Source of the DNA: Acidimicrobiia bacterium | GTDB lineage: Bacteria > Actinomycetota > Acidimicrobiia > Spongiisociales > UBA5794 | DNA length: 57,736 nt | Assembly (NCBI GenBank): GCA_036396535.1 | Contig: DASWKR010000022.1 | Span: 1-57,736, forward strand | Direction of reading: 5' to 3' | Shown here: in pieces, positions 1-57,736 of the stretch | Layout: every line of letters begins with the position of its first letter | Position numbering within the stretch: the first letter of the stretch is position 1 | Program-made: the position numbers and the translations under genes | The notes under the pieces: model-generated | Told to the model about the DNA's origin: nothing | Databases searched by the model: none | Seen by the model: the letters and a program-made list of their open reading frames with translations, nothing else

Positions 1-1829
1 ACCATGATGAGCGGCTCGATCGACCGGATCCCGTTGAAGATGGTGCGAGCGATGTAGTAGATGGAGAGTCCGATCCCGACGGTGCCGCCCGTGCGGTAGG
101 AGCGGACCGCCAATGCGATCCCCATGACGGCGCCGACCCCGAACGGGATCCACAGCGTCCTGGAGGGGTCGGTGATCTCGTACAGCCATGCGAACCCTTG
201 TGCGACGAGCACCGCCAGGACGCCTCCTGCTAGCGCCGACAGCGGTATGCCGACGCCCATGACGGTGGCGAGGGCGGCTCGCTTGCGAATCGATGTCCCG
301 AGACGGCCGGCCAGGTTCATGAGCAACCCGGCCGTCGCCAGAGCTGCCAGGACGGTGATGATCGCCTCGAGGATCTCTCCGAGCTTGGCGAAGAAGCTCC
401 CGACGAAGTCGAGTGAGCCGAGTCGCTCTGCCAGCCAGTTGCCGACGGAACCGAGCAGGTCCGCCACCAAGAACAGCACGACGATGGCGCCGACGCCCGC
501 GGCTGCCAGTCCCACCAGGCGAGCCGCCCGCTCGGTTGGCGTCGGTGGAGCCTCTTCGATGGTCGGCAGCGCCCAGCGGGTGACGGCGATGATCCCGGCA
601 GGGATCACGAGCAGGCCGAGCAACACCAGGATGACGTTGTCGGTCAGGAGCTCGGAGAGCGAGCTGGCCCATCCGGCGGCGACGATGCCGAGGGCCACGC
701 CGATGGGGAGCGCCAGTATCTGCAGGGCGAGCCGGATGACGGTCGTGCTCACGTCGCGCATCAGATTGCGGGCCGCCAGGAAGCTGAGAGGCACTGCGAG
801 GAAGATGCCGGCCGTGGTTGCCAGTAGCGCCAGGAAGACGGTTTCGACGATGCGATCGAACGTGTCGGAGGCCGCCTGACTGATGCGCGGCGACATGACG
901 AGTGAGTCCGTGACGGCAACGCTGTTTGCTGCGATCCCTGTGGTGGCGTCGTAGAAGGCGATCGACCAGCCGGAGAGGTCGGTGCCGGGGTCGCCCTCGA
1001 GCGTGACTTGATCGTCGCCGAGCACGGTGACCCGCAGCCCCGTCGTGGCGTCCTCTGCGAGCGGGACCGCCGTGTCGCCCTGGGCGATGCCCGACGTTGC
1101 TTGGAAGGGCTCGCCGAAGGTCAGGAACTGGGCGACGTCCCGGCCTGGGTCGACGAGGGCGATCCCGGGAGTTGCGGGGGTCGAGATGGACAGGTCGACG
1201 GTGAAACGCCCGGAGTCGGGCATCGTCACCGGATCCTGGACCGCGTTCTCGTTGTCGTCCTGCCACACCTGCTCACGATTGAACAGCGAGCCCACGTTCT
1301 CGCTCGTGACCGCCCTGATGATCTGCGGTCCCTCCTCGGGCCGCTCCCGCGTGTCGACCGTCAGCTCGAAGTCTCCGTTGGCGTCCGCCAGGAACGTGCC
1401 GAGCCTCAGCTCGAGGTCGCCGGAAGGGGGTACGAGCGCCAGGGTTCCCCTGGCGTTCGAGGCGAGGTTGCGGCCTGTGATCGTGATCGTGCCGCCCGGT
1501 TCGACGCACGGCGGCTCGACGGTGACGTGCCGCGAGCCGGCGCCGGGCTGCTCGGGGGTGAATCCCCCCGAAGGGCAGGGCATGTAGAACGTGGCATCGG
1601 TGTTCGTCGGGACCCGCTCGTACGTGATCAACTCGGGACGCGCCAAGTCGCGCAAGACGTTCACGAGGTTCTCTTGGCGGGTCTCGGAGCTGATCTCCTC
1701 GAGGCTCACCTTGGTCGTCTCGAAGCCGAAGGCGTAGACGAGGAGTGTCGCGATGACCGCCAGCCAGACGAAGATCGTCCGCCGGAGCGAGCGTGGCGAT
1801 CTCGTCGGATCGGGAGTCCTCTCAGCCAA
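1..1829 (-). CDS. phnE: PhnE-type phosphonate/phosphite ABC transporter permease, 3' end outside window
   Basis: Inner-membrane permease that would pass phosphonate, phosphite or phosphate delivered by PhnD, powered by PhnC. The frame is open from a TTG at 1829 to the window edge, so the C-terminus is missing. TTG is preceded by AGGAGG nine nt upstream and overlaps the phnC stop. Order seen: one N-terminal membrane helix (about residues 17-36), then roughly 240 residues predicted outside the membrane, then a typical permease core with a PhnE-like VPLSFLAARNLM segment and further helices, ending near RTIFNGIRSIEPL, which resembles the PhnE cytoplasmic coupling loop. The large insert between helix 1 and the core is unusual; PhnE is normally about 260-300 residues. 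It has four cysteines or fewer and no domain I can name. Family assignment is firm from context; substrate is not determined. Confidence 0.85.
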   Translation of the reverse strand, partial: MAERTPDPTRSPRSLRRTIFVWLAVIATLLVYAFGFETTKVSLEEISSETRQENLVNVLRDLARPELITYERVPTNTDATFYMPCPSGGFTPEQPGAGSRHVTVEPPCVEPGGTITITGRNLASNARGTLALVPPSGDLELRLGTFLADANGDFELTVDTRERPEEGPQIIRAVTSENVGSLFNREQVWQDDNENAVQDPVTMPDSGRFTVDLSISTPATPGIALVDPGRDVAQFLTFGEPFQATSGIAQGDTAVPLAEDATTGLRVTVLGDDQVTLEGDPGTDLSGWSIAFYDATTGIAANSVAVTDSLVMSPRISQAASDTFDRIVETVFLALLATTAGIFLAVPLSFLAARNLMRDVSTTVIRLALQILALPIGVALGIVAAGWASSLSELLTDNVILVLLGLLVIPAGIIAVTRWALPTIEEAPPTPTERAARLVGLAAAGVGAIVVLFLVADLLGSVGNWLAERLGSLDFVGSFFAKLGEILEAIITVLAALATAGLLMNLAGRLGTSIRKRAALATVMGVGIPLSALAGGVLAVLVAQGFAWLYEITDPSRTLWIPFGVGAVMGIALAVRSYRTGGTVGIGLSIYYIARTIFNGIRSIEPLIM

Positions 1830-2574
1830 CGCGCTCGGCCTCCTGGCCGTATATGTCCTTGAATCGGGCGTCGTCGATCTCCGCCGGGGCTCCCTCGAAC
1901 ACGAGCCGACCTGCACTGAGCGCGATCGCCCTGTCTGCGTAGCGGTGCACGAGGTCGAGGAAGTGCAGGCTGCAGAGCACCGTCACTCCCGAGTCTGCGT
2001 TGATCTCCTCCAGGTAGTGCATGATGCTGTGGGCCAGGACCGGGTCGAGGCTGGCGACCGGCTCGTCCGCCAAGATCATCTCCGGGCTCTGCATGAGGGC
2101 GCGAGCAACACCGACTCGCTGCTGCTGCCCGCCGGACAAGGAGTCTGCTCGTGCTCTCGCCTTGTCCCTGAGCCCCACCCGGTCGAGCTGCTCGAGGGCT
2201 CGCTGCACCTGGTCGCCGGGGAAGCGGTTGATGATGCTGAGGGCGGGGTTGACGTAGCCGAGACTGCCCTGGAGCACGTTCGTGATGACTTTGGATCGGT
2301 GCACGAGATTGAAGTGCTGGAACACCATGCCGATGCGCCGCCTGATCCAACGCATCTCTTCCTGGGTGGCGGCCGTGATGTCCTCGCCGTTCCAGGTGAT
2401 GCGACCTTCTGTCGGCTCGATGAGCCTGTTGATGCAGCGCAGCAGAGTCGACTTGCCCGAACCGCTCAACCCGATGATGGCGAGGAACTGCCCGTCGGGC
2501 ACCTCGAAGCTGACATCTTCGAGGGCGAGCGTTCCGTTGCCGTAGACCTTGGTGAGGTGCTCGACCTTCAGCAT
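1822..2574 (-). CDS. phnC: PhnC-type phosphonate ABC transporter ATPase
   Basis: ATP-hydrolysing subunit of the phosphonate/phosphite importer, 250 residues, the usual PhnC length. Visible motifs: Walker A GLSGSGKST (about residue 35), Q-loop region, signature LSGGQQQRV (about 146), Walker B ILADEPVASLD (about 168) and the switch histidine in CSLHFLD. It sits between the binding protein phnD (upstream, 140-nt gap with a hairpin) and the permease phnE (downstream, overlapping). Other PhnC-like importers take up phosphite or phosphate; the sequence alone cannot tell them apart. No C-P lyase genes are in the window. Confidence 0.93.
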   Translation of the reverse strand: MLKVEHLTKVYGNGTLALEDVSFEVPDGQFLAIIGLSGSGKSTLLRCINRLIEPTEGRITWNGEDITAATQEEMRWIRRRIGMVFQHFNLVHRSKVITNVLQGSLGYVNPALSIINRFPGDQVQRALEQLDRVGLRDKARARADSLSGGQQQRVGVARALMQSPEMILADEPVASLDPVLAHSIMHYLEEINADSGVTVLCSLHFLDLVHRYADRAIALSAGRLVFEGAPAEIDDARFKDIYGQEAERVG

Positions 2575-2660
2575 GGTGCCGGAGTATCCCAGAAGTCCCG
2601 CCCGGTGGTCGAGTAGCGGTCACCCGACATGCGGTCTCGCTGCTCGGTGACACGAGACGA

Positions 2661-2692
2661 GGAAGGGGCAGGGATCGCTCGCTGCCCCTTCC
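2661..2692 (-). terminator. Hairpin between phnD and phnC
   Basis: Inverted repeat GGAAGGGGCAG ... CTGCCCCTTCC with a 10-nt loop, just after the phnD stop on the minus strand. There is no T-run after it, so it looks more like a partial terminator or mRNA-stabilising stem, which would give more binding protein than ATPase/permease (inference). Confidence 0.6.
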
Positions 2693-2714
2693 GCCGTACC
2701 AATGCGTCTGCTGC

Positions 2715-3833
2715 TCAGTCGGGTGGCGTGAAGCCGACGAGCTCGACGATGCGGCGCAAGTCGTCGTACTCGGAGTCCGTGGCTGGAGCGATGCTCGTCC
2801 AGCCGTAGAAGTCCTGGTTGCCGATCGAGTCGTTCCAGGCACAGTTCTCGTTCGTGTCGCACTCGGCCGCGAAGGCGAGGAGCGCCTCCTCGATCTGCGC
2901 CCTCACGTCCGCCGGGAACTCCGGTCCGAACGAGAGCGTGTCGTTCGGGATCGGGGGCGAGATCTCGAGGATCCGCAACGCCTGGATGATGTCGGGCGCA
3001 TCGGCGCGTGCCGACGCCCTGGCGTCGAGAACCCGGTACTCGCCACCCTCACCACACAGCAGCTGATCGCCGTCCTCGCTGGGTGCGCAGGTGTCGACGA
3101 TGTCATCCGGGATGTCGGCAGGATCGCCGACTTCCCAGCTGCCTTCCGGCAGCAGCGGCGGGCTGAAGAACGTGGTCGCGAAGTCGGCCTCACCGCGGTA
3201 GACGGCGAGGGCGGCTTGCGGATGACCGCCGGACTCGACCGGCTCGCCCGGGGTGACGCCCGCCTGGTCGAACATGAACGTCGGGACCATGAAGCCTGAT
3301 GTCGACCCGGAGTCCGGGTACGCCCAGGACAGGCCTTCGAGCTGGTCGACGCTCGTGATCTCGCTTTCACGCGGGACGAGGATCTGGGCCCAGTACTCGG
3401 CGAAACCGAATCGGATGGCTTTGAACGCCACGTTGACCCCGCACTCGTTGGCGGCGAGCACGTACCCGAGCCCGGGGATGAATCCCATCGTGTTCTCGGG
3501 CGATGCACACATCTCTGCGAGCGCCGCCGCATACGACGTCGGCACGACCACCTCGTACGACAGGCCGGTGGCCTCCTCGAGAGCCTGCCTCATCACCTCG
3601 CCGCCGGCGACGATCACGTCGCCTTCGACGGATGGGACAAAGATCACCTTGACGGGGTTGTCTGCGGTCCCGACCGCGGCGGCCGCCGTCGTTGTCGGCG
3701 CCATCGTCGTTGTCGGCGCCACCGTGGTCGTGTCGGCGGGCGGTGCCGTCGTAGTCGTCGTGCCGCCATCGCCGCAGGCGACGACGATGAGCGCGAATAC
3801 GGCGAGGCCGGCTGCCTGCTTCCGGTATCTCAT
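2715..3833 (-). CDS. phnD: PhnD-type phosphate/phosphite/phosphonate-binding lipoprotein
   Basis: Solute-binding protein of the phn importer, 372 residues. It begins with a lipoprotein signal (lipobox about VVAC, Cys20) and a Thr/Ala-rich linker of about 35 residues, then a two-lobed type 2 periplasmic binding domain with PhnD-like features (VIFVPSVEGDV near the start, ATGLSYEVVVPTSYAA, and PDSGSTSGFMVPTFM, the Ser/Thr loop that contacts the phosphoryl group in this family). A clear ribosome site (TGAGGAG) lies 5 nt before the ATG. First gene of the phnDCE operon. Confidence 0.92.
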   Translation of the reverse strand: MRYRKQAAGLAVFALIVVACGDGGTTTTTAPPADTTTVAPTTTMAPTTTAAAAVGTADNPVKVIFVPSVEGDVIVAGGEVMRQALEEATGLSYEVVVPTSYAAALAEMCASPENTMGFIPGLGYVLAANECGVNVAFKAIRFGFAEYWAQILVPRESEITSVDQLEGLSWAYPDSGSTSGFMVPTFMFDQAGVTPGEPVESGGHPQAALAVYRGEADFATTFFSPPLLPEGSWEVGDPADIPDDIVDTCAPSEDGDQLLCGEGGEYRVLDARASARADAPDIIQALRILEISPPIPNDTLSFGPEFPADVRAQIEEALLAFAAECDTNENCAWNDSIGNQDFYGWTSIAPATDSEYDDLRRIVELVGFTPPD

Positions 3834-3918
3834 GTTCTCCTCATTTCGAATGCCGCGCCTCTGTTGCCAGGCGCGCCGCAGGTCGCAGCGTAACGCGCCT
3901 TTCGATCTCGGTGCACTT

Positions 3919-4473
3919 TCACGGACTCTCCTGCAGCTCGGCGACGAAGTTGGCGAAGTCTTGCCAGTCCAAGATGTCGTGCGCGCCGGGCACGGGATCG
4001 TTCCACGATCGAACGAATCGGCAGACCGTCGCCTCGGGCCGCCTGGCGACGATCGCCGGGAGGTGAGCAGGGGAGTCCTCGAGGTAGACGTGGCACTCCA
4101 CCTCCCATTTGCGCCGAGTGATGTGGACTTCGCGCGTCGGGATGCGTTTGTCGCCGATCCAGGCGAACGTGTCCGGGATCGCCCAGCGAGGCTTGGTGGT
4201 GATGATGACGATCTGGTGGTCGAGGCTGAGCGACTCGAGCGTCTCGAGTGCGCCGGGGAAGGTGTCGAGGTTCCGGAAGATCGACGGCCGATCCGTTCCC
4301 CGAGCCCACGTCCAGAAATCGCCCGTGGACCCGAAATGGGTGAGCGAGTACAGGCCGTCCCACTCGATCACCTGGTGAGCCTCCAGCGCTGCCGAGAACT
4401 CGGCGTTGTAGAGCTTCATCCAGCCCGAGTTGAAGTCGGCCACGACTCCGTCGAGGTCGATGCCCAGCCTCAT
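3919..4473 (-). CDS. HAD-superfamily 5'(3')-deoxyribonucleotidase-like protein
   Basis: Small HAD phosphatase of 184 residues, about the size of the NT5C / 5'-nucleotidase group. Motif I is DLDGVVADFN (nucleophile Asp6, acid Asp8), motif II lies in IVIITTKP, and motif III/IV in HVYLEDSPAH. The members remove phosphate from nucleoside monophosphates or related small molecules; exact substrate unknown. It has its own TANNNT element 9 nt before the ATG and is separated by about 85 nt from phnD, so it may be transcribed with the phn genes, but no functional link is evident. Confidence 0.8.
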   Translation of the reverse strand: MRLGIDLDGVVADFNSGWMKLYNAEFSAALEAHQVIEWDGLYSLTHFGSTGDFWTWARGTDRPSIFRNLDTFPGALETLESLSLDHQIVIITTKPRWAIPDTFAWIGDKRIPTREVHITRRKWEVECHVYLEDSPAHLPAIVARRPEATVCRFVRSWNDPVPGAHDILDWQDFANFVAELQESP

Positions 4474-4482
4474 CGGTGGGTG

Positions 4483-4488
4483 AACCTA
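4483..4488 (-). promoter_or_regulatory. -10 element of HAD gene
   Basis: TAGGTT on the minus strand, 9 nt before the ATG at 4473; suggests a leaderless transcript. Confidence 0.5.
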
Positions 4489-4530
4489 GCGGTCTGTCGC
4501 GGGATTCATGACCACGCGCCGCGGTTGTCC

Positions 4531-5213
4531 CGGTTTGCGGCGTCGGCCACGCGGAGGTCCGGTCTGCCAAGCGGCCCCCTCGGCTCGGGTCGCAGGGCGA
4601 CTGCTCGCCCCTCCGCCGCGGAGCGGGAGACAGCGTGTGTGTGGCGGTCCTACGGTTCGCAGGCTTCTACGCAATCCCCCGGTTTCCGGGGGATCGACGA
4701 GCGCCGGAGGCCGAGTCGAGGGGGCCCTGCGGTCCGGTCTGCCAAGCGGCCCCCTCGGCTCGGGTCGCAGGGCGACCGCTCGCCGGTCCCCCGCCGAGCG
4801 GGAGACAGCGTGGATGGCCGTCCGTGCGGTTGGCGGGTGTCCCTCGGTTCGGTTTCTTACGCTCATCCCCCGGTTTCCGGGGGATCGACGAGCGCCGCAA
4901 GCCGAGTCGAGGGGGCCCGGCAGTGTGTGGCGGCCAGGTGCCCCCTCGGCTCGGGTCGCAGGGCGACCGCTCGCCGGTCCCCCGCCGAGCGGGAGACAGC
5001 GTGTGTGTGGCCGTCCGTACGGTTCGCAGGCCTCTACGCAATCCCCCGGTTTCCGGGGGATCGACGAGCGCCGCAGGCCGAGTCGAGGGGGTCCGGCAGT
5101 GTGTGGCGACCAGGTGCCCCCTCGGCTCGGGTCGCAGGGCGACCGCTCGCCGGTCCCCCGCGGAGCGGGAGACAGCGTTTGTGTGGCCGTCCCCGGTTTG
5201 CGGCGTCGGCCAC
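4531..5213. repeat. Tandem array of about 180-bp palindrome-rich units before dnaX
   Basis: Non-coding block. Near-identical unit starts (CCCCCTCGGCTCGGGTCGCA) are at 4575, 4750, 4941 and 5117, giving periods of 175, 191 and 176; the last unit is truncated. Each unit holds several palindromes: GGCGACCGCTCGCC, CCCGCCGAGCGGG, and ATCCCCCGGTTTCCGGGGGAT, plus a unit end (CCGAGTCGAGGGGG) that is the near reverse complement of the next unit start. The array is bounded by a direct repeat CGGTTTGCGGCGTCGGCCAC at 4531 and 5194. Long frames crossing it in several phases are by-products of the GC content and lack of stops. Could be a structured RNA, a DNA-binding array or a proliferating repeat family; function unknown. 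Confidence 0.85.
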
Positions 5214-5374
5214 CCGGCGGTCCAGAGCCGAGGTCACCAATTGGACGACAGACCACTAGTGGTTTCGGGCGATGCGTGACCGGCTCTCGAGGAGCTCGCC
5301 GGGGGTCGCAGGCGAGAGGACAGCTGGGGCTCGCTCGGTGGCGTCCTCTCTGCGGGCGCGTCACTGCCCGAGAG

Positions 5375-5380
5375 TACGAT
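5375..5380 (+). promoter_or_regulatory. -10 element of dnaX
   Basis: TACGAT 9 nt before the dnaX ATG, just after the repeat array; no ribosome site intervenes. Confidence 0.55.
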
Positions 5381-5389
5381 GAACGACCG

Positions 5390-7126
5390 ATGGACTACCA
5401 AGCGCTCTATCGCCGATACCGCCCGCAGCGATTCGGTGAGGTCGTCGGCCAGGATCACGTGACGGCGACCTTGCTTCGAGAGGTCGTCGAGGGCAAGGTG
5501 GCCCACGCCTACCTTTTCGCCGGGCCGCGCGGCACGGGTAAGACGACGACCGCCCGGCTTCTCGCCAAATCGCTCAACTGCACGAACCGGGGTGCAGATG
5601 GTGAGCCGTGCACCGAGTGCCCGTCGTGTGTCGGCATCGCCGAGGGCACGTCGCTCGACGTGATCGAGCTCGATGCGGCATCCCACAACAAGGTCGAGGA
5701 CATCCGTGAGATAAGGGTGAACGTCTCGACCGTCGCCGCAGCAGGCGGGGCGCGCCGGGTCTACATCCTCGACGAGGCGCACATGTTGTCGCGAGCGGCG
5801 GGCAACGCTCTCCTCAAGACCCTCGAGGAGCCGCCGGAACACGTCGTCTTCGTTCTGGCCACCACCGAGCCATACAAGTTGCTCGACACGATCCGCTCCC
5901 GCAGCCAGCGGTTCGACTTCCACCCGATGCCGTTCGAGGTGCTCGTCGACCACCTCGACGACGTCAGCGCCCGGGAAGGCTTCAACGTCGACGCAGAGGC
6001 GATGACCCTCGTCGCCAATCACGCAGCCGGCTCGATGCGGGACGCCCTCAGCCTCCTGGAGCAGGTGGCCGCCCTCGGCGAGGGCAAGGTTGCGGCGGCG
6101 ATGGTGTCACGAGCGCTCGGGCTGGCCGACAAGGACGCCTTCTCGACTCTGGCGTCGGCGATTCGCGACCAGGACGCCCCGGCTGCGCTCGGCCTGGTCG
6201 CCAAGCTCGCCTCGCAGGGTGCCGACCTGCGCCGCTTCGTATCCGAGTCCGTCGGGTTCTTCAGGGGCGTGTTCCTCGCCCAGTATTCGCCCAACCTGGA
6301 GGAGATCGCCGACGAGTCGCCGGACACGCTGGCGCTGTGGCGCGCCTTCGCCACCGAGCTGCAGGTGTCGGACGTTCTGCGGGCCGTCGACCAACTGTCC
6401 GAGGCGCTCCTCCACGTTCGCCAGGGCAGGGAGGAGCGGCTGGTCATCGAGTTGGCGATGTTGCGGCTGACTCGGCCCGAGACCGCCGTCGACGTCGAGT
6501 CGCTCCAGACGCGGCTCGGGCGCCTCGAGGCGAGAGTCCGGGAGCTGGCAGGCCAGGTGGTGAGTGGACCAAACGTCGCCCCTCGAGGGCACGAGCAGGC
6601 GGTCGAGCCTGAGTCCGTGGCGGCCGATGCCCCATTCGAGACGCCCGAGCCTGTCGTCGTTGCCGGCCATGACGGCGACGACGGGCCGCCGGGTGCCGCA
6701 TCGGGGGACGCCGATACGCTCGTCGACCTCGACCTGGGCACGCTCGGCGCGTCGTGGCCGGCGATCGTCGCCCGCGTTCGTGAGGTGGCCGGACCGTCGC
6801 GGCACGCATGGTTGAAGGAGGCCGTCCCCGCCGGCGTCGAAGCCGGCACGGTCACGTTCCACGTTCCCACCCACCTCCCGTTCCATCTGGAGCAGCTCCG
6901 GGAGGACCGCGGCCTGCACGAGGTGGTGTCGTCGGTCGCGATCGATGTGCTCGGCGGCGCCATCACTCTGGAGTTCGTGCCTGCGCCGCACGATGATCGA
7001 AAGCTCATGCCCGTTGCCGAGCCGGAGCGCGCCCCCGATCGAGACGACCTGCTCGAAGAGGGCAAGGGCGATGACCCGACCGAGCTTCTCGCCGACCTGC
7101 TCGGTGGCGAGATCGTCAGCGAGTGA
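5390..7126 (+). CDS. dnaX: DNA polymerase III subunit gamma/tau
   Basis: Clamp-loader ATPase of the replicase, 578 residues from this ATG. The frame is open far upstream through the repeat array, but the protein family begins at MDYQALYRRYRPQ. Seen: Walker A GPRGTGKTTTA (about residue 45), a zinc module with four cysteines (NCTN, PCTECPSC), Walker B LDEAHMLS (about 126), sensor 1 ATTEPYKL, SRSQRF arginine-finger region, and sensor 2 SMRDALSLLEQ. The C-terminal third is acidic and variable, as in tau subunits of actinobacteria. ybaB and recR follow, the conserved bacterial dnaX-ybaB-recR order. Confidence 0.97.
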   Translation: MDYQALYRRYRPQRFGEVVGQDHVTATLLREVVEGKVAHAYLFAGPRGTGKTTTARLLAKSLNCTNRGADGEPCTECPSCVGIAEGTSLDVIELDAASHNKVEDIREIRVNVSTVAAAGGARRVYILDEAHMLSRAAGNALLKTLEEPPEHVVFVLATTEPYKLLDTIRSRSQRFDFHPMPFEVLVDHLDDVSAREGFNVDAEAMTLVANHAAGSMRDALSLLEQVAALGEGKVAAAMVSRALGLADKDAFSTLASAIRDQDAPAALGLVAKLASQGADLRRFVSESVGFFRGVFLAQYSPNLEEIADESPDTLALWRAFATELQVSDVLRAVDQLSEALLHVRQGREERLVIELAMLRLTRPETAVDVESLQTRLGRLEARVRELAGQVVSGPNVAPRGHEQAVEPESVAADAPFETPEPVVVAGHDGDDGPPGAASGDADTLVDLDLGTLGASWPAIVARVREVAGPSRHAWLKEAVPAGVEAGTVTFHVPTHLPFHLEQLREDRGLHEVVSSVAIDVLGGAITLEFVPAPHDDRKLMPVAEPERAPDRDDLLEEGKGDDPTELLADLLGGEIVSE

Positions 7127-7197
7127 CGGAGTGGTGGGCCGGTCAGGCTCGAATATGAGGGGCCGGCCGGGGAGGCATTGGTGTCACCCCCTGTCGC

Positions 7198-7203
7198 TAC
7201 GCT
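7198..7203 (+). promoter_or_regulatory. -10 element of ybaB-recR
   Basis: TACGCT 6 nt before the ybaB ATG; indicates a leaderless ybaB-recR transcript separate from dnaX. Confidence 0.5.
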
Positions 7204-7209
7204 GAGCCC

Positions 7210-7536
7210 ATGTCACGCATGCCAAAGGACATGCGCCAGCTCATGGAGCAGGCGCAGCGGATGCAGGCGCAACTCCAGGCCGCCCAGCGGGAGCTCTACG
7301 ACAAGACCTACGAGGGGTCCTCGGGCGGGGGCGTGGTCAAGGCGGTCGTGAAGGGCTCCGGCCAGCTCGTATCTGTCGACTTCGACCCATCCGTGCTCGA
7401 TCCGGACGACCCTGAGATGGCGGGCGATCTCGTCGTCGCCGCGGTCAACCAAGCCCTCTCCGCCGCAGCCGCCGAGGCCGGTGAGGCGGTTGGCGGCATG
7501 ACGGGCGGCCTCGATCTCGGCGGTCTGCTCGGCTGA
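7210..7536 (+). CDS. ybaB: YbaB/EbfC nucleoid-associated protein
   Basis: 108-residue member of the YbaB/EbfC DNA-binding family, which forms small dimers that coat DNA. The charged N-terminal helix (QLMEQAQRMQAQLQAAQREL) is followed by the family core GGGVVKAVVKGSGQLVSVDFDPSVLDPDD and a Gly-rich tail. The stop overlaps the recR start (TGATG), so the two are translationally coupled. Confidence 0.95.
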   Translation: MSRMPKDMRQLMEQAQRMQAQLQAAQRELYDKTYEGSSGGGVVKAVVKGSGQLVSVDFDPSVLDPDDPEMAGDLVVAAVNQALSAAAAEAGEAVGGMTGGLDLGGLLG

Positions 7537-8129
7537 TGTTCGAGCCGCCGGTCCAGCGCCTGATCGACGAGTTGGCACGGCTGCCGGGTATCGGCCAAAA
7601 GAGCGCGCAGCGTCTTGCCTTCCACATCCTCAATGTGGAGGAAGCGGACGCTTTCAGGCTCGCCGACGCGATCGGTGAGATGCGGCGCCAGGTGAGGCTG
7701 TGTTCGAGGTGCTTCAACGTGACGGCGAAGGAGGAGTGCTCGATCTGTGTCGACCTGCGGCGAGATCCCGCCGTGGTGTGCGTCGTCGAGCGAGCCCAGG
7801 ACATCCCCGTTCTCGAGCGCACCCAAGAGTTCAACGGCCGCTACCACGTGCTCGGCGGGGCGATCTCGCCGATCGAGGGGATCGGCCCCGACCAACTCCA
7901 CGTGAGGGAGCTGGTCGCCCGGATCGACTCGGAGGGTGTCAAGGAGGTCATCGCGGCCACCAATCCGACCGTCGAGGGAGACACGACGGCGCTCTATCTC
8001 GCCCGACTCCTCAAACCGCTCGGCGTGATCGTGTCCCGGCTCGCCAGCGGGCTCCCGGTGGGTGGAGATCTCGACTACGCCGACGAGATCACTCTGGGGC
8101 GGGCATTGACGGGGCGCAAGGAGCTGTAG
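7536..8129 (+). CDS. recR: Recombination mediator RecR
   Basis: 197 residues, full family length. Acts with RecO (and RecF) to load RecA on single-stranded DNA gaps. Visible: N-terminal helix-hairpin-helix (RLPGIGQKSAQRLAFHIL), C4 zinc finger (LCSRCFN ... ECSIC, about residues 56-71) and a TOPRIM domain starting at VVCVVERAQDIPVLE and running through GAISPIEGIGP. Start overlaps the ybaB stop. Confidence 0.96.
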   Translation: MFEPPVQRLIDELARLPGIGQKSAQRLAFHILNVEEADAFRLADAIGEMRRQVRLCSRCFNVTAKEECSICVDLRRDPAVVCVVERAQDIPVLERTQEFNGRYHVLGGAISPIEGIGPDQLHVRELVARIDSEGVKEVIAATNPTVEGDTTALYLARLLKPLGVIVSRLASGLPVGGDLDYADEITLGRALTGRKEL

Positions 8130-8206
8130 CCGGCGCCGGGACGCGTCGCGCTGGTAACCGTGGCGCCGGTCGATCCGGAGCGGTGCAAGCCGACGAGGGA
8201 GGTCTC

Positions 8207-9316
8207 GTGAAGGTTCTGCTCGCCGTTCCCTACTGGGGCGGTTCGCACAGGGCATGGGCCGAGGGCTACCGGGACGCCTCGACGCACGACGTCGAGGTGG
8301 TCGCCCACGAGGCGCGCTTCTGGAAGTGGCGGATGCAGGGAGCGTTCGTGACCCTCGCCGAGGAGGCGCGTCGGCTCGTCGAGAGCGCCGGTCCGTTCGA
8401 CGTCATCGTCGGCACGTCGACGCTCCACGGCGCTGCCTTCCTGGGCGCCCTCGGCGCATCTCGGGCGGGGAGCGCATTCGTCGTGTACATGCACGAGAAC
8501 CAACTCACGTACCCCCTGTCGCCCCTCGACCGCGAGGACGAGACGTACGCCATGATCAACTGGGCCTCGATGACCGTCGCCGACGCCGTCATCTTCAACT
8601 CGAATCATCACCTGGAGTCGTGGTTCGAGGCGGTCGTCGGTTTCACCCGACGGTTCCCGGACCACACCCACACCCATCTCATCGAGTCTGTGGCGGCGAG
8701 GAGCTCGGTACTGCCGGTCGGCGTCGACTTGGGCCGCATCGACCCACCTGGCTCTCGATCGGGCGGGACGACGAGGATCTTGTGGAACCACCGCTGGGAT
8801 CATGACAAGGGCCCGGACGACCTCGTCGACTTCGCCGTCGGTCTGGTCGCCTCGGGCGCCGACTTCGAGCTCGCCGTGTGCGGCGAGCAGTTCGTGTCGC
8901 CTCCGGCGGCGTTCGAGAGGCTCCCTGCCCTGCTGAGTGATCGACTCGTGCACTTCGGCCACGCCGACGAGATGCGCTACGTGGAGCTGCTCCGCAGCGC
9001 CGACGTCGTCGTCTCGACGGCGCGCCAGGAGTTCTTCGGAGTCGCCATCACGGAGGCCGTCTACGCCGGGGCGTTTCCCGTGCTCCCGAACCGGCTGGTC
9101 TACCCGGAGCGCATCCCCGAGCGCCACCACCTGCGGTGCCTGTACGAGGACGGGGCCGGTATGGTCGAACTGGTCCGCTGGGTTATCGAGCATCCGAAGG
9201 AGGCCGCCGGCATCTGTGCTGCCCTGCGGGCCGAGATGGCTCGCTTCGACTGGAAGGTGATGGCTCCCGCATACGACGCCACTCTCATGGGCGTGGCGGA
9301 AGGTCGGAGGCGGTAG
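8207..9316 (+). CDS. Glycosyltransferase of the DUF3524/QTMAN (GTDC1) family
   Basis: 369 residues from GTG 8207, preceded by CGAGGGAGG. The N-terminus PYWGGSHRAWAEGY, the FWKWRMQGAF segment, VYMHENQLTYPLSP and the VADAVIFNSNHHLESW stretch match, from memory of the family, the DUF3524 domain of eukaryotic GTDC1, now known as tRNA-queuosine alpha-mannosyltransferase (QTMAN). The C-terminal half is a GT-B Rossmann domain with ILWNHRWDHDKGPDD and the donor-site EFFGVAITEAVYAG signature of GT4 enzymes. The likely reaction is sugar transfer from a nucleotide sugar; whether the acceptor is queuosine in tRNA is not known for this bacterial protein, and no queuosine genes are in the window. It follows recR by 77 nt. 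Confidence 0.72.
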   Translation: MKVLLAVPYWGGSHRAWAEGYRDASTHDVEVVAHEARFWKWRMQGAFVTLAEEARRLVESAGPFDVIVGTSTLHGAAFLGALGASRAGSAFVVYMHENQLTYPLSPLDREDETYAMINWASMTVADAVIFNSNHHLESWFEAVVGFTRRFPDHTHTHLIESVAARSSVLPVGVDLGRIDPPGSRSGGTTRILWNHRWDHDKGPDDLVDFAVGLVASGADFELAVCGEQFVSPPAAFERLPALLSDRLVHFGHADEMRYVELLRSADVVVSTARQEFFGVAITEAVYAGAFPVLPNRLVYPERIPERHHLRCLYEDGAGMVELVRWVIEHPKEAAGICAALRAEMARFDWKVMAPAYDATLMGVAEGRRR

Positions 9317-9382
9317 GAGCTCGAAGCAGGGTGGAGACTGTGATGTTGTGGAACGTGCCGGAACGTCAGGCCGCGGCGGAAG

Positions 9383-10369
9383 TCACTCGATGCCGACGGC
9401 TCCGACTGCATCGATCCACTCGACGCGATGGAGAGCGTTGACGAACCTCACCGTTCCCGTTCGTGACCGCATCACCAGAGAATGGGTCCGAATCTGGGTT
9501 CCGAGGAACTCGACGCCGTCGAGCAGCTCGCCGGTGGTCACGCCCGTGGCCGCGAAGAACGTGTTGTCGGAGTCGACCAGGTTGTGTGTCGTCAGCACCT
9601 GATCGAGGTCGAGGCCCATGTCTTCGGCATAACGCCGCTCGGAGTCGTCGCGCGGCCAGAGCTTGCACTGGATCTCACCTCGCAGTGAAGCCATGGCACA
9701 CGCCGCGGTGACCGCTTCCGGCGAGCCACCGATGCCGAACAGGATGTCGACCCCGCTGTCTTCCTTGGCGGTGGAGATCACGCCGGATATGTCCCCGTCA
9801 CCGATGAGGGCGATCCTGGCACCCGACTCTCGCACCTGGCGCACGTAATCCTCGTTGCGCGGCCGGTCGAGGATGATCGCCGTCACGTCTGACAGCGACT
9901 TGCCCTTCGCCTTGGCGACCTGCTGGAGGTTGTGGGCGACCGGGGCCTCGATGTCGACCTGCCCGGCCGCCGTCTCGCCGACGGCGATCTTGTCCATGTA
10001 CACGAGCTTGCCGGGGGCGTACATCGAGCCACGCTCTGCCAGAGCGATCACCGCAAGAGCCCCCGGCATCCCTCGTGCGGTGAGGCGTGTGCCGTCGACC
10101 GGGTCGACTGCCACGTCGACCTCCGGCTCGCTTCCGTTTCCCACCCGCTCGCCGTTGTAGAGCATCGGCGCCTCGTCCTTCTCGCCCTCGCCGATGACCA
10201 CGATGCCGTCCATCTCGACGGTCGAGAGGACGGTACGCATGGCGTCGACGGCGGCCTGGTCGACTGCCTCCTTGTCGCCTCGTCCCTGGTACCTGGCGGC
10301 CGCCATGGCGGCCGCCTCGGTCACCCGGACCAGCTCGAGGGCGAGGTTTCTGTCCGGCTCGACACTCAT
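9383..10369 (-). CDS. glpX: Class II fructose-1,6-bisphosphatase
   Basis: Gluconeogenic hydrolysis of fructose 1,6-bisphosphate. 328 residues; GlpX-family motifs include VVIGEGEKDEAPML, DVAVDPVDGT (metal and substrate site), PGALAVIALAERG, and ILFGIGGSPEAVTAACAM. This is the standard FBPase of actinobacteria. Its ATG overlaps the thiolase stop by four nt (ATGA), so it is translated as the second gene of that operon. Confidence 0.95.
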   Translation of the reverse strand: MSVEPDRNLALELVRVTEAAAMAAARYQGRGDKEAVDQAAVDAMRTVLSTVEMDGIVVIGEGEKDEAPMLYNGERVGNGSEPEVDVAVDPVDGTRLTARGMPGALAVIALAERGSMYAPGKLVYMDKIAVGETAAGQVDIEAPVAHNLQQVAKAKGKSLSDVTAIILDRPRNEDYVRQVRESGARIALIGDGDISGVISTAKEDSGVDILFGIGGSPEAVTAACAMASLRGEIQCKLWPRDDSERRYAEDMGLDLDQVLTTHNLVDSDNTFFAATGVTTGELLDGVEFLGTQIRTHSLVMRSRTGTVRFVNALHRVEWIDAVGAVGIE

Positions 10370-11547
10370 GAGACCTCCACGATCATCGCCTCGCCCTGCC
10401 CGCCTCCACCGCACAGCGCGGCGCCGCCCATCCCGCCGCCGCGATGCCGCAGCGCGTTCACCAGGGTCACGAGTATGCGTGCCCCCGTCGCTCCGAGCGG
10501 GTGTCCGAGTGCTACCGCCCCTCCGTTCACGTTCACGATCGCCGGGTCGAGATCGAGCAGCTTGGCGGACCAAAGGGTCACGGCTGCGAAGGCCTCGTTG
10601 ATCTCGACGAGGGCGAGGTCGCCCAACTCGACTCCGGCTCGCTTGGCAGCGATCTCCAGCGCCTGTGCGGGGCGCTCGTGGAGGGTGGCGTCCGGTCCCG
10701 CCGTCTGGCCGAACCCGAGGATCCGGGCCATCACCGGAAGTCCCGCCGCGTCGGCGGCTGCCCGGTCGGCGACGAGGAGGGCCGCCGCGCCGTCCGAGAT
10801 CTGTGACGCGTTGCCGGCCGTGATCGAGCCACCCGGGCGGAAGGCGGGGCTCAGCGAGCCGAGGGACTCCGCCGTCGTGCCCGGGCGGATCCCTTCGTCG
10901 ACCGTGACGGTGAGCGCCTCGCCCTTTCGTTGCCGGACTTCCACCGGGACGATCTCGGCGGCGAACTCGCCCGACTCGGTCGCTGCGAGGGCCCTGGCGT
11001 GACTCGCCGCCGCCCATGAGTCCTGCTCGGCCCGGCCGATGCCGAGGGCCTGGTTCTTGAGGTCGGACGACTCACCCATGGTGCAGTTGTCGAACGCACA
11101 CCAGAGGCCGTCGTGCTGCATGCTGTCGACGAGGGTCGCGTCCCCGATCCGGAGGCCTCGACGCGCTCCGGGAAGGACGTAGGGGGCGTTCGTCATCGAC
11201 TCCATCCCGCCGGCGACGACGAATCGGCTCTCGCCGAGCTGGACGTGGCGGGCCGCCTCGGCGACCGCCGTCATGCCTGAGAGGCACACCTTGTTGATCG
11301 TCGTCGCCGGCACCGTCATGGGCACACCCGCTCTCACGGCCGCTTGGCGGGCGGTGATCTGGCCCTGACCTGCCTGGATGACGTGACCGAACAGCACCTC
11401 GTCGACCTGACCCGGATCGAGTTCCGCACGCTCGAGGGCACCCCTGATGGCGGCCGCCCCGAGCTCGACCGCCGCCAGCGGGCTGAAGACTCCGTTGAAT
11501 CGACCGATCGGCGTTCGTGCCACCGAGCAGATGACCGGCTCAGGCAT
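10366..11547 (-). CDS. Acetyl-CoA acetyltransferase (thiolase)
   Basis: Condenses or cleaves acetoacetyl-CoA/3-ketoacyl-CoA. 393 residues from the ATG at 11547 with a GAGGAG ribosome site; longer upstream frame is not needed. Catalytic residues are present: Cys in NKVCLSGM (about 88), His in GHPLGATGARI (about 349), Cys in CGGGGQGEA (about 379), and GGMESMTNAPY. Sequence is of the AtoB/FadA type; a biosynthetic or degradative role cannot be separated. It is divergent from methylmalonyl-CoA epimerase, suggesting an acyl-CoA metabolism locus. Confidence 0.94.
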   Translation of the reverse strand: MPEPVICSVARTPIGRFNGVFSPLAAVELGAAAIRGALERAELDPGQVDEVLFGHVIQAGQGQITARQAAVRAGVPMTVPATTINKVCLSGMTAVAEAARHVQLGESRFVVAGGMESMTNAPYVLPGARRGLRIGDATLVDSMQHDGLWCAFDNCTMGESSDLKNQALGIGRAEQDSWAAASHARALAATESGEFAAEIVPVEVRQRKGEALTVTVDEGIRPGTTAESLGSLSPAFRPGGSITAGNASQISDGAAALLVADRAAADAAGLPVMARILGFGQTAGPDATLHERPAQALEIAAKRAGVELGDLALVEINEAFAAVTLWSAKLLDLDPAIVNVNGGAVALGHPLGATGARILVTLVNALRHRGGGMGGAALCGGGGQGEAMIVEVS

Positions 11548-11686
11548 GTGACTCCTCGTGTCCAACCGAATGCTACCGGCCCCCCGCCCCTTCCGTTCTT
11601 GCGTACCCCTGTCGCGTATGTGCGATGCGGGGGCGCCGGAACCGGTGGGCGCGGTCGCCCTTGGTCGACGCACGCGGCGCGCCAGC

Positions 11687-11692
11687 TACCGT
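11687..11692 (+). promoter_or_regulatory. -10 element of mce-accE pair
   Basis: TACCGT 7 nt before the GTG at 11700; leaderless arrangement. Confidence 0.45.
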
Positions 11693-11699
11693 TTCGGGA

Positions 11700-12104
11700 G
11701 TGCTCCCGTACAACATCGACCACGTCGCCATCGCGGTACGAGACCTCGAAGAGGCCGTCGAGCGTCACATGCAGCTCTACGGAGTCGAACCCCTCTCGAC
11801 GGAGGTCGTCGAGAGCCAGGGCGTCATCGAGGCGATGATCCCGATCGGGGGCTCCTACGTGCAGCTCATCCAGCCGCTCGGGCCGGAGACGCCGGTCGGC
11901 CGATTCATCGAGAGACGCGGCGAAGGGCTCCACCATCTCGCATTTGCGGTCAGTGACATCGACGACGCCCTCAGGTCGCTCGCCGAGGCCGGGGCCGTTC
12001 TCGTGGACGAAGAGCCTCGGACCGGAGGGCGGGGCGCCCGGATCGCGTTCGTGCACCCGCGTACGATGGCCGGGACGCTCGTCGAGCTGGTGGAGTTGCC
12101 ATGA
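11700..12104 (+). CDS. mce: Methylmalonyl-CoA epimerase
   Basis: Interconverts (R)- and (S)-methylmalonyl-CoA in propionyl-CoA metabolism. 134 residues, a single vicinal-oxygen-chelate (glyoxalase-fold) unit pair: NIDHVAIAVRDLEEAV with metal-ligand His, then GLHHLAFAVSDIDDAL with the second His, FVHPRTMAGTLVEL with the Glu. Start taken as GTG 11700 because it directly precedes the family N-terminus and has a TANNNT 7 nt before. The stop overlaps the next gene by four nt. Confidence 0.92.
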   Translation: MLPYNIDHVAIAVRDLEEAVERHMQLYGVEPLSTEVVESQGVIEAMIPIGGSYVQLIQPLGPETPVGRFIERRGEGLHHLAFAVSDIDDALRSLAEAGAVLVDEEPRTGGRGARIAFVHPRTMAGTLVELVELP

Positions 12105-12349
12105 CGAGAGGCGCAGTTCAGATCTTGGGCGGTCCGACCGCCGACGAGGCCGCCGCCGTCTCGGCGGTCATCGCCAGGCTGCTCGACGAGGAGGCCGGGG
12201 CGAGGGCAACCCCGCCGCGGGTGCCGCGCCCTCCAACGTGGGTTCTCGCCTCCCAGAATCGCGAGCTGCCCGCCGCGGTGCCGCCGAGCTCGTACGACAC
12301 TCTGGCCTGGGCGGAGCTCGACAGGATCGACGGCTCGTCCGAGTCCTGA
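12101..12349 (+). CDS. Acyl-CoA carboxylase epsilon-like small subunit
   Basis: 82 residues. The segment QILGGPTADEAAAVSAVIARLL resembles the epsilon subunits (AccE family) that stabilise acetyl/propionyl-CoA carboxylases in actinobacteria; the rest is low complexity (Pro-rich, W in WVLASQ). The 4-nt overlap with methylmalonyl-CoA epimerase supports a propionyl-CoA role, since the epimerase acts on the carboxylase product. The alpha and beta carboxylase subunits are not in the window. Assignment from one short motif and context. Confidence 0.65.
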   Translation: MTRGAVQILGGPTADEAAAVSAVIARLLDEEAGARATPPRVPRPPTWVLASQNRELPAAVPPSSYDTLAWAELDRIDGSSES

Positions 12350-12352
12350 TGC

Positions 12353-13648
12353 TCAGCCGACGGCTGGGCTCGACTGGCGAACAGGCTCGTCGTGGTCCCG
12401 CTCCGCCGGCGAGGCGACCCGGAGCGTGAAGCAGAATCTCGACCCGGTCGGAAAGCGGGACTCGTGCCACAGGTCGCCGCCCATCGCCCTCGCCAGCTTG
12501 CGAGCGATCGGGAGGCCGAGGCCGAACCCGCGGTCGGAGCGGGAGTCGCCCTTCGTGAGCTGCTCGAAGTGCTCGAAGATCCGCTCCCTGTCGCCTTCCG
12601 GAACGCCCGGGCCGTTGTCCGCGACGACCACCTGGAACAGATCGCCGGTCTGCTCGCCTTCGACGAGTATCTGGTCGCCGCCATACTTTCGGGCGTTCTC
12701 GAGCAGGTTGCGGAGGATCTGCTTCGTCCGCACGTGGTCGGCGACGACCGTCACGTCGATCGGGATCGACACGCTGAATTCCTTGTCCGAGCCCTGGAAC
12801 ACGATCTCGCCTGTCTGATACGCCACCGACCGGACCGACAGGTCGGTCGGTTCGAGCCTCAGCTGACCCGCCTCGAGCCGCGGGATGACGAGGATGTCTT
12901 CGACGAGGTCGCCGAGGTGGGACGCCTCCCGCCCCATGATCATCAGGAACTCGTCGATCTCCACGGCGTCGATCTCGCTCCATGACTCGCGGAGTGTCTC
13001 GGCGAACCCCCCGATCGACGTGAGCGGGGTCCGCAACTCGTGGCTCACCATCGAGACGAACTCGTTCTTGAGCTGGGAAGCGCGTCGCTCGGACTCGAGG
13101 GCCTCCTGGTTGCGCCTGGCGGCGACGCGGAGCGCCCGGGCCGCGATGAACAGCATCTGGGTGGCCAAACCGAGGAACACCAGCGACGCCAACCCGTCCG
13201 CCAGCTCGGCCAACTCGTCGGGTGGAGCAAGATCGAAGGCCGGCACCCATTCACCGACCGGCGACACGAAGACGAATCCCAGCACGCTGATCAGGACGGC
13301 TCTGCGGAGAGGCAGGAGCAGGATCGAGGCAGTCAGGAGGTAGGCCACGGCAGCCGCCCCGATGGCGTTGGATTGGCCGCGGATGATTCCGACTGCGGTG
13401 ACGACGACGAGGTCGATCACAAGCCGAGGGAGCGCCGAGACGCCTCGGGAGCGCGCCATGACGCCGTCGACCATCACGATGACGCCGGCGCCGATGACGT
13501 ACGGCGATCCCGGCCAGCCGCTCGAGAAGCTGAAGAGCCCCAGGATCACGACCACGAGCCCGCCGACGGCACGCGTCGTGTTGAACGCACTGCGAACATC
13601 GATGTACGAGATCGGGGCGCGTGCCGCGGAGCGGCCTTCGGTGCCCAC
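12353..13648 (-). CDS. Membrane sensor histidine kinase
   Basis: 431 residues from GTG 13648, which has GAGGTG six nt before it; an ATG at 13738 is also in frame but overlaps the PHP gene and lacks a ribosome site. About five to six membrane helices fill residues 15-170 with short loops, then a linker helix, HisKA with phospho-acceptor in SMVSHELRTPLTS, and HATPase_c with N box RNLLENARKYGG, G1 DNGPGVPEG and G2 FGLGLPIARKLA. The ligand is unknown. No response regulator adjoins it; the receiver-only protein at 19959 is the nearest. Fourth gene of a minus-strand row with the isomerase, small membrane protein and PHP gene. Confidence 0.9.
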   Translation of the reverse strand: MGTEGRSAARAPISYIDVRSAFNTTRAVGGLVVVILGLFSFSSGWPGSPYVIGAGVIVMVDGVMARSRGVSALPRLVIDLVVVTAVGIIRGQSNAIGAAAVAYLLTASILLLPLRRAVLISVLGFVFVSPVGEWVPAFDLAPPDELAELADGLASLVFLGLATQMLFIAARALRVAARRNQEALESERRASQLKNEFVSMVSHELRTPLTSIGGFAETLRESWSEIDAVEIDEFLMIMGREASHLGDLVEDILVIPRLEAGQLRLEPTDLSVRSVAYQTGEIVFQGSDKEFSVSIPIDVTVVADHVRTKQILRNLLENARKYGGDQILVEGEQTGDLFQVVVADNGPGVPEGDRERIFEHFEQLTKGDSRSDRGFGLGLPIARKLARAMGGDLWHESRFPTGSRFCFTLRVASPAERDHDEPVRQSSPAVG

Positions 13649-13709
13649 GCTGTTCACCTCAGTCGTATCGGATGGTGGGAAGCCACCCTTGACATTCAAC
13701 ACCACGCGC

Positions 13710-14552
13710 TCACCTTGCAACAGCCGCAGCGAGATCATTCAAGGCGTCGTCCGGGACGACGAGGTCGCCGTAGCCGGTTCCCACGGCGAGCCCAGGCTTG
13801 TAAGTCCCGTGGTAGTCGGAGCCCCCCGTCGCCGCGATCCCGAGGTGGGCGCACACCTCCGCCAAGTGGGCGCGCAGCTCGCCCGGGTACTCGGGGTAAT
13901 AGGCCTCGATGCCCGCCAGTCCCGCCTCGGCCAGCTCGACGAACGCCGATCGGTAGTCCTCGGCGGCCACGCCGAGCGTGTGCGGGTGGGCGATCACGGG
14001 GGCCGCCCCCGATGCCCGAGCGAGGCTGATCGCCTCGTGGGCGTCGAGCCGCTCTCTCGAGATGTATCCAGGTCGGCCGGCGGCCAGGTAACGGTCGAAG
14101 GCGTCTGCCATGTCGACGGCGTAGCCCTTGCGCACGAGAACGGCAGCGAAGTGAGGCCGACCGATCCCATGCCCGCCCGCCTCTTCGACCACCTCGGCGA
14201 ACCTCACGTCGAGGCCGAGTTGGGCGAGTCGGTCGGCGATTTGCTCGTTGCGGCTCGCCCTCGCTTGCTGGAGCCACACCAGTCGGTCCTGCAACGGGCC
14301 CGGTCCCGGTTCGAGGAAGTACACGAGCATGTGCATCGCACCTGTGTCCCACACGACGGACAGCTCGGTGCCGGCGACGAACCTGACCCCTGCTGCCTCG
14401 GCGGCGGTGCGCCCTTCCGAGATGCCGTCGAGGTTGTCGTGATCGGTGAGCGCGATGGCGCTGAGCCCGATGCGCCGGGCGGCCTCGACGATCGCGGCCG
14501 GCGAATCGGTTCCATCGGAGAACGTCGAGTGCAGGTGGAGGTCGACCGGCAC
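13710..14552 (-). CDS. PHP-domain phosphoesterase
   Basis: 280 residues. Metal-binding motifs of the PHP family: DLHLHSTFSDGT (residues 4-15), ALTDHDNLDG (about 34), GTELSV (about 62), VIAHPHT (about 187) and GSDYHGTYKP near the C-terminus. Closest in layout to the YciV group (5'-3' exonuclease RNase AM / 3',5'-nucleoside bisphosphate phosphatase). It likely removes phosphate from nucleotides. The ATG is one nt after the stop of the small membrane protein, so they are coupled. Confidence 0.88.
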   Translation of the reverse strand: MPVDLHLHSTFSDGTDSPAAIVEAARRIGLSAIALTDHDNLDGISEGRTAAEAAGVRFVAGTELSVVWDTGAMHMLVYFLEPGPGPLQDRLVWLQQARASRNEQIADRLAQLGLDVRFAEVVEEAGGHGIGRPHFAAVLVRKGYAVDMADAFDRYLAAGRPGYISRERLDAHEAISLARASGAAPVIAHPHTLGVAAEDYRSAFVELAEAGLAGIEAYYPEYPGELRAHLAEVCAHLGIAATGGSDYHGTYKPGLAVGTGYGDLVVPDDALNDLAAAVAR

Positions 14553-14553
14553 C

Positions 14554-14763
14554 TCAGAGGGCGGACACGAAGCGGAGGCTCTCGGTGTCGGAGCCGCCGC
14601 CGAAGATCAGCGTGGTGACCCAGACAAGCAGCGCGAAGGCGGCCGCCCAGATGAGGATCCTCTTGCCCGTGGTGAAGATCCGCCTGCGGCGCTCCGCCTT
14701 CAGCTCCTCTGCAGCCTTCAGCTCGCGATTCGCTCTCTGGCGGGCGCGTTTGTCGGTTGCCAT
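14554..14763 (-). CDS. Small single-pass membrane protein
   Basis: 69 residues: a very basic, Ala/Arg/Lys/Glu-rich helix (MATDKRARQRANRELKAAEE), then one membrane helix (about residues 38-56) and a short tail. It resembles the N-terminal anchor that precedes the cyclophilin domain in many actinobacterial peptidyl-prolyl isomerases, but here the cyclophilin is the separate upstream gene with its own lipoprotein signal. Has its own TANNNT (minus strand, 14772-14777) eight nt before the ATG. Function unknown. Confidence 0.75.
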   Translation of the reverse strand: MATDKRARQRANRELKAAEELKAERRRRIFTTGKRILIWAAAFALLVWVTTLIFGGGSDTESLRFVSAL

Positions 14764-14771
14764 CGGGCCGG

Positions 14772-14777
14772 ATGATA
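14772..14777 (-). promoter_or_regulatory. -10 element of small membrane protein/PHP operon
   Basis: TATCAT on the minus strand, 8 nt before the ATG at 14763. Confidence 0.5.
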
Positions 14778-14820
14778 GAGCGGACGGGTATGGCTTTTCG
14801 ATGTCGTGCCCCGTCCCGTG

Positions 14821-15534
14821 TCACGATCCGTCGATCGTCACCGCCTCGATGTACAGGGTCTCGAGGGGGACGCTCGTCTCGCCCTGAACGTTCGGCGCCA
14901 GCGGGATCTGGGCGATGACGGCGAGGACGTCCTCGCCAGCGATCACCTTGCCGAAGATGCTGTAGCTCAGGGTGAGCCCGGCGTCGTCGAGCATGATGAA
15001 GAACTGGGAGCCCGTGGTGCCGGCACCCGCATTCGCCATCGCGACGACGCCGCGTTCGTACGTGAAGTCGGGAGATGGGTACTCGTCGGGGATGGAGTAC
15101 CCCGGTCCTCCGAGCCCGGTTGCCGTCGGATCGCCGCCCTGCATGATGAAGCCGGGAACGATGCGGTGCGACACCGTGCCGTCGAAGTAGCCACGCGACG
15201 CCAGGAAGACGAAGGAGTTGACGGTGGCGGGTGCCAGCGACGGATTGAGCTCGACGACGATCTCGCCGCACGACGTCGCGATGGTGGCCGTTGGATGGCT
15301 CTCGAGCGGTATGCCCATGTCATCCGGCGACGAGAACGTCATTCTCTCGACTGCTGCAGGTGCCTCGGCGCCGCACGCCGTCGTCCTGGCGCGGAACTCG
15401 TCGTAGTCCGACGGGATCAGGGGGATCTCCGGCACCGTGTCCGGCGGTGGTCGGGTGGTCGTCGGGGCGGCGCTTTCGCCACACCCACCCGCCAGGAGGG
15501 TGAGCGCCACCGCGATCATGGCGAGCCTCGACAT
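14821..15534 (-). CDS. Cyclophilin-type peptidyl-prolyl isomerase lipoprotein
   Basis: Folding catalyst predicted to be anchored outside the membrane. 237 residues: lipobox LLAGGC (about residue 18), Thr/Pro linker, then a cyclophilin domain with NPSLAPATVNSFVFLASRGYFDGT, HRIVPGFIMQGGDP (catalytic Arg, Phe, Gln), MANAGAGTTGSQFFI and SIFGKVIAGEDVL. Start chosen at ATG 15534, which gives the lipoprotein signal and has TACCAT eight nt upstream; the GTG at 15603 would extend the protein with a non-signal segment. Confidence 0.93.
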   Translation of the reverse strand: MSRLAMIAVALTLLAGGCGESAAPTTTRPPPDTVPEIPLIPSDYDEFRARTTACGAEAPAAVERMTFSSPDDMGIPLESHPTATIATSCGEIVVELNPSLAPATVNSFVFLASRGYFDGTVSHRIVPGFIMQGGDPTATGLGGPGYSIPDEYPSPDFTYERGVVAMANAGAGTTGSQFFIMLDDAGLTLSYSIFGKVIAGEDVLAVIAQIPLAPNVQGETSVPLETLYIEAVTIDGS

Positions 15535-15542
15535 GGGCGCGG

Positions 15543-15548
15543 ATGGTA
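15543..15548 (-). promoter_or_regulatory. -10 element of peptidyl-prolyl isomerase
   Basis: TACCAT on the minus strand, 8 nt before the ATG at 15534. Confidence 0.5.
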
Positions 15549-15606
15549 GGAGGGGACGGGCGGTACGACCCCTGGCCGGGTGAGGGGTGGATGCCCGACC
15601 CACCGG

Positions 15607-15612
15607 TACACT
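15607..15612 (+). promoter_or_regulatory. -10 element of lysC-asd
   Basis: TACACT 10 nt before the GTG at 15623. Confidence 0.5.
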
Positions 15613-15622
15613 CGGCGGCAGC

Positions 15623-16852
15623 GTGGCCAGAATCGTTCAGAAGTATGGCGGAACGTCGGTCGCCGACGCCGATCGCATCCGCGCTGTCGCTCGGCGCGTC
15701 GCCGAAACCCACGAGGCGGGCCACGAGGTGGTGGTCGTCGTGTCCGCCATGGGCCACACGACGGACGAGCTGATTTCGCTGGCGGCGGACGTGAGCCCCC
15801 GTCACCACCCACGCGAGATGGACATGTTGCTCACCGCAGGGGAGCGCATCTCGATGGCCCTGTGCGCCATGGCCCTCGGCGACCTGGGGGTTCCGGCGAC
15901 GAGCCTCACCGGTTCTCAGGCGGGAATCCTCACCACATCGGTGCACGGCCAGGCGGAGATCCTCGAGATCAGAGCCGAACGGGTCCTCGACGGCCTCGCA
16001 GCCGGCAAGGTCGTCATCGTTGCCGGGTTCCAGGGCGTCGACCCCGTCGCCAAGGAGATCACGACGCTGGGGAGAGGCGGCTCGGACGCAACCGCCGTCG
16101 CCCTCGCCGCCGCTCTCTCCGCCGACATGTGCGAGATCTACACCGACGTCGACGGCGTGTACACGGCCGATCCTCGAGTCGTACCCGATGCCAGGAAGCT
16201 CGACGAGGTGTCGTTCGAGGAGATGCTCGAGCTTGCCGGCAACGGCGCAGCAGTGTTGATGGCGCGTTCGGTGGAGTTCGGCCGGCGCTACGACATCCCG
16301 ATCCACGTGCGGTCGGCCTTCCACGACGGTGAGGGAACCTGGGTCAAGGAGGACACGATGGAAGAGGCGATCATCCGGGGCGTTGCCCATGACACGTCGG
16401 AGGCGAAGCTCACCGTGCACGGCGTGCCGGACAAGCCGGGCGTCGCCGCCGCCCTCTTCGAACCGCTCGCCGCCGCCGGGGTGAACGTCGACATGATCGT
16501 GCAGAACGTCTCGATCGACGGGGTCACCGACATCAGCTTCACGGTCCCGAAGACGCACGCGGACCGGGCACGAGAGGTCGCCGGAGCTGCGCTCGAAGGG
16601 GTGGGTGTCGGGGGGATCGACGTGAACAACGCCATCGGGAAGGTGAGCCTCGTGGGTGCCGGCATGAAGAGCGAGCTCGGCATCGCAGCCAGGATGTTCC
16701 GGATCCTCTCCGAGAGCGGCATCAACATCGAGATGATCTCGACTTCGCCCATTCGCATTTCGTGCGTCGTGCGCGAGCATGACGTCGACGAAGCCGTGCG
16801 GCGCCTCCATGAGGGCTTCGACCCGCCGGTGGCGCCTGTGAAGGAGTCGTGA
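15623..16852 (+). CDS. lysC: Aspartokinase
   Basis: First step of the aspartate pathway to lysine, threonine, methionine and diaminopimelate. 409 residues from GTG 15623. Amino-acid kinase domain with [49 protein letters not shown] and [13 protein letters not shown]; then two ACT domains (starting about residue 265 at [18 protein letters not shown] and about 345 at [19 protein letters not shown]), where lysine/threonine feedback normally binds. The stop overlaps asd by one nt (TGATG). No internal-start beta form can be proven. Confidence 0.96.
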
Positions 16853-17862
16853 TGAGCAAGCGAGTCGCCATCGTCGGCGCAACCGGCGCCGTCGGCACGA
16901 CGATGCAGTCGATCCTCGAGGAACGGGACTTCCCCGTCTCGGAACTACGTCTCATGGCGTCGGCGAGGTCGGCCGGCAGGATGGTGCCCACGAAGTGGGG
17001 CGACGTCGTCATCGAGGATCTCGCGGCGGCAGATCCGGCGGGAATCGACGTCGCCTTGTTCTCGGCGGGGGCCGTCCGGTCTCGCGAGTTCGCCCCGAGC
17101 TTCGCCGCCGCGGGAGCCGTCGTCGTCGACAACTCCTCGGCGTTCCGGATGGCGCAAGAGGTGCCGCTCGTCGTTGCCCAGGTGAACGACCATGCCGTTG
17201 CTGGGCATGGCGGCATCGTCGCCAACCCCAACTGCACGACGATGGTGCTGATGATGGCCGCCGCACCGCTGCATCGCGCTGCCGGCCTCAGTCATCTCGT
17301 GGCGACGTCGTACCAATCGGTGTCGGGCTCGGGGCATACGGGCATGACGGTGCTCTCGGACGAGATCGAGGTGCTCGCCAAGGACCCGGAGCTGCTCGCC
17401 CAGGGCGGCTGGTCCGATCCGGGCTCCGACCTCTACTCCCGCCCGATCGGATTCAACGTCCTGCCGCACGCCGGGTCGTTCACCGAACAGGGTTACACCG
17501 ACGAGGAGTGGAAGCTCGTCAACGAGACCCGCAAGATCCTCGAGGCCCCCGACGTGAGCATCGAGCCGACCTGCGTCCGGGTTCCCGTGATGGTCGGGCA
17601 CGGGATCGCGGCGACGATGGCCTTCGAGCGCCCGATCACCCTCGATGAGGCGAAGGGGATCCTGGCGGCGGCACCCGGCGCCCAGCTCTGGGGCGACGGC
17701 AAGGTGCCGACCCCGCTCGACTGCGTCGGCATCGACGACGTGCTCGTCGGCAGGGTCCGCTCGACCCTCGGCGAAGCGGGCGGGATCAGCCTGTGGGCGG
17801 TTGGTGACAACCTCCGCAAGGGCGCCGCGCTCAACGCCGTTCAGATCGCAGAGCTGTTGTAG
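16852..17862 (+). CDS. asd: Aspartate-semialdehyde dehydrogenase
   Basis: Reduces aspartyl phosphate to aspartate semialdehyde with NADPH. 336 residues. Seen: N-terminal nucleotide site VAIVGATGAVGTTM, active-site cysteine in NPNCTTMVLMMA (about 128), SYQSVSGSGHTGM, FNVLPHAG, and the C-terminal RVPVMVGHG with the general-base His. Coupled to lysC. Confidence 0.96.
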   Translation: MSKRVAIVGATGAVGTTMQSILEERDFPVSELRLMASARSAGRMVPTKWGDVVIEDLAAADPAGIDVALFSAGAVRSREFAPSFAAAGAVVVDNSSAFRMAQEVPLVVAQVNDHAVAGHGGIVANPNCTTMVLMMAAAPLHRAAGLSHLVATSYQSVSGSGHTGMTVLSDEIEVLAKDPELLAQGGWSDPGSDLYSRPIGFNVLPHAGSFTEQGYTDEEWKLVNETRKILEAPDVSIEPTCVRVPVMVGHGIAATMAFERPITLDEAKGILAAAPGAQLWGDGKVPTPLDCVGIDDVLVGRVRSTLGEAGGISLWAVGDNLRKGAALNAVQIAELL

Positions 17863-18033
17863 CGGCCCCACCGGGACTCTCCCTCGTCTCCCGTGTGGGA
17901 TGCGCGACCGGTGAGGGCGAAGCTCGTCGGAAGTCGCTCTTCGAGTCCGGCTGAGGTAGGGCATGGGGCTTCTGGGAGCCCAAAATGCGGCCGTTGCTGT
18001 ACCTTATCGGTACGCGACATGGGGTGAACGGAC

Positions 18034-18489
18034 GTGCAGTCGACCGCATCGATCAGGATCGACCTTCCGATCGCCGACGTCTTCAGGTTCGTGACGACGA
18101 TCGAGAACATGCCGCGCTGGATGATGGGCGTGAAGTCGGCCCGGCTCGTCTCCGCCGAGATGGCCGAGGGAGCCCACTTCGTGCTCGACTACATCAGGGG
18201 GTGGCGACCCTACGAGATGGAGCTCGAGGTCGTCGAGTTCCAGCCCCCGACGTTGCTGGCGATTCGCACGGCGAAGGGGCAGTTCGCTTTCGAGGGACGG
18301 ATGGAGCTGGCGACGGTCGACGGCGAGACCGAGGTGACGAACATCATCGAGGCCGGGCCGGACAGCCTCTCCAGCAGCATCGCCTCGGTCCTCCTCGGGC
18401 CGATCCTGTCGCGGAGCTTCGCGAAGCGCCTCCTTGCAGAGCTCGAGGGCTTGCGGCGTGCCATCAGAGGCGAGTCGCTGCCGCAGTGA
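18034..18489 (+). CDS. SRPBCC (START/polyketide cyclase-like) protein
   Basis: 151 residues starting at GTG 18034. Pattern of a SRPBCC fold: IDLPIADVFRFVTTIENMPRWMMGV at the start, central strands including GWRPYEMELEVVEFQPP, and a long C-terminal helix SRSFAKRLLAELEGLRRAI. Such proteins bind hydrophobic ligands; this one has no identified ligand. Stands alone between asd and tRNA-Pro, followed by a strong hairpin. Confidence 0.8.
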   Translation: MQSTASIRIDLPIADVFRFVTTIENMPRWMMGVKSARLVSAEMAEGAHFVLDYIRGWRPYEMELEVVEFQPPTLLAIRTAKGQFAFEGRMELATVDGETEVTNIIEAGPDSLSSSIASVLLGPILSRSFAKRLLAELEGLRRAIRGESLPQ

Positions 18490-18519
18490 CGACTCCTGAA
18501 GCCGGCTCCACCACGCGAA

Positions 18520-18543
18520 GAGGGCCCGCCGACGCGGGCCCTC
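18520..18543. terminator. Bidirectional hairpin between SRPBCC gene and tRNA-Pro
   Basis: Perfect 10-bp stem GAGGGCCCGC / GCGGGCCCTC with CGAC loop, between two converging transcripts; little T-richness after it. Confidence 0.7.
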
Positions 18544-18550
18544 GTTCGAC

Positions 18551-18627
18551 TGGTCGGGACGGCCGGATTTGAACCGGCGACCTCATCGTCCCGAACGATG
18601 CGCGCTACCAAGCTGCGCCACGTCCCG
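18551..18627 (-). tRNA. tRNA-Pro (CGG)
   Basis: Cloverleaf with 7-bp acceptor CGGGACG/CGTCCCG, anticodon stem CATCG/CGATG, loop TTCGGGA giving anticodon CGG, T arm GCCGG-TTCAAAT-CCGGC, discriminator A and encoded CCA (18551-18553). A TACAAT element lies 12 nt upstream on the minus strand (18640-18645). Confidence 0.95.
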
Positions 18628-18658
18628 ATCGGGGCGGCCATTGTAGCGATGCCGCCGG

Positions 18659-19909
18659 TCAGGCGACCGGCTCAACCCTGATCCTGTCGATCCTGTTGCG
18701 CTCCATGGAAAGCACCGTGAAGCGGTGGCCATCGGCGACCACGAAGTCGCCCTCGTCGGGGATGCGCCCGGCGAGCGACATGATGAGCCCGCCCGCCGTG
18801 GTGTACGGGCCCTCGGGGAGCCTGCACCCGAGCGCGTCCTCGAGGTCCTCGATGGGGAGCCTGCCGTCTGCGAGCCATTGGTCGGCGCCGATCTTCACGA
18901 CCGAAGGTATCCCGGGGTCGTACTCGTCCTGGAGCTCTCCGACGAGCTCCGACACCAGATCCTTGATGGTGACGATGCCCTCGATGCCGCCGTGCTCGTC
19001 CACGACGACCGCGAAGGCGAATCTCCGTCGTCGCAGGTCCTGGAGAACCTGCAGGATCGGAGCCGACTCGGGGACGGCATGTGGCGTGCGAATGAGCCGC
19101 TCGATCGCGGCGGGGGTTGCGTCGTCGGCGAGCTGCAGGACGTCCTTGACGTAGAGGACGCCGCGTAGAGAGTCGAGCTCTCGTTCCGCCACGGGATACC
19201 GGGAGTGGCCTGTCTCGGCGACAGCCTTCCGGACAGCCTCGACCGTGACGGGGAGGGCGAGGGTCTCGATGTCGACCCGCGGCGTCATCACCTCCCTCAC
19301 CGGTCGGTCGGCGAGGCCGAACAAGGCGTCGATGATCTCCCGCTCGACCTCCTCGATCTCTCCTCCGGCATGCCCGAGCGCTGCCAGGGCCCTGATGTCC
19401 TCCTCCGTGACGGCGCTCAGCTCGACGCGCGCCGGGACTCGGAACATGCGGAACAGAATTCGCGTGATCGAGGTGAAGAGTCGAGCGATCGGGGCGAGCA
19501 CCCTGGAGAGCTGGAAGACCAAAGGCGCCACGGCCAACGAGAACGCCTCGGGATAGCGGGCTGCCAGCGTCTTGGGCGTGATCTCGCCGACGACGAGGAT
19601 CACCGCGGTGACGACGAGCGTCGCCAGCCAGGGACCCCACCGCTGACCGAGCAGGTCGATGAAGAGGGTGGTCGCAACGGCGGCGCCGAGGATGTTCACC
19701 AGGTTGTTGGCGACCAACAGCGTGCTCAGCAGTCGATCCGGGTCGGAAACGAGTTGCTGGACACGGCGTCCCCGCCTCGAGGTCTCGGCGAGCTGGTGGA
19801 CCCGCTCCTTGCCGATCCCGATCAAGGCCGTCTCCGACCCCGAGAAGAAACCGGACGCCAGAGCGCACGTCGCCAGGATGAGGACGTAGATCGTGTCGGC
19901 GGTGTTCAC
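18659..19909 (-). CDS. CNNM/CBS-domain (HlyC/CorC family) membrane protein
   Basis: 416 residues from GTG 19909 with a GGGGAGG ribosome site. N-terminal DUF21/CNNM domain with about four membrane helices and the SGSETALIGIGKERV motif; two CBS domains (about 200-330, including VMTPRVDIETL and VVVDEHGGIEGIVTIKDLV) that bind adenine nucleotides in relatives; C-terminal CorC_HlyC/transporter-associated domain (about 340-416). Relatives act in magnesium/cobalt efflux or sodium-linked magnesium transport; the ion here is inferred. Confidence 0.9.
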   Translation of the reverse strand: MNTADTIYVLILATCALASGFFSGSETALIGIGKERVHQLAETSRRGRRVQQLVSDPDRLLSTLLVANNLVNILGAAVATTLFIDLLGQRWGPWLATLVVTAVILVVGEITPKTLAARYPEAFSLAVAPLVFQLSRVLAPIARLFTSITRILFRMFRVPARVELSAVTEEDIRALAALGHAGGEIEEVEREIIDALFGLADRPVREVMTPRVDIETLALPVTVEAVRKAVAETGHSRYPVAERELDSLRGVLYVKDVLQLADDATPAAIERLIRTPHAVPESAPILQVLQDLRRRRFAFAVVVDEHGGIEGIVTIKDLVSELVGELQDEYDPGIPSVVKIGADQWLADGRLPIEDLEDALGCRLPEGPYTTAGGLIMSLAGRIPDEGDFVVADGHRFTVLSMERNRIDRIRVEPVA

Positions 19910-19958
19910 GAGCCTCCCCGAGAGGAGCCCGTACTGGCAGGGTCTCCGGCGCGCTCTG

Positions 19959-20351
19959 TCACTCGGCGGCCTGACCCACGAGGTTGCCGGCGATGGCCGA
20001 TTCGACGGCCGTGCTCAACAAGTGAGCGGTGAACGGCTTCACGACCCATGCGGCCGCTCCGGCTCGCTTGGCGAGGAAGGCGTCGGCCTGCCGATCGAGC
20101 AGGACGACGACCGGCGTCGCCTTCTCGTTGTCGATGGCGGCTCGTTGCCGTATCGAGCGGGTGATCGCCATCCCGCCCATCGATCCCACCTGGAGGTCGA
20201 CGACTACGGCGTCATATGGATCGGCGTCCAGCTCGGCGGTCACGGTGGCAGGATTCGAGTGGTCGATGAGGTCGAAGTCGGGTGTCGTGAGGGCGGCGTG
20301 GACCTCGTTGCGCACCCATGGCTCGTCGGCGACGACGAGGATCGTGGACAT
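19959..20351 (-). CDS. Receiver-only response regulator with atypical switch residue
   Basis: 130 residues, only a REC domain. Acidic pocket ADE (Asp9, Glu10), phospho-acceptor Asp in VVVDLQVGS (about 53), Lys in WVVKPF (about 104). The conserved Thr/Ser at the end of strand 4 appears replaced by Leu (VVVLLDR). No output domain, so it would act by protein contact (CheY/Spo0F-like). TATCCT on the minus strand (20359-20364) sits 7 nt before the ATG. The partner kinase is not defined; candidates in this window are the two histidine kinases. Confidence 0.85.
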   Translation of the reverse strand: MSTILVVADEPWVRNEVHAALTTPDFDLIDHSNPATVTAELDADPYDAVVVDLQVGSMGGMAITRSIRQRAAIDNEKATPVVVLLDRQADAFLAKRAGAAAWVVKPFTAHLLSTAVESAIAGNLVGQAAE

Positions 20352-20358
20352 CGCGGCG

Positions 20359-20364
20359 AGGATA
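20359..20364 (-). promoter_or_regulatory. -10 element of receiver protein
   Basis: TATCCT on the minus strand, 7 nt before the ATG at 20351. Confidence 0.5.
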
Positions 20365-20444
20365 GTGTGCCGCCACCGGCGCGCCGCACGCCGGGGCGGC
20401 GCGTTACCGACGCGTTGTCAGGATCGGGGCCGCAACCTCCCCCC

Positions 20445-20450
20445 TAGCAT
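20445..20450 (+). promoter_or_regulatory. -10 element of nfeD-like gene
   Basis: TAGCAT 7 nt before the ATG at 20458. Confidence 0.45.
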
Positions 20451-20457
20451 CCCGCCC

Positions 20458-21741
20458 ATGCGCCGCGCTCTCACGCTCTCCGCGCTCGCCTCGATGTCTG
20501 TGCTGCTGCTCTCGACGGCAGGCTCCGGGGCGCAGCCGGCGAGTGGAGCCGTGATCGTGGCGGACGTGAGAGGCCCGCTGGATCAACGAGCACTCGACTT
20601 TCTCACGGCAGCCGTCGAGACGCCTGACGCCCAGGTCGTCGTCCTTCAGATCGACAACCCGGGCATCGCATCCGGGGATCCGTCGTCCCTCATCGATGCG
20701 ATCGTGGCGTCCCGGACCCCCATCGCCGCGTGGGTCGGGCCGGCCGGCGCCGAGGCGTATGGGGGAGTGGCGGCGCTGCTCGCCTTCGCCGACATCGCAG
20801 GAGCTGCCCAGGGTGCCCGCATCGGACACCCCAGCCCGATCGTTGCGAGGGGAGCAGACGACCTGCTCGGGGGCGATCCCGCTCGACCCGACCGACTGGC
20901 AGCGATCGCCGCCATCGATGGGACCGTCGACATCACCAGCGCAGATGCCGGCACCGTGATGCTCGACAGTGTCGTCCCGACCATCGGTCAGTTCATCGCC
21001 GGCCTGGACGGGAAGACGCTCGACGGCGTTGTGGTCGAGACGGCGCAGGAGCGCACCCTCGAGGACGGCACAGTGGTCCTCGAGCCCTCCGTCCAGGTCC
21101 GGTTCATCAAGCCGGACGTCCTGACCAGGACGTTCCGCCTGGCGTCGCGGCCCGAGGCGACGTTCTTCTTCCTGGTCACCGGGTTGGCGGCGGTGGCCTT
21201 CGAGTTCTACGCGGCGGGCGTGGGGATCACTGCCGGGGTCGCATCGCTGTGCCTCGTCCTCGCCGGCTACGGGGTCGCAACCCTGCCGATCGATTGGGGC
21301 TCTCTGGTTGCGGTCCTCGTCGGGATGGCGGCTTGGACCGCCGACTTCCAGCGCAACCAAGTCAGGTGGCGATCCGTCGTCGGCACGGTGCTGCTCGTCT
21401 ACGGAGGGCTGACGCTCACCACGGCGGCGCCCCAGTTCGCGCCGAGGTGGTGGGCGATCGCGCTCACCGTGCTGGGCGCCGGGCTGTTCTACGTGTTCGC
21501 GCTGACGACCGTGATGCGCGCCCGGTTCTCCACGAGGACCATCGGGCGGGAGTACCTCGTCGGCCGCCTCGGTGTGGCCGAGACCGGCTTCGATCCCGAG
21601 GGGTATGTCCTGATCGACGGTGGACGGTGGCGGGCTCGCTCGCACCGGGCGGCCGGGATCGCCGCAGGCGATCGTATCGAGGTGCTCGAGGTGAACGGGA
21701 TCGTCCTCGAGGTCGGTCCCCCGCAGGGTGGCGGTGGCTAG
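20458..21741 (+). CDS. NfeD-family membrane protein with degenerate ClpP-like domain
   Basis: 427 residues: signal peptide (about 1-25), ClpP/SppA-like crotonase-fold domain (about 30-200), four or so membrane helices (about 240-350) and a C-terminal NfeD OB-fold domain (ending REYLVGRLGVAETG ... GDRIEVLEVNGIVLEV). Relatives are membrane proteases or scaffold partners of stomatin/flotillin. The loop normally carrying the catalytic Ser-Ala-Gly reads EAYGGVAALLA, so the nucleophilic Ser seems lost; the protein may be inactive as protease. It stands alone, ended by a strong hairpin; no stomatin gene adjoins it. Confidence 0.85.
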   Translation: MRRALTLSALASMSVLLLSTAGSGAQPASGAVIVADVRGPLDQRALDFLTAAVETPDAQVVVLQIDNPGIASGDPSSLIDAIVASRTPIAAWVGPAGAEAYGGVAALLAFADIAGAAQGARIGHPSPIVARGADDLLGGDPARPDRLAAIAAIDGTVDITSADAGTVMLDSVVPTIGQFIAGLDGKTLDGVVVETAQERTLEDGTVVLEPSVQVRFIKPDVLTRTFRLASRPEATFFFLVTGLAAVAFEFYAAGVGITAGVASLCLVLAGYGVATLPIDWGSLVAVLVGMAAWTADFQRNQVRWRSVVGTVLLVYGGLTLTTAAPQFAPRWWAIALTVLGAGLFYVFALTTVMRARFSTRTIGREYLVGRLGVAETGFDPEGYVLIDGGRWRARSHRAAGIAAGDRIEVLEVNGIVLEVGPPQGGGG

Positions 21742-21746
21742 TGCTC

Positions 21747-21773
21747 CGACCAGCAACCTGCGGTTGCTGGTCG
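21747..21773 (+). terminator. Terminator after nfeD-like gene
   Basis: Perfect 12-bp stem CGACCAGCAACC / GGTTGCTGGTCG with a three-base loop, six nt after the stop, followed by AGTTTGT. Confidence 0.8.
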
Positions 21774-21910
21774 AGTTTGTCGCCTGCGCCCCTACCGGGG
21801 CTTCGGCTCTGCTGGTGCGGCCTGCCGGCCGCGCCTGTTGCCCTGGTCGAAGCGGCAAGCCGCTCCGACCAGTACGAGGGGGCCGGCACAAGGGCCGCCC
21901 CCTCGTGCAC
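21774..21910. repeat. Cluster of inverted repeats before whiB
   Basis: Non-coding stretch with further palindromes: AGCGGCAAGCCGCT near 21850 inside GGTCGA ... CCGACC, and CGAGGGGG (21875) pairing with CCCCCTCG (ending 21905). The terminator stem and this hairpin share the words CGACCAG and CTCCGACCAG. No gene seen between 21774 and 22040. Confidence 0.6.
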
Positions 21911-22040
21911 CCCCACCAAGCATGCGAACGTTTCTGGTCGCCGCTCTAGCCGGCGCACTGCGCCATTTTTTCCCTGGCCTGTGGACAAGTCGCTCGCTAG
22001 GTTGCCGGGGCTGTTGGAGGAGACGCGGAGGAGGAGTCGC

Positions 22041-22298
22041 GTGGTCCCACTCGACCGGACCTGGCAACCAGTCGCACTGTGCAGGGGCAACCACTCGCAC
22101 CTGTTCTTCCCGCCGAGCACGGCGGAACGGAAGGACGAGCGCGAGAGGCGGGAGGTGAGGGCCAAATCGATCTGCAAGGTCTGCCCGGTACGCTCCGAGT
22201 GCCTCGACTATGCGATGGCGATCAAGGAGCCGTACGGCATCTGGGGAGGGCTCACCGAAGCCGAGCGCCGTCAGATCCTCGCCCGGGCTGCCGTCTGA
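22041..22298 (+). CDS. WhiB-family [4Fe-4S] transcription regulator
   Basis: 85 residues from GTG 22041, which has GGAGGAG four to five nt before it. Iron-sulfur cysteines: Cys in VALCRGNH, then CKVCPVRSEC (C-x2-C-x5-C), followed by the family turn YGIWGGL and a basic C-terminal helix EAERRQIL. WhiB proteins bind sigma-70 family factors and are specific to actinobacteria and their phages. Which subclass is not certain. The frame upstream is open but the family N-terminus lies at the chosen start. Its last 47 nt overlap the convergent selB. Confidence 0.93.
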   Translation: MVPLDRTWQPVALCRGNHSHLFFPPSTAERKDERERREVRAKSICKVCPVRSECLDYAMAIKEPYGIWGGLTEAERRQILARAAV

Positions 22299-24084
22299 GA
22301 CGGCGGAGATCGCCCTGACGGCTTGTCCAGCCCGTCCTGTCGAGCCATTCGAGCAGCGGAACCGCGTGGCGGCGTGACACGCCGAGGGCGTCCCGGAACT
22401 CGGCAACGGTGAACCCGTCCGGCAAGCCCTCGAGGTGTCCTCGGATCTCTTCGATCTGCTCGGGCAGGTACACGAGGTCGTCGGCGACCCTCACGAGACG
22501 CTCGCGGCGCAATGCGGCGTGCATCGTCTCTTCGTCCATGCCGAGGTCTCGGGCTCTGGGCACGGCCAACCCGTCGGCTCGCAATGCCTTGGCTGCATCT
22601 CCGAGCGCCGCCTCGTGGCGATCATCCCACCCGCCCCCGAACGACGTCGATCGCACGGTCGACCCGTCGTCGACCAGGCCGGCCGCCGAGGCAACCAGGG
22701 CGTCGACGATCGCAGGAGGCAGCCCGAGTTGTGAGGCGAGCGCCGCCTTGGGCATACCGGCACGGAGCGGGTTGGCCGCGTGGAACCCCGCTACGGCGAC
22801 GGCCATGCGAGCAGCAGCGTCCTCGGCCTTCTCGATGGAGAGGGCGGTGCCGCCTGCGATGAGTGCTTCGTTCGGCGCTCCACCTCCCGTGTCCGTCGCC
22901 AACTCCGCCAGGGGTGCGGTTCCTCGAATGCGAAGCAGCGTCGTTGCCTGAGCGGCGGCGTCGTCGGCCGCCGCCGCCCGCAACTGCGGCACCGCTGCCC
23001 GCAGGGCTCGCATGTGGACGGGACCGGGGTGGGGGTCGATGACCGTCCCGCCGGCGACGACGGCGCGCCTGCCGGTCTCACGCAGGATGAGACGGTCGCC
23101 GACGGCCAGAGGGACTTCGCCGGTCAGTTGTAGGAGCGCCGCGCCGGGGTTCTCGAGAGTCTCCGCCGTCAGGAGCCGCAGCCTGGCCGGCCAGCTCCCG
23201 GACCCGACGTGGACGTGATACGCGCCTCGATCGCCGACCTCGCCGCCGAGGCCGCGCACGGCACGCAGGTCGGCGATCACCGCCCGGGTCGTCCTGAACT
23301 GACCCGGCCGCGCAAGCATCGTTCCTCGCTCGACGTCGAGCCGGTCGACGCCTGCCAGGTTCAGAGCGGTCCGGTTGCCCGGTCCGACCGAGTCGACCTC
23401 CTCCTCATGCGACTGGATCGAGCGGACCCGGACGGCAGTTCCCCGCGGCCACATCGCGAGCTCGTCGCCGCGGGCCACGGCGCCGCCGGCGAGGGTGCCG
23501 GTGACGACCGTGCCTGCGCCCGGTATCACGAAGCTGCGATCGACCCAGAGCTTCGGCCTTCCGGCATCATCAGGCTCGCCTGCGGCGCTCAGCTCGGCGT
23601 CGAGGGCGGCCACGAGGTCGTCGATCCCGCGGCCGGTGATCGCAGACACGCGGACGATGGGCCACGGTTCCATCCCGGTGCCGGCGATCCGGTCGGCGAT
23701 CTCCAGCTCTGCGAGCTCGACGACGTCATCATCCGTGATGTCGACGCGCGTGAGCGCGATCACGCCGCGACGGATGCCGAGCAGCTCGAGAACAGCGTGA
23801 TGCTCCTCGGTCTGGGGCATCCAGCCTTCGTCGGCGGCGACGACGAACAGGGCGACGTCGATTGCGCCGACACCGGCCAGCATGTTCTTCATGAAGCGTT
23901 CGTGGCCGGGCACGTCGACGAACCCGACCGAGTGCGAGCCGACCGATGCCCAGGCGAACCCGAGGTCGATCGTGAGCCCTCGTGCCTTCTCCTCCGGCCA
24001 ACGATCGGGGTCGCGGCCCGTGAGGCGGAGGACGAGGGTGGACTTTCCGTGGTCGACGTGCCCGGCGGTGCCGACGATTGGCAT
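22252..24084 (-). CDS. selB: Selenocysteine-specific elongation factor SelB
   Basis: Brings selenocysteyl-tRNA(Sec) to UGA codons with a SECIS element. 610 residues: GTPase with GHVDHGKST, DVPGHERFM, and the base-recognition motif read as LTRVD rather than the common NKxD/TKxD; EF-Tu domains II-III (VDRSFVIPGAGTVVTGTLAGG) and C-terminal winged helices (about 390-600; the last includes FTVAEFRDALGVSRRHAVPLLEWLDRTG read in part). Directly abuts selA (TGAATG). The last 15 codons overlap whiB on the other strand. Confidence 0.95.
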   Translation of the reverse strand: MPIVGTAGHVDHGKSTLVLRLTGRDPDRWPEEKARGLTIDLGFAWASVGSHSVGFVDVPGHERFMKNMLAGVGAIDVALFVVAADEGWMPQTEEHHAVLELLGIRRGVIALTRVDITDDDVVELAELEIADRIAGTGMEPWPIVRVSAITGRGIDDLVAALDAELSAAGEPDDAGRPKLWVDRSFVIPGAGTVVTGTLAGGAVARGDELAMWPRGTAVRVRSIQSHEEEVDSVGPGNRTALNLAGVDRLDVERGTMLARPGQFRTTRAVIADLRAVRGLGGEVGDRGAYHVHVGSGSWPARLRLLTAETLENPGAALLQLTGEVPLAVGDRLILRETGRRAVVAGGTVIDPHPGPVHMRALRAAVPQLRAAAADDAAAQATTLLRIRGTAPLAELATDTGGGAPNEALIAGGTALSIEKAEDAAARMAVAVAGFHAANPLRAGMPKAALASQLGLPPAIVDALVASAAGLVDDGSTVRSTSFGGGWDDRHEAALGDAAKALRADGLAVPRARDLGMDEETMHAALRRERLVRVADDLVYLPEQIEEIRGHLEGLPDGFTVAEFRDALGVSRRHAVPLLEWLDRTGWTSRQGDLRRLRRQPGRGSDGARLR

Positions 24085-25425
24085 TCAGCGCCCGTCGCGG
24101 AGCGCGGTCGCCACCGTCTCGTCGTCGCTCGGCTCGACGGTACGCAAGTCGAGAACGAATGCATCGCCGCGCCGGCGGCCGAGGATCGGTGGGCTGTTGC
24201 CGATGAGCCTCTTCCACCAGGCGTCTGCCCCGCCGAGGAGCTCGAGATTCGGCGAAGGAATCGCCTCGCCGGGCACCGAACCGGCTCCCGGCAACGACTC
24301 TCCGTCGACGACCTTCCCCTCGACGCCGGCGGCGTCGAGGACGGCGGTGTGGCGAGCTGCCAGGTCGTCGTACGAGAGGGTTGCGATTCGCCAGAACGGG
24401 ATCTCGCGTCCCCGCCCCGAGGCGTACAGCTCGAGGGTCCCCGCCAGGGCGGCGCCCGTCGGCCCGTCGAGGCGCAGCGCCCTGGCGACAGGGTGCCCGG
24501 CCATACGTTCGATGAGATCGCGGCGGCCGACCGCGATGCCGGCTTGCGGCCCGCCGAGCAGCTTGTCGCCGCTGAACAGCACGACAGACGCTCCCGACTC
24601 GATCGTCTGGCGAGCCCCCGGCTCCTGGCGTAGCCACGACGGTGGATCATCGTCCAGCCACGGTGTGCGCGTGTCGAGGAGGCCGCTCCCGATGTCGGCT
24701 ACCAGAGGGACTCCCTTGGCGGCTGCGAGCTCCCCGAGCTGCCGGTACCCGACGTCCTCGGTGAAGCCGTCGATCCGGTAGTTCGACGGGTGTACCTTGA
24801 GGATGACGGCGGCCCCCTCGACGGCGCGCTCGTAGTCGGCGAGGCGGGTCCGGTTCGTCGTGCCGACCTCGTGGAGCTCTGCGCCGGATGCCGCCATCAG
24901 TTCGGGAAGCCTGAAGGAGCCGCCGATCTCGATGAGCTCTCCGCGCGAGACGACCACCTTCCCTCGCCCGGCGATGGCCGCCAGCGCCAGGTACAGGGCT
25001 CCTGCGTTGTTGTTGACGGCCAGAGCGGCCTCGGCGCCGGCGAGGGTTGTCAGGAGTCGTCTCACGTATCCGGCCCGGCCGCCGCGGGCGCCGGTGACGA
25101 TGTCGAGCTCTACGTTTCCGTACCCGGTTGCCTGTTCGGACGCCTGCAACGCGGCGGCCGGGTGGAGTGGCGCCCGCCCTAGGTTCGTGTGGAGCAACAC
25201 GCCGGTGGCGTTGATGACGCGGCGGGGACGCGCCGTCGACAGGCGCAGGGCACGCGCCTCGACGAGCTCGTCCGGATCGGCCTCGCCTCCGTCGATGATC
25301 GTCCGGCGGGCGTCGTCGAGAGCCACCCTGGCGAGCTCGACGACCAGCGACCTGGGGAGTGCGTCATGGCGAGTGTGCACCCGATCGGCGAGGACATCGA
25401 CGCTCGGCAGGTCGCGAGGCTCCAT
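24085..25425 (-). CDS. selA: L-seryl-tRNA(Sec) selenium transferase SelA
   Basis: PLP enzyme converting Ser-tRNA(Sec) to Sec-tRNA(Sec) using selenophosphate. 446 residues from ATG 25425. Seen: N-terminal tRNA-binding helices, VINATGVLLHTNLGRAPL, VNNNAGALYLAL, and PLP lysine in LFSGDKLLGGPQAGI. TAACCT on the minus strand (25434-25439) lies 8 nt before the ATG. selD and the tRNA(Sec) gene are not in this window. Confidence 0.96.
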   Translation of the reverse strand: MEPRDLPSVDVLADRVHTRHDALPRSLVVELARVALDDARRTIIDGGEADPDELVEARALRLSTARPRRVINATGVLLHTNLGRAPLHPAAALQASEQATGYGNVELDIVTGARGGRAGYVRRLLTTLAGAEAALAVNNNAGALYLALAAIAGRGKVVVSRGELIEIGGSFRLPELMAASGAELHEVGTTNRTRLADYERAVEGAAVILKVHPSNYRIDGFTEDVGYRQLGELAAAKGVPLVADIGSGLLDTRTPWLDDDPPSWLRQEPGARQTIESGASVVLFSGDKLLGGPQAGIAVGRRDLIERMAGHPVARALRLDGPTGAALAGTLELYASGRGREIPFWRIATLSYDDLAARHTAVLDAAGVEGKVVDGESLPGAGSVPGEAIPSPNLELLGGADAWWKRLIGNSPPILGRRRGDAFVLDLRTVEPSDDETVATALRDGR

Positions 25426-25433
25426 GGAGGCGC

Positions 25434-25439
25434 AGGTTA
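25434..25439 (-). promoter_or_regulatory. -10 element of selAB
   Basis: TAACCT on the minus strand, 8 nt before the selA ATG. Confidence 0.5.
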
Positions 25440-25473
25440 GAGGGCTCGCGGAGACCCACTCCTCGGGCTTCGG

Positions 25474-25479
25474 TATCCT
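25474..25479 (+). promoter_or_regulatory. -10 element of fxsA operon
   Basis: TATCCT 7 nt before the ATG at 25487. Confidence 0.55.
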
Positions 25480-25486
25480 GAGGGCC

Positions 25487-25867
25487 ATGCGTCCTGCCCC
25501 TCTACTGGTCATCGCGTTCGTGGCGGTCCCCCTGGCCGAGATCGCCCTCTTCCTGGCCGTGGGGCGCAGGATCGGCGTGCTGCCGACGCTCGTCATCGTG
25601 CTTGCCACGGCCGTGATCGGCGCCTCGCTGGTGTCGCGTCAGGGTCGCGGCGAGCTCGCTCGTGCAAGGACGACCCTGATGGCGGGGGCTTTCCCGAGTG
25701 CCGAGCTGGCCCATGGGGCGATGATCCTCCTCGCCGGAGCGCTGCTCCTCACACCCGGATTCATCACGGACACCGCCGGATTCCTGCTCCTCGTCCCGCC
25801 TGTCAGAGAGAGGGTCAGGGCGTGGTTGGCGCGGCGCTACGGCAGGGGGGTCGTGGACCTCGGATGA
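25487..25867 (+). CDS. FxsA-family membrane protein
   Basis: 126 residues, four hydrophobic helices. Matches the FxsA pattern: PLAEIALFLAVGRRIGVLPTL, GASLVSRQGRGELARARTTL, then LLTPGFITDTAGFLLLVPPVR. E. coli FxsA affects exclusion of phage T7; molecular role unknown. First gene of a chain of four genes, each overlapping the next by ATGA. Confidence 0.9.
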   Translation: MRPAPLLVIAFVAVPLAEIALFLAVGRRIGVLPTLVIVLATAVIGASLVSRQGRGELARARTTLMAGAFPSAELAHGAMILLAGALLLTPGFITDTAGFLLLVPPVRERVRAWLARRYGRGVVDLG

Positions 25868-26655
25868 CGGAGCCAAGGCCGTCGTCGACGCTTTGCTGCC
25901 TGCGCCCGACGGAACCGGACGGCTTCGAGGTGCTCATGGTGCAGCGATCACCTGGCGCCCGGTTCATGGCGAGCACCTGGGTCTTCCCCGGTGGCGCCGT
26001 CGACGACATCGACCGCCTCGGGGACAACGCCGGGTTGCTGACCGGGGCCGCCGACGGCGACGACGTGCCGTGGATGCTGGCTGCACTGCGCGAGCTCGTC
26101 GAGGAGGTCGGCATATGGCTCACTCCGCAGCCGTTCGGCGAGCCGGATCGCCGCCAAGGCGCCGCCGTGTACGAGCGTCTCAGGCGTGAAGGCCTCGTGT
26201 TCGACGGCGCGGCTCTCGGCTATTTCGCCAACTGGATCACCCCGACGCTCGTGCCGGTTCGCTTCGACGCCCGCTTCTACGCGGCGGTCGTCCCCGGCGG
26301 AGTCGATCCGCATCCCGACGGACGAGAGATCGCAGCAGCCACTTGGATCACACCCTCGGAAGCGCTGGTGACCTCCTCGATGGTGGTCCCGCTGCCGACG
26401 CAGGAGATCCTCCGGCACCTGGCCTCGTTCTCCTCGGCCGAGGATCTCGTCGCCCACGCCCGCCGGCTCGACAGCGTCGAGCCGATCCAGCCGAAGCTGC
26501 ACGTCGACCCGGAGGGAGACCTTGAGATCCTCATGCCGGGCGACGCCGGCTTCGACGAGGTGGACGAGACGCGTGCCCCGGACGAGGGGGCCCTCAGGTC
26601 GGCCGTACGCCGTGCCGAGGGGAGGGGAGTGAAGCTTCCCGAAATGCCGAGATGA
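25864..26655 (+). CDS. NUDIX hydrolase (NUDT19-like)
   Basis: 263 residues. NUDIX fold with the Nudix box interrupted: GGAVDD ... about 20 residues ... AALRELVEEVGIWL (REXXEE intact). That insert inside the box is typical of the NUDT19/NUDT7-related group, some of which cleave CoA derivatives. Start FEVLMVQRSPGARFMASTWVFPGGA is conserved. Overlaps fxsA and the MBL gene by 4 nt each, so it is translationally coupled. Substrate not determined. Confidence 0.88.
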   Translation: MTEPRPSSTLCCLRPTEPDGFEVLMVQRSPGARFMASTWVFPGGAVDDIDRLGDNAGLLTGAADGDDVPWMLAALRELVEEVGIWLTPQPFGEPDRRQGAAVYERLRREGLVFDGAALGYFANWITPTLVPVRFDARFYAAVVPGGVDPHPDGREIAAATWITPSEALVTSSMVVPLPTQEILRHLASFSSAEDLVAHARRLDSVEPIQPKLHVDPEGDLEILMPGDAGFDEVDETRAPDEGALRSAVRRAEGRGVKLPEMPR

Positions 26656-27434
26656 TCCGCGTCGCGGTCGTCCTCGCCCCCAATCCCGGACTGTTCACGG
26701 GGCCCGGCACGAACACTTACGTCATCGGCGACGAGGGCACGGTTGCCGTCATCGACCCGGGGCCGGTGATCCCGGGTCATCTCGATGCCATCGTCGGCGA
26801 GATCGGCGATCGGCGGGCGGCTGCCGTCCTGGTGACGCATTGCCATCCGGACCACGCTCCCGCCGCCAATCCCCTCGGTGTTCGTCTGGGTGTCCCCGTC
26901 GTCGGGTACGGCCCCGGCCCCGACTTCAGCCCCGATGTCACGATCGGCGATGGCGAGGCGTTCACCGATGGGGGCCTCGAGGTCGTGGCGGTGCACACAC
27001 CGGGCCATACCGCAGATCACCTCTGCTACCTGGTCGGCGACGTGCTCTTCACAGGCGACCACATCATGGGCGGGTCGACGGTCGTCATCGAGGACGCCGC
27101 CGCCTACATGGCGTCGCTCGAGAAGGTTCTCGCCGTCGACCCTCGCCACCTCTATCCGGGGCACGGTCCCGAGCTGCCGGATGCCAGGGCGGCCGTCGAG
27201 GAGTACGTCGCCCACCGCCGGCTGCGTGAGGATCAGATCGTCGAGGCGGTCCGCGCCGGGGCGCATTCGGTCGACGAGATCGTCGCCGCCGTCTACACCG
27301 ACGTCGATCCCACGCTCCACTTGGCGGCTGCGCTCCAGGTGAGAGCGGTTCTCCAGAAACTGACGTCGGAGTCGCGGCTATCCTCCCGGCGGGGCACGGA
27401 TGAGGGCGGCAGCTTCCACGCGTTGGAGGAATGA
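26652..27434 (+). CDS. MBL-fold hydrolase, LACTB2-like
   Basis: 260 residues: LFTGPGTNTYVIGD at the N-terminus, metal motif VTHCHPDHAPA (HxHxDH), HTPGHTADHLCYLVGDVLFTGDHIMGG, LYPGHGPEL, then a C-terminal winged-helix tail (RRLREDQIVEAVRAG). This is the layout of the LACTB2 group, some of which are endoribonucleases. Coupled to the NUDIX gene. Confidence 0.88.
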   Translation: MIRVAVVLAPNPGLFTGPGTNTYVIGDEGTVAVIDPGPVIPGHLDAIVGEIGDRRAAAVLVTHCHPDHAPAANPLGVRLGVPVVGYGPGPDFSPDVTIGDGEAFTDGGLEVVAVHTPGHTADHLCYLVGDVLFTGDHIMGGSTVVIEDAAAYMASLEKVLAVDPRHLYPGHGPELPDARAAVEEYVAHRRLREDQIVEAVRAGAHSVDEIVAAVYTDVDPTLHLAAALQVRAVLQKLTSESRLSSRRGTDEGGSFHALEE

Positions 27435-28633
27435 CGGTGAAGCGGTTGGTCGCAGTGCTCGTGCTCTTCGGGCTCATGGGCGCGCCCGCATACCTCCACG
27501 CGGCGATTGCGCAGGGCGAGATCACGCCGGACGACCTGGCCGCCGCCGACGCCGAGCGCCGCGCCGTTGGTCGGGAGCTCGCCGGCGTCCTCGGGGAGTA
27601 CGACGCAGCCGCGGTGCGGTCGGCCGAGCTGTCCGCCGACCTGGCGCAGCTCGTCACCGAGCTGGCGGCACGCGAGCAGGAGCTCGAGATCATCAGGACG
27701 CAGGCCGAGGCGGTGGCGCGACAGCTCTACATGTCGCGCGGTGACTCCGGGCTGCTGCTGCTCCTCGACTCCGAATCCATCAACGAGTACCCGGTCCGGC
27801 AGGGCTACCTCCGATATGTCTCCAAGAGCGACGCGGCGACGTTGTCGAGGCTCGAGGCGGTGAAGGGCAGCTACGCCGATCAGCAGAGCCGCCTCGACGA
27901 GGCGATCACGGAGCAGTCGGCGGTCGAGCGGCAGCTCGAAGAGCTGTCGAACGAGATCCTCGGCCGCCTGCAGGCCGCCGACGAGGCCTACAACTCGCTG
28001 GTGGCCGCCTATGAGGCGCAGGAGGCGGAGAAGGCTCGCCTCGAGGAAGAGCGCCGCCGTCGCGAGGAAGAGGAGCGTCGCCGGCGTAACTCGACGACGA
28101 CGACCGAGGCGCCCGACGACGATGGTGGCGACGAGACGACGACGACGGTCGCCGATGACGGAGGCGACGATGGTGGCGACGACACGACGACCACGACCAC
28201 CGAGCCTCCTTCCGAGCCGCCGCCCGACGGCGACATGACGTGTCCCGTCGCGGGTGCCACGACCTTCGTCGACTCTTTCGGAGCGCCTCGATCCGGTGGC
28301 CGCGCTCACATGGGCGTCGACATGATGGCTGCTCGCGGAACCCCCCTGGTAGCCATCGAGAACGCAACGGTGGCCAGCCTGGGCAACGGTGGTCTCGGTG
28401 GGATCACCGTGTGGATCCGAGGTGCCAGCGGCGACACGTACTACTACGCCCACCTCGACGCCTGGGAAAGCGGGCTCGGGGTCGGCGATCGCCTGTCCAT
28501 GGGTGAGCGGCTCGGGTACGTCGGCAACACCGGCAACGCCGTGTACACATCGCCGCACTTGCACTTCGAGCGCCACCCGGGCGGCGGCGGAGCCGTGAAC
28601 CCGTACCCGCTGGTCCGCGGCCTCTGCCTCTGA
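27431..28633 (+). CDS. M23-family murein endopeptidase with coiled coil (EnvC/NlpD-like)
   Basis: 400 residues. Signal peptide (about 1-27), a long coiled coil (about 30-220, rich in Glu/Arg/Ala), an Arg/Glu helix then an acidic Thr/Asp linker (about 221-265), and a peptidase M23 domain (about 270-400) with HMGVDM (zinc ligands His, Asp) and PHLHFERH (second His). Predicted to hydrolyse peptidoglycan cross-links or to activate amidases at the septum. Starts within the MBL stop (ATGA). Confidence 0.9.
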   Translation: MTVKRLVAVLVLFGLMGAPAYLHAAIAQGEITPDDLAAADAERRAVGRELAGVLGEYDAAAVRSAELSADLAQLVTELAAREQELEIIRTQAEAVARQLYMSRGDSGLLLLLDSESINEYPVRQGYLRYVSKSDAATLSRLEAVKGSYADQQSRLDEAITEQSAVERQLEELSNEILGRLQAADEAYNSLVAAYEAQEAEKARLEEERRRREEEERRRRNSTTTTEAPDDDGGDETTTTVADDGGDDGGDDTTTTTTEPPSEPPPDGDMTCPVAGATTFVDSFGAPRSGGRAHMGVDMMAARGTPLVAIENATVASLGNGGLGGITVWIRGASGDTYYYAHLDAWESGLGVGDRLSMGERLGYVGNTGNAVYTSPHLHFERHPGGGGAVNPYPLVRGLCL

Positions 28634-28637
28634 CGGC

Positions 28638-29780
28638 TCAGCTGCCGAGCCGCTCCAACTGGTCGGCGAGGACGGCGATGCGAGACGTGCACGTCTCGTC
28701 CTCGGCGGGCGGCACCAACTCTGTGAGGGCCTTGGCTGCCGCGATGATCGCCGAACCGGCGGGCGACGCGGCATGCTCACGCACGACCGGCCTTCCCTCG
28801 TCACCGCCCTCGACCACATGGGGATCCAGTGGGATCTGGCCGATGAGCGGCACCCCGAGATCGGCGGCCAGGGCGCTCCCCCCTCCCCTTCCGAACAAGT
28901 CGTAGTGGCGGCCTTCATCGGTGGTGAAGCCGGACATGTTCTCGATGACGCCGACGACGGGCATGAACGACCGGCGCGCCATGTCGGCGACCCGGGCCGC
29001 CACCTTCTGGGCAGCCTTCTGCGGCGTCGTCACGACGACCATCTCCGCCTGCGGCAGCAGCCGGGCGAGCGCCATCTGGATGTCGCCGGTCCCGGGTGGC
29101 ATGTCCAGGACCAGGTAGCCGAGACTCGACGGCCAGGCGACGTCCCGCAGGAACTGCTCGAGTGCTTTCGAGAGCATCAGTCCCCGCCACATGAGAGCCG
29201 TGTCCTCGTCCCCGACGATCAGCCCCGTCGAGACGAGGTGGATCCCCTCCACCTCGACGGGAACGATCTTCCGATCCTCACGGGCCTCGAGGCGACGGTC
29301 TGCGGCCCCGAGCATGCGCGGGACCGAGAACCCCCAGATGTCGGCGTCGAGCAGCCCCACCTCATGGCCCTGGTCTGCGATGGCGAGGGCCAGGTTGACC
29401 GAGAGCGACGACTTGCCGACGCCTCCCTTGCCGCTCGAGACGGCGATGACCCTCGTCAGCGGGCTCACCATGGTCGGGGCGACGTTCTCCCGGGCGTGCC
29501 TCCGCGCCGTCATCATCAGGCCGGACCGCTCCTCCTGCGACATGGCGGTGACCTGCACGGTCACCTCTTCGACGCCCGGCATCGCCCTGACCTTGCGGAC
29601 CACGTCCGATTCGATCTGGTCGCGCATCGGGCATGCGGCGATCGTGAGGGCGATCTTGATGGTGACGCTTCCGCGGTCGATGACGACGTCCTTCACCATC
29701 CCGAGCTCGACGATGTCGGCGCCGAGCTCGGGATCGATGACGCCACGCAGCGCCGATTCGACTTCCTGTCTGGCGACCAT
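28638..29780 (-). CDS. mrp: Mrp/ApbC P-loop ATPase, iron-sulfur carrier
   Basis: 380 residues: N-terminal DUF59/MIP18-like domain (residues 1-85), then a deviant Walker A VSSGKGGVGKSS (about 113), DADIWGFSVPRM, and LVLDMPPGTGDIQ. The CxxC usually found after GVIENMSGF is absent here (TTDEGRHYDLFG), which to my memory is common in actinobacterial Mrp. Role in Fe-S cluster transfer inferred; an IscA/ErpA-like gene starts divergently 150 nt away. Confidence 0.9.
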   Translation of the reverse strand: MVARQEVESALRGVIDPELGADIVELGMVKDVVIDRGSVTIKIALTIAACPMRDQIESDVVRKVRAMPGVEEVTVQVTAMSQEERSGLMMTARRHARENVAPTMVSPLTRVIAVSSGKGGVGKSSLSVNLALAIADQGHEVGLLDADIWGFSVPRMLGAADRRLEAREDRKIVPVEVEGIHLVSTGLIVGDEDTALMWRGLMLSKALEQFLRDVAWPSSLGYLVLDMPPGTGDIQMALARLLPQAEMVVVTTPQKAAQKVAARVADMARRSFMPVVGVIENMSGFTTDEGRHYDLFGRGGGSALAADLGVPLIGQIPLDPHVVEGGDEGRPVVREHAASPAGSAIIAAAKALTELVPPAEDETCTSRIAVLADQLERLGS

Positions 29781-29786
29781 GCTCCG

Positions 29787-29792
29787 ATGGTA
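29787..29792 (-). promoter_or_regulatory. -10 element of mrp
   Basis: TACCAT on the minus strand, 6 nt before the ATG at 29780. Confidence 0.5.
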
Positions 29793-29860
29793 TCCCTGCC
29801 ACGCGGTGCCGGTGGGCGGCCGCCGCCCCGGGGGCGCTCAACTCGTGTCGGATGCGGCCT

Positions 29861-29866
29861 TATACT
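29861..29866 (+). promoter_or_regulatory. -10 element of Fe-S gene
   Basis: TATACT about 60 nt before the GTG at 29929, so this transcript carries a leader with AGGAGG. Confidence 0.5.
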
Positions 29867-29928
29867 CGACGGGTAGGACGCCGATAGTCGCTTGGGAAGA
29901 AGCCAGGCTTCCAGGAGGTTGGGTCACC

Positions 29929-30294
29929 GTGATCACGAACGAACCGGCAATCGCAGACCAGCAGGTCACGCAGCCAATGCTCACAGATTCGGCGGCTGCC
30001 AAGGTGGCGGAGCTGATCGCGGCTGAGGGTGATCCTTCTCTGGCTCTGCGCTTGGCGGTCCGGCCCGGCGGCTGCAGCGGGTTCTCTTACGAGATGTTCT
30101 TCGATGCCCAGGTCGACCCGACGGACGTCGTGAGCGAGACCGGCGGAGTGCGGCTGGTCATCGACGAGCAGAGCGCTTCGATGCTCCCCGGGGCCACGGT
30201 GGACTACAAGGAGATGGGTCTGCAGGGCTCGGGGTTCGCCATCAACAATCCGAACCAGCAGCGCTCGTGCGGCTGCGGCCAGAGCTTCTGCTGA
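29929..30294 (+). CDS. IscA/ErpA-family iron-sulfur assembly protein
   Basis: 121 residues from GTG 29929 (AGGAGG ten nt upstream). Carries the three conserved cysteines of the A-type carriers: PGGCSGFSY and the C-terminal CGCGQSF with the final Cys. LTDSAAAKVAELIAAEG is the usual N-terminus. Receives and passes [2Fe-2S]/[4Fe-4S] clusters to apo-proteins. Divergent from mrp, another cluster carrier, and ended by a clear terminator. Confidence 0.93.
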   Translation: MITNEPAIADQQVTQPMLTDSAAAKVAELIAAEGDPSLALRLAVRPGGCSGFSYEMFFDAQVDPTDVVSETGGVRLVIDEQSASMLPGATVDYKEMGLQGSGFAINNPNQQRSCGCGQSFC

Positions 30295-30318
30295 CCTCGA
30301 GACATCCTGATCCAACCA

Positions 30319-30342
30319 GCGGGCCCCACGGGGCCCGCTTTT
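30319..30342 (+). terminator. Terminator after Fe-S gene
   Basis: GCGGGCCCC-ACG-GGGCCCGC stem followed by TTTT; a classical intrinsic terminator. Confidence 0.85.
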
Positions 30343-30388
30343 GCGTCGTGCGTACGATGCGCTCCGCACGTAGCGCGAGGAGGATCCA

Positions 30389-30769
30389 TTGCCGAAGACG
30401 ATTCATCATTTGGAGAGCTCCCCGAAGGCCGTCGGCCCCTACTCGGCGGCCACCGAGGCAAACGGCTTCGTCTTCCTGTCGGGGCAGGTCGGGATAGACC
30501 CTGCCACCGGTACGGTCGTCGACGGTGGGGTGGCCGCCGAGGCTCGCCAGGTGATGACGAACATCACGGCGATGCTCGCCGAGCTCGGGCTGTCGCTCGC
30601 CGACGTCGCCAAGTCGTCGATCTTCCTGAGGGACATCGCAGACTTCGCCGCCGTCAACGAGGTCTACGGCGCGTTCGTCGCCGAGTCGAAGCCTGCCAGG
30701 ACGACGGTCCAGGTCGGCGCCCTTCCTCTCGGCGTAGCGGTCGAGATCGAGATCGTCGCCGCCCGCTAG
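30389..30769 (+). CDS. ridA: RidA-family enamine/imine deaminase
   Basis: 126 residues from TTG 30389 with AGGAGG five nt before it. Conserved: SPKAVGPYSAA, FVFLSGQVGIDP, TNITAMLAELG, and PARTTVQVGALPLG with the catalytic Arg (about 105). Destroys reactive 2-aminoacrylate and related imines from PLP enzymes. Monocistronic or first of two with the lipoprotein. Confidence 0.95.
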   Translation: MPKTIHHLESSPKAVGPYSAATEANGFVFLSGQVGIDPATGTVVDGGVAAEARQVMTNITAMLAELGLSLADVAKSSIFLRDIADFAAVNEVYGAFVAESKPARTTVQVGALPLGVAVEIEIVAAR

Positions 30770-30803
30770 GAACGCCGCGACTTCGCCCACCGTCGAACGT
30801 GCC

Positions 30804-31361
30804 ATGAGGCAGATCATCGCCCTCCTCGCCCTCGCGCTCGTCGTCCCGGCGTGTACGAGCGGCGAGGAACCGCCGGCTCCCTCCCTCGCAACGACCGAGG
30901 CGGCCGCCCCTCACGAATGTGACGCCGAGCCCGGCTCGCCGACCGACCTATCTGTCGAGCCGGCCGACTGGGAGGCGTTCGGCGATCACCAGCGCTGGAC
31001 GGACGGCTCGGGGTGCAAGGTGAGGCTCGACGTGATCTCCCACATCCACGGTGCGGCCCACTGTGACTGGGAGTCCGCCGAGTTCATCACGATCGGCCGC
31101 CCTCTCGGCGCCGCGACCGGGGTCTACACCGAGGAGACGATCAACCGTTACGTCTGGGATCCGGAGCATGTCCTGTTCGACGGACCGCTCGCCGACTCGA
31201 TCGATCTCGCCGATCTCCCCCAGACGGCGATCGACACGGGATACCGGCAGGGCGGCTCTGTGATGTGGATCGACGAGTCGGATGAGTCGGTGCTCTTCGT
31301 GGTCCACGATGACTTCGCAGACGTGTGGCAGAGAGACCTGACCGCCGGCCTCTGCGACTGA
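30804..31361 (+). CDS. Predicted lipoprotein, unknown function
   Basis: 185 residues with lipobox VVPAC (Cys17) and a short linker, then a compact domain containing four cysteines (ECDAEP, GCKVRL, HCDWES, LCD at the end), likely forming disulfides outside the cell. The core VEPADWEAFGDHQRWTDG and FITIGRPLGAATG are not a domain I recognise. 34 nt after ridA, same strand. Confidence 0.7.
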   Translation: MRQIIALLALALVVPACTSGEEPPAPSLATTEAAAPHECDAEPGSPTDLSVEPADWEAFGDHQRWTDGSGCKVRLDVISHIHGAAHCDWESAEFITIGRPLGAATGVYTEETINRYVWDPEHVLFDGPLADSIDLADLPQTAIDTGYRQGGSVMWIDESDESVLFVVHDDFADVWQRDLTAGLCD

Positions 31362-31441
31362 GGCGTAGCCCGCACGCCCCCGGTCACCCCGGGATGGTGC
31401 CACCGCTAGCGTTCCGTGAACGACTTCGAAGGAGCAGGACG

Positions 31442-32953
31442 TTGGACCGCGACCAGATCTTCTCTGCCCTGGGCCTCGATACGCAACCCTCCGGCGTCTT
31501 CGGAGGAGCCTGGCTCGACCCGTCAGGCGAGCCGCTCGAGAGCGAGAACCCGGCAACAGGTGGCTCGATCGGCACCGTCCGGCAGGCCTCCGTCGCCGAC
31601 TACGGCGTCGTCGTCTCGGCCGCCGAGGAGGCGTTCTTGGAGTGGAGGATGCTGCCGGCACCGAAGCGGGGCGACTACGTACGCCAGATTGGCAACGCCC
31701 TGCGCGATCACAAGGAGCCTCTCGGGGCGCTCGTCTCCATGGAGATGGGCAAGATCCGCGCCGAGGGCGAGGGCGAGGTCCAGGAGGCGATCGACATCGC
31801 CGACTTCGCCGTCGGCCTGTCCCGGCAGCTCTACGGGCTGACGATGGTGTCGGAGCGGCCGCGGCACCGGATGTACGAGCAGTGGCACCCCCTCGGTCCC
31901 ATTGGGATCATCACCGCCTTCAACTTCCCGGTGGCGGTGTGGGCGTGGAATGCCTTCGTGGCCGCCGTGTGCGGTGACACGATGATCTGGAAGCCGTCGC
32001 CGGCGGTGCCGTTCACCTCGATCGCAACGACGAAGATCTGTGCCGAGGTGATGGCCGGGACCGGCTACGAGGGTGTCTTCAACCTCACGGTCGGCGGTAT
32101 CGACGTCGGAGAGGCCATGGTCGGAGACAGTCGCCTGCCGCTGATCTCGGCGACCGGCTCCGTGCGGATGGGCGCCACGGTAGGCGCCAAGGTGGCCGGG
32201 AGGCTCGGGCGCTCGATCCTCGAGCTCGGCGGCAACAACGCCATCATCGTGATGGACGACGCCGACCTCGACCTGGCCGTTCGCGCCTCCCTGTTCGCTG
32301 CCGCGGGAACCGCCGGGCAGCGCTGCACGAGCCTTCGCCGCCTCATCGTCCATCAGGCGATCTCCGATGTCCTGGCGGAGCGCCTGGTGGAGGCGTATGC
32401 GCAGATCCCCATCGGGGATCCCCTCGACGGCGGCACGCTCATGGGGCCGCTCATCAATGGAGACGCCGTCACCAACACGAAGGCCGCCCTCGACATCGCC
32501 CTCGAGCAGGGAGGCGTCCTTCTGTACGGCGGTGCCCCGGTCGACCGACCGGGCCACTTCTTCGAGCCGACACTCGTCAAGATCCCGGCATCGGCTGCGA
32601 TCGTCCAGGAGGAGACGTTCGGGCCGATCATGTGGATGATCGAGGTGGACAGCCTCGACGAGGCGATCTCCGTGCAGAATGGCGTGCGACAGGGCCTCTC
32701 CTCGGCGATCTTCACCGACTCGCTCCGCAACGCCGAGCGGTTCCTCTCGGCCGAGGGCTCGGATTGCGGCATCGCCAACGTGAACATCGGGACGTCCGGC
32801 GCCGAGATCGGCGGCGCCTTCGGAGGCGAGAAGGAGACCGGTGGCGGCCGCGAGGCCGGCTCGGATTCGTGGAAGGCCTACATGCGCCGCCAGACGGTCA
32901 CGATCAACTGGAGCTCGGAGCTGCCGCTCGCCCAGGGCATCGAGTTCGGCTGA
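31442..32953 (+). CDS. ALDH7-type aldehyde dehydrogenase (alpha-aminoadipic semialdehyde dehydrogenase)
   Basis: 503 residues from TTG 31442 (AAGGAG eight nt before); ATG 31394 in frame lacks a site. Active-site Cys in AGQRCTSLRRL (about 295), Glu in ILELGGNNAIIV (about 262), ENPATGGSIGTV, FNFPVAVWAWN, and the family C-terminus GAFGGEKETGGGREAGSDSWKAYMRRQT characteristic of ALDH7/antiquitin (read in parts). Oxidises alpha-aminoadipic semialdehyde in lysine breakdown in relatives; the substrate here is inferred. Confidence 0.92.
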   Translation: MDRDQIFSALGLDTQPSGVFGGAWLDPSGEPLESENPATGGSIGTVRQASVADYGVVVSAAEEAFLEWRMLPAPKRGDYVRQIGNALRDHKEPLGALVSMEMGKIRAEGEGEVQEAIDIADFAVGLSRQLYGLTMVSERPRHRMYEQWHPLGPIGIITAFNFPVAVWAWNAFVAAVCGDTMIWKPSPAVPFTSIATTKICAEVMAGTGYEGVFNLTVGGIDVGEAMVGDSRLPLISATGSVRMGATVGAKVAGRLGRSILELGGNNAIIVMDDADLDLAVRASLFAAAGTAGQRCTSLRRLIVHQAISDVLAERLVEAYAQIPIGDPLDGGTLMGPLINGDAVTNTKAALDIALEQGGVLLYGGAPVDRPGHFFEPTLVKIPASAAIVQEETFGPIMWMIEVDSLDEAISVQNGVRQGLSSAIFTDSLRNAERFLSAEGSDCGIANVNIGTSGAEIGGAFGGEKETGGGREAGSDSWKAYMRRQTVTINWSSELPLAQGIEFG

Positions 32954-32974
32954 GGCCCCCGGTCGAGGCCACCC

Positions 32975-33607
32975 TCAGACCGAGTAGCTCTCGTTCCACT
33001 TGAGGGGGACGAACTCGATGCCGGCGTTGGCGAGCACGCCTCCGGCGATCCCGTAGAGGAACTCCTGGCCGAGGGGGCTCATGAAGAAGTCGTGGATCGG
33101 GATCACCTGGCGTGGTCCGAGCCTCTTGGCGAAGGCAACCGATTGCGTCGTCGATCCCCAGGGAGCCAGCAGGGGCAAGGCGAGGACCGGGGCGGTCTTC
33201 GTCAGCGAGTAGCTGTCGCCGGGATGGGTGACGACGTTGCCGATGGTGTAGCTGCGATTGGGCACGGTCGACCCGTTCGGCAAAGGCTCGTGGAGGGCGT
33301 CCTCGGCCGTCACGTAGCCGGGCAGGTCGTCCGTCACTGCCGGTATGTCGTGCTCGGCGAGGAGTCCGGCGACCGCCGTGTTGGCGTACACCACGACGTC
33401 GGGAGAACGGTCACGCAGCCACTTCACGAACCCGGGGTTGACGTGGTCGCGATGCTCGTGCGTGATGAGCACCCGGTCGACCTGGCCGATCGAGGCCAGG
33501 TCGACCTCGCCGGACTCGAACGTGAAGAATCCCGGATCGGTGAGCGTCACCCCGTCGTCGCTGGTGATGAGGAGACACGAGTCCGTGAGGCGTCTGATCG
33601 TGGTCAT
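32975..33607 (-). CDS. MBL-fold metal-dependent hydrolase (UlaG-like)
   Basis: 210 residues from ATG 33607, which follows TATCTT (33614-33619, minus strand) at 6 nt. LTDSCLLITSDDGVTLTDPG at the N-terminus, metal motif ITHEHRDHVNP, VVTHPGDSY, PIHDFFM. Resembles the UlaG/L-ascorbate-6-phosphate lactonase-type group; substrate unknown. The longer frame to 33664 has no better start. Confidence 0.82.
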   Translation of the reverse strand: MTTIRRLTDSCLLITSDDGVTLTDPGFFTFESGEVDLASIGQVDRVLITHEHRDHVNPGFVKWLRDRSPDVVVYANTAVAGLLAEHDIPAVTDDLPGYVTAEDALHEPLPNGSTVPNRSYTIGNVVTHPGDSYSLTKTAPVLALPLLAPWGSTTQSVAFAKRLGPRQVIPIHDFFMSPLGQEFLYGIAGGVLANAGIEFVPLKWNESYSV

Positions 33608-33613
33608 GTTCCG

Positions 33614-33619
33614 AAGATA
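33614..33619 (-). promoter_or_regulatory. -10 element of MBL gene
   Basis: TATCTT on the minus strand, 6 nt before the ATG at 33607. Confidence 0.5.
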
Positions 33620-33682
33620 GCGATCGAGATGTGCCGGACGCCCCGGGCGGGTACCGTCGGCCAACCACGACGAGGAGGTGCG

Positions 33683-34195
33683 ATGGAGTCACGGGACGTG
33701 CTCGCCGATGCCTACAACCGGATCAGGGAACTGGTGCATGTCGCCGCATACGCGATCGGTGCAGAGGATCTGGCATACCGTCCGGAGCCGGGGGCGAACT
33801 CGATCGCATGGCTCGTGTGGCACCTCACCCGCATCCAGGACGACCACGTCTCAGAGATCGCCGGGCTCGAGCAGGCATGGGTGGGGGAGGGGTGGGCGCC
33901 ACGCCTCGGCATGGACCCGGACCCGGCCAGAACCGGGCAGGGAGACGGTCCGAACGAAGTCGCCGCGATCAGCCCCAAGACCCCGAACGACCTGCTCGCC
34001 TACCACGACGCCGTCGCCGATCGGACGAGGCGCTACCTGGCGACCGTCGACGAGGACGAGCTCGACAGGATCATCGACACTGCCTACGACCCGCCAGTGT
34101 CGGTGGGCGTCCGCCTCGTCAGCGTGATCAGCGACAACATCCAGCACGCCGGCCAGGCCCGCTACTTGCGGGGGATCGTCGATCGGCTGAGGTGA
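33683..34195 (+). CDS. DinB-like (DUF664) family protein
   Basis: 170 residues from ATG 33683 with GAGGAGG seven nt before. Four-helix-bundle pattern with metal-candidate histidines in WHLTRIQDDHV and NIQHAGQARYLRG. In actinobacteria such proteins include mycothiol-dependent transferases, but function is not set by sequence. TACCGT near 33651 may be its -10. Confidence 0.85.
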   Translation: MESRDVLADAYNRIRELVHVAAYAIGAEDLAYRPEPGANSIAWLVWHLTRIQDDHVSEIAGLEQAWVGEGWAPRLGMDPDPARTGQGDGPNEVAAISPKTPNDLLAYHDAVADRTRRYLATVDEDELDRIIDTAYDPPVSVGVRLVSVISDNIQHAGQARYLRGIVDRLR

Positions 34196-34269
34196 GCCGG
34201 GCCCCAGGTCGTCCCCCGGACGCGAGTCGGACCCGGGAGCGGGGTGCTCATCCGGGCCCGATGCTGAGC

Positions 34270-34371
34270 TCAGCGACCGCGGTTGCGACGCCGGCGTTCT
34301 GCTGCGCGGCGATCCTCCCGCAGCTTCTGCTGTACCAGGGCAACCGCCACGATGGGGTGCACGTTCATCAT
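34270..34371 (-). CDS. Small basic peptide, 33 codons
   Basis: Too short for normal gene finders. ATG 34371 (or 34368) preceded by GAGGTG 5 to 8 nt upstream. Sequence MMNVHPIVAVALVQQ followed by a strongly basic tail KLREDRRAAERRRRNRGR. Hydrophobic start and Arg-rich end are typical of some tiny actinobacterial proteins of unknown role. No homology can be tested here. Confidence 0.5.
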   Translation of the reverse strand: MMNVHPIVAVALVQQKLREDRRAAERRRRNRGR

Positions 34372-34397
34372 GTTTCACCTCGTTTCACACTTCAGCC

Positions 34398-34462
34398 GTA
34401 ATAGGTGTAGCCGATTACGACCCTTGCAGATTATCACGAGGTGTGTAATAGGTCAAGCCGAT
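34398..34462. promoter_or_regulatory. Direct-repeat pair in AT-rich intergenic stretch
   Basis: GTAATAGGTGTAGCCGAT at 34398 and GTAATAGGTCAAGCCGAT at 34445, 47 bp apart, 16 of 18 identical. The stretch 34372-34497 is visibly less GC-rich than its surroundings and lies upstream of the 33-codon ORF and downstream of the sigma/propeller pair. Possible operator; nothing else is seen here. Confidence 0.5.
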
Positions 34463-34497
34463 GAAGACGGTTACACCGTGAACGATAGTTCAGGCGG

Positions 34498-37128
34498 TCA
34501 CTGCCATGGAGTCCACACGTGCCGGGCGATGTCGAGAGCGACCTCGGGCGTCCGGCAGGCCACGTCGACGACGTCCGTCGACCCGGTGGGCCACAGCAGA
34601 TGCTCCTCGCCGGCTGCCGAGTAGGAGAGCCCCTCGACCGGATCGCCGCCGACCGCGTAGTCGAAGGCGACCACCACCGCCTCGTGGCCGAGGGCGCTTC
34701 GGATCGCCGCCTCGGCGTCACCGTGAGTTCCGGTGACGGTGCAGCGGCCGCCGTCGGGGTGCGCCAGCTCGACACGGATGCGCGACGCCTCGTAGAAGTC
34801 GTCAGTCCCGCTGCTCCCGGTCACGGCGATGAGCTCCCAGCCCGCCGGGATGTCGAGAATGCTCGTGTTCATGGCGAGGCGGCGCGGCCCCGACTCGAGC
34901 ACCGCCGGATCGAGGCGGTACAAGCCCTCGGCCGTCCATGCGTAGAGGTGCTCGCCCGTCGAGATCGTCATCTGGGGTGCGTCGAACGACGGGGCGGTGA
35001 TCGGGAGCCACGATTCGGACCCCGTGCTCCAGAGGGCATAGCCGGCGCAATGCTCGACGACGGGACGGCCGTTCACCGCGTGCGCCCGCGGCTGGCACTC
35101 GTAGAAGCGGAGCGGCACCGGGGGGTAGGCGGTCCACGCCCTGGTGTCGGGGTCGAACCCTGCGGCGCGCATCTCGTAGTCGGCGGCGAAGACCTCGGTA
35201 CCGGTCCAGACGCCCGACGTCGCCAGCGGCGTGAGGCTGCTCACGGAGGGAATCCACTCGTCGGCGGCGGCGTCGTAGGAGGGGCCGTTCGGGACGACCA
35301 CCGCCAGCCCGTCGGCCCAGACGGCACGCGATCTCTCGTGAAACTCCGCGGGAGGAGCGGCGATCGGTCGTACCGAGCCGCTCTCGGGATCGACGGCGAG
35401 GCGGGCGTCGACGTCGATGATCTCGCTCCCCGTCCACACCGCCCTGGTCACGTGCGACGGCTGCAGGGGCCAGTCCTCGATCGTGCGCCAGGCGTTCGTC
35501 GACGGCTGCCACGCATGGGCCCTGCCACCGGCCCAAATGATCAGCTCCCGACCGGTCCACACCGACGACACTGCGTCGCCGACCGAGGCGATGGGTGCCT
35601 CCGCCATCTGGCGCCACGTCCCCGTGTCCGGGGCATACGCCGCGCCGCTGGTGGAGCCCCCCGGCTCGCCGCCCCACAGGACGATCTCGTCGCCGGTCCA
35701 CTGAGCCACGTTGGGCCACTGCGGAGCCGGCGGCCCGGGATCGAGCGCCTCCCAGTCTGGCGAGAGAGCCAGATCGCTCGGAACGGGCCGCGGTTCGAAC
35801 TCGTCGGGGATGGCGATCGGAAGAGGCGGCGGCAGTGTGCCCGTGATCCGAAGTCGACGGAGCACGTACCCGGCTCCTCGGTCGACGGTCCAGGTCTGCA
35901 CCCCGATGGTCACGAAGCCTTCCGCTCCCGCCCAGTTGTCTTCCCAGTTCGTCCGGAGGGCGAGCTCCTCGTCGGGCGCGGAGCTATGCAGCGTGCCGGT
36001 CGAATCGAGGACCCCGAAGGCGCCGTCGACCCACCCGATGAAGCGAACGCTGCCGTGGTACCCGCGTGTGTCCGTCACCGACGACGACGTCGTATCGATC
36101 CGGGTGACCCGGCTGGAGGCGTCCGGGTCGTCGGGCGGCGTGTCGCCTGCGATGTACACCGTGCTGCCGTTGAGTGCAAGCACTCCATCGGAGTGAGTAC
36201 GAACGTCGACGATCGTCTCGAGCGATCCCGACTCGAGGTCGAGGCGGACGAGCGGGTCACCTGCGCTCATGACCAGCCAGGCGTCGCCCCCGGAGATGGC
36301 GACGTCCCCCGGGATCGACGTGCCCAACTCGTAGATCCTCGTCACCTCGTTTGCGGCCGGATCGATGCGTGCCAGCGCCCCGCGAGCCGTCAACAGCCAC
36401 ACCGAACCCTCTGCGACGAGCAGCTTCGACGGCACGAACCGGCGAGCTTCGGGTCCTGACCCCACGGCGAACGGAAGGCTCGGCTCGACCTGTGCGACGG
36501 CTGCTCCGGTCACGGGGTCGAGCCTCGTGAGCCTTCCCGACGGCCAGTGCGCCACCCACACCCCGGCGGCCGGGTCGGCGTCGATCTGGAATGGTCCGTC
36601 TGACAGTGGCGTCTTGGTCAGCTCGGCGCCGGTGAGCGGGTCGAGCGAGAAGACGATCGACTGCTCCCGAGGTTCATCGATGTCGAGGGGCGGATTGGCG
36701 ACCGCGATCACCCAGAATCGGCTCCCGTCGAACGCTGCCGACACTATCCCCATGCCGTCGGGGGCTCGGATCACGTCGCCGACGGCTTCGGCGTCGATCT
36801 CTTGGGCGGTCGTCGCCGAGGTCGTGCCGCTCGGCGTGGTGCCCGGCGACACAGGCTCGTCCCCCGGGGTTCCGATCCAGGCGAGCAGCCCGCCGAGCAG
36901 CACCACGCCCGCCGAGGCGACCGCGAGGCGCCACCGAGCGCCAACCGTCCGACGTCGGCGAGATGGGGTTGCCCACCCGTCGGCGGCTCCCGGATCGAGA
37001 ACCTTGACGGCGCCCTCGCCGGGGCGGCCGGACTCGGTGAGCGTGCGATAGAGGCGCTCGGCGAACTCGGCCGAGGGGGCCTGCTCGTCGAGCGACCGCA
37101 GGAGGGCGGCAACGTCTCTCTCGTTCAT
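34498..37128 (-). CDS. Membrane-anchored beta-propeller protein, probable anti-sigma partner
   Basis: 876 residues. Short cytoplasmic N-terminus (about 1-65; ERDVAALLRSLDEQAP), one membrane helix (about 67-87), a Ser/Thr linker, then a large outside part with two repeat domains: about 120-460 of YVTN/PQQ-like blades (SIVFSLDPLTGAEL, WVAHWPSGRLTRLDPVTG) and about 470-760 of Kelch-like blades (VLWGGEPGGSTSGAAYAPDTG, LIIWAGGRAHAW). It begins one nt after the ECF sigma stop. The anti-sigma function is inferred from this arrangement; the usual zinc motif HxxxCxxC is absent from the short N-terminus. Confidence 0.8.
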   Translation of the reverse strand: MNERDVAALLRSLDEQAPSAEFAERLYRTLTESGRPGEGAVKVLDPGAADGWATPSRRRRTVGARWRLAVASAGVVLLGGLLAWIGTPGDEPVSPGTTPSGTTSATTAQEIDAEAVGDVIRAPDGMGIVSAAFDGSRFWVIAVANPPLDIDEPREQSIVFSLDPLTGAELTKTPLSDGPFQIDADPAAGVWVAHWPSGRLTRLDPVTGAAVAQVEPSLPFAVGSGPEARRFVPSKLLVAEGSVWLLTARGALARIDPAANEVTRIYELGTSIPGDVAISGGDAWLVMSAGDPLVRLDLESGSLETIVDVRTHSDGVLALNGSTVYIAGDTPPDDPDASSRVTRIDTTSSSVTDTRGYHGSVRFIGWVDGAFGVLDSTGTLHSSAPDEELALRTNWEDNWAGAEGFVTIGVQTWTVDRGAGYVLRRLRITGTLPPPLPIAIPDEFEPRPVPSDLALSPDWEALDPGPPAPQWPNVAQWTGDEIVLWGGEPGGSTSGAAYAPDTGTWRQMAEAPIASVGDAVSSVWTGRELIIWAGGRAHAWQPSTNAWRTIEDWPLQPSHVTRAVWTGSEIIDVDARLAVDPESGSVRPIAAPPAEFHERSRAVWADGLAVVVPNGPSYDAAADEWIPSVSSLTPLATSGVWTGTEVFAADYEMRAAGFDPDTRAWTAYPPVPLRFYECQPRAHAVNGRPVVEHCAGYALWSTGSESWLPITAPSFDAPQMTISTGEHLYAWTAEGLYRLDPAVLESGPRRLAMNTSILDIPAGWELIAVTGSSGTDDFYEASRIRVELAHPDGGRCTVTGTHGDAEAAIRSALGHEAVVVAFDYAVGGDPVEGLSYSAAGEEHLLWPTGSTDVVDVACRTPEVALDIARHVWTPWQ

Positions 37129-37129
37129 G

Positions 37130-37657
37130 TCAGCCACCTGCGGCACCTCGATACGCCGCCGACAGGGCGGTCCTGGCGCGCACCAAGAGCGATTCGGTGG
37201 CTCGCTCGCTCCTGCCGAGGAGCTTCCCGACGTCCCTCACGGAGAGGTCGTCGACGTAACGCAGCACCAGCACAGCCCGGTGTGGTGGCGTGAGCGACTC
37301 GAGGGCCGCGATGATCGGACTGGCCGGCTCCGGGGGGTCCAGCGATCGCGACCCGCTCGTCGCCTCGAGTATCGCCAGGCGGCGAAGGGATGCCGACTGC
37401 CGCCGCCAGTGGTCGACGAGCCGCCGCCTGGCGATCGTGACGATCCACGCCATTGGCGCTCCGATCGGCTCGCCCGCCTGCATCGCCTTCACCGCTGCCA
37501 CGAAAGTCTCCTGTGTCAGGTCCTCGACGATGTCTCGACGCCCGCCGCACCGCTTCGAGAGATAGCCGTAGACCGCCGGGAGGGCACGGTCGTAGAACTC
37601 GCGGAACGAGTCTTCGTCGAGCACGATCGGATGTTCATCCGGTCCCCGCTGGGTCAT
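37130..37657 (-). CDS. ECF-family RNA polymerase sigma factor
   Basis: 175 residues. Region 2 with FREFYDRALPAVYGYLSKR and DLTQETFVAAVKAM, region 4 with LTPPHRAVLVLRYVDDLSVRDVGKLLGRSERATESLLVRAR (in parts), a helix-turn-helix that reads the -35 site. Directs a specific stress or envelope regulon. Co-transcribed with the propeller membrane protein downstream. GGTGAGAG lies just before the ATG. Confidence 0.93.
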   Translation of the reverse strand: MTQRGPDEHPIVLDEDSFREFYDRALPAVYGYLSKRCGGRRDIVEDLTQETFVAAVKAMQAGEPIGAPMAWIVTIARRRLVDHWRRQSASLRRLAILEATSGSRSLDPPEPASPIIAALESLTPPHRAVLVLRYVDDLSVRDVGKLLGRSERATESLLVRARTALSAAYRGAAGG

Positions 37658-37781
37658 CTCTCACCGGTTTAGTCGTCGCCGGGGCGAGATTCCCGTCGCC
37701 GGCGGGGTGCTCAGTGGGGCGAGCGTGTCAGGAAGAGGGACTTGGCGGCGCCGCCGGCGAGGCGCTACCTGCAGCGCCGGA

Positions 37782-38438
37782 TCACCCGAAGCGGTAGCCG
37801 ACGCTGCGGACCGTGGTGATCCAGCTCGCTCGCTCCTCGCCCAGCTTGGCGCGCAGGCGGCGGACGTGGACGTCGACGGTGCGGGACCCGCCGAAGTAGT
37901 CGTAGCCCCACACCTTCGACAGGATCTGCTCGCGGGACCAGACGCGGCCGCGATGCTCGACGAAGAAGCGCAGCAGCTCGTACTCCATGTACGTGAGGTC
38001 GCGCGGCGCCCCGCCGACGGTCGCCTGATACGTGGCCGTGTTCAGCTCGAGGTCGTCGAAACGGATGACGTCCTTGCCCGGGTCCGCATCGGCGACGTCG
38101 ATCCCGCCCAGCTTGGCGAGGCGAATCTCGAGCTCGGTGCGGTCGATCGGCGAGAGGAGGAAGTCGTCGTACTCGTCGATCTCGGCGAGCAGCTCCGTGG
38201 CGGTCCGGTCGACGACCAGGAGCACCGCCAGGCCGAGCTCGGCCCGCACCTTGGCTGCGATCGCCGCCGCCGACCCGATGTCGTCGCGCACCTCGACCAC
38301 GGCCGGGCCCCAGCCACCCTTGGGCGACTTGCTCTCCAACTCGTCCAGTGCCTCGAACGGCACCGGCTGGCAGCCGGCCCCGATCAATGCCGCCGTCAGG
38401 GACGTCGATGGGGTCGGGGGGTGGATGGGGACGTACAT
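37782..38438 (-). CDS. OmpR-type regulator, GlnR-like
   Basis: 218 residues. The N-terminal receiver-like domain (about 1-115) lacks a clean acidic pocket; C-terminal winged helix with DLTYMEYELLRFFVEHRGRV, WGYDYFGGSRTVDVHVRRLRAKLGEE and TVRSVGYRFG. The degenerate receiver and WGYDYFGG match actinobacterial GlnR, the nitrogen regulator. Its start overlaps the glnA stop by one nt, so it is co-expressed with a likely target. MtrA-type regulators share the C-terminal half, so GlnR identity is inferred from neighbours. Confidence 0.82.
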   Translation of the reverse strand: MYVPIHPPTPSTSLTAALIGAGCQPVPFEALDELESKSPKGGWGPAVVEVRDDIGSAAAIAAKVRAELGLAVLLVVDRTATELLAEIDEYDDFLLSPIDRTELEIRLAKLGGIDVADADPGKDVIRFDDLELNTATYQATVGGAPRDLTYMEYELLRFFVEHRGRVWSREQILSKVWGYDYFGGSRTVDVHVRRLRAKLGEERASWITTVRSVGYRFG

Positions 38439-39745
38439 CACAGCACTGGTAGGTAGTTGTCCAGCTCGAACCGTGAGACGTGGTGCTCGTAGCGCTCCCA
38501 TTCGCGGCGCTTGTTCTTGAGGAACCACGAGAAGACGTGGTCGCCGAGTGCCTTGTGGACCAGCTCCGACCCTTCCATGGCGTCGAGTGCTTCGGCGAGG
38601 CTGGCCGGGAGACGGTGTGCGCCGACAGGCGGGCCGGCCACCTCGCCGGGTCGCTCCGGGAGCTCGTAGCTGTTGTCGATCCCTGCCAGGCCCGCCGCCA
38701 GGATCACCGAGAACGTGAGGTATGGATTGCACGCAGGATCTGGTGCCCGGTACTCGATGCGAGCTGCCGACGCCTTGCCGACCTTCGGCGTCGGCACTCG
38801 GACGACGGCCGTCTGATCGCTGACGCCCCACGTCTCGTAGACGGGAGCGTCGAACCCCGAAACGAGGCGCTTGTACGAGTTCACCCACTGGTTGGTGACC
38901 GCAGTGATCTCACGGCCGTGCCGCAACAACCCGGCCAGGAACTTGGTGGCGATCTTCGACAGACCGTACGGGGCGCCGTCCTCGTGAAAGACGTTCTCGT
39001 CGTTCTGGAAGAGCGAGAGGTGCAGATGGAGGCCCGACCCGTCGTAGTTCTCGAGCGGTTTGGGCATGAAGGTGGCATAGATGTCGTGCTCCATGGCCAC
39101 CTCCTTCACAGCGAGGCGGGTCGTGACGAGGTTGTCTGCCATGCTGAGGGCGTCCGTGTGGCGCAGGTCGAGCTCGTGCTGGCTGGGGGATACCTCGTGG
39201 TGCGATGACTCGACAGAGATGGAGAGGTTCTCGAGCGCCATGATCGTTGCCCGCCGGTACTCCTGGGCGACGTCGAGAGGTGTCAGGTCGAAATACCCGC
39301 CGCGATCCAGAACCTGCGGGTCCGGGCCGCTGTCACGGAAGTAGAAGTACTCGACCTCGGGCCCGACGTAGAACGAGTAGCCGAGCTCGTGGGCCCGCTC
39401 GAGATTTTGCCGGAGCACCCAGCGAGGGTCGCCGGGGAATGGCTCGCCGTCCGGCGTCACGATGTCGCAGAACATCCTGGCGACCCCGGCGTCGCCGGGA
39501 CGCCATGGCAGGATCTGAAACGTCCGGGCGTCGGGCATGGCGAGCATGTCGGACTCCTGATCGCGGGAGAAGCCGTCGATCGCCGACCCGTCGAACCTCA
39601 TACCCTCGTCGAACGCCGTCTCGAGCTCGGCGGGGGTGATGGCGAACGACTTGAGGAAGCCGAGGATGTCGGTGAACCACAAGCGCACGAAGCGAACCCC
39701 GCGCTCCTCGACCGTCTTGAGGACGTATTCCTTCTGGTTGTCCAC
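38438..39745 (-). CDS. glnA: Type I glutamine synthetase
   Basis: ATP-dependent amidation of glutamate. 435 residues from GTG 39745 with AGGAGG five nt before. GSI motifs: RFDGSAIDGFSRDQESDM, FYVGPEVEYFYF, SSHHEVSPSQHELDLRH, GSGLHLHLSLF, RVPTPKVGKASAARIEYRAPD (in part). Length fits the shorter GSI-alpha class. TACGAT on the minus strand (39769-39774) gives a short leader. Divergent from the type II enzyme. Confidence 0.95.
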   Translation of the reverse strand: MDNQKEYVLKTVEERGVRFVRLWFTDILGFLKSFAITPAELETAFDEGMRFDGSAIDGFSRDQESDMLAMPDARTFQILPWRPGDAGVARMFCDIVTPDGEPFPGDPRWVLRQNLERAHELGYSFYVGPEVEYFYFRDSGPDPQVLDRGGYFDLTPLDVAQEYRRATIMALENLSISVESSHHEVSPSQHELDLRHTDALSMADNLVTTRLAVKEVAMEHDIYATFMPKPLENYDGSGLHLHLSLFQNDENVFHEDGAPYGLSKIATKFLAGLLRHGREITAVTNQWVNSYKRLVSGFDAPVYETWGVSDQTAVVRVPTPKVGKASAARIEYRAPDPACNPYLTFSVILAAGLAGIDNSYELPERPGEVAGPPVGAHRLPASLAEALDAMEGSELVHKALGDHVFSWFLKNKRREWERYEHHVSRFELDNYLPVL

Positions 39746-39943
39746 CGAAGCCTCCTGGCCGGGCGCGCATCGTAACCCGCCGCCAAGCTCGCCAGACACC
39801 CCTCGACTGCCACGAAACACAGAATTCACATTTCCGCAATCGCCGTGAAACGGCGGCTTACGATCGTGGAGGAGCGTGCATTGCGGCCTCGTTGGCGTTG
39901 GCGCGGCCAGAGTCGAACCGAACACTTGAAACGGAGGAAGTCC
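39746..39943. promoter_or_regulatory. Divergent glnA / type II GS promoter region
   Basis: Two -10-like TACGAT hexamers: minus strand 39769-39774 for glnA, plus strand 39859-39864 for the type II enzyme. Between them are GAAAC at 39814-39818 and 39847-39851, 33 bp apart; GAAAC is the half-site remembered for GlnR boxes, but the GTnAC partner half is not clear. Confidence 0.5.
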
Positions 39944-40951
39944 ATGCCGTATCGGGCGGAATACATCTGGATCGATGGGCAGAAGCCGACGGCCAAGCTC
40001 CGGTCGAAGACGAAGATCGTCCCTGATGGCGCCGAGCCGCCCATCTGGGGCTTCGACGGATCCAGCACCGAACAGGCCCCGGGCAGCAACTCGGACTGCG
40101 TGTTGCGGCCCGTGCTCGTCAAACCGGACCCGATCCGCGGCGGCGACGACGTGCTGGTCATCGCCGAGGTGTTGCTCACGGACCTGTCGCCGCACCCGTC
40201 GAACACGCGGGCGGCGTGCGTCGAGGTCGCCGAGAAGCACGCGGCGCACGAGCCGTGGTTCGGGATCGAGCAGGAATACACCTTCTTCAAGGACGGTCGC
40301 CCGCACGGATGGCCGATCGGCGGCTTCCCCGCTCCACAGGGCGGCTACTACTGCGGCGTGGGTGCGGACGAGATCTGGGGCCGGGACGTCGTCGAGGGCC
40401 ACACCAAGGCGTGCATCGATGCCGGCATCGAGATCTCGGGGACGAATGCCGAGGTCATGATCGGTCAGTGGGAGTTCCAGGTCGGCCCGCTCGGGCCGGT
40501 GGAGGTCGCCGACCAGCTCTGGATGGCCCGCTGGCTCCTCTACAGGATCGCCGAGGACTACGGCATCTCGGCCCATCTCCACCCCAAGCCGGTGAAGGGC
40601 GACTGGAACGGCGCAGGTGCACACACCAACTTCTCGACGAAGTCGATGCGAGAGAGCTACGAGCCGATCATCGCGGCGTGCGAGGCCCTCGGCAAGGCGC
40701 ACGACGAGCACATCAGCCAGTACGGGGCCGGGATCGAGGAGCGCCTCACCGGTCTCCACGAGACCGCCCCGTGGACGGAGTTCAGCTACGGGGTCTCGCA
40801 CCGCGGTGCGTCGGTCCGGATCCCTTGGCAGACCGAGGTCGATCAGAAGGGATACATCGAAGATCGGCGTCCCAACGCCAACATGGATCCTTACGTGGTG
40901 ACCAAGCTCATCACGAGCACGGTCTGCAGCTACCTGGACACCAGCGGCTGA
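39944..40951 (+). CDS. glnII: Type II (eukaryotic-type) glutamine synthetase
   Basis: 335 residues from ATG 39944 (GGAGGAAG before it). GSII motifs: AEYIWIDGQKPTAKLRSKTK, WGFDGSSTEQAPG, FGIEQEYTFF, GGYYCGVGADEIWGRDVVEGH (in part), GDWNGAGAHTNFST, and RGASVRIPW. A second glutamine synthetase beside a GSI gene is common in actinobacteria and rhizobia and is usually nitrogen-regulated. Confidence 0.96.
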   Translation: MPYRAEYIWIDGQKPTAKLRSKTKIVPDGAEPPIWGFDGSSTEQAPGSNSDCVLRPVLVKPDPIRGGDDVLVIAEVLLTDLSPHPSNTRAACVEVAEKHAAHEPWFGIEQEYTFFKDGRPHGWPIGGFPAPQGGYYCGVGADEIWGRDVVEGHTKACIDAGIEISGTNAEVMIGQWEFQVGPLGPVEVADQLWMARWLLYRIAEDYGISAHLHPKPVKGDWNGAGAHTNFSTKSMRESYEPIIAACEALGKAHDEHISQYGAGIEERLTGLHETAPWTEFSYGVSHRGASVRIPWQTEVDQKGYIEDRRPNANMDPYVVTKLITSTVCSYLDTSG

Positions 40952-41018
40952 TCGGGACCCGATGACCGGGCGGCGCGGCCGTCTGCCACCACGGTTGGTG
41001 GCCGCAGCGTCGTCATGG

Positions 41019-42434
41019 CTATGGGACGCCGGTCGTCACCTCGCACGTCGACGCGGTGTCCGTGCCGGCGCCGCCGGAACACGTGTCGGTTCCCTTGCCA
41101 CCAGCCAGCCTGTCCTTGCCGGTGTTCCCTCGCAGGTCGTCGTTCGCCCCACCCCCGAAGAGGCGATCACCGCCCCTGCCGCCCTTGACCACGTCACGGC
41201 TGCGGCCGCCCTCGAGCCGGTCGCCCTTGTCGCCGCCGGAGAGCAGATCGTTGCCGTCACCTCCGAGCAGGTGATCCTCCCCGGCCTCCCCCCGCAGGTC
41301 GTCGTCGCCGACCTCGCCGAATATCCGGTCGTCTCCGGGGCCGCCTCGACCGCGATCCTCGCCACCTCCGAGGCAGATCAAGTCGTTGCCCCTGCCCCCG
41401 TCGATGTCGTCCGGACCACCACGAGCGATGATCACGTCTCGCATCGACGTGCCCGAATAGGCGTCGGCCGAGTCGGTGCCGACCCACGTCGCCGGTTTGC
41501 CGCCGCATCGCCTGTAGTCCCATACCGCGACGCGGGCGACCCCCGAGTCGGTCACGTGGATGCGCCCCGCCGGGTCGAATGCGATGTGGACGGGCGCCTG
41601 GAAGCGCCCGCCACCGCTGCCGCTCGATCCGAACTCGGTGAGGTAGGCGCCGCCGCGGTTGAAGATGAACACCTTGTCGTGAGTGTCGGATGACACGTGG
41701 ATACGATCAGCCGAGTCCACCTCGATGCCCCTGATCGTCCCGAACGGAGTGCCGTCGGCGTCGTCGATCGTGGCCATGTGGGCGAACGAGCTGTCGAAAA
41801 GCTGGAACCGCGAGCCATTCTCCTCGGCCACCGCGATCGTCCCGTTCGTGAGGCCGGCGACCGAGATCGGCTCATCGAACTGGCCGTCGCCCGAGCCGAG
41901 CGTGCCGAATGCGGTGATGAACGTACCGTCGGGCTCCATGACCTGGATGCGGTGGTTGAGGGCGTCCGCCACGAGCATCCGCCCGAACGTGTCGAACGCA
42001 ACGTCTGCGGGCGCGACAAACTGGCCGTTGCCGGCGCCATGCGAGCCGATCGTTCGGACGAACCCGCCCGCCGGGGTGATGACGTGGACCCGGTCGCCGC
42101 CGAGCTCGGCGACGTACAGGTTGCCGTCGGGGCCGAACGACATGCCACTTGGCAAGGTGAACTGCACCTGGCCGGTGCCCTGCTCGCCGTATGCTGCGAC
42201 GAAGGTGCCAGCCGAGTCGTAGCGGACGATCTCGTGGTCCGTTCGGTCGGCGACGTAGACGCCCCCGCCGCTGGGAATCGCGACGCCCCAGACATTGGAG
42301 GACAGATGCCCTGACGAGACGTCGTCGATCCAACGCGGTGGCAGAATCGGCGCCGGCGCGCCGCCGGATGCGGCGGCTGGGGCATTCGCCAATGCGACCG
42401 TCACGACGAGGGCTGTCACCCAGAGCCGGCGCAT
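41019..42434 (-). CDS. Secreted NHL-repeat protein with RTX calcium-binding tail
   Basis: 471 residues from ATG 42434 (signal peptide about 1-24, ALANAPAAA). Residues about 40-320 hold roughly six NHL-type beta-propeller blades (GDGQFDEPISVAG, GRMLVADALNHRIQV, GNLYVAELGGDRVHV). Residues about 335-460 are RTX nonapeptides of GGxGxD type (GGRGNDLICLGGGED, GDGNDLLSGG), which bind calcium after export. A C-terminal Cys pair may cross-link. Role unknown; perhaps cell-surface adhesion. Confidence 0.85.
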   Translation of the reverse strand: MRRLWVTALVVTVALANAPAAASGGAPAPILPPRWIDDVSSGHLSSNVWGVAIPSGGGVYVADRTDHEIVRYDSAGTFVAAYGEQGTGQVQFTLPSGMSFGPDGNLYVAELGGDRVHVITPAGGFVRTIGSHGAGNGQFVAPADVAFDTFGRMLVADALNHRIQVMEPDGTFITAFGTLGSGDGQFDEPISVAGLTNGTIAVAEENGSRFQLFDSSFAHMATIDDADGTPFGTIRGIEVDSADRIHVSSDTHDKVFIFNRGGAYLTEFGSSGSGGGRFQAPVHIAFDPAGRIHVTDSGVARVAVWDYRRCGGKPATWVGTDSADAYSGTSMRDVIIARGGPDDIDGGRGNDLICLGGGEDRGRGGPGDDRIFGEVGDDDLRGEAGEDHLLGGDGNDLLSGGDKGDRLEGGRSRDVVKGGRGGDRLFGGGANDDLRGNTGKDRLAGGKGTDTCSGGAGTDTASTCEVTTGVP

Positions 42435-42441
42435 GCTCTCG

Positions 42442-43014
42442 CTACCCGCCGGCGGCGTCGACTGCGGCCTGCAGGGCCGCGTCGAGCTGCTCACCTGCCG
42501 CCGCGTAGTCGTCGAGCGCCGCCAGCCGCTCTTCCGATCCTTCGGCATTGACGAGCCCGTCGATCATTCCCTCGGCCGCCTGAATCATGTCCTCGGCGGA
42601 GGCGTTGACGTCCTCCCACACCTCCGTGACGGACTCGGGCACTTCGAACGCCGCCACCTCGGCTGCGAAGTCCTGGGTCCTGCCGGCCAGGTCGATGAGG
42701 AGGTCCCGGGCGTCGCCGAACTCGATGTCCCTGGCATCCCAGTCCTCGTTTGTCGTCCGGGCGTCGTTGCTCAGTTCCGCCGTCGTCACCCTGAAGTCGC
42801 CGACGGCGTTGAGGAACGCCTGCACGGACGGCTCGAGTGTCGTCGTCGTCGTCTCCGGAACGGTCGTCGTGGTGTCTTGCGCCGCCAGTGTCGTCGTCGT
42901 CGGACCCACCTCCGCCTGTGGCAGGGCGTTCACGAACGTGTACGTGAAGATGACGAGGGCGGCGATGACGATCGGGAGGATCCATCGCCCGGGCTTGGGA
43001 TCGGCTCTGCTCAC
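42442..43014 (-). CDS. Membrane-anchored helical protein, unknown function
   Basis: 190 residues from GTG 43014. Basic N-terminus, one membrane helix (about 12-30), Thr-rich linker (TTTTLAAQDTTTTVPETTTT), then an acidic all-helical outside domain (about 62-190) rich in Ala/Glu. Ends 7 nt before the NHL/RTX gene and is likely co-transcribed. TATCGT on the minus strand (43023-43028) sits 8 nt before the start. No domain recognised. Confidence 0.75.
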   Translation of the reverse strand: MSRADPKPGRWILPIVIAALVIFTYTFVNALPQAEVGPTTTTLAAQDTTTTVPETTTTTLEPSVQAFLNAVGDFRVTTAELSNDARTTNEDWDARDIEFGDARDLLIDLAGRTQDFAAEVAAFEVPESVTEVWEDVNASAEDMIQAAEGMIDGLVNAEGSEERLAALDDYAAAGEQLDAALQAAVDAAGG

Positions 43015-43022
43015 GGCTCGGA

Positions 43023-43028
43023 ACGATA
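43023..43028 (-). promoter_or_regulatory. -10 element of helical protein/NHL-RTX pair
   Basis: TATCGT on the minus strand, 8 nt before the GTG at 43014. Confidence 0.5.
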
Positions 43029-43081
43029 GAGCATCGGGCGTAGTTGGCGGGGGCGGTCGCCGGGCCGTCGTGCCGCCGATC

Positions 43082-43087
43082 TACCCT
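43082..43087 (+). promoter_or_regulatory. -10 element of SDR-glpD pair
   Basis: TACCCT 8 nt before the ATG at 43096. Confidence 0.5.
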
Positions 43088-43095
43088 TCAGCGCC

Positions 43096-43827
43096 ATGGA
43101 TATCGCCGGCCGCAACGCGTTGATAACGGGAGGCGCACACCGAGTCGGCCGGGCCATCACGCTCGAGTTGGCGGCGGCCGGCGCCAACGTCTTCATCCAC
43201 TACAACTCGTCGGCGGCACCCGCCGAGGAGACGGCGGGAGTCGCCCGGGCCCACGGGGTGCGCGCCTTCGTCGGGCCTGCCGACCTCACCGATCCCGCCG
43301 CGGCCGGCTCGCTCGTGCGAGCAGCCAACGAGCAATTCGGGCCGATCTCGGTGCTCGTCAACAGCGCGTCCGGCTTCCCCGAGGACACGCTGGCCGATGT
43401 CACGGTCGACGGCTTCAGGAAGACCCAGGACCTGTCGCTGCTGACGCCGATCTTCCTCACGCAGGCCTTCGCCGCTTCGGTGCCCGCCGACCTCGATGGG
43501 GCGGTCGTCAACGTCACGGACGTGAGAACCGCCACCCCGTACCGGCGGCATTTCAGCTACATCGTCGCCAAGGGTGCGCTCGACTCGTTCACCAGAGCCG
43601 CCGCAGTCGCTCTGGCGCCCCGCATCCGGGTCAACGCGGTGGCCCTCGGCATCATCTTGCCGCCCGCCGGCGAGGACGAGTCGTACGCCGAGAGGCTTGC
43701 CGCACAGATCCCGCTCGCCCGCGTCGGTGGCACGGACCCCGTGGTTGCGGCCGTTCGGCACCTCGTCGAGAACGACTTCGTGACGGGCGAGATCCTGCGC
43801 GTCGACGGGGGCGGCCACCTGGTGTGA
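43096..43827 (+). CDS. Short-chain dehydrogenase, pteridine reductase-like
   Basis: 243 residues. NADP site TGGAHRVGRAI (the Arg is typical of pteridine/dihydromonapterin reductases), NSASGFPEDTLAD, catalytic Tyr-x3-Lys in FSYIVAKGAL (about 156-160), and C-terminal GEILRVDGGGHLV. Substrate not fixed; other SDR roles are possible. Stop overlaps the next gene by 4 nt (GTGA), giving translational coupling to glycerol-3-phosphate dehydrogenase. Confidence 0.85.
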   Translation: MDIAGRNALITGGAHRVGRAITLELAAAGANVFIHYNSSAAPAEETAGVARAHGVRAFVGPADLTDPAAAGSLVRAANEQFGPISVLVNSASGFPEDTLADVTVDGFRKTQDLSLLTPIFLTQAFAASVPADLDGAVVNVTDVRTATPYRRHFSYIVAKGALDSFTRAAAVALAPRIRVNAVALGIILPPAGEDESYAERLAAQIPLARVGGTDPVVAAVRHLVENDFVTGEILRVDGGGHLV

Positions 43828-45533
43828 TCGAGAGACGATCGGCGCGACTCGGGCCCGGAGAGCGAGCCGCCAACCTCGACCGCCTCGACGACGAATCCTT
43901 CGATCTCGTCGTGATCGGCGGCGGCATCACCGGGGCGGGCAGCGCCCTCGATGCCGTCTCGCGAGGCAGATCTGTCGCGCTGCTCGAGCAGAGGGACCTC
44001 GCCGCCGGCACATCGAGCCGGTCGAGCAAGCTCATCCACGGTGGCCTGAGATACCTGGAGCAGCTCGAGCTCGGCCTCGTACGAGAGGCGCTGCGCGAGC
44101 GAGGGCTGTTGCTGACCAAGCTGGCACCGCACCTCGTCCGTCCGGTGTCCTTCGTGTACCCGCTGCGGCACCACATCTGGGAGCGCGCCTACGTCGGCGC
44201 CGGGGTGCTGCTCTACGCCACGCTGGCGCGCTCGTCCGGCAGCACGTTGCCCGGCCACCGCCACCTGACGAAGCGGACGACGCTGGAGCTGTTCCCCGGC
44301 CTGCGTCCAGATGTCTTCGTCGGGGGAATCCGCTACTGGGACGCTCAGGTCGACGACGCCCGCTACGCGCTCGCCGTCGCCCGCACTGCGGCCGCCCTGG
44401 GCGCAGTCGTCCTCACCAGCACGCGGGTCACCGGCTTCGACCGCGTCTCGGGAAGGGTGGCGGCGGTCGACGCAGACTGCCTCGAGACCGGGAGGAGGCT
44501 CCGCGTCGAGGCGCGGGCGGTGGTCAACGCCACCGGCGTGTGGACGGACGAAGTCGAGAGACTCGCCGGCGAGTCCTCGGGCGACGTTGCCGCTTCGAAG
44601 GGGATCCATCTCGTCGTCGCGAGAGATAGGATCGCATCCTCCACGGGGATCATCGTGCGCACGGAGAAGAGCGTCCTCTTCGTGATCCCGTGGGGCGACT
44701 TCTGGCTGATCGGAACCACGGACACGTCGTGGCGCCTCGGACTCGCCCACCCGGCTGCCAGCCGCACCGACATCGAGTACCTGCTGGGTCACGTCAACGA
44801 GCTCCTCGCCGATCCCCTCGACGAGAGCGACGTGGTCGGTGTCTACGCCGGGCTGCGACCGCTGCTGCGCGGCGAGTCCGATTCGACGAGCAAGTTGAGT
44901 CGTGAGCACGCCGTCGTCGAGCAGGTGCCCGGGCTCTTCACCGTTGCGGGTGGCAAGTACACGACGTACCGCGTGATGGCTCGCGACGCAGTCGACGCGG
45001 CGCTCGGGCCCGGAGCGCCCGCTTCGCGGACGGCGGACATCCCCATCCATGGCGCGGCCGGCTACCACGAGGCATGGACCGCCCGGCACGCAGCGGCCGA
45101 GGCGGCAGGTATCGATCCTCACTGGGTCGAGCACCTGCTCAGCCGCCACGGCTCCGAGACGTCGGAGATCATGGAGGCGATCGCCGATCGGCGCCAGCTC
45201 GGAGCGCCGGTCCCAGGGGCCCCCGGCTACCTGACAGCCGAGATTCGGCACGCGGTGACCCATGAGGCGGCCTTGCACCTCGACGACGTGCTCACCAGGA
45301 GGACGAGGATCTCGATCGAGACCCCGGATCGGGGGGTGGCCGCCGCCCCTGCGGTCACCGAGCTGATGGCCGAGGTGCTCGGATGGGACGAGGCGACCAA
45401 GGCTCGTGAGCTGGAGCACTACCTGGCGAGGGTCGAGGCCGAGCTCGAATCGCAGACGATGCCCGACGACCACACCGCCGACGCGGCCCGCCTGGGCGCA
45501 CCAGACGTGAGGACCGGACGCGGCGACCTCTGA
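43824..45533 (+). CDS. glpD: FAD-dependent glycerol-3-phosphate dehydrogenase
   Basis: 569 residues from GTG 43824. Oxidises glycerol 3-phosphate to DHAP with electrons passed to quinone. FAD site VIGGGITGAGSALDAVSRG, SSRSSKLIHGGLRYLE, PWGDFWLIGTTDTSW, and GGKYTTYRVMARDAVDAAL; the C-terminal 140 residues form the usual DAO_C cap. Longer frame upstream belongs to the SDR gene region. Confidence 0.95.
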   Translation: MIERRSARLGPGERAANLDRLDDESFDLVVIGGGITGAGSALDAVSRGRSVALLEQRDLAAGTSSRSSKLIHGGLRYLEQLELGLVREALRERGLLLTKLAPHLVRPVSFVYPLRHHIWERAYVGAGVLLYATLARSSGSTLPGHRHLTKRTTLELFPGLRPDVFVGGIRYWDAQVDDARYALAVARTAAALGAVVLTSTRVTGFDRVSGRVAAVDADCLETGRRLRVEARAVVNATGVWTDEVERLAGESSGDVAASKGIHLVVARDRIASSTGIIVRTEKSVLFVIPWGDFWLIGTTDTSWRLGLAHPAASRTDIEYLLGHVNELLADPLDESDVVGVYAGLRPLLRGESDSTSKLSREHAVVEQVPGLFTVAGGKYTTYRVMARDAVDAALGPGAPASRTADIPIHGAAGYHEAWTARHAAAEAAGIDPHWVEHLLSRHGSETSEIMEAIADRRQLGAPVPGAPGYLTAEIRHAVTHEAALHLDDVLTRRTRISIETPDRGVAAAPAVTELMAEVLGWDEATKARELEHYLARVEAELESQTMPDDHTADAARLGAPDVRTGRGDL

Positions 45534-45563
45534 CGCCGCGCCGCCGATACCGGCCCGGGCCTG

Positions 45564-47018
45564 TCACGCCCAGCCTCGGTGGTGCTCGTGAAAGCGGCGG
45601 AACTCGGTTGCGTTCGTCGGCCCGAGGGTGTTGTTCCCGTCCGGGAACGTGAGCCGGATCTCACGGAGCTCCTCACGAGTGAAGTCCCAACGGACCTTCA
45701 CCGGGTCGACCCCGTAGAGCTCGGCGGCATTGAGCCCGAAGATCCGGCGCTTGGTGCGCCCCCCGAGCACCGGGTAGCCGAAGCGCTCCCGATACGACTC
45801 GGTGATCGTGAAAGCTCGCATGGCCTCGATCTGATCCTGGGGCGACCCGTAGAAGATCGAGTCCGTGCCCCACAGGATGCGGTTCTCGCCGAGTGTGTCG
45901 AGCAGCTTGCCGAGCACGTGTGCCGCTTGCGTCGGGGTGCGCATCAGGTACCACCACGTCGATCCGAGCTCGCCGTACACGTTGCCAGCGTGACCGATCC
46001 CGTGCTCTCGGAGGGTGGCGATGAAGCGGTTGACGCCGTTCGACTCATCGCTGTACGGACCCTCCACGTGGTCGACCTCGAATCCGCAGTGATACACGAC
46101 GAAGTTCATCTCCGGGTATGCCTTGGCTGCGGGCCCGATGTCGACGGGAGATCCGAATCGACTGCCGCCGGACAACCCCTTGTGGACGCAGATGATGTTC
46201 ACCCCGAGGTCGAGCGACTTCTCGATGAACCGCCGGCCGACGTGTGGGACGCCTTCTTCGTGGTCGTCGAGCCAGTACCTGTTTCCCGTGACGGGGTCTC
46301 CGAAGTGGGTGAACGTCTTCCAGCCGGCGATCGGGTAGCGCGCCACCGTGCGCTCCATCTCCTCGAGAGTGGCCTCGATCGAGCCGACCTGAGGCAACAC
46401 CTGGGCGTGCAGCTTGATCCGGTCGTCCCTCGTCAGGCCCACCGAGACTCGCCTCGTCTCGTCCATCACCTCGATCGGGAGAGGGCTTCCCTCTGGATGG
46501 ATCGGCAATGCAGAGACGACGGCCATCGACGTGTCCGACCGAAGGAACATCTCCTCCATGAAGTGCGTCATCGAGAAGCACGAGCGAGGGTCGTCGTCCC
46601 CGCAGTTCATCTGCGGGAACTGGTCGCCCCAGAATCGCCTGCCCCTGGTTGCCGGGTTGAGCTCGTACTCGAGGAGATGCCCCTGGACGTCCATGATGAA
46701 CTCGTCGCCCGTCAGCCGCTCCTCGGCGGCCAGCGGCTCCCAGAGCGCGTCGGCGGGGATGGCGTACCTGCCGCCCGGGTCCGCATGCGCCGAGGCGGTC
46801 ATCCTGTCGAGGAAGAAGAGCGTGATGGCAGACGCCGTCGCCGACTTGAGGAACTCACGTCGATCCATGCCGAGCTTGCGGGCGGCTCGATCACACTGCT
46901 CTCGGGCGAGCCGGAGCGCCTCGGTGACGGTCGGAGCGAGCGGCTGAGGCAGGAACTCCCCGTTCGATACGGGCCCGAGCTTGATCGGCAGCCCCGGCTC
47001 GTCGTCTCGCCATGACAT
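45564..47018 (-). CDS. Amidohydrolase (metal-dependent, Tat-exported)
   Basis: 484 residues. The Tat-type signal is internal: about 50 polar residues precede MDRREFLKSATASAITLFFL (Arg-Arg motif near residue 52) and an AxA site after SAHA. The mature part matches amidohydrolase_2: FIMDVQGHLLEY (DxH-like), HPEGSPLPIEVMDETR, VICVHKG-type strand, NFVVYHCGFEVDHVEG, and RILWGTDSIFYGSP with the catalytic Asp. It may be a decarboxylase/hydrolase; substrate unknown. GAGAGGGG precedes the ATG. Confidence 0.85.
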   Translation of the reverse strand: MSWRDDEPGLPIKLGPVSNGEFLPQPLAPTVTEALRLAREQCDRAARKLGMDRREFLKSATASAITLFFLDRMTASAHADPGGRYAIPADALWEPLAAEERLTGDEFIMDVQGHLLEYELNPATRGRRFWGDQFPQMNCGDDDPRSCFSMTHFMEEMFLRSDTSMAVVSALPIHPEGSPLPIEVMDETRRVSVGLTRDDRIKLHAQVLPQVGSIEATLEEMERTVARYPIAGWKTFTHFGDPVTGNRYWLDDHEEGVPHVGRRFIEKSLDLGVNIICVHKGLSGGSRFGSPVDIGPAAKAYPEMNFVVYHCGFEVDHVEGPYSDESNGVNRFIATLREHGIGHAGNVYGELGSTWWYLMRTPTQAAHVLGKLLDTLGENRILWGTDSIFYGSPQDQIEAMRAFTITESYRERFGYPVLGGRTKRRIFGLNAAELYGVDPVKVRWDFTREELREIRLTFPDGNNTLGPTNATEFRRFHEHHRGWA

Positions 47019-47126
47019 CCACGAACCCCTCTCGAGGATCCTTCAGAATGTAGCGGGACCTCCGGGGACGAGACGCCGACATGCCTCGACCGCTCGAGCG
47101 ACCGGCGCCGCATCGTGGGGACGGGC

Positions 47127-49082
<1,956 letters not shown>

Positions 49083-49200
49083 GTGAGGCTCCTTCTCCGT
49101 ATTCGTCGCCGACATCGTACCGGTGGCCTCGGCGACGGTTCCGTGGCCTGTCATCCGGATGGGATCACCGGCGGCGCCCGGCGCCCACACGGGACGCAGG

Positions 49201-49941
49201 TCACGTCGAAGGTCGGATGTGCTGGGAGACGAGCAGGTGGATCAGATCGCGTTCTCGGTCGAGTGTCGCCACGTGACGGCTCCCGCGCAGCCAGCGGAGC
49301 TTCTTGTCACGGGATCCGAGCCGGTCGTAGATGACCTGGGCGCTGGCGGGCCTCACGGTCTGGTCGGCCTTCGACTGGATCACGAGGGCAGGGGCCGTGA
49401 CCCTCGGAAGGGCGCGGTTGGCGGCCCTGATGAGGTCGGTCAACTCGGCCACGGTTCCGATCGGCACGTCGCGGTACTGGCGAGCGAACTGCGCGGTCTC
49501 CTCGGGGTAGGGGTCCGGATCGGGTGCCACCCTGATCCGGGCCGACCCTCGGTACATGCCGGCGAAGCGGGCGGAACGCGAGAAGACCTTCTGGGGCGTG
49601 TTGATCGTCGTGATCGTCGCCACGTCGTCGACTGCCGCGATCAGGATGGCGATGAGCCCACCCATGGAGAGCCCGACCAGGTGCCTGCGATCGCCGGGTG
49701 CTGTTGCGGTGGCTTGAAGAGCGCTGGCGACCCAGTCCCGCCACCCGGTGCGCGCCATGTGTGCTTCGGACGTGCCGTGTCCCGCGAGCAGCGGCGCGAT
49801 CGAAGAGATCCCGCCGGCCGCCAGTGCCTGGCCGAGGGGCCACAGATGGGCAGGCGAGCCCGTCCATCCATGGAGGAGGACGGCGGTGTCGCCTCCCGAA
49901 GCCTCGATCATGAAGCCGGTCTCCGGAGCGACCTGAGTCAT
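49201..49941 (-). CDS. Alpha/beta hydrolase, carboxylesterase-like
   Basis: 246 residues from ATG 49941, with TAGATT (49949-49954, minus) 7 nt before. Oxyanion region LLHGWTGSPAHLWPLGQALA, nucleophile GLSMGG (Ser about 93), acid Asp in SKADQTVRPA, His in RGSRHVATLD. Resembles Est30/monoacylglycerol-lipase carboxylesterases. The substrate is a short or medium-chain ester by family. Confidence 0.88.
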   Translation of the reverse strand: MTQVAPETGFMIEASGGDTAVLLHGWTGSPAHLWPLGQALAAGGISSIAPLLAGHGTSEAHMARTGWRDWVASALQATATAPGDRRHLVGLSMGGLIAILIAAVDDVATITTINTPQKVFSRSARFAGMYRGSARIRVAPDPDPYPEETAQFARQYRDVPIGTVAELTDLIRAANRALPRVTAPALVIQSKADQTVRPASAQVIYDRLGSRDKKLRWLRGSRHVATLDRERDLIHLLVSQHIRPST

Positions 49942-49948
49942 CCGCTGG

Positions 49949-49954
49949 AATCTA
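49949..49954 (-). promoter_or_regulatory. -10 element of alpha/beta hydrolase
   Basis: TAGATT on the minus strand, 7 nt before the ATG at 49941. Confidence 0.45.
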
Positions 49955-50015
49955 GGTGGCAACCGCCGCAGGGCGGCGCAATCACCGCGGGGCGGCGGCA
50001 CGGCGTGTGGTGCGC

Positions 50016-51365
50016 TCAGCGGCCGGCGGCCATCTCTTCCGCCTGGAGCGTCGATGGGCGAAAGGCCGGGATCTCGATCCTGAATCGGCTCCACCCGGCG
50101 GCGTAGTCGTAGGTGAGCTCGCCGCCCATCAACTCGGTGAGCTGGCGCGACACCGCCAGGCCGACGCCGACGGACGCCACGTTGCCGGCACGCGAGTGCG
50201 CCCGCTGGTACAGCTCGAAGATGGACTCCCGGTGGTGGATGGGCACGCCGCTCCCGTCGTCGAGGACGGTGAGCGCAACCTGCGAGCCTGCCTGCTCGGC
50301 CTCGACGACGATGTGGTCGCCGCCGTAACGAATCGCGTTCGTGAGGAGGTTGCGCACGACCTGCTTGAGACGGAGCGGATCGGCCCATGCGGTCTGGTCG
50401 ACGCGACTGGCGTCGATGTGCTTCGCCGTGCTCGATCGGGTGGCTGCCTCGACGGCGCCCATGACGAGGGGCCGCAGCTCGACGAGTCGCGGCGCGATCG
50501 ACACGAGGCCGATCTCCGCCCGCGCCGCCACCAGGAGGTCCTCCACGAGGTCGGCGAGCTCGCCGCTCTCCTGCGCGATGAACTGCACCAGCTCGAGCTT
50601 GACCGTCGAATCGAGCAAGCTCCACTGGTCGAGAAGCGTCTCGGACGACCCGTACACGGACGTGAGCGGCGTGCGCAATTCGTGGCTCACCGTCGCCAGG
50701 AAGTCGTCCTTCGAGCGGATGAGAGCCTGCATTCTCTCCATCGCCTCTTTGCGTTCGGTGATGTCGACCATCTGGACGACGACCTTCTTGAGATCGAGCG
50801 CACCGCCAACCCGCGGGGCGCTCCAGTGCAGGATGGCGTCCACCCGCTCGCCGTTGGCTCTCTGGCCGGTGATCTCGTAGGCGATCCGTGACACGTCGTC
50901 CCAGATGGCAAGGAACTGAGCTTGGTACGAGTGGCGCGAGTCCTCGTTGAAGGACTCGACGTCGAAGCGACCGAGCACGTCGCCTCTCGAGTTGACTCCG
51001 AGCATCGTGAGGGCGGCCGTGTTGGCGTTCGTGACCTCGATGAGTGAGGCGCCGTGGAGCAGCTCGTGGGGGTTGGCCTCGAAGTACCCGGAGAGGTCGG
51101 CGACCCCGGCGCGCTCGAGCTGATCGAGCCAGGCGCCGACTGCGGTGAAGTTCTCCTCCCAGCTCGGGATCGGCGACTCCTCGAAGAGGTGGGAGTAGTG
51201 GTGCTCGGTCCTGTCAGCCTTCTCTCGCCACTTGGCTTCCTCACAACGGGCGTCGAGCGCGCTCGAGACGCGGTCGAGGAGGCGCCTCCATCCTCCGCTG
51301 GTCGCAGGGCGTTCGTTCCTGTCGAGAGCGAGGTCGTGCAAGATGTCTGCTAGGGCTTGGTTCAC
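50016..51365 (-). CDS. Soluble PAS sensor histidine kinase
   Basis: About 449 residues from GTG 51365; an alternative ATG at 51452 adds 29 basic residues without a good site. No membrane helices. A PAS region (about 90-225; NANTAALTMLGVNSRGDVLG, VVVQMVDITERKEA), then HisKA with LATVSHELRTPLTSVYGSSE (His about 240), and HATPase_c with NLLTNAIRYGGDH, DDGSGVPIHH and VGVGLAVSRQL. Signal likely cytoplasmic. No response regulator adjoins it. Its sequence around His is similar to the kinase at 12353. Confidence 0.88.
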   Translation of the reverse strand: MNQALADILHDLALDRNERPATSGGWRRLLDRVSSALDARCEEAKWREKADRTEHHYSHLFEESPIPSWEENFTAVGAWLDQLERAGVADLSGYFEANPHELLHGASLIEVTNANTAALTMLGVNSRGDVLGRFDVESFNEDSRHSYQAQFLAIWDDVSRIAYEITGQRANGERVDAILHWSAPRVGGALDLKKVVVQMVDITERKEAMERMQALIRSKDDFLATVSHELRTPLTSVYGSSETLLDQWSLLDSTVKLELVQFIAQESGELADLVEDLLVAARAEIGLVSIAPRLVELRPLVMGAVEAATRSSTAKHIDASRVDQTAWADPLRLKQVVRNLLTNAIRYGGDHIVVEAEQAGSQVALTVLDDGSGVPIHHRESIFELYQRAHSRAGNVASVGVGLAVSRQLTELMGGELTYDYAAGWSRFRIEIPAFRPSTLQAEEMAAGR

Positions 51366-51483
51366 GGGCGGTGGGCCTTCGGATCGGCAGTGTCGCGGCG
51401 AGGCGCGCCTTCTCCAGCTCCATCGGCACGTCGCCAGGATTTGTTGAGCCACCGCCTCGCGAGGGTCCGGGCAGACCTCCCGG

Positions 51484-51948
51484 TCACCCCGCCCCCGAAG
51501 CCGTGGCCCTGAAGGACAGGATCATCTCCCTGAAGACCTGGTCGACCAGCTTGCGCGCAGGATTGTCGGGCTGCTCGGCGACCATCACCCAGCGCGTCCC
51601 GGCGACAACGACGGCCACGAGTCGCTCGAACCGTGTGATCCGGCGAATCTCGTCATGCCACGTCGCATAGCGGGCGAACGCTTCGCCGCTGTCGAACGAG
51701 ACGGCGTCGTCCCGCAGGATCGTGAAGCCGGCACGGAGCTCCAGCTGCTTGGCGGTGATGGCTCGCAGCCATGGGCCGGCCGGAAGGGTCGCCTGCTGCG
51801 CCACGACGGCGAACGTGGCGTCCGCGCCGGCGCTGCCTGGCCCGACGAAGACGGTGGTGCGAGGCTCGATGTTCGACGTCCTCCAGTCTCGGGGAACCGA
51901 GATCGAATATCCGACTCCGCGGATCCGCGTCATCGCCACCTGCGTCAT
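51484..51948 (-). CDS. Conserved hypothetical protein, DUF1795/PsbP-like pattern
   Basis: 154 residues. Starts MTQVAMTRIRGVGYSISVPRDW; the pattern GYSISVPRDWR, a middle Trp (GPWLRAITAKQLELRAGF), and VMVAEQPDNPARKLVDQVFREMILSF at the end is like DUF1795/lipoprotein LpqN-type folds, but I do not assign a function. No signal peptide. Divergent from the TolB-like lipoprotein across a short AT-richer spacer (51953-52043). Confidence 0.65.
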   Translation of the reverse strand: MTQVAMTRIRGVGYSISVPRDWRTSNIEPRTTVFVGPGSAGADATFAVVAQQATLPAGPWLRAITAKQLELRAGFTILRDDAVSFDSGEAFARYATWHDEIRRITRFERLVAVVVAGTRWVMVAEQPDNPARKLVDQVFREMILSFRATASGAG

Positions 51949-52043
51949 CGAGCCTGCCTCTGCGAGAACGTGGCGACAACATACTGCAATACATCGTCAA
52001 ACAACAATGAACGCGCAAACCCACCGACCGGGAGGCGAAGCGG

Positions 52044-52049
52044 TACGCT
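52044..52049 (+). promoter_or_regulatory. -10 element of TolB-like lipoprotein
   Basis: TACGCT; 7 nt before ATG 52057, only one nt before ATG 52051, so a leaderless start would use 52057. Confidence 0.45.
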
Positions 52050-52050
52050 G

Positions 52051-53283
52051 ATGGCGATGGCTTCCTGGCGTCCGGCAGCGGCTCTCGTCACGTTCGTGGT
52101 GCTCTCGGTGGCGTGCACGCGGTCCGCCACCGAGACGACGTCGACCGTGGACACGACCCCGCAGCAGACGTCGACCGCGGGGCCTGCGGCCGTCGATCGG
52201 ATCCTTGTGATCGACGAGGGAGCCGTCGTCACGATGGACCGTGACGGCGCAAGCCGCCGCACCATCGCCGACGCCGGTGACGTCATCCCGTTCCAGCCGA
52301 CATGGGCGCCCGACGGCGTGCGGGTGGCATACAGCGAGGTGTCGTTGGACGGCCCCGCCGTCGTCATGACGTCGGACGACGGCGAGGAGCCACAACGCTT
52401 CGCGACGGACTCGAACGTGTTCTACATGTACTGGTCACCCGACGGCTCACGGCTCACGTCTCTCCGTGAATCCGCAGCCGGCGGACTGCAGCTCGACATA
52501 CTCGACGTCGAGGCGAACGATGTGCGCACGATCGACGGCGGGCAGCCGCTCTACTACTCCTGGAGTCCCGACTCGGATCGGTTGGCGACGCACATTGGCG
52601 TCGACAGGCTCGAGCTGCTCGATCCCGCCGGGGGGTCGGTCGAGCTCGGATCCCGTCCGGGCGCCTTCCCCTCCCCCCAGTGGACGCCGCTCGGCATCTT
52701 CCACCTCAGCGTGCTTGCCGTGAACCAGGCGCTCACGCTCACCGACCCGGACGGCGAACCGCGCATTCTCGCCACCGTTCCGGGGCCATCGATATTCACG
52801 GCGGCCAGGTCGGGTGCCAGGGTCGCCGTCCAGAGCCTCGTAGACGAGGGGGCGGGCATCGACGCCGCCTACCTACAAGACGCGCCCCTACTGGCTGCCG
52901 GCCGTCTCGTCGTGATCGACGTTGCGACCGGCGAGCACGTCGAGGCAGGCGCGAACCCGGTGGCGGCGTTCTTCTGGAGCCCCGGTGGCGACAGGCTGCT
53001 CTCCCTGACCGGGGACGGTCGGAGCATCCACTGGGAGGTCTGGGACGACGGGGGCTCGACCGCCTTTCCGGACATCGTGCCCTCCCCAACCTTCATCCGC
53101 GACTACCTGGCCTTTTTCGACCAGTACGCCCAGAGCTCATCGCTGTGGGCGCCGGACGGTTCGGCGTTCGTGTTCCCGGGGAGCGTTGACGGAGTCGACG
53201 GGATCTGGCGCCAGGATGCCCGACCCGACGCCGAGCCGGTGAGGATCTCGAGCGGAACCTGGGCCGTCTGGTCCCCTGTCTGA
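52051..53283 (+). CDS. TolB-like beta-propeller lipoprotein
   Basis: 410 residues from ATG 52051 (408 if the ATG at 52057 is used, favoured by a TANNNT spacing of 7 nt). Lipobox VLSVAC (about residue 22), Thr-rich linker, then repeated WD40/TolB-like strands: PTWAPDGVRVAYSE, YWSPDGSRLTSLRE, YSWSPDSDRLATH, FWSPGGDRLLSL, LWAPDGSAFVF. Exported scaffold or sugar/peptidoglycan-binding protein; partner unknown. Ends just before the tRNA cluster. Confidence 0.82.
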   Translation: MAMASWRPAAALVTFVVLSVACTRSATETTSTVDTTPQQTSTAGPAAVDRILVIDEGAVVTMDRDGASRRTIADAGDVIPFQPTWAPDGVRVAYSEVSLDGPAVVMTSDDGEEPQRFATDSNVFYMYWSPDGSRLTSLRESAAGGLQLDILDVEANDVRTIDGGQPLYYSWSPDSDRLATHIGVDRLELLDPAGGSVELGSRPGAFPSPQWTPLGIFHLSVLAVNQALTLTDPDGEPRILATVPGPSIFTAARSGARVAVQSLVDEGAGIDAAYLQDAPLLAAGRLVVIDVATGEHVEAGANPVAAFFWSPGGDRLLSLTGDGRSIHWEVWDDGGSTAFPDIVPSPTFIRDYLAFFDQYAQSSSLWAPDGSAFVFPGSVDGVDGIWRQDARPDAEPVRISSGTWAVWSPV

Positions 53284-53287
53284 CCTC

Positions 53288-53293
53288 TATACT
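53288..53293 (+). promoter_or_regulatory. -10 element of tRNA-Glu/Asp/Phe cluster
   Basis: TATACT about 57 nt before tRNA-Glu; no clear -35. Confidence 0.45.
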
Positions 53294-53349
53294 CGCGGTC
53301 GCCCAGGAGTGGTGCGCCAGGCGAGGATGTAACATCCGGGCCGTTTTGA

Positions 53350-53422
53350 GCCCCCATCGTCTAGCGGTCCAGGACTCCGCCCTTTCAAGGCGGCAACGGG
53401 GATTCGAATTCCCCTGGGGGCA
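53350..53422 (+). tRNA. tRNA-Glu (TTC)
   Basis: Acceptor GCCCCCA/TGGGGGC, anticodon stem CCGCC/GGCGG with loop CTTTCAA (anticodon TTC), T arm ending TTCGAAT, discriminator A. CCA is not encoded. Confidence 0.95.
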
Positions 53423-53427
53423 CACGC

Positions 53428-53505
53428 GGGGGCGTGGTGAAGTCTGGAGTTCACGCCGGCCTGTCAAGCCGGAGGTCGCGGGTTCAAATCCCGTCGCTCC
53501 CGCCA
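53428..53505 (+). tRNA. tRNA-Asp (GTC)
   Basis: Acceptor GGGGGCG/CGCTCCC (one G-T pair), D arm GTGA/TCAC, anticodon stem CCGGC/GCCGG with loop CTGTCAA (anticodon GTC), T loop TTCAAAT, discriminator G and encoded CCA. Five nt after tRNA-Glu. Confidence 0.95.
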
Positions 53506-53580
53506 TGTGCTGTGGTTGCGACCGCCGTACGCGACGGTCGAGGCACGGCGCAGATCGCTGCCCGGGCTCGCTCGGGCCCT

Positions 53581-53656
53581 GGTCAGGTAGCTCAGTTGGT
53601 AGAGCGCCGGTCTGAAAAACCGGAGGTCGACGGATCGACGCCGTCCCTGACCACCA
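53581..53656 (+). tRNA. tRNA-Phe (GAA), integration target
   Basis: Acceptor GGTCAGG/CCTGACC, D arm GCTC/GAGC, anticodon stem CCGGT/ACCGG with loop CTGAAAA (anticodon GAA), T stem GACGG/CCGTC with loop ATCGACG, discriminator A and encoded CCA. The T loop begins with A rather than the near-universal T54. Its last 51 nt recur twice downstream, marking it as the attachment gene. Confidence 0.93.
53606..53656 (+). repeat. att copy 1 (inside tRNA-Phe)
   Basis: 3' part of tRNA-Phe from the anticodon stem to CCA; the 51-bp reference for the two downstream copies. The following non-coding 53657-53888 includes CTAGCTGCGT and CAGTTGGGTT, which reappear after copy 3. Confidence 0.85.
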
Positions 53657-53888
53657 TCCATCTAGCTGCGTAAACGCCCAATTCGCCCTTATCAGTTGGG
53701 TTTCTGGGGCGTCCTCCACTCCTTCCGGTTTCGCAACTTTTCGCGACCTTTCTGGGCGTTTTGCGGAGCCTCGCGGACTCTGCATTGGGTCGGAACCGCA
53801 ATGAATGGCCTATGGCCTTCGAGTGTTGATCACTTTGAGTGGTGGCCTGGCAACGAAAAGGCACCCTGGAAGTGCCGATATGTGCGCC

Positions 53889-54983
53889 CTACCGAGCAGC
53901 TGTCTTCAGATAGGCAACGAGTTCAGCCACCTTGTTGAGGGGAGTATGACCGCCGGGATACTCGTCCATCGTCACCTCGATTCCGGCTTCGGAGAGGCGG
54001 AGTTCGAGCAGTTGGCCAGCGTCGATGAACGTCACGGTTCCGTCGTCAAACTGATCGAGTCGTTCGAGATCACGTTGGATCGAGCCATCCGGGTCACGCA
54101 GGGCGAACCACCCAGACGGGTCTGACGGGTCATCGATTGCTCTGGGGCTCGTGCCATCATCGGCAACCCACAAGTGGAACTTGGCGTCGAGGTCTGTTGG
54201 CCAGGACGCCGGATCCATCAGTGCGGCGAGTTCCGCTTGCATTGCAGCGGGGTCGGCTTCAAACGCAGGGTCGAAGTTCTCCGAATGCAGCCAGTATTCG
54301 CCGTCGCCGAGGACAGCGCCGGTCACCGGTGCGGGTGGTGAGTCGGTCGAACATCCCGGTATCGGGTCCTCGTTTGCGTCCATGGACGCTGCCAGCCCTA
54401 CCCCCGCCCCTGCCGAGAACCCGTACACGATCGTGTTGGCAGGGTCGCCACCGAAATCAGGTGCGTTCTGCTGGGCGAACGCCACAGCACAGCTAGCTGC
54501 GTCCGTCCACTCGCGGAACGTCACGAGAGGGACCGGGACTGGCGGGATCGGTGGCCGCCAGACGATCCACGACGGGGCGAAGACGACTAGTCCTTCCGCT
54601 ACCGCAGCCTCTGCCAACGTGGCGGTGTCATCTCCGTCCTTCCCGTCTGAGTCAATGCCATGGAACGCAACCACGACGGGCCACGGTCCGTCGCCAACGG
54701 GCGTGTAGACATCCACCAAGAGCTCGGCATCACCGATCGTCATATAGACCAAGTCGGTTGTCTCAACAAAGCTCGGTTCTGCCGTCGTTGTGGTCGCTGC
54801 TGCTGCCGTCGTTGTGGTCGCTGCTGCTGCCGTCGTTGTGGTCGCTGCTGCTGCTGCCGTCGTTGTGGTCGCAGCTGGGATGGTTGTTGATGTCGAGTCC
54901 GAGGCGTTGCCACCGGAATCCGAGGAACACCCGACGGCGATCAATGAGAACGCGACAATCGGAATCGCAGTGAAACCGCGCAC
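53889..54983 (-). CDS. Lipoprotein alpha/beta hydrolase (esterase-like)
   Basis: 364 residues from GTG 54983 (AAAGGA six nt before), giving a clean lipoprotein signal with lipobox LIAVGC; a TTG at 55013 adds ten residues. Low-complexity TTTTAAAA linker (about residues 35-70) encoded by a DNA tandem repeat. Hydrolase domain: VVVAFHGIDSDGKDGDD (oxyanion), nucleophile GFSAGAGVG (Ser about 196), C-terminal YPGGHTPLN with His. Similar to dienelactone-hydrolase/PHB-depolymerase-type esterases. Located in element A; GC looks lower than the surroundings. Substrate unknown. Confidence 0.75.
   Translation of the reverse strand: MRGFTAIPIVAFSLIAVGCSSDSGGNASDSTSTTIPAATTTTAAAAATTTTAAAATTTTAAAATTTTAEPSFVETTDLVYMTIGDAELLVDVYTPVGDGPWPVVVAFHGIDSDGKDGDDTATLAEAAVAEGLVVFAPSWIVWRPPIPPVPVPLVTFREWTDAASCAVAFAQQNAPDFGGDPANTIVYGFSAGAGVGLAASMDANEDPIPGCSTDSPPAPVTGAVLGDGEYWLHSENFDPAFEADPAAMQAELAALMDPASWPTDLDAKFHLWVADDGTSPRAIDDPSDPSGWFALRDPDGSIQRDLERLDQFDDGTVTFIDAGQLLELRLSEAGIEVTMDEYPGGHTPLNKVAELVAYLKTAAR
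54781..54870 (-). repeat. Coding minisatellite in esterase gene
   Basis: Four copies of a 24- to 27-bp unit (plus-strand GCCGTCGTTGTGGTCGCTGC then GCTs) encoding TTTTAAAA on the minus strand. In-frame, so linker length can vary by slippage. Confidence 0.85.
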
Positions 54984-55389
54984 GACTGATCCTTTCGGCT
55001 TGTGCCGAGCCAACTGATCTGCGCTGGCTTCGGGCGCTCACTGTAGTTCGGTCTACGGCGATGGGTCGAGGGCCGCCGAGAACGAGTACCGGAAACCGCC
55101 CACATCCGGCAATCCCGGACACATCGATATCTCACCGAGAGTGGTGTGTGCGGCTGTGCGCTAGCGCTGCGGCCCTCTCCGCTTCGTAGCAACCTTCGAA
55201 TGCCGCGAGAACGCGGTCCGATGTCTTGGTCTGGGTCATGGCTCCCGATCAGTACTGCCGGCACCAAGGTTCCAACGGGCGTCACTCCAGATAAGGGTCC
55301 TGAGTCCGGGGAACGAAGGCGGGACAGCCGAAAGGACGGACTCCTCGCGGACTCGCCAACGCAACGCCCCAGGTCAGGTCAGCGAAACT
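54984..55389. other. Non-coding remainder of element A
   Basis: No convincing gene on either strand. The last part (from about 55363) has CAACGCCCCAGGTCAG ... GAAACTGCC, which is repeated before att copy 3, so it may be the element's attachment arm. Confidence 0.5.
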
Positions 55390-55440
55390 GCCGGTCTGAA
55401 AAGCCGGAGGTCGACGGATCGACGCCGTCCCTGACCACCA
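55390..55440 (+). repeat. att copy 2 (partial tRNA-Phe)
   Basis: 51 bp matching the tRNA-Phe 3' end with one difference (A to G in the anticodon stem 3' side, GAAAAGCC). The 5' half of a tRNA is missing, so it is not a working gene. Confidence 0.9.
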
Positions 55441-55474
55441 GGCGGATGTGCCGGAAACGCCCATTCCCCCGCAG

Positions 55475-55770
55475 TCGAGCGGGCCGGGCTCGCGGCTCTG
55501 GAGATCCACGAGCTACGCCACACCGCAGCCTCCCTCATGATCAACCAGGGCGCTGATCCCAAGCTGATCCAGACTCAGCTCGGCCACTCCTCCATCTCCA
55601 TCACCTACGACATCTACGGACACCTCTTCCCAGATCGTCTCGACGAGCTCGCGTCCAAGTTCGACGAGTTGATTCGCGAAGGCCGACAGGGACGAGATCA
55701 GAATCGGCTAGTCGCTTTGAACATGTGCCTAGTATTATTGGCAATCGCCCACTATACTTGGCACCGATGA
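55475..55770 (+). pseudogene. C-terminal remnant of tyrosine recombinase/integrase
   Basis: Frame reads ERAGLAALEIHELRHTAASL, then LGHSSISITYDIYGHLF: the Arg-box HELRH, the GH box and the catalytic Tyr region of phage-type integrases. Only about the last 90 residues remain; the N-terminal and core domains are missing, and the fragment begins just after att copy 2. No start codon with ribosome site. The frame continues to TGA at 55770, which overlaps the next gene. The integrase-next-to-att order is what integrated elements show. Confidence 0.85.
55731..55763. promoter_or_regulatory. Direct repeats and -10 before nucleotidyltransferase gene
   Basis: AGTATTATTGGCA (55731) and ACTATACTTGGCA (55751), 10 of 13 identical, 20 bp apart. 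The second contains TATACT (55753-55758), 8 nt before the ATG at 55767, so a repressor on these repeats would block the promoter. Confidence 0.5.
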
Positions 55771-56357
55771 ACCTAGGACATCCGCTCTCATCACTGGTGA
55801 CCACCCTCTCAGGACAGGTCCTCGAGGTGCTGGTCAACACCTCCTATCCCCTGTCTGGTCGACACGTCATGCGGTTGCTGCGTCGGGAGGCCAGCCAGCA
55901 GGGTGTCCAGAATGCCCTGGACGAATTGGCAGCCCACGGGATCGTCGAACAGGTGTCCGCCGGAGGATCGATCCTCAACACGCTCAACCGGCAGCACATC
56001 CTGGCTCCGTACATCAGCCGCATCGTCAGTCTGAGAGGCGAGCTGATCGACCGACTCGCGACCATCGTCTCCGAGGAGGCTCCGGAGGCGAGGCGGGCGA
56101 TTCTGTTCGGCTCGCTGGCAAGAGGCAGCGCCGGCGAGCACAGCGACATCGATATCGCGCTGGTGTGGCCAGACGCGGAGGCAGACGAAGAGACCGAAGG
56201 GAATATCGCCTCTCGGGTCAGCGAGCTGACTGGAAACGCCTGCAACCTTCTCCACTACACCGCTGAGGAACTCGACACCCTCGCTGAGAGGGCCCCGGAG
56301 TTGTGTGCAGCCATCGATTCCGAAGGGATCGATCTGATCGGAGCTCTCGCTCGTTGA
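55767..56357 (+). CDS. Nucleotidyltransferase-fold (MNT) protein with N-terminal winged helix
   Basis: 196 residues from ATG 55767. The N-terminal 70 residues look like a winged-helix DNA-binding domain (SLVTTLSGQVLEVLVNTSYP ... GVQNALDELAAHGIVEQV). The middle has the minimal nucleotidyltransferase signature LFGSLARGSAGEHSDIDIALV (GS and DxD metal-binding pair), as in MntA antitoxins. Overlaps the next gene by one nt. In MntA-HepT systems the MNT protein modifies and inactivates the HEPN toxin; that role is inferred here. Confidence 0.82.
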   Translation: MNLGHPLSSLVTTLSGQVLEVLVNTSYPLSGRHVMRLLRREASQQGVQNALDELAAHGIVEQVSAGGSILNTLNRQHILAPYISRIVSLRGELIDRLATIVSEEAPEARRAILFGSLARGSAGEHSDIDIALVWPDAEADEETEGNIASRVSELTGNACNLLHYTAEELDTLAERAPELCAAIDSEGIDLIGALAR

Positions 56358-56827
56358 TGGCCAGGAAAGCCCGCATCCGGCCCTGCAGTCCTCAGGACGC
56401 GGCGCAGCGATACGACCAAGCCACAGCCTTCGCCGACCTGGCCGGATTGGATCCAGAGGCCGACGACGGACCGAAACGGTCGGCAGCGGTCAGCAACGCC
56501 GTCCTGGCCGGGATCGCAGCCGCCGACTCGATCTGCTGCCGACGTCTCGGCCGCCACGCCGCCGGCGACGACCACCAGAGGGCACTCGCGCTCGTCGAGG
56601 AGGCAGGAGAGGTGGGCCGGGACGCGAGGCGCCACCTGGAGACATTGTTGTCGATCAAACACAAGGCACAGTACGAAGAAGTGGACCCCACCGTGACGAA
56701 GCGAGAAGGGCGGTCCGCGCCATGCGCTCCATCTTTGAACTCGCCGCCCAAGCCTGACGCGCCGACGGACTCACGCCGACTCCGCTACCCAACGCCCCAG
56801 GTCAGACCACTGAAACTGCCGGTCTGA
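56357..56827 (+). CDS. HEPN-like protein, C-terminal frameshift
   Basis: Open frame of 156 residues, but only the first about 114 look native: helical, with ATAFADLAG, AAVSNAVLAGIAAADSICCRRLGRHAAGDDH (in part) and SIKHKAQYEEVDPTVT. An R-x4-H (RRLGRH) like the HEPN RNase motif is present. After residue 114 the frame turns Pro/Ser-rich and reads into att copy 3. Shifting by one base gives a natural helix end, EARRAVRAMRSIFELAAQA, with stop at 56755-56757, so one base is probably lost near 56697. Toxin partner of the upstream MNT gene is inferred. Confidence 0.7.
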   Translation: MARKARIRPCSPQDAAQRYDQATAFADLAGLDPEADDGPKRSAAVSNAVLAGIAAADSICCRRLGRHAAGDDHQRALALVEEAGEVGRDARRHLETLLSIKHKAQYEEVDPTVTKREGRSAPCAPSLNSPPKPDAPTDSRRLRYPTPQVRPLKLPV

Positions 56828-56868
56828 AAAACCGGAGGTCGACGGATCGACGCCGTCCCCGACCACCA
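56818..56868 (+). repeat. att copy 3 (partial tRNA-Phe)
   Basis: 51 bp matching the tRNA-Phe 3' end with one difference (CCTGACC to CCCGACC). Preceded by ACGCCCCAGGTCAG ... GAAACTGCC as copy 2 is, and followed by CTAGCTGCGT and CAGTTGGGTT as copy 1 is. The non-coding stretch continues to 57152 with nothing else recognised. Confidence 0.9.
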
Positions 56869-57152
56869 TCGAACTAGCTGCGTGATCGCGCGAATAGCCT
56901 TGTGGCAGTTGGGTTCCTGGGCAGTTCACCGATCTCCCATGGTGCGCCGTCCAGGAGCCGAACGGAGCCCAGGTTCGTCGAGCCACGGATGAATCCTGGG
57001 CTAGTGCTGCGGATGGAAGCCTCCGACATCAGCGAGTGGGACTTGAGGCCGATTCTCCCGCCAAGCAGACATTCGCCCGAAGAACGGCATTCCTCGTAAA
57101 CGTACCTGGCTGCGACTGCTTGCATATTGCAGCCAGCCGGAAGGAGCAAACG

Positions 57153-57736
57153 GTGTCAGAGGTCGTGTGTGACATCTCGGTCTCGGCCGACGGCTATGCC
57201 GCCGGGCCGGGACAGACTCTCGAACAGCCGTTCGGCACCATCGAGCACAACCGTCTCCACGATTGGATGTTCGAGACCCCGAGCGAGAATCGATCCGAGG
57301 TGAGGGCGATCACGGATGCAGGCGCGTTCATCATGGGCCGCAACATGTTCGGTCCCGACCGCGGCGAGTGGGACCTCGACTGGAAGGGATGGTGGGGCGA
57401 CGAGCCGCCCTATCACGCACCGGTGTTCGTCCTCGCCCACCGTCAGCGGGGCGATCTCCCCATGGAGGGCGGAACCACCTTCCATTTCGTCACCGACGGC
57501 ATCCACGCCGCCCTGGAGCAGGCTCGCTCGGCTGCCGGCGAGCGCAACGTTGCCATCGCCGGAGGCGCCAGCACCGTCAATCAGTTCTTGGCCGCAAGCC
57601 TCATCGACGAGCTGCGGGTGCACGTCACCCCCTCGATCATCGGCGATGGTTCGCGGTTGTTCGACGGAGTCCCGCCGATGACGTTCCAGCAGGTGTCGGC
57701 CCGTGGCGCCACCGCCGTCACCCACATCGTCTACCG
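57153..57736 (+). CDS. Dihydrofolate reductase-like (RibD C-terminal) protein, partial
   Basis: Open from GTG 57153 (AAGGAG six nt before) to the window edge, 194 codons, stop not reached. DISVSADGYAAGPGQTLEQP, FIMGRNMFGP, DEPPYHAPVFVLAHR, VAIAGGASTVNQFLAASLIDELRVHVTPSIIGDGSRLF (in parts) fit the YyaP/YwjB-like DHFR-fold group that resembles RibD C-terminal reductase. Natural substrate unknown. First gene after the tRNA-Phe island. Confidence 0.85.
   Translation, partial: MSEVVCDISVSADGYAAGPGQTLEQPFGTIEHNRLHDWMFETPSENRSEVRAITDAGAFIMGRNMFGPDRGEWDLDWKGWWGDEPPYHAPVFVLAHRQRGDLPMEGGTTFHFVTDGIHAALEQARSAAGERNVAIAGGASTVNQFLAASLIDELRVHVTPSIIGDGSRLFDGVPPMTFQQVSARGATAVTHIVY

Follow-up and report, generated by a model that had tools for sequence, protein, structure and literature searches.

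What is the structured tandem array that lies immediately upstream of dnaX in this Acidimicrobiia bacterium, and does its place beside a replication gene carry any meaning? Going by the relatives of its dnaX, the organism is an uncultured member of Acidimicrobiia. In the window (the whole stretch of DNA that was analysed, 57,736 nucleotides), Tandem Repeats Finder delimits the array at 4574-5192, with a period of 176, 3.4 copies and a score of 866, and a repeat search finds copies spaced 175, 191 and 176 with an 18-nt core recurring at 4579, 4754, 4945 and 5121. A sequence-only reading of the locus had placed unit starts at 4575, 4750, 4941 and 5117, and both searches show that the array is real and these starts exact. 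It had also described units whose ends pair with the next unit start, with conserved stems and variable linkers, all bounded by a direct repeat. This description is correct: the repeat search shows many inverted pairs between unit ends and following starts, and the direct repeat is 32 nt long. The proposed 180-bp unit stands as a period and falls as a build, because each period consists of two inverted, diverged copies of about 60 nt (A on the plus strand, B on the minus strand) plus two spacers. Likewise, the repeat block had been recognised and drawn too narrowly: comparison with other copies shows that the common sequence runs from 4482 to 5270, with none beyond. We consider it likely that the feature is a non-autonomous IS630-type MITE inserted in CTAG/TA between the divergent NT5C and dnaX genes, with a BIME-like array as its interior, a reading whose basis (termini, copies elsewhere with unrelated flanks, A/B alternation, and covarying hairpins) was observed directly. 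The parts of the element and its neighbours are the following.

3919-4473, minus strand: NT5C-type 5'(3')-deoxyribonucleotidase, divergent neighbour (PF06941, E 5.5e-21), its start 12 bp from the element
4486-5259, no strand: whole MITE-like element, 774 bp, CTAG to CTAG, with sharp boundaries and other copies in unrelated flanks
4487-4517, plus strand: left terminal inverted repeat (TIR) TAGCGGTCTGTCGCGGGATTCATGACCACGC, IS630-like (24/31 to the L146 IS630 end), TA at 4487-4488
4529-4560, plus strand: left subterminal direct repeat CCCGGTTTGCGGCGTCGGCCACGCGGAGGTCC, which other MITE copies share at their left ends
4575-4636, plus strand: unit A1, hairpin 2 degenerate, 53.5 bits
4669-4724, minus strand: unit B1, inverted, hairpin 1 short, 74.8 bits
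4750-4811, plus strand: unit A2, 78.7 bits
4859-4915, minus strand: unit B2, after a variant linker 16 bp longer, 67.7 bits
4941-5002, plus strand: unit A3, 78.7 bits
5036-5091, minus strand: unit B3, 74.8 bits
5117-5178, plus strand: unit A4, 79.6 bits
5192-5223, plus strand: right subterminal direct repeat, 94% identical to 4529-4560
5228-5258, minus strand: right terminal inverted repeat TAGTGGTCTGTCGTCCAATTGGTGACCTCGG (minus strand), IS630-like (26/31), TA at 5257-5258
5260-5389, no strand: leftover intergenic DNA from the element to dnaX
5390-7126, plus strand: dnaX, start codon 5390 by homology

The ends of the element, read inwards, are inverted (CTAGCGGTCTGTCGCGGGATTCATGACC... on the left, CTAGTGGTCTGTCGTCCAATTGGTGACC... 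on the right; the repeat search puts these termini at 4486-4516 and 5229-5259), and several observations associate them with IS630. First, a 31-nt probe, taken from an intact IS630 of a relative (L146) at its transposase-side end, was slid over both strands of the whole window with a cut-off of at least 21/31, and the only two places that reached it were the two element ends (24 and 26 of 31), which argues for an IS630-type MITE. Second, intact IS630 transposons of relatives in other genera (L144, L145, and L146) have TAGTGGTNNGTCG-like ends on both sides. Third, the end of contig C26 in the own genome encodes the C-terminal 45 residues of an IS630-type transposase and stops at TAGTGGTCCGTCGCGG. 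Fourth, the element shows TA within CTAG at either end, as most of its other copies do, which would fit the target of an IS630-type MITE and may or may not reflect a duplicated TA, given that CTAG stands on both sides. The statement that there was no obvious insertion sequence at this locus must therefore be withdrawn, since the ends are IS630-type TIRs, as in an IS-derived element. A full-length IS630 with such ends (TAGTGGTCYGTCGCGG) was not found in the draft genome, where the search returned transposase fragments only, at the C26 end and on C33. The C33 locus (L104 1-530), where an IS3-like OrfA start lies beside a cut-off C-terminal fragment of an IS630 transposase, is apparently a nest of broken insertion sequences. 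On C26 (L078 1490-1515), the gene upstream of the IS630 fragment takes its stop codon from the insertion, a TAG that lies within the IS end (CACTAGTGG).

The element has multiple sharp-ended copies in its own genome, with no transposase gene inside. There are 9 left and 10 right ends, each with unrelated flanks, and six copies, of about 405 to 774 bp, have both ends, several complete ones lying well inside contigs. The ends of the copies are 84-97% alike, a level that we do not take as a sign of recent mobility. IS630-derived MITEs are known, such as RUP of Streptococcus pneumoniae (with IS630-Spn1), which is 107 bp long, and Correia/NEMIS of Neisseria (PMC2229807, PMC2817692). The element resembles them in being non-coding and bounded by IS630-like TIRs with a terminal TA, and in having many intergenic copies. 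It differs from RUP in its length and in its interior, which here is an array, variable in number, of a separate structured repeat.

This interior consists of seven two-hairpin units of about 60 nt in the strict order A-B-A-B-A-B-A, where B is a diverged inverted A. In the A direction, the unit reads as an unpaired tag CCCCCT, hairpin 1, hairpin 2, and a tail NGCGT. In hairpin 1, CGRC...GYCG encloses an inner stem that varies, and a G is bulged; hairpin 2 is RTCCCCCG...CGGGGGAY or its CGGGAGAC variant. The inner stems are of four kinds (GTCGC/GCGAC, GTCCC/GGGAC, GGGC/GCCC, and GCC/GGC), the outer R-Y pair occurs in both types, and stems, outer pairs and the two types of hairpin 2 are combined in several of the ways possible. 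As RNA, the complete element folds much more stably than its shuffles on either strand (z -6.5 and -8.3), as expected of any inverted-repeat array; covariation among copies is stronger evidence. Folded as DNA, single units have only a weak advantage over their shuffles (z -0.65 to -3.1), so it is covariation that carries the structural argument. Covariation in the stems, whose modelling had been proposed as a check, shows that pairing is kept: 93.4% of cells are paired, and double changes number 68, where shuffles give 28±5 and all slid versions of the pairing at most 3, counted per sequence (cells) and not per event, in subfamilies that are mosaics of limited arm types. The pair counts cover the units of the own genome and of genus g10, those of g41 and g43 being left out because their MAFFT alignment was off the structural register. 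The kinds of stems and their covarying combinations point to selection or copying acting on the structure of the unit, beyond mere descent.

The unit is far more frequent than the element. At E<1e-3, a covariance model built from 40 distinct units identifies 123 of them across the genome of 3.1 Mb; they form about 41 clusters, spread over 29 contigs. Neighbouring units are inverted in 62 of 82 pairs (32 head-to-head and 30 tail-to-tail, against 20 in the same direction), and within MITE arrays the alternation is nearly strict, with the regular spacing that characterises BIMEs. The units are extragenic and show no bias towards gene ends (about 29 3' ends and 30 5' ends, with rough gene calls based on codon usage). 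Many arrays lie outside any such TIR (e.g. L043, L045, L049, and L051), including head-to-head pairs without MITE ends in L051. How the unit itself spread is thus not accounted for by the MITE, and another activity must have been responsible. Same-direction tandem arrays of single units are also found outside the MITE (L049 3090-3548, L058 2937-3154, L064 2695-3059, and L107 1013-1390), with periods of ~100 bp and ~120 bp, the latter type including a second motif (TGTCGGGCGCATGAACGTGAGCCGAGGGGCA). In some units, a nested palindromic module of about 65 nt (TTCACCCTGCTYGACC ... GGTCGAGCAGGGTGAAC) replaces the GCTCGYCG linker, which forms a second mosaic layer (L052 2980-3150, L062 1-520, L053, L061, and L066).

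The search for the unit was extended to relatives and revealed diverged families. At the DNA level, 59 relatives gave one weak 36-base match (L069) with no such unit around it. The R1 model gave one weak match among 246 relatives, in g10, and led to a diverged family there, with 27 DNA matches in G009 and 10 in G072, an unchanged plan and a hypervariable hairpin 1. This family provides an independent repeat of the covariation result (15 against 4.8±1.4 in shuffles), 6 of the 8 pairs of its unit being changed on both sides among just nine sequences. A model of the g10 form has members in 15 of 297 genomes, spanning nine genera in four families of this order of Acidimicrobiia; members outside g10 score 33-46 bits, and some of the weak ones may be chance. 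Direct reading of these loci gave, for example, ACCCCCCAC-CGACCGGGC-TGC-GCCCGGTCG-ACTCCCCC-ACAA-GGGGGGAGT and ACCCCCCA-CAATCGGCC-TGC-GGCCGATTG-ACTCCCC..., and in both the plan is kept and the arms differ. A loose pattern run over 395 genomes of the class is noisy, many of the listed matches looking like chance in coding DNA; the genomes that stand out against the control are G000 (100 vs 3), G015 (31 vs 2), and G077 (23 vs 2). Plasmid and phage records gave no match. Taken together, these distributions suggest that the unit is older and more widespread than the MITE.

Among the closest known systems are also the REP/BIMEs and REPINs, which are known together with RAYTs (PMC2817692, PMC3116915), and one may ask if the unit belongs to the true REP/BIMEs, the RAYT (a Y1 HUH transposase) that moved it being absent from the draft assembly or lost. 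The likeness, above all to BIME-2, is considerable: more than 100 extragenic copies, bulged imperfect palindromes, regular alternating spacing, and hybrid clusters whose arms covary through compensatory changes (PMC2817692, PMC3116915). Yet Y1_Tnp has no match in the own genome (96% complete) or in 20 relatives, in a search whose control matched, and several of these relatives carry related units. Furthermore, the unit has two hairpins instead of one, its unpaired C5-6 tag is CCCCC(C) and not GTAG, and its arrays ride inside a DDE-type MITE. We thus regard a RAYT-driven origin as unlikely. Because the two defining features, a cognate RAYT (21 genomes) and a GTAG/CGTC tag, are missing despite the matching arrangement, we describe the unit as BIME-like in its working and do not file it as a member. 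REPs with a CGTC tag are a further point of comparison: they too are short and palindromic, and no transposase dedicated to them is known. They have been described in five phyla, Actinobacteria not among them (PMC3733652), and differ from the unit, which has a double hairpin and no CGTC tag. A narrow literature search found no description of such repeats in Acidimicrobiia, and the element's repeat would thus belong to a structure-conserved family that we have not found described. Tentatively, and at somewhat less than even odds, the two-hairpin C-tagged unit may represent a family of mobile repeats in Acidimicrobiia that is undescribed and recognised by its structure: its arms would drift freely while the fold is kept, a non-RAYT enzyme would spread it, and some copies would be packaged in IS630 MITEs that carry ready-made BIME arrays to new sites.

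A different kind of explanation would see in the array a structured RNA that is transcribed, or a cis-regulator of dnaX or NT5C (an attenuator, a chain of terminators, or a 5' leader), kept for that role. It would account for the strong folds on both strands, the covarying hairpins, and the position between divergent genes, near both starts. It is hard to reconcile with the genes beside other copies, which are mutually unrelated (NT5C, argininosuccinate-lyase-type, MFS, GCV_T, PGA_cap, and others), or with about 41 clusters that lie equally near gene starts and gene ends in either orientation, also in relatives (26 3' ends vs 24 5' ends). In addition, five relatives (L081, L082, L084, L086, and L088) lack such an array over the 700 bases that precede dnaX, and the region 4400-5450 has no match to a sigma-70 promoter or terminator consensus. 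We therefore find this explanation very improbable: a conserved role at dnaX is unlikely, the link once drawn to dnaX as a replication gene is unsupported, and the placement beside it is probably chance, a selfish or neutral repeat being the simplest reading. The dnaX promoter and leader, if any, would most simply be placed in the leftover DNA at 5260-5389. That the array is no known RNA family, SRP RNA included, had been anticipated, and it has no Rfam 15 match at gathering score; extending the search to E up to 10 gave chance miRNA-like matches only, so an SRP RNA or a similar small RNA gene beside dnaX was rejected, and 20 loci of relatives matched only tRNAs. The CRISPR reading, already dismissed, fails on the repeat pattern, because the units are inverted and the linkers conserved among copies. 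Elsewhere in the window, an Rfam tRNA model matches 55372-55437 (plus strand, 38 bits, uncalled by ARAGORN), which may be a degenerate tRNA and has a group of Glu, Asp and Phe tRNAs nearby at 53350-53656, and a 24-bp unit occurs in 4 tandem copies at 54779-54877 (score 164).

Finally, a simple local duplication without wider meaning or an assembly artefact, which the ease with which tandem arrays arise and the concentration of units near contig ends might suggest, and which the sequence-only reading would have accepted had there been neither copies elsewhere nor covariation, is hardly credible, being refuted by the same units and element ends at many unrelated loci, by complete copies inside contigs, and by compensatory changes. 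The concentration itself is strong: for 60% of the units a contig end is no more than 1 kb away, where 6% would be expected (contig ends of G000: 24/188). Much of the fragmentation of this MAG is probably due to the repeat family, and because of this position in a draft MAG the units are probably under-counted and some arrays cut.

The IS630-type MITE with its BIME-like interior could have been produced by a small number of processes: 1) the ~60-nt unit would be a dispersed repeat of older date that persists, as REPs do, as a single-strand hairpin element defined by its structure; 2) some activity other than movement of the MITE would have spread it; 3) an IS630-family transposase (DDE type), acting in trans on the TIRs, would move the whole package; and 4) the number of A-B pairs would change by unequal recombination or replication slippage. 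A regulatory or replication role at dnaX is neither needed for this scheme nor supported. For annotators, the family is a warning: it breaks assemblies, and, because the MITE has no stop in the frame of dnaX, a false 872-aa ORF (a mechanical call, window 4508-7126, plus strand) runs through the element. REP/BIMEs are usually tied to Y1 transposases, whereas here a similar logic is found in several genera and families of one order in which no RAYT was found, with two hairpins whose arms are hypervariable and still covary, in a repeat that is also the cargo of an IS630 MITE. If confirmed, this would be a system for studying which activity copies hairpin repeats in place of a RAYT.
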